Shown piece by piece: positions 1 through 24,833 of a stretch of DNA of 24,833 nucleotides. Position 1 is the stretch's first letter. Every line of letters begins with the position of its first letter. Where the stretch lies: the IMG/VR virus record IMGVR_UViG_3300049489_001217, positions 1 through 24,833 of that record; one strand, written 5' to 3'. The notes under the pieces were generated by a model. The model did no database searches. It was not told the DNA's origin and saw only the letters and a program-made list of their open reading frames with translations. The DNA is from a virus. The translations under genes and the position numbers were made by a program.

Positions 1-2640
1 AAATTTATTAACAGATTAGATGAATCAATTGAATTATCTATACAATTTGGTAGTCAAATGAAAGGTATGGGAGACATTACTTCTAAAGCAGCATTTGATA
101 TGGGAATTTCCTATGAATCTTTAATAGCTGGCCAAGTAAGTATGTTAGAATCTATAACTATGACTGGTAAGCAAACAGCATCTTTTACTAAAGAAATTGC
201 TTTTTTAAATAAAGGGACAGATATATCTACCGAATCTTTAGGAGAGTTGGCTGGTGCTGCTATGTCTGCTAATAAGAATTTTAGTTCAAAAGATTTAACA
301 CAAGCAGTTGGAACTTTTGCTTCTATTCAAAATAAGGTAGGGCTTTCTAAGAAAGAAATGACAGGTCTTGCTACATCATTGACCAAAAGTATTAAATCAA
401 TGTCTGCATTTACTAACAGTAAGAAATCAATCGAGGCTGTTACTAAAGCTACTGCAAATTTAGCGGGTATGTATAAGAAAGTTGGTTTAAATGCTGATTC
501 TGCTACTAAGTTAGTTGATAGATTATTAAACCCAGATGAGTTAGAGGATAATGCTTATTTAATGTCACAAATGGGAATAGGGTTTGGTGAATACGTTGAT
601 ATGTTAAACGGTGGAGATGCTGAAGCTGTAATGGGTAAAATGTCAGAAGGGATGTATGACATTGCACAACAAAGTAAAAATATGAGTTTTTTCCAAAAAC
701 AGGCGTATGCTAAGTCTATGGGTGTTACAGTAGAAGAATTAAATAAATTAGGTAAGATGTCTAGAGAAGAGTTTGAAGCTACTCAAACTACAGGAGAAGA
801 TGCATCTAAGTCAGTTGAGGAAAAACAAATAGCAGCAATGGAAAAAATATCAACTTCTCTCAATAGAATTGAAGAAGGCTTCAGTAGACTTATGCAGAAG
901 TATGGTGAGAAATTCGTTGATATATTTCAAAAAGTTGCTAAAATTCTTCCAAATATAATTGAAAAGATTATAGAGTTTGTAGGTGGTCTTTCTAAAGCTA
1001 AAATTATTCTATTAGCTATTGCTGCTACGCTAGGAGCTGTGTTTATTAAAGCTATGTCTTTTGCTAAGGTAAAGGCTATGTTTCAAGGTGGAGGAATAGG
1101 TGCATTATTTGGTATGGGAAAGGACGCTAAAGGACCAGACCCAAAAGCAGGTGCTGGAATCGGTGGATTTATAGAAGGTATAGCAAAAGGATTTAAGAAA
1201 TTTGATGGTAAAGCTCTAAAGGGAATGTTATTGTTTTCCGTAGGAATTTTGGCAATTATGGCAGTAGTAATTGGAGTTGGTCTAGCATCTGAAGCAGGTT
1301 TAAGCGGAGCCATGACTGGTTTCTTTAAATTATTTGAAGGATTAACATTAACAGATGCAGCTTCTTTTACAATTGGTGTGACAGCAATGGCAGTTTTAGT
1401 AATGGGATTTATTTTACTTGGTAAGTTTGCAGGTAAAAAGGGTTCGATGATGAAAGGTGCTGGTATGATGGGATTAACTTTGTTAATAATAGTTGTAGTT
1501 GGTGCTTTATTAGCACTTATTCCTGATACTTTTATGCAAAGAATGGTAATTGCAACAAACTCAATGGCTAAAATTGCTGTATCTATGCTTATATTAGCAC
1601 TAGTGTCAACAGCTATAGTTCTTTTATTATCTGGTATGTCCTTTTTATCTACTGTATTACCATTTGCTGGTGCTGGTGTAATAATATTTGGAATTGTTGT
1701 AGCTTTTATAATAGGTATGGCTGCTATTATTGGAGGCCTCTATGATGAAAAAGCAACTCCTGAGTTAATAAAGGGTACAAAAGAAATTTCTAAACTAGTT
1801 AAAACAATGTTAGTTCTAACAACATCTGTTCTTTTAATTGCAAGAAATCTAGTTGGAATGGGTTTAGCTGGTGTATTTAAAGGTAAAATGAAAAAAGGTG
1901 TTGAAGTTTTTAAAGATACTATTGGCTATATAAAAGAAATGGCTTCATATATTTTTGAAACTATAAGTGTAGAAATGGTTAGTAAGTTACAAGCTAGTCT
2001 TGGTAATTTTTCAAAAATATCTAAAGATTTAGAACAGTTTATGCAGGCCGGTAAAGCAGTTTCAGGTTTAATGGCATCTTTTGAAAAAAGTGCTTTCGGT
2101 CAAGCAGTTGAATGGATAGCACAAAAAGTTGGTAAAAAAACACCAATGCAATTAATGATTGCTGCTATTAATGATTTAGGATTATCAGCTGGAGGTATAA
2201 AGGTAGAAAATTTAGAAAATCTCCGACCAGCATTAGCTTCATTAAGTGTACTAGGAGAATCTTCTTCATCCTTCACTGCTTTAAAAGATTTATCTAAAAT
2301 AGATACTAAAAAGCTAAAAGAAAATGTTAATATTATTGGTAGCGTTTTAACTGATATGAGTAAATGGAGCGAAGGTGGTGCCATAAAAATTATGAATGGT
2401 AAAGTTGAAATTACCGTTAAACCGTCAGATGAAATGAAGCAACTATTCTCAGATAAGTCTGGTGGACTCATAGCAAAAGTCGAAGAAACAAACAAGATTC
2501 TAAAAGATATACTTGGTATAGATAAGACAAAGGGTATTCAAAGCATAGCTAGGGATACTAGAGTAATTAAAGAAATTGATGGTATACTTGCGTCTGGAAA
2601 TAAAGCTGTACAAGATAAAATTGCTAATTCTATGAGATAA
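1..2640 (+). CDS. Tail tape measure protein, 3' part (5' end outside window)
   Basis: The frame is open from base 1 without a stop, so the gene begins upstream and the ATG at 58 is internal. About 879 residues are visible. The first ~320 are soluble, helical and rich in Lys, Ser, Met and Gly. Then come several long hydrophobic stretches (roughly nt 990-1060, 1220-1290, 1375-1430, 1465-1530 and 1585-1730), followed by a soluble helical C-terminal third. This combination of very long helical protein, clustered membrane-like segments and a position directly before baseplate hub genes is typical of tape measure proteins. These set tail length and leave the tail to help DNA cross the cell membrane. 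Family assignment rests on composition and context, since no enzymatic domain such as a lysozyme or peptidase motif was seen in this part. It ends with TAA three bases before the next ATG. Confidence 0.8.
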   Translation, partial: KFINRLDESIELSIQFGSQMKGMGDITSKAAFDMGISYESLIAGQVSMLESITMTGKQTASFTKEIAFLNKGTDISTESLGELAGAAMSANKNFSSKDLTQAVGTFASIQNKVGLSKKEMTGLATSLTKSIKSMSAFTNSKKSIEAVTKATANLAGMYKKVGLNADSATKLVDRLLNPDELEDNAYLMSQMGIGFGEYVDMLNGGDAEAVMGKMSEGMYDIAQQSKNMSFFQKQAYAKSMGVTVEELNKLGKMSREEFEATQTTGEDASKSVEEKQIAAMEKISTSLNRIEEGFSRLMQKYGEKFVDIFQKVAKILPNIIEKIIEFVGGLSKAKIILLAIAATLGAVFIKAMSFAKVKAMFQGGGIGALFGMGKDAKGPDPKAGAGIGGFIEGIAKGFKKFDGKALKGMLLFSVGILAIMAVVIGVGLASEAGLSGAMTGFFKLFEGLTLTDAASFTIGVTAMAVLVMGFILLGKFAGKKGSMMKGAGMMGLTLLIIVVVGALLALIPDTFMQRMVIATNSMAKIAVSMLILALVSTAIVLLLSGMSFLSTVLPFAGAGVIIFGIVVAFIIGMAAIIGGLYDEKATPELIKGTKEISKLVKTMLVLTTSVLLIARNLVGMGLAGVFKGKMKKGVEVFKDTIGYIKEMASYIFETISVEMVSKLQASLGNFSKISKDLEQFMQAGKAVSGLMASFEKSAFGQAVEWIAQKVGKKTPMQLMIAAINDLGLSAGGIKVENLENLRPALASLSVLGESSSSFTALKDLSKIDTKKLKENVNIIGSVLTDMSKWSEGGAIKIMNGKVEITVKPSDEMKQLFSDKSGGLIAKVEETNKILKDILGIDKTKGIQSIARDTRVIKEIDGILASGNKAVQDKIANSMR

Positions 2641-2643
2641 ATA

Positions 2644-5600
2644 ATGGCCATAGATATCGCAAAAGATTTTTATAATCAAAACTTTCAACCAGCTAAAAAA
2701 GCTGATGCTGCTATTCTTACAAAGCTTTCTAGAGGTGTAGATTTACATTTTAGATTAAAATATAATAGAGATGGTAATATAGTTTATGAAAACATAAACT
2801 TTCCTAATTCTATAATAGAATCTTTAGAATGGGCAGATATCTTTGAGCAAGGTCCAATAGGGAATATGAAGATTGTAGATGGCTCTGGTTATTTCAGTTC
2901 TAATCTGTTGTTTAAATTATTTTCTAGAGATTTAAGTAAATTACAAGCAGAATTCAACTTTAGCTATACTAAAGATGTAGTAATTAATACTACAAGCGGA
3001 AAGCCAAATATTGATAATAGATTAGCTTTTAAACAATGGATTAAAGCAGTTTTTTATAGGCCGCCTACAATAACATATGATGAACTTGGAAGATTAACAC
3101 TAGAAGTTGTATTTATGCCTTCATTATTACAAGCAGAGTTGGAAAATGAAAAAACTGAAATAGGGGTAAAAAAAGATGATATAACAGAAGAGGATAAAAA
3201 GGTTAAAGGTTCAACCAGACCATTAGCTTTAGATACTCAACATTCTTTTAGAGAATATATTGAAAAGATTTACTTAAGTTCATTTTTAGCAGACACGTCA
3301 TTTACAGAAAAATATAAAGCTAAAGTTTCATCTTTTGATACAGTAATAGATAATTTTTTTAATATTAGTTATTTATTTGGGACAGGAGAAACTATACAAA
3401 AAAATCAAGCTATAAAGTTAATTGATATAACAGCTGGAGACCAAACGGCAGTTGAAAAAACAAAAGAAATTGTTAATAAACAAGTAAAAAGACAATATTA
3501 TAAAGAGTATATTGCAGGAAATCATGTAAGAAAAAATGTTATTAGCTTTACACCAGATAATACATTAACAAATCTTTTCTTACATTTAGTATCTGGAGAA
3601 TCTGGTACAGAAAAAACACAAAATGCTACTATAAATACATATGATAGAATACAAGCTTTATTTGATTTTTTAAAAACAAAGGGTGACAATTATAATCTTC
3701 TAATAAGAGATTTTAAAAAGATAAAAGAAAAATATGAAAAAGGAATAACTTTAGCTACAGATACGAGAGATAGTACTACCGAGAAAACAGTTTTAGCTAT
3801 AGATACTAAAAAATCAGATGATATTGCAAGAGCAAAAGAAATACTTCTTATTGAAAGTATTAAAAATGCATGGCAATCAGTTGATGCTAATAAAGATACT
3901 AACCCTAAAAATAAAATAAGTATAGACTCTTATATAACACCAACAGCTGCTGGCATTAAACTAGATATGGGTTATCTTGCTCAATATTTTGATGGATATA
4001 AAAGTGCGTATTATAAAACGGGTAAAGTTGCAAAACTTGAAAGTAAATTATTTCCTCTTTTGGCAAATATTTTAGTAAAAGAAGAAAAAATAACAGATGG
4101 TGATATTTTAAAAAGTACAGAGGATTCTATAAAAAATCGTTATAATTTTGTTGATTTAAAAACATTCTTATATATTATACTTGGATATGAAGAAAAATCG
4201 GATAAAGCTGGATTTGAAAATAAAAGTGTATTCAATGCAAAATCTATAAATTCTAACAGAAGAGAATATATAAATTTTTTTAGAGGGAAAGACGGAGTTG
4301 ATTTATCACAAACTGGCTTAGCTGATATTAATAAAAAATGTAGTATTAAAAAAGATTTAGAAACAATAGATGGAGCTTATCAGAGTAAGAATATATATAT
4401 AAGTGAATTTATTATATTAGATTCTTCTAATATAAGTCTAAAGAAAATAAAGTCATGTCTTGATAAAATAAATATTATAAGTAGGGAGTATTATTTTATA
4501 GAAGATGTTGGCACCGATAAGGATGTTGTAAAAAGATACTTAGAAAATGATTATGATAATACTAATCTACAAGATAATCCTTTCTTTTTTAAAGGAACCT
4601 CCCACGATAACCATAAGAATGATTATCCTAATCTAATAACTGATAAGAAAAATGATATTTTTTCAAACGAAACTATCTTAAAAGATTGTTTGGCTGTCCT
4701 TAAAGATAAAGATGAGAAAGCTGTAAGTGATTATTTAACAAAAATAAGTGATGAAGTTTCTAATGGTAAAACCCCTGAAACAATGGAAGGTTATCTTGTT
4801 AAATTAGATATGTCAAAAAATAGAAGTGAATGGGAAAATATATTTAAAGAAGTTAAAGATGCAAAATTGGATGAAAAAAAATCTGAAAGTAAACTAACTT
4901 TTTTAATAAATTATAGACATACTGATTTAATGTTTCAATTTAATGAATGGTTAGCATTAAGAAGACTTTTCTTTTTAATGGGCAGTTATGAACTAGGCTC
5001 GAATGTTGGAGAAAATATATCTAAAAATGATACAGCTAAAAATTTATTATTTTATAAAGTTCCAGAACCTTATGATGAAAAATCTAATCCTCACCCAGGA
5101 ATTTTTTATGTAAAGCCAAAAGTATCTGATAAGATAAATGACTTTGCTGCTCCAATTAATTCTGTAGAGAGATTAATAAAAGAAAAGGTAATATCATTTG
5201 AAAAAGTTGTTAAGACTTCAAAAAAAGACCAAGAGAGTCAAGAAATAACAAATTTTTATTATTTAAATACTGGAAGTTTTGACCAAATTTGTAAGAAGTT
5301 GGGTTTCTATTATGAATATAAAGAAGTAAAATTATCAAGCAGTTTTGATTTAAATCCACAAACTGGTAAGTGGAATACGTTTGAAAAAACTAAAAGAAGC
5401 ATTATTATAAGAAATGATTATTTAAACCTAAACTATGATGTTACAAGACTAATTTTAGATGAGACAGTAATATCTGAACAAGCTACTGGTAAAGATTTAA
5501 CTGGTGATGATATTGCTATACTTATGAATAAAACTATTTTAGAAGCTGCTAAAGATTATCCGTTAAAAGTAGAAATACAAATACCAGGTGACCCTTTTTA

Positions 5601-7107
5601 TAATAAGAATGATTGTGATTTTTTTAAAGAGTTAATAAAATTAGAAGTATTCGAACTAGAAAAAGTTAGGTTTAGCGAAATGTTTCAAGGTCTTAATGGA
5701 GTAGCTCCTGCTAATATGACAATACAAAAAAGAGGCTTGAATTATGTTCAAAGTGGCATATTCACAGGATTATATCATGTGTTTGGTGCAAAACATTCCT
5801 TTACAAGGGGTTCTTGGACTACAACTTTAAAACTTATGAGAGCTGTTAACTTAAAAGAATTTAAAAGTAAAGAAGAAATGGCTGTTATAGAGAAAAGCGA
5901 ACCAAAAGTGCCACCAAGTAAATCAACAGCATCTTCTGAGGAAAGCTTTCCCATAATTGTTAACATCTATGATATTAAAAAACTAGCTGAAGGTAAAGTT
6001 GATAATAAGTTAGATTTGAAAATGAATGATAAGATTGTTAATCTTTCATTTAAAGATATAAGAGATAGTTTAAAAGATGGTAAAACTTTAAATGGTAATA
6101 AACTAGACAGAAATGACAGTGTAATTTTCTTATGGGAGTTAGATGTTTTAAAAGTATTAAATTGTATGGGTTTAGAGCCAGACCTATTTAGAGATAGTTC
6201 TAAAGTAGTTAAGATGTACGATGATATCTCAGAAAAAGATAGAAATAAATTATATACTAATTTAATACTTTTTATGAGAAGTTGTCAAGATATGATAAAT
6301 TATTTAGAAAGTCAAAAAACTTCCTCACAAGAGGCTCTTATAGTTAAATCTTCTATAGTATCAGAAGATACAAAAAAGATTGTAAATGATTTTAATAATT
6401 TTGTCCTCAGTAATAATTTTTCTTCTAATAATAATGAATCTCCTTTTACTTATATGTTGAAAGTAGTTTTTTCTAAAAAATTAGAAGATTATTTATATGG
6501 CCTAGCAGACAAAAGTATCAATCCTTCAAACTATAAAGAATTATTAGATTATTGGTGGGTTGATAGTAAATATTTAAATATAAATGATATATTAACTTTT
6601 GCAGAAAAAAGTAATAGAAGTAGAAGGCAAGACAATTTAAAATCGGAAGACATTATAAAAAATATAATTTTTAGTGATGCGTTTTACGAATTTGATGAAA
6701 TAAAAGACTTAGGAATACATCTATCATTGTTAAATAAATATAACTCACATAATGTAAATTATATTAAAGATTTCTTTGATATTAATAATGAAAAAAATAA
6801 AAAACTTAATAATGATTTTATTGGTAGATATCAAGCAGCTATTGAACGTGGTGCTCATATTAATAGCTTAGATGTTGTTCTAGAAATGATTGAATTAAAC
6901 TTTTATGCTGTTAACAGTAGATTAACTGAAAAATTATTTAAAATAGATACACATGTGATTGAAAAAGAATTTGGTAAAGATAAAGTAAACTATTGTTTTG
7001 TTGATATACAAATTTCTTCTGAATACCATTATGGTTCTGCTATGAATAGTAGGTTCTACGAAAAGATTTCTACAAATAAAGAAGCTAATAAAATTTTATT
7101 TAGTTAA
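2644..7107 (+). CDS. Giant baseplate hub-like structural protein
   Basis: A 1487-residue protein whose ATG lies three bases after the tape measure stop, so translation is probably coupled; only a weak GAG-type ribosome site is present. The N-terminal ~130 residues (a glycine/aspartate-containing beta pattern with IGNMKIVDGSGYF) and a region around residues 970-1070 resemble phage hub proteins of the gp27/gpD type. In the second region PGDPFY near residue 980 is followed by SGIFTGLYHVFGAKH and GSWTTTLKLMR near 1036-1066, matching the hub pattern 'G-Y-V...H-F...G-x-W-T-T-x-L-x-L-x-R'. Between and after these lie long Lys/Asp/Asn-rich stretches with no recognised domain, including ~400 C-terminal residues. 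It is much longer than T4 gp27 (about 390 residues). It would form the central ring between tail tube and spike. The hub call is inference from short motifs and position after the tape measure gene. Confidence 0.55.
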   Translation: MAIDIAKDFYNQNFQPAKKADAAILTKLSRGVDLHFRLKYNRDGNIVYENINFPNSIIESLEWADIFEQGPIGNMKIVDGSGYFSSNLLFKLFSRDLSKLQAEFNFSYTKDVVINTTSGKPNIDNRLAFKQWIKAVFYRPPTITYDELGRLTLEVVFMPSLLQAELENEKTEIGVKKDDITEEDKKVKGSTRPLALDTQHSFREYIEKIYLSSFLADTSFTEKYKAKVSSFDTVIDNFFNISYLFGTGETIQKNQAIKLIDITAGDQTAVEKTKEIVNKQVKRQYYKEYIAGNHVRKNVISFTPDNTLTNLFLHLVSGESGTEKTQNATINTYDRIQALFDFLKTKGDNYNLLIRDFKKIKEKYEKGITLATDTRDSTTEKTVLAIDTKKSDDIARAKEILLIESIKNAWQSVDANKDTNPKNKISIDSYITPTAAGIKLDMGYLAQYFDGYKSAYYKTGKVAKLESKLFPLLANILVKEEKITDGDILKSTEDSIKNRYNFVDLKTFLYIILGYEEKSDKAGFENKSVFNAKSINSNRREYINFFRGKDGVDLSQTGLADINKKCSIKKDLETIDGAYQSKNIYISEFIILDSSNISLKKIKSCLDKINIISREYYFIEDVGTDKDVVKRYLENDYDNTNLQDNPFFFKGTSHDNHKNDYPNLITDKKNDIFSNETILKDCLAVLKDKDEKAVSDYLTKISDEVSNGKTPETMEGYLVKLDMSKNRSEWENIFKEVKDAKLDEKKSESKLTFLINYRHTDLMFQFNEWLALRRLFFLMGSYELGSNVGENISKNDTAKNLLFYKVPEPYDEKSNPHPGIFYVKPKVSDKINDFAAPINSVERLIKEKVISFEKVVKTSKKDQESQEITNFYYLNTGSFDQICKKLGFYYEYKEVKLSSSFDLNPQTGKWNTFEKTKRSIIIRNDYLNLNYDVTRLILDETVISEQATGKDLTGDDIAILMNKTILEAAKDYPLKVEIQIPGDPFYNKNDCDFFKELIKLEVFELEKVRFSEMFQGLNGVAPANMTIQKRGLNYVQSGIFTGLYHVFGAKHSFTRGSWTTTLKLMRAVNLKEFKSKEEMAVIEKSEPKVPPSKSTASSEESFPIIVNIYDIKKLAEGKVDNKLDLKMNDKIVNLSFKDIRDSLKDGKTLNGNKLDRNDSVIFLWELDVLKVLNCMGLEPDLFRDSSKVVKMYDDISEKDRNKLYTNLILFMRSCQDMINYLESQKTSSQEALIVKSSIVSEDTKKIVNDFNNFVLSNNFSSNNNESPFTYMLKVVFSKKLEDYLYGLADKSINPSNYKELLDYWWVDSKYLNINDILTFAEKSNRSRRQDNLKSEDIIKNIIFSDAFYEFDEIKDLGIHLSLLNKYNSHNVNYIKDFFDINNEKNKKLNNDFIGRYQAAIERGAHINSLDVVLEMIELNFYAVNSRLTEKLFKIDTHVIEKEFGKDKVNYCFVDIQISSEYHYGSAMNSRFYEKISTNKEANKILFS

Positions 7108-7116
7108 GGAGTATAT

Positions 7117-8109
7117 ATGCCGAGATTAGGAAGTACGTTTGATAGTTATGTTAGCGGTTTATTTGCTAAAGTAACCAATACAGCGGCAAATACTGGATTT
7201 AATTTTTTAGTATCAGCTGGGCTAAGACTATTAGTTAAAGAAATATCAAAGTCTACTAGTGTCGCAGGTGTCGATGTTTCTAACGAAAGAATTGCTGATG
7301 CTGGTACAACAGCTTTATCTGCATTTGCTAGATTTATAAATACTTTCACAACAGAAGGGGAACGAACATTACCTCTATATAACCAATTTCCTGGTTTTAT
7401 AGCTGAATATAAGTTAGGTGTTTTACATGATATAATTCCTTTACAATTTGAAGCTGTTATAACATCTGACAGTAGAAGTGCTGAATTTGCTTCTGTAGAT
7501 TTTGGAGTTAATTCTTTGGATACATATAAGAAAACATCTCTTAGAAAATTATCATTAAAAACTACATTTGCTACCTTAGACCAATTAATTTATACTTCTC
7601 ATTATGTTGAAACAAAAGTAAGAAAATTCCAATCTTTACTTTATCCTCAATTATTAGAAAGTGGTACCGCAGGTGGTACAGGTGCAATGGTCGCTCCATC
7701 ATTAATAGGATTATATATTGGTGATAAATTTATGAGAAGAAGACTACCTAGAGTTATGGCAGATGAAAATGGAACAAATGGGTCTCTTACTAAAATAGTA
7801 AAAGCATTAGGAGATAATAGCACCACCGGTAATGCATTAAATAAAAATTTAGGATTTCTTGCAACGGCAGAGCCAATTATTTGGAGAGTTGATTCAGTTA
7901 ACGTAGATTGGGGAGAATCTCCTGTAAACACTAATTTTTCAGAATTTAGTTATAATTTAATACCAGGTGAAAGTAAATTACCAATGTTTCAAACTGTATC
8001 ATTAGAACTTACTGAACATAGACCGCCTAATACATTTGAAACATATGAAGATGTGGAAACTTTTACTGGTTTAACTAACTTTAATAGTCTATTTACTAAC
8101 TTAACATAA
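7117..8109 (+). CDS. Baseplate tube-cap/hub-adaptor-like protein
   Basis: A 330-residue protein with a strong TAAGGAG ribosome site overlapping the previous stop. The N-terminal ~90 residues are Ala/Thr-rich and probably helical. Residues ~95-165 form a beta-rich segment ending in a Lys/Leu strand (KKTSLRKLSLKTTF). The C-terminal part has the pattern IGLYIGDKF (near 198-206), then VDSVNVDWGE (near 260), then a strand ending SLELTEHRPP (near 297). This late pattern resembles phage proteins that cap the tail tube or link it to the hub (T4 gp48/gp54 and XkdP-like proteins), where a 'PP-x-L-x-L-x-I-G' strand precedes 'V-x-V-x-W'. The position between hub and LysM-like protein agrees. I recognise the family type, not an exact orthologue. 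Confidence 0.5.
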   Translation: MPRLGSTFDSYVSGLFAKVTNTAANTGFNFLVSAGLRLLVKEISKSTSVAGVDVSNERIADAGTTALSAFARFINTFTTEGERTLPLYNQFPGFIAEYKLGVLHDIIPLQFEAVITSDSRSAEFASVDFGVNSLDTYKKTSLRKLSLKTTFATLDQLIYTSHYVETKVRKFQSLLYPQLLESGTAGGTGAMVAPSLIGLYIGDKFMRRRLPRVMADENGTNGSLTKIVKALGDNSTTGNALNKNLGFLATAEPIIWRVDSVNVDWGESPVNTNFSEFSYNLIPGESKLPMFQTVSLELTEHRPPNTFETYEDVETFTGLTNFNSLFTNLT

Positions 8110-8118
8110 GGAAATATT

Positions 8119-8415
8119 ATGAGCCTAGATGTGTATGAAAATTTGTCTCTTATTTATGATGAAAATGTAACTAAGAAACGTCATTATGAAACTATAACTG
8201 TACCAGCTATTTCTTTACAAGGTGCAACACAGTTTACCGTTAGAAGCGAATTTCAATATCGTCCTGATTTGATAAGTTTTCAATTTTTTGGAACAATTGA
8301 ATATGATGATTATATAACATTTGCTAATAAACTACCCCATCCAATAAAAAGTTATAAAACTGGCACAGTTTTATATATTCCAACACTAGAAGCAATTAGG
8401 GCTGTTATACAATGA
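8119..8415 (+). CDS. Small LysM-like baseplate protein (gp53-like)
   Basis: A 98-residue protein with an AAGGA ribosome site. Its C-terminal two thirds carries FQYRPDLISFQFFGT, then DDYITFANKLPHPIKSY, then GTVLYIPTLEAI. This is the phage pattern 'Y-R-x-x-D-x-I-S...F-G...N-x-I-x-x-P...G-x-x-L-x-I-P', a LysM-like fold found in small baseplate proteins related to the core of T4 gp53 and in Mu/P2 gpX-type proteins. It probably joins the wedge or spike to the tube end. It ends in TGA, which overlaps the ATG of the spike gene (ATGA), so the two are likely translated together. T4 gp53 is about twice this length, so the exact wedge role is uncertain. Confidence 0.6.
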   Translation: MSLDVYENLSLIYDENVTKKRHYETITVPAISLQGATQFTVRSEFQYRPDLISFQFFGTIEYDDYITFANKLPHPIKSYKTGTVLYIPTLEAIRAVIQ

Positions 8416-10376
8416 CAACAAGTTCTGATATTTTAAAAAACCAGTTTATAGATTCTGAAGTTTCTAATGTAGGTTCAGATAATATCATAAAAGTAAAAAT
8501 TGATATTAAAGAATCTGAATGGAAAGTAAATACAACTATTCTAGAAGGTGTAAAGCCTATTCTTAATTATCCTGGAAATATTATAAAAGAAGGTGATAGA
8601 GTTTTAGTATTTTCTTCTGTAATTCAAGAAGGTTCTAGTTATTATTATATACCAAAACAATTAATAATTCCCTTATTAAAAAACAATGGTTTATTATACA
8701 ATGAATCGAATAAAATCATTTTTGAGAACGAAAGAGATTTTAGTATAGTTAATAATAATAATAGAATATTAATGAAAGATGTTAGTTCAAAAGATGAATT
8801 ACAAGTAGATACAGAAAACCTATTATCAGAAGGAAGTATTACAAAAACATACTTAGCAAGTTATGATGTTTTATTTTTAGAAGAATTAAAAGCAGATATT
8901 AATTATAAAAATAGTATTATAGAAATAATTAGTAAGTATAATAAGAAAGATGAACTACGTGATGTTAATCTTTTAAATACTTCTACTGTTTATAGAATAA
9001 TTGATTTTACATATAATCCAGATGACAGTACTCAAAATAGTGTTACTTTAAATGACATATTGGGTTTAGACTTAAATCCAACAGATTATGATATAACTTA
9101 TAAAATATATAAAGAATACATCACTAGTTATAGCAAAACAAAGGGGATTGAGATAATAAGTGATGATGGCTTAGGAGTATTCTTAAATGCTGTTAAAGAT
9201 AGCGTTAGAAATATAAAAATAGCTACTCCTTCTGTAAAAATGAATTTGCAAGAAGATAGATTTGCCATAGACCCAGAGGGAACAACAGTAAGACTTGATG
9301 ATAAATTCTTTAAATTAAATCTAACAAATTTTAGAATAGAAAATAAGACTTCAGATGAAGCTGAGACTGAAAGATATGACAGTGGGAGACCTCTTTCTTT
9401 TGAAATAAATAATGTAGATTATGATAATCCTAGTGCAGAAAGTGAAGAAGAGAAAAGAACTAGAAATCAATCCATAGATATAAAGTCAATTAAGCATAGG
9501 CTTAGAATGATGGACACTAGTGGTATAGGGGCTGACTTAACAACCTTAGAACACGAATATTTATTATATAGTTCTATTGGCGGTAATTATCTAAAATTAA
9601 GCTCTGAAAAAGATAATGAGGAGGCACTTACTTATTTTAACAGAGCAGGTGTTAAAACAATTCATGATAGCAGTCAAATAACAACAGAACAACATAAGAG
9701 TATTAATCCTGAAACATTACAGCCAGCTTACATAGACCCAGATGACGCAGAAGCAGAGCCGGAAGATAATAAACCTATAAATAAGTTTTCAATGAATAAG
9801 AATACGGAAGCAGAAAATATAGTTTTAGAATCTCATAGTAGTAAAAAAGATTTATATGAGACTCTTAAGAATAAAATTAATTTATCTGAAACAGCTGAAG
9901 AATCTAGTACAGTAATTGAAAATACTGGTGCAGAAAAAGATTTCAATAAAATATCTCTTACTGCTAAGGAAGGCGAGGGCTCTATAAAAATAGAGAATAT
10001 GGGAGAAGATAAGTCAAACAGTTTTTCTATGACAACTGCTGGTGATGTAGAGTTAAATATAGATAATACTTTTGCAGATGGGAAAACAAACTCAATTAAA
10101 ATGACAAAGGATTTGATTAAAATATCAAGCTCTGAAGATGGAGTGGTTATTGAAATATCTAAAGGTGGAATGAAAATTACTACAGAAAAAGATTTAGATA
10201 TAGAATCTAGTGGTAATGTCAATGTTAAAGGAACTAATGTTAATCTAGAAGGTGCTGTTACATTGAAAACTGGAGATTCTTCTTCCTGGTCGCCAAACAT
10301 ACTACCCAATTGTCTCTATACTGGTGCACCACACGGTGGTTCTGGTGGTGGTATAAATAAACTTAAAGGTGGTTAA
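8412..10376 (+). CDS. Baseplate central spike protein (gp5/gpV/VgrG-like)
   Basis: A 654-residue protein starting at the ATGA overlap with the LysM-like gene. Residues ~20-80 look like an OB-fold (alternating hydrophobic strands ending KEGDRVLVFSS), as at the base of phage spikes. A long middle region has no recognised domain. From about residue 495 the chain turns into short Asx/Gly-punctuated strands, with GGMKITTEKDLDIESSGNV and VNVKGTNVNLEGA near 585-620. This is the repeat style of trimeric spike beta-helices in gpV, Mu gp45 and VgrG proteins. The end has NCLYTGAPHGGSGGG with Cys634 and His641, similar to the conserved 'C-x-x-T-G-x-P-H-x-G-G' tail seen in such spikes. It would form the membrane-piercing needle below the hub. 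No lysozyme domain is seen. Confidence 0.75.
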   Translation: MTTSSDILKNQFIDSEVSNVGSDNIIKVKIDIKESEWKVNTTILEGVKPILNYPGNIIKEGDRVLVFSSVIQEGSSYYYIPKQLIIPLLKNNGLLYNESNKIIFENERDFSIVNNNNRILMKDVSSKDELQVDTENLLSEGSITKTYLASYDVLFLEELKADINYKNSIIEIISKYNKKDELRDVNLLNTSTVYRIIDFTYNPDDSTQNSVTLNDILGLDLNPTDYDITYKIYKEYITSYSKTKGIEIISDDGLGVFLNAVKDSVRNIKIATPSVKMNLQEDRFAIDPEGTTVRLDDKFFKLNLTNFRIENKTSDEAETERYDSGRPLSFEINNVDYDNPSAESEEEKRTRNQSIDIKSIKHRLRMMDTSGIGADLTTLEHEYLLYSSIGGNYLKLSSEKDNEEALTYFNRAGVKTIHDSSQITTEQHKSINPETLQPAYIDPDDAEAEPEDNKPINKFSMNKNTEAENIVLESHSSKKDLYETLKNKINLSETAEESSTVIENTGAEKDFNKISLTAKEGEGSIKIENMGEDKSNSFSMTTAGDVELNIDNTFADGKTNSIKMTKDLIKISSSEDGVVIEISKGGMKITTEKDLDIESSGNVNVKGTNVNLEGAVTLKTGDSSSWSPNILPNCLYTGAPHGGSGGGINKLKGG

Positions 10377-10378
10377 AA

Positions 10379-10705
10379 ATGGAAATATTATATAATGATA
10401 AAATGGTTGATGTGGATAATTTTGTTCATCTTTCTCAAGTAGATTATAGTTCTAAGAATAGAGAAGAAACTTTAGGTGTGACGTTTTACAATGGTGAACC
10501 TTTATGCTCTAATATAAAAGCAAATGAAGAAGAAGGTTGGGTTGAAATGTATTGTGTAGACACGCATGTTTCTTTTAAAGAACTAGAGAAAGGCATTTAT
10601 TATAATTTTATGAGAGATAAGAATGGTGATTTAATGACCTATAAAATGTACGGTGATGTTATTATACTAAAGGTAACTAATTTTGGCGAACTTATATTAA
10701 AATAA
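10379..10705 (+). CDS. Hypothetical 108-residue protein in baseplate cluster
   Basis: I do not recognise this protein. It starts two bases after the spike stop, with AAAGGTGG as ribosome site inside the end of the spike gene. It is acidic, predicted mostly beta, and contains GWVEMYCVDTHVSFKELEKG and a C-terminal strand-rich stretch. There is no signal peptide or membrane segment. Its position directly after the spike gene suggests a small virion component or an assembly factor for the spike, but this is inference from context only. Confidence 0.7.
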   Translation: MEILYNDKMVDVDNFVHLSQVDYSSKNREETLGVTFYNGEPLCSNIKANEEEGWVEMYCVDTHVSFKELEKGIYYNFMRDKNGDLMTYKMYGDVIILKVTNFGELILK

Positions 10706-10714
10706 ATTTCGTAG

Positions 10715-10732
10715 TTTCATTAAGGAATGAAA
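10715..10732 (+). promoter_or_regulatory. Hairpin presenting the ribosome binding site of the next gene
   Basis: TTTCATT (10715-10721) and AATGAAA (10726-10732) are perfect reverse complements and enclose the loop AAGG, with one further possible G-T pair outside (10714/10733). The loop is the Shine-Dalgarno core for the ATG at 10735, nine bases from its end. The 7-bp stem is read directly from the sequence; a regulatory role is inference. Confidence 0.5.
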
Positions 10733-10734
10733 TA

Positions 10735-11256
10735 ATGGCAATGAAAAAAGCAGGAATGGCAAAAGCAATTATAGATGCTTTAAAAGATGTAGATGATGCT
10801 GCGAAAGCTATGAGTGAATTTTCTAAAGCTTTAGCTAAATACATAGAAGATAATTGTGAAATAGAGTTTTCTTGGACTGCAGCTATGCCACCACCAGCTT
10901 CGTCACCAGACCCATTGACTTCTTATAAGGCTAAGATAAAGTTTATTGCTTTTATGCTCTCTAATCCTCCAGATATGGCCGTATTTGGTCCGATTATGAC
11001 TTTACAAATAGCAGGTGGGCTAATAAGTCCAGACCGTGCAAGTGCTCCAACATTAGTTGTACCTCCTACTACTTTTTTACCTATACCTTTTATGCTAACG
11101 CAATCTAATGCTGATAATCAAAAAGATGCAATGGAGCATATGGCAGATGAGATAATAAAAGGAATGAGTAGAATGATAAACCCTACTCCTCTTCCTGGCG
11201 TTAATCCACCATTTGTTGTCCCAACTCCAGGTGCCATAATGAAGAAAATAAGCTAA
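10735..11256 (+). CDS. Hypothetical virion-region protein, 173 residues
   Basis: I cannot assign a family. The protein has two candidate starts, ATG at 10735 and ATG at 10741; the first has AAGG at 9 nt and is preferred. Residues 1-45 form an amphipathic Ala/Lys helix, followed by a long Pro/Met/Ala/Phe-rich central and C-terminal part (AAMPPPASSPDP; FMLSNPPDMAVFGP; PTTFLPIPF; TPLPGVNPPFVVPTPG). The segments are hydrophobic but proline-broken, so typical membrane helices are unlikely. The composition suggests a structural piece that packs against other baseplate parts. It is preceded by a hairpin over its ribosome site. Placement between the spike and gp25-like genes supports a tail role. Confidence 0.65.
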   Translation: MAMKKAGMAKAIIDALKDVDDAAKAMSEFSKALAKYIEDNCEIEFSWTAAMPPPASSPDPLTSYKAKIKFIAFMLSNPPDMAVFGPIMTLQIAGGLISPDRASAPTLVVPPTTFLPIPFMLTQSNADNQKDAMEHMADEIIKGMSRMINPTPLPGVNPPFVVPTPGAIMKKIS

Positions 11257-11311
11257 AAGAACAAAATTAGAAGTTAAAACAAAGTTAAAGTTAATATATT
11301 AGGGAGTTTTT

Positions 11312-11626
11312 ATGAAATTAAACGAGTTTTTAGATAAAATGATGATTGAAGATAATGCATTTTTAGTACCAACTAAAGATAATCAAGTTGCCACAGCAAC
11401 GAGTTTAGACTATGAGTTTTATATAGATACTGATAAATTAATTCATGTAATACAAAATAATAAAGAAACAGCTAAACCAATGAATGTTCAAGAATTTACT
11501 GTATGGCTTCAAAAAAGATGGCCGGGTAAAAATCCTGCTGCTACGATAGCAGCTTTAAATAAGACTGGTAAATTTTCAGAAAAAGAACCACCAACAGATA
11601 TGACAGCTGGTGGACAAATAACATAA
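11312..11626 (+). CDS. Hypothetical 104-residue protein before gp25-like gene
   Basis: I do not recognise this protein. It has a clear AGGGAG ribosome site and a 55-nt leader after the previous gene. The N-terminus is LNEFLDKMMIEDN, the middle holds a beta strand pair (SLDYEFYIDTDKLIHVIQN), then a helix with FTVWLQKRWPG. The C-terminus is Thr/Gly/Pro-rich and probably disordered. Length and packing into the baseplate operon suggest a small tail or assembly protein. No catalytic motif was seen. Confidence 0.65.
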   Translation: MKLNEFLDKMMIEDNAFLVPTKDNQVATATSLDYEFYIDTDKLIHVIQNNKETAKPMNVQEFTVWLQKRWPGKNPAATIAALNKTGKFSEKEPPTDMTAGGQIT

Positions 11627-11641
11627 AGGATAAAGAGAATA

Positions 11642-12004
11642 ATGGCGTTAGTTAATGGTATTGGTGTTTTTAAAACTAATAATAATCAGACTACTAATAT
11701 TATTAAAGACAATGATGTCATAAGAGAATCTATTTATAATATTTTAACAACTAGGAAAGGAGAAGTACCAGGTAATCCGACTTTTGGAACTAATATTCAT
11801 AGGTTTTTATTTGAGCCAAATCTTGACCAGTATTGGGATGCTTTAAAAATAGAAATAATGAATGATGTAGCAAATTTTGAACCAAGAGCACTTGTATATA
11901 ACGCTGAATTTATAAGTGATGGCCATAGTCTAACTTTATTTGTTTTCTTTGTAAGCTTATTAGACTATACTAGCGATATTACTATTATTTCTGATATAAC
12001 ATAA
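11642..12004 (+). CDS. Baseplate wedge protein, gp25-like
   Basis: A 120-residue protein of the T4 gp25/GPW family, which also includes sheath initiators and T6SS TssE. The family signature is plain: VIRESIYNILTTRKGEVPGN, then PTFGTNIHRFLFEPN at residues ~27-63, i.e. 'I-x-x-x-I-x-x-I-L-x-T-x-K-G-E-x-P-x-x-P-x-F-G...L-F-E-P'. The Glu of the K-G-E motif is present. gp25 joins the wedge core to the first sheath ring and starts sheath polymerisation. The length is close to T4 gp25 (132 residues). AAAGGA lies upstream of the ATG. The J-like gene follows 17 nt later, the usual gp25-gp6/J order in contractile systems. Confidence 0.92.
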   Translation: MALVNGIGVFKTNNNQTTNIIKDNDVIRESIYNILTTRKGEVPGNPTFGTNIHRFLFEPNLDQYWDALKIEIMNDVANFEPRALVYNAEFISDGHSLTLFVFFVSLLDYTSDITIISDIT

Positions 12005-12021
12005 AAGTAAGGAGCATTTTA

Positions 12022-13767
12022 ATGCCAAGAGAAAGAACAGGTATTCATACTACCGAACTAGAAGTATTAAAGGGCATAGATTTTATAAAGACAGATTTAT
12101 CTGCTATAAAAGAAGAAATTATAAATTTTATTAAAAATGACCCAGAATATAGTAAAACTTGGAATAACTATTTTGATTCAGATTCTGGTAAGATATTATT
12201 AGACACTTTTGCTTTTTTAATGAAAAAACTCTTAGTAAGAACTGATATACAGGCAAATGAAGTATATCCATCTACAGCACAACAAGATTCAAATATATTA
12301 AAAGTTCTTAGATTAATTGGTTATGAACTGCGTTCTTTTACAGATTCACAAGTATATTTAGATATTAGATTTGTGACTGTAAGACCAACCACAACTGTAA
12401 ATTTGGGTATAAATTTTTCAATTCCTACCACCGATACAGAAGGCAATAATGCTACATTCTATGTGAGAAATAATGCAACTGATTATTTTAATGCTGTTGT
12501 CATTCCTCTTGAAATGGATGGTAGAGCTGCAGAAGGATTAATACTATCTGCTTTTTCGGGCGAACTTAGAAATGAAGAAATAGATAGAGAAAATCTAATA
12601 AGTGTAGATAGTGAAGTATATGCTCTTACTTATGGACCAGTTAATCAAGACAGTATTAGAGTTTTCTACTTAGATGAATATGATGTAGAACAAGAAGCTT
12701 TACAGGTAAATTCGTTTTTCAATGTTTCGAGTACAGAAGCACAAGTTCCTTTTATAGTTAGATTTGATGAGAATCATTTTGCAAGCCTTTTATTTGGTAG
12801 TAAACAGATAGTTAAAATTCTTCCGGATGGCAAAAATATTAAAATTTATTATACAGTAAATGGTGGAAGTAAATATAATATTGTTGAACAATCTATTGAT
12901 TATACAGATTCGTTTTCAACTCCTAATTTTCAGCAGGCAACTAGTGTTTCAATTAATTTTACTAACCCAGGAAAAGGTTTTGGTGGTACAGAAGCAGAAA
13001 CAGTAGATGACGCAAAACTTACAGCTCCTTTATCTTTAAGAACAATTGAAAGAGCTGTAACAGAACAAGATTATGAGTTGTTACTCAAGAAACAAGGAAG
13101 TGTTTTACACGCCAGAGCTTTATCACCAAATGATAATAGAGATTATTTCCCTAATGCTGCTAAAATACCACTATTCCATGTATGGTTATATATTACATTA
13201 AATAATCAAGTATCTAATATGACAGATTTACTTTTATCTAAACAAGTAAATGAAAAAACAGGAACTTTAATTGGTGGCGATTCATATGATATATTAGAAT
13301 ATTTAAAAATAAGAAGAATTTCTGGCATTGAAAATGTAATAAAACCAACAATTTACACAAGACTGTATTTAAGTATAAAAATAAGATATAATCCAGTTTA
13401 TGATGAAGTAGATATTAAAAATGATTCTAGAGACACTTTGTTTGACATGTTAAAGCTAGAATCAACTGGATATGAAAAAATAGTAAGAAGTACAGCTATT
13501 AAATCTAGATTAAAGAAGATAAATGGTGTTGTAGATATTTATATAGAGAGTTTTCAAAAACAAGTATTTTATCAACAACTGGCTCCTGTTAGTTCAAGTA
13601 ATTTTTTTGAGTATGTAAATGATAACCCATCTATTGATAATGTTGAAACATCTGATAATTTTGGACAATACTATCAAGCAGGATATAATGAAGTTATTTT
13701 TGTTTTAGATGAAGATACTGATATAGTTTTAAATTTTGAATCAGCATCACAATATGAAGTGTTGTAA
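12022..13767 (+). CDS. Baseplate wedge protein, gp6/J-like
   Basis: A 581-residue protein of the baseplate J family (T4 gp6, P2 gpJ, Mu gp47, TssF-related). The N-terminus has the typical long helical region with DSDSGKILLDTFAFLMKKLL and PSTAQQDSNILKVLRLIGYE. The diagnostic motif is near residues 320-355: GGTEAETVDDAKLTAPLSL followed by RTIERAVTEQDYELLL, the classic 'G-G-x-[DE]-x-E-[ST]...A-P...R-A-V-T-x-x-D-Y' of J proteins. The C-terminal half holds strand-helix repeats like those of gp6, which form the inner ring of the baseplate. Its length matches T4 gp6 (660) better than P2 gpJ (302). It has a strong TAAGGAG ribosome site. Its partner is the gpI-like protein two bases downstream. Confidence 0.9.
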   Translation: MPRERTGIHTTELEVLKGIDFIKTDLSAIKEEIINFIKNDPEYSKTWNNYFDSDSGKILLDTFAFLMKKLLVRTDIQANEVYPSTAQQDSNILKVLRLIGYELRSFTDSQVYLDIRFVTVRPTTTVNLGINFSIPTTDTEGNNATFYVRNNATDYFNAVVIPLEMDGRAAEGLILSAFSGELRNEEIDRENLISVDSEVYALTYGPVNQDSIRVFYLDEYDVEQEALQVNSFFNVSSTEAQVPFIVRFDENHFASLLFGSKQIVKILPDGKNIKIYYTVNGGSKYNIVEQSIDYTDSFSTPNFQQATSVSINFTNPGKGFGGTEAETVDDAKLTAPLSLRTIERAVTEQDYELLLKKQGSVLHARALSPNDNRDYFPNAAKIPLFHVWLYITLNNQVSNMTDLLLSKQVNEKTGTLIGGDSYDILEYLKIRRISGIENVIKPTIYTRLYLSIKIRYNPVYDEVDIKNDSRDTLFDMLKLESTGYEKIVRSTAIKSRLKKINGVVDIYIESFQKQVFYQQLAPVSSSNFFEYVNDNPSIDNVETSDNFGQYYQAGYNEVIFVLDEDTDIVLNFESASQYEVL

Positions 13768-13769
13768 AT

Positions 13770-16049
13770 ATGAATGTAAGATTTTCAAAGAGTAATAATT
13801 TTAATTTTCATGCCGACATCAGAGATGTTGTCAATAATGGAGTAGTACAAGCTTTCCCATATCCAAATCTTTTAATTACTCATGATTCATATATACTTAA
13901 TGTAAAAAGAACAATTGTAGATTATGATGATATTTTAAATTCAGGTACGGAACAGGGATTATATAGCAGAGAAGTTTCTTCATCTATTTTTACTGGTTCA
14001 GGGGTTACTGAATATAATGTACAAATAACAGCGAGTGTTTCTGACGAATTATATTATGATAATTTTATACTTTTAGATACACAAGGTTCACAAAATACTA
14101 CATATACTTCTTTAATAAAACAATTTCAAGATTTCTATAGGGTAGAGTTAAAAAACTTTTTAACAGCAAACTTTAGAGAGATATATGAAGAAAAAACAAA
14201 CTTTAGAGTATTTATAAATGGTCTAGCAAGATATCTTGATAAGGTAGACCAGATAGGACAAAATCTTATAACTCTAACAAGAATAGATGAAGTTCCAGAT
14301 GAATATGTGAGATATCTAGGGCAAGTTGTCGGATATGAATCAGAAGATTTTACAATTGAAAACGTAGCACTAAGAAGTATTATATCTGAAATTTTTACTA
14401 TTTATAATATAAGAGGAACTGAAAAAGGATTTCAATCTTTCTTTAATGCAATTGGTTATAATGCGACTATAATAGAAAAATGGTATAAAGGAGAGGAAAG
14501 ATTAGTAACTGAAAAGCCTCACGTACAAACACTTGGTACAGATGAAATAGCATCAGGTGACGAATGGAAATTAAGTAGTTTAACAGCAGAAAATGATTAT
14601 TCTGGATTAACTCACTCTGGTTTGACTGGTGGTATTGATTTAATTAGGGGAGAGGGTGGAGAATATAGATTTGTAGAATTATATCCAACTTCAATAGCTG
14701 ATTATTCTTTTAGTATGGAAGATAAATTCCAAGAAACAGGTAAATTTAGTAAATCAGAAAGACTTGTTAATTTACTAGTAGAATCTATAAAAAATACAGA
14801 GTTAGTTCCAAGTATTATCAATCAAATGGTAAACTATGTGGAATTTTTAAAGCCAATACATTTAAAATTAATTATAACTGTTCTTAAAGATATAGATGAT
14901 AATCAGGAACATTGGTGGGAAACTGGCAATAATGATTATACCACAGATAAAGCAGATGAGGGCGACCCCGAAGATTTTAATAGCTCATATTTATTAGACG
15001 GAGTTTTAGCTAAAGAAGGAAATATCCCAAGAGATATTGATGATATTGATGAGTCATATTTAGATGGCTCAAAAGTAATTTTTCAAGAAGGATTTAATAT
15101 AAGTCCGGGGTTTGTAGACAATGAAAGTTGGGTAGAAGATAATAGTTCTTACATTTTTGAAATAACAAATACTCCAAGTTCTCCATATGATATTTATCTA
15201 ACAATGGATGGACATTTCAATTTAGGTGAAACAGAAAGAGAAAGATATAATCTTTCTAATCAAGATTCTTGGGTTTATGCAGCTGAAGTAACTATTGGAG
15301 AAAAACTTGCTCATAACTCTGTTTATTTTAATTTTACGAAAAGTGTTATTGGAAGCACAATTGTTAATAATGGTTGGTCAACTTTATCAGCAGATTGGTC
15401 AACTATATCAAATGATATCGTATATTTAAGTGGAATACAAGGAGTTGATTATAATATTAATAGTAGCGGACTTAGAGTATTAAATGCAACAAGTAACTCT
15501 GCTAATGTAATTAATATTCCTTTAGAAAGTGGAAAAAGATTTTTTAAATCTACTAATAAAGCTACTTATATAATAGATTTTAGTGTTGATGATATAAATC
15601 AATCGCCACTTAGAAATATATTCTTGTCATCCGATGGTAATAATGATAAAATACAGGTTATGACAGGACTAAATAAAATTACAGTAGTTGCTTCAAATAT
15701 AGAAGGAAGCAGTGTAACAGATATTTCTGAAACAACAAGTGGCAGACATTTTTTTGCTATAAGTACTAGTAATTTAGATGGAACTAATAATAAAATAGCT
15801 TATTATCTTGATAATAGTTATAAAAGTAGCGAGATAATAAGTGCAGCAACTCGTAATGGTAATATATTTGCTGATAATACCACACCTGTTTATTTTGGTA
15901 ATAGAGGAAATAAAAATGCTGTTTCTTCTCTTAAAGGAACTATTAAGAATTTTATAGTTATAGAGGATATTATTAAAGATGCAACAATGAGCACTATTTT
16001 TAATAAATTACAAAATAATGAAAATTTTTATGACGATTTTACATATTAA
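13770..16049 (+). CDS. Baseplate wedge protein, P2 gpI/T4 gp7-like, with LamG-like C-terminus
   Basis: A 759-residue protein whose ATG lies two bases after the J-like stop without a good ribosome site, so it probably relies on coupling. Residues ~120-250 hold the tail protein I signature: DEVPDEYVRYLGQVVGYE, then IFTIYNIRGTEKGFQSFFNA and IGYNATIIEKW. Homologues wrap around gp6/J in the wedge and carry fibres. A further shared helix is near LKPIHLKLIITVLKDI. After an acidic linker comes a beta-rich half. Residues ~585-750 look like a LamG/concanavalin-type sandwich (RNIFLSSDGNNDKI; GRHFFAISTSN; KIAYYLDNSYKSS; VYFGNRG; LKGTIKNFIVIED). The fusion suggests the wedge itself binds surface sugar or another fibre. 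The wedge call is firm; the LamG call is by pattern. Confidence 0.8.
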   Translation: MNVRFSKSNNFNFHADIRDVVNNGVVQAFPYPNLLITHDSYILNVKRTIVDYDDILNSGTEQGLYSREVSSSIFTGSGVTEYNVQITASVSDELYYDNFILLDTQGSQNTTYTSLIKQFQDFYRVELKNFLTANFREIYEEKTNFRVFINGLARYLDKVDQIGQNLITLTRIDEVPDEYVRYLGQVVGYESEDFTIENVALRSIISEIFTIYNIRGTEKGFQSFFNAIGYNATIIEKWYKGEERLVTEKPHVQTLGTDEIASGDEWKLSSLTAENDYSGLTHSGLTGGIDLIRGEGGEYRFVELYPTSIADYSFSMEDKFQETGKFSKSERLVNLLVESIKNTELVPSIINQMVNYVEFLKPIHLKLIITVLKDIDDNQEHWWETGNNDYTTDKADEGDPEDFNSSYLLDGVLAKEGNIPRDIDDIDESYLDGSKVIFQEGFNISPGFVDNESWVEDNSSYIFEITNTPSSPYDIYLTMDGHFNLGETERERYNLSNQDSWVYAAEVTIGEKLAHNSVYFNFTKSVIGSTIVNNGWSTLSADWSTISNDIVYLSGIQGVDYNINSSGLRVLNATSNSANVINIPLESGKRFFKSTNKATYIIDFSVDDINQSPLRNIFLSSDGNNDKIQVMTGLNKITVVASNIEGSSVTDISETTSGRHFFAISTSNLDGTNNKIAYYLDNSYKSSEIISAATRNGNIFADNTTPVYFGNRGNKNAVSSLKGTIKNFIVIEDIIKDATMSTIFNKLQNNENFYDDFTY

Positions 16050-16077
16050 TTTAAAGTTAAAGGAATAAGGAGATAAA

Positions 16078-17217
16078 ATGCAATTCAGTGATAATGTTCA
16101 AAGATTTAGAGGGGAATTCCAAATTGTTGGTAAAAATAGACAAGGTGAAACTGTTTATGAATATGAGGATAAAAACGTTGTTGTTGATGATGCAAGAATT
16201 GTCACCGCTTTCTTAATAAATCCATTTATTTTAGGTGGAGCAGAACGTAAAGAGTATGACGGCGAAGGAATTGATAATAAGACTGCTTTTGAATGGAAAA
16301 AAATAAATCCATTTAATTTTATGATTAATTTTATTAAAATGGGTGGTGGATATCCTAGAAAGCGTTCGTATGCGTCTTCTGTTGAAGTTCCTCTTGTACC
16401 TTATGAATTATCTACTGATGTAAGGAGTTCACTATTTACTTATTTAGATTATGATACAAATGGTCCTACTGTTCCAAGTAGCTGGCTAGCTTATACTGGA
16501 GCTAATACAGAACCTTATAAAGCTTCTAGCCTTCTTTATCCTAGAAAATCAGACACAGATATATTAGATAGAGATTATCAGTGGTCTAAAAGAATTCTTA
16601 AGTATTCTTTTCCAAATGATATAGATTCCCCTGATGTTTCTTTTAAAACAACTTTTGAAACAACAGCTAGATTTGATGAAGGTAATGGACCTCACTTTGA
16701 TTGTTTTGGAGATTATTTAGAAGAAACAGAAAGAGAATATGAATATCGTGAAGCAGGTTTATTTATTGGCGTACAGCCTTGGCTTTGGTCTGCAACACAA
16801 ACTGGTCAAACAGATGATAGAGAAAGTAGTTTAACTCCTCATCCTAGAAGAGTTGTTGGCGATATTTTTGGCAAAGAAGTTTATGGCGGCAATCTTGATA
16901 GTACTCTTTCAAATAACTTAAGAGAATACAGATATTGGGATGGACATAGCAAATTAATAGATTATGGTAATGTTAATGAAACTGTTAAATGGCCAGCTGA
17001 ATCTAGTTCAATTGTAAACTGGCAATCAAGTTTAGAATTTAGAGGAAACTTTAGTTCTATTTATTACAATCCTGATACATCTGTTGTAGGCACTACCACA
17101 GAAAGACAAGGAACAATTTATACTGGTAATTATATGGTAGCTCGTAAAACTTTCCCAGTACTAACTAAAACAAGAGATATCGAGTTTACAATTAGATGGT
17201 CTTTAGTATTTGGATAA
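16078..17217 (+). CDS. Virion structural protein, probable fibre adaptor
   Basis: A 379-residue protein with a strong AAGGAG ribosome site. I do not recognise an exact family. The N-terminus (FRGEFQIVGKNRQGETVYEY, then NVVVDDARIVTAFLI) and the C-terminal parts YEYREAGLFIGV and RKTFPVLTKTRDIEFTIRWSLVFG resemble a widespread phage tail/fibre module: 'N-x-V-V-x-x-a...EAGLF...aR..F.pl.Kt.d.e.tI.W.l.F'. Such proteins often sit between wedge and fibre genes. The middle is Tyr/Asp/Ser-rich and unassigned. Its position after the gpI-like gene and before three fibre genes is that of T4 gp8-gp9, but no sequence likeness to gp8 or gp9 was seen. It is probably a wedge-fibre connector. Confidence 0.6.
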   Translation: MQFSDNVQRFRGEFQIVGKNRQGETVYEYEDKNVVVDDARIVTAFLINPFILGGAERKEYDGEGIDNKTAFEWKKINPFNFMINFIKMGGGYPRKRSYASSVEVPLVPYELSTDVRSSLFTYLDYDTNGPTVPSSWLAYTGANTEPYKASSLLYPRKSDTDILDRDYQWSKRILKYSFPNDIDSPDVSFKTTFETTARFDEGNGPHFDCFGDYLEETEREYEYREAGLFIGVQPWLWSATQTGQTDDRESSLTPHPRRVVGDIFGKEVYGGNLDSTLSNNLREYRYWDGHSKLIDYGNVNETVKWPAESSSIVNWQSSLEFRGNFSSIYYNPDTSVVGTTTERQGTIYTGNYMVARKTFPVLTKTRDIEFTIRWSLVFG

Positions 17218-17228
17218 GGAGCAGGTAG

Positions 17229-18485
17229 ATGTCTACTTCTACTATAACAATTTATAATTGGTCTTCTGGTATATCGGGCGTTAATGCAACTGGTATATCA
17301 GGATACTATAAAGAAGATAGAGTTCATTTCTCTAATTTTAATAGGCCAATAAGAAAATTATACGATAATGATGTGTCAATTGTTAAAAGTATATCTTATA
17401 GTGTTATAACAGATAAGATATATACTAACAGTATTATAGCAAAAGATGAAAATAATTTAACTTTTACTGGTAACGTTACAGTTTATGGTAGTTTACTTGT
17501 TAGTGGTTTAGCTGCTCAGTTTAATGCGTCTCAAGTAACTATTAGAGATAATGTTATTACTTTAAATAGTGGTGCAACTGAAATAATAGAAGGCGGTATA
17601 GAAATAGACCGTGGTTCATTAGAAATGGCTACACTAATCTATAATGAAGCTTCTAAAATATGGAATTTTAGTCATAGTGGAATAAGTGCTAAAAGTATTG
17701 ATGTTACAAATACAGAAGTAGATTATATTATTTTTAATAAACAATCAAGTATAGTTACTCCTGCAAGTACAGATATAAATCTTTATGTTAATGCGGATGG
17801 AATACCTGCCTATAAAGATTATGATAGTAATATAACCTTATTAGGTGGTGGATATAGTAGATATAATATTTTTATCCCGGACCAAACATCTTTTACAAGA
17901 TATTTTGGACATAGTGCTTTAACTGGAACAGGTTCAACAATTGGTGGTTATCACTATAGTAAAATAGGTGGAAATGTTTATATTAAACCACATGGTAATG
18001 ATAAAATACTTTTAAATAGAGGTAATTTTAATCTCTCAACTAGTTTTAAATTAAGTAGTGGTTTCATTTTACATGGACTTTCTCAAGAAGAAACAAATGT
18101 GTATATTGGATATAATTCAGTTATCTTTACTGGTAAAGAAAGTACAACTAAGAATGTTGAGTTTGATAAATTAAATATAATTGGAAGCAACATAAGTCTT
18201 TCAAATAATAGTTTATTTAATTTAAATGGATTTAAAGATAGTATTTTTAATAATAGTGTCGAAAGTGTAGTAGTAAGCAGTATATATACTGGTACAGGAA
18301 GAAATAATAGCTTTGGTGACTGTAAGAATAATAGTTCTATTGTTTTTAGAAATTTATCTTACGCAAGAATACAAGGTAATTATGATAATAATACTTTAAC
18401 TTTTAGTAATGTTACTAATACTATTTTAGATGCTGCTATTATTGGAAGTGACTTATACGATGGTATTGGTGACTGGGATTTCTAA
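17229..18485 (+). CDS. Tail fibre protein A, beta-helix type
   Basis: A 418-residue protein with an AAGGAG ribosome site. Residues ~75-165 hold a module common in phage fibres: GNVTVYGSLLVSG, then IRDNVITLNSG, then GGIEIDRGSLEMATLIYNE, i.e. 'v.DnvItLNsG...gGIeIdRG...l.yde'. Residues ~250-300 have a pectin-lyase-like beta-helix start (ILLNRGNFNLSTSFKLS, then GFILHGLSQEETNVYI), followed by Asn/Ser-rich rungs to the end, GIGDWDF. It would be a trimeric fibre or adhesin attached to the baseplate and contacting the cell surface. No catalytic residues were recognised. It is paralogous to the gene at 19656 across both N- and C-terminal parts. Its TAA is followed directly, in the same frame, by the next gene. 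Confidence 0.75.
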   Translation: MSTSTITIYNWSSGISGVNATGISGYYKEDRVHFSNFNRPIRKLYDNDVSIVKSISYSVITDKIYTNSIIAKDENNLTFTGNVTVYGSLLVSGLAAQFNASQVTIRDNVITLNSGATEIIEGGIEIDRGSLEMATLIYNEASKIWNFSHSGISAKSIDVTNTEVDYIIFNKQSSIVTPASTDINLYVNADGIPAYKDYDSNITLLGGGYSRYNIFIPDQTSFTRYFGHSALTGTGSTIGGYHYSKIGGNVYIKPHGNDKILLNRGNFNLSTSFKLSSGFILHGLSQEETNVYIGYNSVIFTGKESTTKNVEFDKLNIIGSNISLSNNSLFNLNGFKDSIFNNSVESVVVSSIYTGTGRNNSFGDCKNNSSIVFRNLSYARIQGNYDNNTLTFSNVTNTILDAAIIGSDLYDGIGDWDF

Positions 18486-19652
18486 GTGATAGAAATATTA
18501 CCATATATTGAAGGGAGATATAAGGGAGAAATAGATGTTTCTTCTAAACTACTTCCACAAAACTATATAAATGGTGATTTTTATAAAGCAAGTAATGATG
18601 GCTTCTTGTTAAATTTTTCAGCAGATAAATTAAGTGGTTATGGCAGTGCTTTAAGTCTGACAGGTAATACTAATAGAAATATTTTAAATGCATTTGTGCC
18701 AATTCTTGATATGAAAAATGGTGGTGGTGCTAAAACTTTTTGTACTATATATTTAAACGAAGATAAATGTTGGGAATTTGAGAGTAGTGGTCAAGATACA
18801 GATGAAACCGGTATTAAAAACTATACAGGTAAATTATCTGGTTCTGTAGCAGGAATTATATCCATAAGAACAGATTATCTTCTTAGAAAATGGACTTTCT
18901 TTGCTGATAAAAATATTTATCCAACTGGCTTTTATTGGATTTGTTTACCTGGTACAGACGGTAAGTCTTTTAAGTTTTGGTATGATGAAGATAAATGGCG
19001 AGAAAAATTAGAAGGTACATATAGAGATATTTATATAGATAACAGTGGTACTGTATGGTATACAGAAATTGGTAAATATCAAGACCCCGGATTTCACAGG
19101 GATTTTAATACAAACAAAAATTTAGTTTGTGCACCAACAACAGAACATGCTTATGGTAAAAATATTAAATCAATTTATTTTACTTCTCAGGTAAATCCAA
19201 TTGGTTTTTCAAATCCAATAAAAAAACAAAGTGGAAAGAACAAATTATGGATAGACACTAATAGTCATTTTTTTTCTTCCACTCTTGGTAATGACTTAAA
19301 TACGGGCGGTTTTTCTACCATAACAGCTGGTACAACATATGATTATGTCAGTAATATAAGCTTTAGAGCAAGTGGTATCATTAACAATTATTTGTTTAGT
19401 GATATGAAAAATGGAACTAAGAATATTACTCTATATTATAAAAGTTATAGTTCATACATGGAGGGAACTAAATTTAGTTTCTATTATGATAAAACAGCAT
19501 GGCAAACCGCTTTTTCTGAAAATGTACCTATTTATATAGACCAACTAGGAGCTGTTTGGAAAAATAATCCAGAAGAAGCAGGGTCTTCTTGTATAACTGC
19601 TCCATATGAGTTTTTAAAAGTTAATCAAAATGATTTTTTTGTTATAAGGTAA
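18486..19652 (+). CDS. Fibre/adhesin protein B with repeated YYD-AW modules, GTG start
   Basis: A 388-residue open frame beginning with GTG directly after the TAA of fibre A and in the same frame. There is no AGGAG; GGTGA at 18468-18472 is a weak match to the 3' part of a Shine-Dalgarno, 13 nt away. The first in-frame ATG is about 75 codons in. The protein holds two related modules, FKFWYDEDKW...DIYIDNSGTVW near residue 162 and FSFYYDKTAWQTAF...IYIDQLGAVWKNN near 329. The same module appears twice in the downstream fibre C. There is no fibre N-terminal attachment domain, so it may be a separate subunit or be joined to A by stop readthrough. Function is inferred as receptor binding; I know no name for the module. 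Confidence 0.65.
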   Translation: MIEILPYIEGRYKGEIDVSSKLLPQNYINGDFYKASNDGFLLNFSADKLSGYGSALSLTGNTNRNILNAFVPILDMKNGGGAKTFCTIYLNEDKCWEFESSGQDTDETGIKNYTGKLSGSVAGIISIRTDYLLRKWTFFADKNIYPTGFYWICLPGTDGKSFKFWYDEDKWREKLEGTYRDIYIDNSGTVWYTEIGKYQDPGFHRDFNTNKNLVCAPTTEHAYGKNIKSIYFTSQVNPIGFSNPIKKQSGKNKLWIDTNSHFFSSTLGNDLNTGGFSTITAGTTYDYVSNISFRASGIINNYLFSDMKNGTKNITLYYKSYSSYMEGTKFSFYYDKTAWQTAFSENVPIYIDQLGAVWKNNPEEAGSSCITAPYEFLKVNQNDFFVIR

Positions 19653-19655
19653 AAT

Positions 19656-21998
19656 ATGAGTTGGATTAGTTTTTCAGGTGATTATAATAGTAGTGTACAA
19701 GCACTTACATTAGATGATGTTATCTCTTATGATAATTTAAATAGACAACTAAAAGGATTATCTAAAAACGATTCCATAATTATAAATGGTATAGCAAGTG
19801 CTATTGTAACTGAAAAAATAAAAACACCAATTATATTAACCGAAAGTCATATAACTATAAATGGTAATTTTAATGTTTATGGAGATATTAGAATTTGGGG
19901 TGTAAGTATAAATATAAATGAAAGTGTCTTAATAACAACAGACAGTGTTATAACTTTAAATCAAAGCGATATTGGGCCAGGTGTTACTAAAGGAACAGCT
20001 GGAATTAAAATAGATAGGGCTAATGGTAAATTTGCTAGTTTTCTTTTTTATGAAGATGATGATAGATTTAAGTTTAATTATTCTGGAATAAATGCAAAAA
20101 GTATCTCAGTAAGCTGGCTTAAAAATGATTATATAACTTTAAAAGAAATAGATTCAACCATTTTAACAAATGGACAAAAACCTGTTATTTATAATGATAA
20201 TAATATATTAAGAATTATAAATGATAATAGTAGTATCTCAGTTCCGTTAATAAGAGGGATTGGCAGGTATAATGATAAAATAAGTAATCAAATAGAATTT
20301 AATAATTATTTTGGGTCAAGTACTTTAAGAGGAGTAGGTTCAACTACTAAAGGAATTAATTATAGTTTTATTTATGATAAAGGTTATGAAAACGGAACAG
20401 ATGCAGATATAGATAGTCCTAATGGTTCTTTGAATCAAGATAATAATTTTATGCCTTTATCTGGTACCTCTGGTTCTTTTAGCGGAACTTTAATTTCTCT
20501 AGGTGGAAATATTTGGAATACTTATAGTACTAGCCCTAAAGAAGGAAGCGGTGTTACTTTTACTGGGGTTCCACCTTTATCTATTGATTATAAAAGTTTA
20601 TTATTAGCACCCCCTGTTGGAACAAATAGACAATGGAATGGTTATGCAAATGTTTCTTTTAATGGAATGAGACATATGTTTTTTCCTAAGACAATTTCAA
20701 ACGATAAATTAGGTGGATTTGCTAAAGTTTATTATGATTTTATTGCTTATGAAGAAGCTTTTGATGGAAATTCTTCCTTATGTGTAATAGATAAAGAAGG
20801 CTCTGTTTATAAAGATAGTATAAATGATAATAATTTAGTTGTAAGTTCTAGCGGAATAATTGGAGTAGCTGGCGGTGGAGTTTTAGAAAGAACTGGAGTA
20901 GTTAAAGTATATCCTAATAATACTAATGTTATTCTTTCAAGTGGCTGCTATAGAATGTCTACTGAAATAAATTTAGGAAACAATATAACTATTCATGGAA
21001 AAAGTAAAAACGAAACCATTATAAAGCCAGTTAACAAGACAAGTAGATTTGTTACTTCAGATAAGCAGAAAATATCTTTTAATAATTTAACAATAAACGG
21101 CAGTACGCTTGGTACTCAGGCAGCTGTTAGTCAAAGTATTACTAATTATATAAATGGAAGTAATGTTAATTTAAATAAGCCAAGTGATACATATAATATA
21201 GGTAGTATGTTTATACCAGTAACTGGTAACGCAGTTGATAGAACTTTATTTAAAGTTGGTCAGAACACCTGGGGAACAAGCAGTCTTACCGCTGGTAATA
21301 CAGATAGTTTAATTGGTTCTTCTTTATCTAATGGAGCTATTTATGGAAGAGCGTGTTTTACTCCAGAAAACTCATGGATATCTTTTGCTGGTTCAGAATA
21401 TAATGGAATAAAAACGATTTACTTACCTAAATATATTAATAATGATAGTGAAGGTGGTTCAGTTAGTTATTATTATAATAGCCAAGCTTGGAAATATGCC
21501 TTTTCTAGTTTGTCTAGTGATATAATTATAACACAAAATGGTTCTGTCTATAAAAATAATACGGCTAATTCTAGTTTAGTAAATAGATGGGATGGAGAAT
21601 ACGGAGTAGCTGTATCTGGACTTTTTACTGGAGAAACTGCTTATGAATACTTGAATATACCGATAGTTAATGATACAATTGGTAGATATTCTAGTAAATA
21701 TGTAAGTTTATTTGATTTAGATAATGTTAGAAATAGTGAATTTTTAAATGATGTTACAAATTTCACTAATAATAAAATATATGATGGACATAAAAATAAT
21801 AGAAATAATTACTTTGGTAACGTATATTATAATAGCAGTATAGCTTTTTATAATTGTAGCTTAGGTAAATATTTTGGCAGATATGAAAGTAATTTAAGAA
21901 ATACTTTTGACTGTAATGGTGTTATAAAAGGTTTTTTTGAAACAAGTTCAGTTAGCAGTACAATAGGTATTATTGGAACTGGTGACTTTAATTTTTAG
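19656..21998 (+). CDS. Tail fibre protein C, paralogue of A with inserted B-type modules
   Basis: A 780-residue protein with AAGG seven bases before the ATG. The N-terminal ~245 residues parallel fibre A: LNRQL, GNFNVYGDIRIWG, TDSVITLNQSD, AGIKIDRANG, NYSGINAKSISV and the YFGSSTLRGVGSTTKG block. Then come two copies of a long module: FMPLSGTSG...YYDFIAYEEAF...GSVYKD (residues ~266-410) and MFIPVTGNA...YYYNSQAWKYAF...GSVYKN (~518-665). Between them lies a beta-helix start, NVILSSGCYRMSTEINLGNN and ITIHGKSKNETIIKP (~420-458), matching the same part of A. The end, GTGDFNF, mirrors GIGDWDF of A. It would be a receptor-binding fibre. The family is clear, the ligand is unknown. The stop TAG overlaps the ribosome site of the next gene. 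Confidence 0.78.
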   Translation: MSWISFSGDYNSSVQALTLDDVISYDNLNRQLKGLSKNDSIIINGIASAIVTEKIKTPIILTESHITINGNFNVYGDIRIWGVSININESVLITTDSVITLNQSDIGPGVTKGTAGIKIDRANGKFASFLFYEDDDRFKFNYSGINAKSISVSWLKNDYITLKEIDSTILTNGQKPVIYNDNNILRIINDNSSISVPLIRGIGRYNDKISNQIEFNNYFGSSTLRGVGSTTKGINYSFIYDKGYENGTDADIDSPNGSLNQDNNFMPLSGTSGSFSGTLISLGGNIWNTYSTSPKEGSGVTFTGVPPLSIDYKSLLLAPPVGTNRQWNGYANVSFNGMRHMFFPKTISNDKLGGFAKVYYDFIAYEEAFDGNSSLCVIDKEGSVYKDSINDNNLVVSSSGIIGVAGGGVLERTGVVKVYPNNTNVILSSGCYRMSTEINLGNNITIHGKSKNETIIKPVNKTSRFVTSDKQKISFNNLTINGSTLGTQAAVSQSITNYINGSNVNLNKPSDTYNIGSMFIPVTGNAVDRTLFKVGQNTWGTSSLTAGNTDSLIGSSLSNGAIYGRACFTPENSWISFAGSEYNGIKTIYLPKYINNDSEGGSVSYYYNSQAWKYAFSSLSSDIIITQNGSVYKNNTANSSLVNRWDGEYGVAVSGLFTGETAYEYLNIPIVNDTIGRYSSKYVSLFDLDNVRNSEFLNDVTNFTNNKIYDGHKNNRNNYFGNVYYNSSIAFYNCSLGKYFGRYESNLRNTFDCNGVIKGFFETSSVSSTIGIIGTGDFNF

Positions 21999-22007
21999 GA
22001 GAATAAA

Positions 22008-23138
22008 ATGATGAATGAGCAAAAAAAAGAACAAGTAATGTCTTTAATAAATAAGACATTGGTTAAGGAAGGAATGGACGCTGGTCATTTATTTATGATA
22101 ATGACAGATAAGGGTTATGGTGCCCCAGCTGTACAAGATTTCTTTAATAAAGCAGGTGTTAACCTTACAAACGCAGAATTTCTTGAAGTTTATAATGGTA
22201 TGAAGCAGGCTATAGATGATAAAGCAAAACAAGTAGAAGAAAAGAAAATAGCTGACAGTAAAGAGCCAACTTTTCAAGATATTTTAAAAAATAAGAATAT
22301 TGTTACGAATAATCAAGATTTACTTTCAAACATTGAGAAAAAAGAAGATAATTCATTTGTTACTGAAAATTATACTAAAAACTCATCTGGTTCTTATTTT
22401 ACTACTGGACCAACTGAAAATGAACCAGCAGCTGAAGCCGTAACCCTTCCTTCTAAAGGTAGATTTTATAATGGAATTTTAGCAGATAAAAAAGGGAAAA
22501 TATTAATAAGACCAATGACTCTTACTGAAGAAAAAATATTCACTACAGAAAGATTACTTAGAAATGGTCAAGCAATTGATATGGTTTTTAGAAATTGTAT
22601 TAAAACACCAGGTATAGATACAACAGAGCTTCTTTCTTCCGATAGAATGTTTCTATTATTCTTTTTAAGAGCTATTTCTTATGGACCTATTTATTCTATA
22701 AAAACTAAATGTACTAGTTGTGGTGCAGATAATGAAGATAAACTAAACATAGAAGAATTACAAATAAAGGAACCACACACGGCTCTTGTAGACCCTTTCA
22801 TAATTGAGCTTCCAGCTTCTAAGTTAAAACTTACAATGCGTATATCTAGAGGCCGAGATGAATCAGAAATGATTAAGAATAGTAATCTAAAAAAAGATGA
22901 TGATTCTCCTATTGTTGATAGGATATTAAGTTTACTCATTGGAATAGATGGAGTAACTAAAGAAAACTATAGAGCTAAGTTGGAAATGTTAATTGGAAAA
23001 GATGTTTCTCATATTAGAAAAACTCTTGAAATAATAGATTTTGGTTATAACGTAGATAAAGTTGGTACATGTACAAAATGTAAAAGTGAGTATAAACTTG
23101 CTTTGACATTAAACGAAAACTTTTTTCGTTCCGAGTAG
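22008..23138 (+). CDS. T4 gp26-like baseplate hub/tail assembly chaperone with zinc ribbon (0-frame product)
   Basis: A 376-residue protein; TAGGAG precedes ATG 22008, with a second in-frame ATG at 22011. Residues 1-70 are helical, then an acidic Lys/Asn/Ser linker to ~140. From ~145 it follows the T4 gp26-like baseplate protein family: LPSKGRFYNG, ILIRPMTLTEEKIFTTERLL, AIDMVFRNCI, then LLSSDRMFLLFFLRAISYG. Two Cys pairs, CTSC near 238 and CTKC near 358, probably bind zinc. Family members act in hub assembly, and the fold type recalls tail assembly chaperones. The 0-frame ends FFRSE just after a TTT TTT CGT run. The +1 frame continues with an 87-codon coding-like stretch, so a longer 460-residue product (22008-23391) is likely also, or instead, made. 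Confidence 0.75.
   Translation: MMNEQKKEQVMSLINKTLVKEGMDAGHLFMIMTDKGYGAPAVQDFFNKAGVNLTNAEFLEVYNGMKQAIDDKAKQVEEKKIADSKEPTFQDILKNKNIVTNNQDLLSNIEKKEDNSFVTENYTKNSSGSYFTTGPTENEPAAEAVTLPSKGRFYNGILADKKGKILIRPMTLTEEKIFTTERLLRNGQAIDMVFRNCIKTPGIDTTELLSSDRMFLLFFLRAISYGPIYSIKTKCTSCGADNEDKLNIEELQIKEPHTALVDPFIIELPASKLKLTMRISRGRDESEMIKNSNLKKDDDSPIVDRILSLLIGIDGVTKENYRAKLEMLIGKDVSHIRKTLEIIDFGYNVDKVGTCTKCKSEYKLALTLNENFFRSE
23118..23127 (+). promoter_or_regulatory. Candidate programmed frameshift site (AAC TTT TTT C)
   Basis: In the gp26-like frame the codons are AAC TTT TTT CGT TCC GAG TAG. A tRNA-Phe on the second TTT could move forward one base to TTC, a perfect match for anticodon GAA, while the less used CGT codon waits in the A site. 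Reading then continues GTT CCG AGT in frame +1 (peptide FFVPSSNEG). A -2 slip would reach the same frame with one extra Phe. Frames and codons are seen directly; the event is inferred. Confidence 0.5.
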
Positions 23139-23391
23139 TAATGAGGGCCTACGAGAGAATTACGAATCTCTTATTAGGCAAACAGTCCAGCTCACTACTG
23201 CGGGAAACTTTACATACAGGGACCTATTATCTATGGAAATTCGTGAAAGAAACGATATCTACAAAGAACTTGTTAAACAGAAAAAAGAGGAGAATGACGC
23301 TTATAACGGAAAATCATCTGCTCCAAGAGTATCTGCTCCTTCAATGCCAAGAATAAATAATCCTAATGTTAAAATTCCTAAATTTTATTAA
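23128..23391 (+). CDS. C-terminal extension of gp26-like protein in +1 frame (87 codons)
   Basis: This frame is open from 23113 to the TAA at 23389-23391 and encodes, after the proposed slip, VPSSNEGLRENYESLIRQ, then TAGNFTYRDLLSMEIRERND, then IYKELVKQKKEE, ending in a Pro-rich tail APSMPRINNPNVKIPKFY. It reads like a real protein: an amphipathic helix, a charged helix and an ordered Pro/Asn tail. No ATG, GTG or TTG occurs in frame before 23233. An independent gene from that ATG would be only 52 residues, with AGGGA at about 10 nt as possible ribosome site. I prefer a frameshift fusion with the preceding gene, as in lambda G-GT and P2 E-E' tail chaperones. A true 1-base indel in the assembly or a natural mutation would give the same picture. 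Confidence 0.6.
   Translation, partial: VPSSNEGLRENYESLIRQTVQLTTAGNFTYRDLLSMEIRERNDIYKELVKQKKEENDAYNGKSSAPRVSAPSMPRINNPNVKIPKFY
23135..23201 (+). other. Potential RNA stem-loop downstream of slip site
   Basis: The outer arms 23135-23145 (GTAGTAATGAG) and 23191-23201 (CTCACTACTGC) can form 10 of 11 pairs, including one G-T, with one A-C mismatch. Inside, GCCT (23147-23150) pairs with AGGC (23176-23179). Then 23153-23158 pairs with 23167-23172 (first pair G-T) and TT (23160-23161) with AA (23165-23166) around loop ACG. The arms start 7 nt after the slip run and include the 0-frame TAG. Pairing was done by hand, without a folding energy. Confidence 0.5.
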
Positions 23392-23421
23392 TTTATGTTA
23401 TAATAATACAAGGAGAAATTC

Positions 23422-24237
23422 ATGGTAATAATAGATGCATTTAATATGATATATAGGGCAGCTGGTGTAGCTTCAGTTAAGCCGGAGCGTGAGTATTTAT
23501 ATAATAGTTTACATAAAACTTTTCTACAAATATTCTTTAAAATGTTTAATAGGATTTATCGTGAACATAAACATGAAAAGATAGTAATTGCATGGGAAAA
23601 TGACGGTAAAACTTTTAGAAATGAAATATATCCTGAATATAAGAACAATAGAAAAGGTAATCTAAAAGATATCGTTGAAAATGCTTTTGGTGATATATTA
23701 GAAGGATTATCTTATTATGGTTGTATTATATTAAAGCATGAAAAAGCAGAAGGCGATGATATTATATATTCTATTTGTAAAAATAGCCCTGAAGAAAAAA
23801 TACTAGTAATAAGTGGAGATAAGGACTTTACTCAATTGTTGAAATTTAATAATGTAAGAGTTTTTAGTCCTAATACTCAAAAGTTTGTTGAAAAACCTTG
23901 TTATGATTATATTAAAGCCAGAGCAATTGAAGGAGACCCTTCTGATAATATTGTTGGTTTAAAAGGAATTGGACCTAAAAGAGCAAAGAGTATTTTAAAT
24001 AACTATGAAACATTTTGGAATTGTTTAAGCGAACAGAATAAAAAACTTATAATGCTTAATGAAGCTTTAATGGATTTAAGTAAGCATCCTGACAGTAAAG
24101 AAATAGATGAATATGTCGTTAATTCGTTAAAAGAAGATAAAAGTTTGTTTTCTTATGAAAAGATAAAGGAATTTGTAAGAAAAAATAGATTAGTTGAAAT
24201 ATTTAGCAGTTTGAGTAGCGAATTAGGGGCTTTTTGA
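23422..24237 (+). CDS. 5'-3' exonuclease, FEN/T4 RNase H-like
   Basis: A 271-residue protein with ribosome site AAGGAG seven bases before the ATG. It is a flap-endonuclease-family nuclease. Seen are MVIIDAFNMIYRA (metal-binding Asp5), YKNNRKG near 72-78 (the basic 'Y-K-x-x-R' stretch), KAEGDDII near 108-114, ISGDKDFTQLL near 129-139, and GDPSDNIVGLKGIG followed by PKRAKSIL at 171-192 (acidic residues plus the helix-3-turn-helix that binds DNA). All the usual acidic clusters are present, so it should be active with Mg2+. Length is near T4 RNase H (305) and T5 exonuclease (291). Its role would be removal of RNA primers and 5' flaps at the phage fork. It is a replication gene between structural genes, on the same strand. 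Confidence 0.93.
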   Translation: MVIIDAFNMIYRAAGVASVKPEREYLYNSLHKTFLQIFFKMFNRIYREHKHEKIVIAWENDGKTFRNEIYPEYKNNRKGNLKDIVENAFGDILEGLSYYGCIILKHEKAEGDDIIYSICKNSPEEKILVISGDKDFTQLLKFNNVRVFSPNTQKFVEKPCYDYIKARAIEGDPSDNIVGLKGIGPKRAKSILNNYETFWNCLSEQNKKLIMLNEALMDLSKHPDSKEIDEYVVNSLKEDKSLFSYEKIKEFVRKNRLVEIFSSLSSELGAF

Positions 24238-24307
24238 AACTCAAATTAAAGATAATAAGTAAAGAAATTATTATTGGAAATAAAGATAATAATAAGGGAA
24301 TCCTTTA
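24238..24307 (+). repeat. Leader with 12-bp direct repeat and AT-only hairpin
   Basis: TAAAGATAATAA occurs at 24247-24258 and again at 24281-24292, a perfect 12-base direct repeat 34 bases apart. TTATTATT (24268-24275) and AATAATAA (24288-24295) can pair over a 12-base loop, but the stem is all A-T. AAGGG at 24294-24298 is the ribosome site of the next gene. No U-run follows, so it is not a convincing terminator. Confidence 0.35.
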
Positions 24308-24833
24308 ATGCCAAATAACATTTTTCTTAAAAAAGATAACTTATATAGAAATAATAAACTATATCCCAATGAACTATTATATTGGTCAAATACAACTACT
24401 TATAATATAAATGATACCGTTTCTTTTGAAAATGAGATTTATTATTCCTTAATAGATAATAACTTAAATAATAATCCCTTAACTTATAAAAATAAATGGA
24501 AAAAAGTTACCTCAGAAAATAAGAATCATGTTTTGAAGAGTTATGATATAACAAAAGGAAAGATATTACCAATAAATTATACTTTAAGTGGTACAGATTT
24601 TAATTTAAATTCTCCTGGCCAATATGATGCAACAATGTTAACACCAATTTATGATGGATTTGGAACTTCTATTTATATCGGTGACTACAGTTGGACAAGT
24701 TCAGACCCCGTTGGTACTTATTATAGATACTTTGCTGGTGGTAGTACATATGGTATAGTTAAGTTTGGAATCTACGCAGATAACTGGACTTCTGTTAATT
24801 CAAATATAAATATGGGAGTTGATGTAACTAACG
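24308..24833 (+). CDS. Tail fibre protein with CBM-like module, 5' part
   Basis: The frame is open from ATG 24308 to the window end (175 codons visible), with AAGGG nine bases upstream. Residues ~25-68 read LLYWSNTTTYNINDTVSFEN, EIYYSLIDNNLNNNPLTYKN and KWKKV. This is the pattern 'W-x(3-4)-T-Y-x-x-x-D-x-V-x-x-x-x-x-x-Y-x-S-L-x-x-N...P...W' of the small carbohydrate-binding modules found in chitinases (CBM5/12-like) and in many phage fibres. The following part is Gly/Ser/Tyr/Thr-rich and beta-like. It is probably another receptor-binding or fibre protein, separated from the main fibre cluster by the chaperone and exonuclease genes. The module call is by pattern; the C-terminus is outside the window. 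Confidence 0.65.
   Translation, partial: MPNNIFLKKDNLYRNNKLYPNELLYWSNTTTYNINDTVSFENEIYYSLIDNNLNNNPLTYKNKWKKVTSENKNHVLKSYDITKGKILPINYTLSGTDFNLNSPGQYDATMLTPIYDGFGTSIYIGDYSWTSSDPVGTYYRYFAGGSTYGIVKFGIYADNWTSVNSNINMGVDVTN

Follow-up and report, generated by a model that had tools for sequence, protein, structure and literature searches.

Described tail assembly chaperone systems

A tail chaperone frameshift conserved among dsDNA phages is represented by the G and GT proteins of bacteriophage λ (Xu et al. 2004, reviewed in PMC5009743). Two overlapping frames there encode a short chaperone and a lengthened one, and λ-type chaperone genes usually come immediately before the gene for the tape measure. 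Hub assembly chaperones listed for bacteriophage T4 include gp26 and gp51, the latter being required for assembly and absent from the particle (PMC3004832). The tail assembly chaperones of T4-like phages are the subject of Vladimirov, Gautam and Davidson (2022, Virology 566:9-15), which is cited in PMC10885494 and PMC12846349 for the two genes of T4 and, in the second of these, for poly-T signals that direct -1 shifts in T4-like chaperone genes. In cyanophages, gp51 was described as about 20% of full length, and the relevant passages of that study mention the shortening but not a frameshift (Sullivan et al. 2010, PMC3037559).

The locus presented here is a gp26-like gene whose 3' end overlaps a second open frame in the +1 phase. 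Judging from sequence comparison, it is very probably a G/GT-type tail assembly chaperone gene of a T4-related contractile-tailed phage, with two proteins made by programmed +1 frameshifting. An earlier sequence-only reading had taken a frameshift in the gp26 family to be undescribed, a view that the T4-like chaperones and poly-T -1 signals cited above overturn. Those signals differ from the +1 UUU-C site of this locus, and a search of open-licence literature yielded no account of a +1 branch or of a switch in shift direction.

Two overlapping frames in the window

The window is the whole stretch of viral DNA that was analysed, 24,833 nucleotides from IMG/VR record IMGVR_UViG_3300049489_001217, and its features are collected in Table 1. 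The zero-frame ORF ends in LNENFFRSE-TAG directly after TTT TTT CGT, where a run of six T residues (T6) occupies 23121-23126. The overlapping +1 frame is free of stops from 23113 to 23391, and a 92-codon opening in a given frame has a chance of about 1 in 10,000 at the AT-rich composition of the window. When the +1 frame is read as TTT TTT (C) GTT CCG, it gives FFVPSSNEG and continues for 87 codons, which brings the long form to 460 aa; its translation across the shift bases begins FFVPSSNEGLRENYESLIRQ. The earliest ATG, GTG or TTG in the extension frame is the ATG at 23233, codon 36 of 87. A check of sequence and ORFs confirmed the coordinates, the 460-residue length and the lack of a start before codon 36 as they had been given in the sequence-only reading.

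Table 1. Coordinates of the features discussed; positions refer to the window except for the last four lines, which refer to the named relatives.
Feature	Position	Strand	Basis or remark
Candidate tape measure protein	58..2640	+	Position, length, hydrophobic stretches; ~20 kb upstream of the gp26-like gene
gp26-like gene, short (zero-frame) product of 376 aa, proposed TAC-N	22008..23138	+	ORF; PF12322 E 2.6e-16; PHROG 150 baseplate hub E 2.3e-22
PF12322 T4_baseplate domain, residues 159-373	22482..23126	+	Pfam profile match
First CxxC pair of the core, KCTSCG	22710..22721	+	Read from sequence; alignment columns nearly invariant
Second CxxC pair, TCTKCK	23070..23081	+	~15 residues upstream of the FF motif; columns nearly invariant
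Shift site TTT TTT CGT	23121..23129	+	P-site UUU, then rare codon CGU; proposed +1 re-pairing on UUC
+1-frame extension, 87 codons and stop	23128..23391	+	Forms the C-terminus of the long product of 460 aa (proposed TAC-NC)
Possible stimulatory RNA, nested stem-loop directly 3' of the shift site	23129..23206	+	MFE -25.4 kcal/mol
Zero-frame stop TAG of the short product	23136..23138	+	
PHROG 18291 locus in L036	2328-2537		
PHROG 18291 locus in L038	2367-2543		
PHROG 18291 locus in L039	2367-2543		
PHROG 18291 locus in L012	3819-4022		

The PF12322 match scores 60.4 bits against a curated cut-off of 24.5 and spans positions 10-218 of the 219 in the profile. In the family alignment, the window's short form has both CxxC pairs and, at its end, the FF motif; the second pair is absent in some relatives (L008, L032). 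When the +1 continuation is added to the short product, the E value of the match to PHROG 23772 falls from 0.011 to 5.6e-6, with residues 334-430 aligned across the join, and the match to PHROG 150 reaches residue 395. Since both matches run across the join, the extension belongs to the same protein family as the core. Ahead of the domain, at 22008-22436, lies a 143-residue N-terminal region outside PF12322, and similarly long N-terminal regions occur in L002, L019, L021 and L023.

A third frame, in the -1 phase, is also open across the region (23096-23356), running 218 nt past the TAG with an ATG at 23141. A family profile search with this frame gave no match, and it was rejected as an alternative product, the extension profile matching the +1 frame only.

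Conservation of the frame break among relatives

Relatives were obtained by tblastn searches of phages and with the help of small sub-alignments, and the set was later widened to take in jumbo phages and cyanophages. The tabulated set comprises 36 distinct loci, the window and 35 relatives, drawn from metagenomes and from isolates that include SP-15, LIS04, XacN1, 121Q, RaK2, GAP32, Atu_ph07 and cyanophages. Several of the tblastn matches stop near residue 375, the point of the window's frame break. In all of the first 11 relatives, the core gene stops shortly past its zinc ribbon and FF motif, and a frame that overlaps it continues well beyond the stop; across the whole set (36/36), a homologous extension takes over at one shared protein position and is read in another frame that overlaps the first. 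The direction of the change is -1 in 24 loci, 121Q and Cassandra among them, and +1 in 12, with the window, SP-15 and LIS04 in the second group. Profiles trained on 12 of the loci recovered both core and extension outside the training set. The extension profile had a match in every complete relative tested, with E values down to 7e-22 in new loci; the window itself, being a training row, scored 5.7e-22, and the weakest members were L035 and L030 (E 0.0003 and 0.001). Homologues of the extension, which the sequence-only reading had proposed to look for, are therefore present in relatives, but the fusions in one frame that it had also envisaged are not: in 0 of the 36 loci are core and extension in phase.

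These counts bear directly on whether the break is a sequencing or assembly indel in a gene that is truly continuous. A T6 run is error-prone, the window is a single contig, and deletion of one T would fuse the frames. The sequence-only reading had supposed that seven T residues would give a continuous frame; it is five that do so, and a seventh leads into the third frame noted above. An error would nevertheless have to recur at the same protein position in isolates and metagenomes alike, with no fused locus among 36 and with a shift motif that agrees with the direction of the frame change in every one, and we regard it as very improbable. Close relatives of the window protein were not found in viral contigs, an exact search for the shift-site DNA returned no relatives, and scans with the XacN1/RAS14 pair and of genome contigs gave no close relative of the window, so that a single contig underlies the site in the window itself. 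Taken as a feature conserved across the genomes of the family, the frameshift is in all probability real on this comparative evidence.

Within the two closest pairs of relatives, the extension beyond the core stop has a dN/dS of about 0.08 (L021/L023) and about 0.12 (L038/L039), with third positions changing most. By this sequence measure, the extension is under purifying selection in the related pairs. Together with an extension frame that is intact and homologous in the window, such selection argues against a decayed gene, in which a recent frameshift mutation would have left the short form alone functional. Decay would accommodate the end point of the short form, which is that of T4 gp26 (the FF motif) and so allows that the short form may function alone, yet as an account of the whole locus its probability is close to negligible.

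Translation of the extension as a separate gene, by re-initiation at the stop or from an internal start, is suggested by existing annotation, in which it stands as its own small ORF in 121Q, GAP32, CBB, XacN1 and cyanophages, and by an ATG that overlaps the stop in some relatives (121Q, Atu_ph07). The extension frame of Cassandra, however, is without any ATG, GTG or TTG, and a product begun at the first start in the window would lack the conserved first 35 of the 87 codons, with no Shine-Dalgarno-like sequence to serve that start; on these two grounds separate translation is unlikely. Conserved residues also lie upstream of any start, and the in-phase conservation of shift heptamers would be without reason. 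Taken together, these observations make a separate gene extremely improbable and favor programmed frameshifting.

Shift site, codon usage and RNA structure

The motif at the overlap divides the family by direction. All 24 of the -1 loci carry an in-phase T_TTT_TTC or T_TTT_TTT heptamer, which was found in none of the 12 +1 loci, the window included; the 12 have UUU-C, UUU-U or, in L035, CUU-UAA instead. At 3683-3991 of L035, a divergent relative, the frame change falls on CTT TAA and resembles the CUU-stop +1 site of the RF2 type. In the window, the overlap holds a zero-frame UUU followed by a pyrimidine (UUU_CGU), and CGT is used 2.2 times per 1000 codons in this phage against 24.5 for AGA. 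Bacterial ribosomes shift by +1 with particular ease at UUU_Ynn, and a +1 cassette with UUU_CGU has been documented (PMC5009743). The cassette and the YopN-TyeA shift follow the same tetranucleotide logic, with P-site UUU re-pairing on UUY, but they come from different genes and organisms and are convergent sites rather than homologues of the window's.

The T6 run of the window would also permit -2 slippage or transcriptional slippage, and the sequence-only reading had left the choice at +1 or -2. Among the +1 relatives, several have no such run and read TTC TTT CGT, TTC TTT CAT, TTT CTA or TTT CTT, which points to +1 as the shared mechanism. GXN1, L007, immuto and L017 share the frame change without T6, so that a -2 slip offers no explanation for those loci, and the -1 relatives use a tandem heptamer. 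With transcriptional slippage included, the alternative to a +1 ribosomal slip is improbable. Of the two features whose conservation the sequence-only reading had proposed to check, TTT TTT C and the frame change, a frame change is present throughout (36/36), and the T6 run is lacking in several +1 relatives.

Directly 3' of the site, the predicted stem-loop is more stable than codon-shuffled sequences of 90 nt (z -2.6; 4 of 500 as low), while over a longer stretch of 161 nt the fold is not unusual by dinucleotide shuffling (z -1.2). An Rfam search of the window returned no match. Across the family, the mean codon-shuffle z downstream of the site is -1.37 (SE 0.28) for -1 loci, significant on average, and -0.80 (SE 0.46) for +1 loci, which is moderate support only.

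Codon usage is depressed over the same region. Codons 1-36 of the extension have a usage score of -0.32, lower than each of 1218 gene segments of that size (mean 0.37, sd 0.11). The segment 23128-23235 exceeds every other coding segment of the window in G+C (44%) and in phage-rare codons; its odd codon use fits a constraint from RNA structure, which does not explain it fully. Downstream codon scores are low in 36 of 36 family loci, although these loci are short and their codon tables were trained on comparison genes, which biases the scores downward, and the score for the window, based on 17 genes, is the sounder.

T4 and cyanophage counterparts

T4 gp26 has 208 aa and the C-terminus EFFELL, and T4 gp51 has 249 aa. 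Both match PF12322 (E 8.8e-64 for gp26 and 3.9e-52 for gp51), and on PHROG 150, a profile of 282 positions, gp26 covers 14-235 and gp51 covers 13-280, which takes in the profile tail. This difference in coverage within one family indicates that T4 encodes a short and a long form in separate genes; by sequence, gp26 and gp51 are paralogues matching the two forms. They resemble the window products in their shared N-terminal part, with gp26 stopping at the FF motif and gp51 carrying an extra C-terminal part, and differ in being two genes without frameshifting. PHROG 634, named hub assembly catalyst, matches both the C-terminus of T4 gp51 and the cyanophage extension frame. When T4 gp51 alone is set against the core and extension alignments, the profile comparisons are weak, and the link between gp51 and the family rests on PF12322, the PHROG profiles and one marginal profile match. 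In cyanophages, the -1 frame that continues gp26 is annotated as a short ORF under the name gp51 or hub assembly catalyst (PHROG 634, E 3e-30). The cyanophage gp26, which ends on TTT TTC/T, and the short gp51 are thus the same pair as in the window, but the direction is -1.

Gene position

The gene stands between those for the tail tube and the tape measure in SP-15, LIS04, immuto and Mel-JY01, which is the classical position of a tail assembly chaperone; in Mel-JY01, the large ORF downstream of the gene carries no name. In the window, it follows the fibre genes and is not beside the tape measure, the usual though not universal place for a chaperone. The odd position remarked on in the sequence-only reading is therefore true of the window but not of these four relatives, and the gene is displaced in the window's lineage. 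The candidate tape measure protein of the window gave no family match with Pfam or PHROG profiles. T4 likewise does without a strict gene order near the tape measure and is nevertheless accepted as having tail assembly chaperones.

Proposed two-product chaperone

Both the programmed +1 frameshift that yields a gp26-like fusion and the role of the gp26-like family as tail assembly chaperone, as put forward in the sequence-only reading, are well supported by the comparison of 36 loci. Sequence and conservation indicate two products with a shared N-terminus, the longer one obtained by a frameshift near the 3' end, as in the G/GT type. Most ribosomes would terminate at the TAG at 23136 and release the short form. 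In a fraction, tRNA-Phe on the UUU at 23124-23126 would slip by +1 onto UUC with the rare CGU in the A site, and these ribosomes would continue to 23391 and add the 87-aa helical extension. By analogy with λ G/GT, the short form may coat the tape measure protein and the long form may recruit tube subunits. For the window phage, we infer slippage, its rate and the chaperone function, and a role in tail assembly would follow from the family, from gene position in relatives and from analogy.

The comparison with λ also has its differences: the λ shift is -1 at a different heptamer, and the window gene is displaced. No sequence similarity was found between the window protein and λ G/GT, and the only likeness on that side is a weak fold match to HK97. 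An AlphaFold model of core and extension (pLDDT 78, pTM 0.67) gave no significant match in Foldseek; the highest probability among the matches listed, 0.28, was for the HK97 tail assembly chaperone gp13 (2ob9; TM by target 0.43, E 1.6), and VIA compared the model with 2ob9 at Z 3.7. As a weak match of a predicted structure, this likeness is a hint at most and was counted against the main reading.

Direction of the shift across the family

In a tree built from the core alone, with the extension left out, two changes of direction are needed and are forced by supported branches, although the long branches of L035, gp51 and L030 are placed uncertainly. The window, a +1 locus, is sister to a -1 clade (96/94) nested in an otherwise +1 group, and T4 gp26 and gp51 form a pair beside the cyanophages. 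It is likely that this is one orthologous chaperone family in which an obligatory frameshift switched direction at least twice, between -1 on U_UUU_UUC and +1 on UUU-C, once probably CUU_UAA, with two genes in T4. If so, selection would act on having the two forms in a set ratio and not on the mode of recoding. Across the family, a single conserved frameshift would be found in -1 form, in +1 form or supplanted by a pair of genes, a natural series for testing product ratio and mechanism against each other as the selected trait.

Consequences for annotation

In many phages of the jumbo and T4-related kinds, the gene now labelled as a baseplate hub subunit may need to be renamed as a two-product tail assembly chaperone, and the comparison bears on the roles of T4 gp26 and gp51 in hub assembly. 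Orphan small ORFs and families, among them PHROG 18291, PHROG 634 and the short cyanophage gp51, would be explained as the frameshift-encoded half. PHROG 18291, annotated as of unknown function, corresponds to that half of gp26 in phages of the GAP32 and Vibrio 2.275 type (Table 1), an identity tested for L038 and L012 and inferred for 121Q and CBB. In two cyanophage loci, L043 (3121-3258) and L044 (3136-3240), the gene annotated as baseplate hub assembly catalyst begins at a start codon inside the -1 frame that continues gp26.
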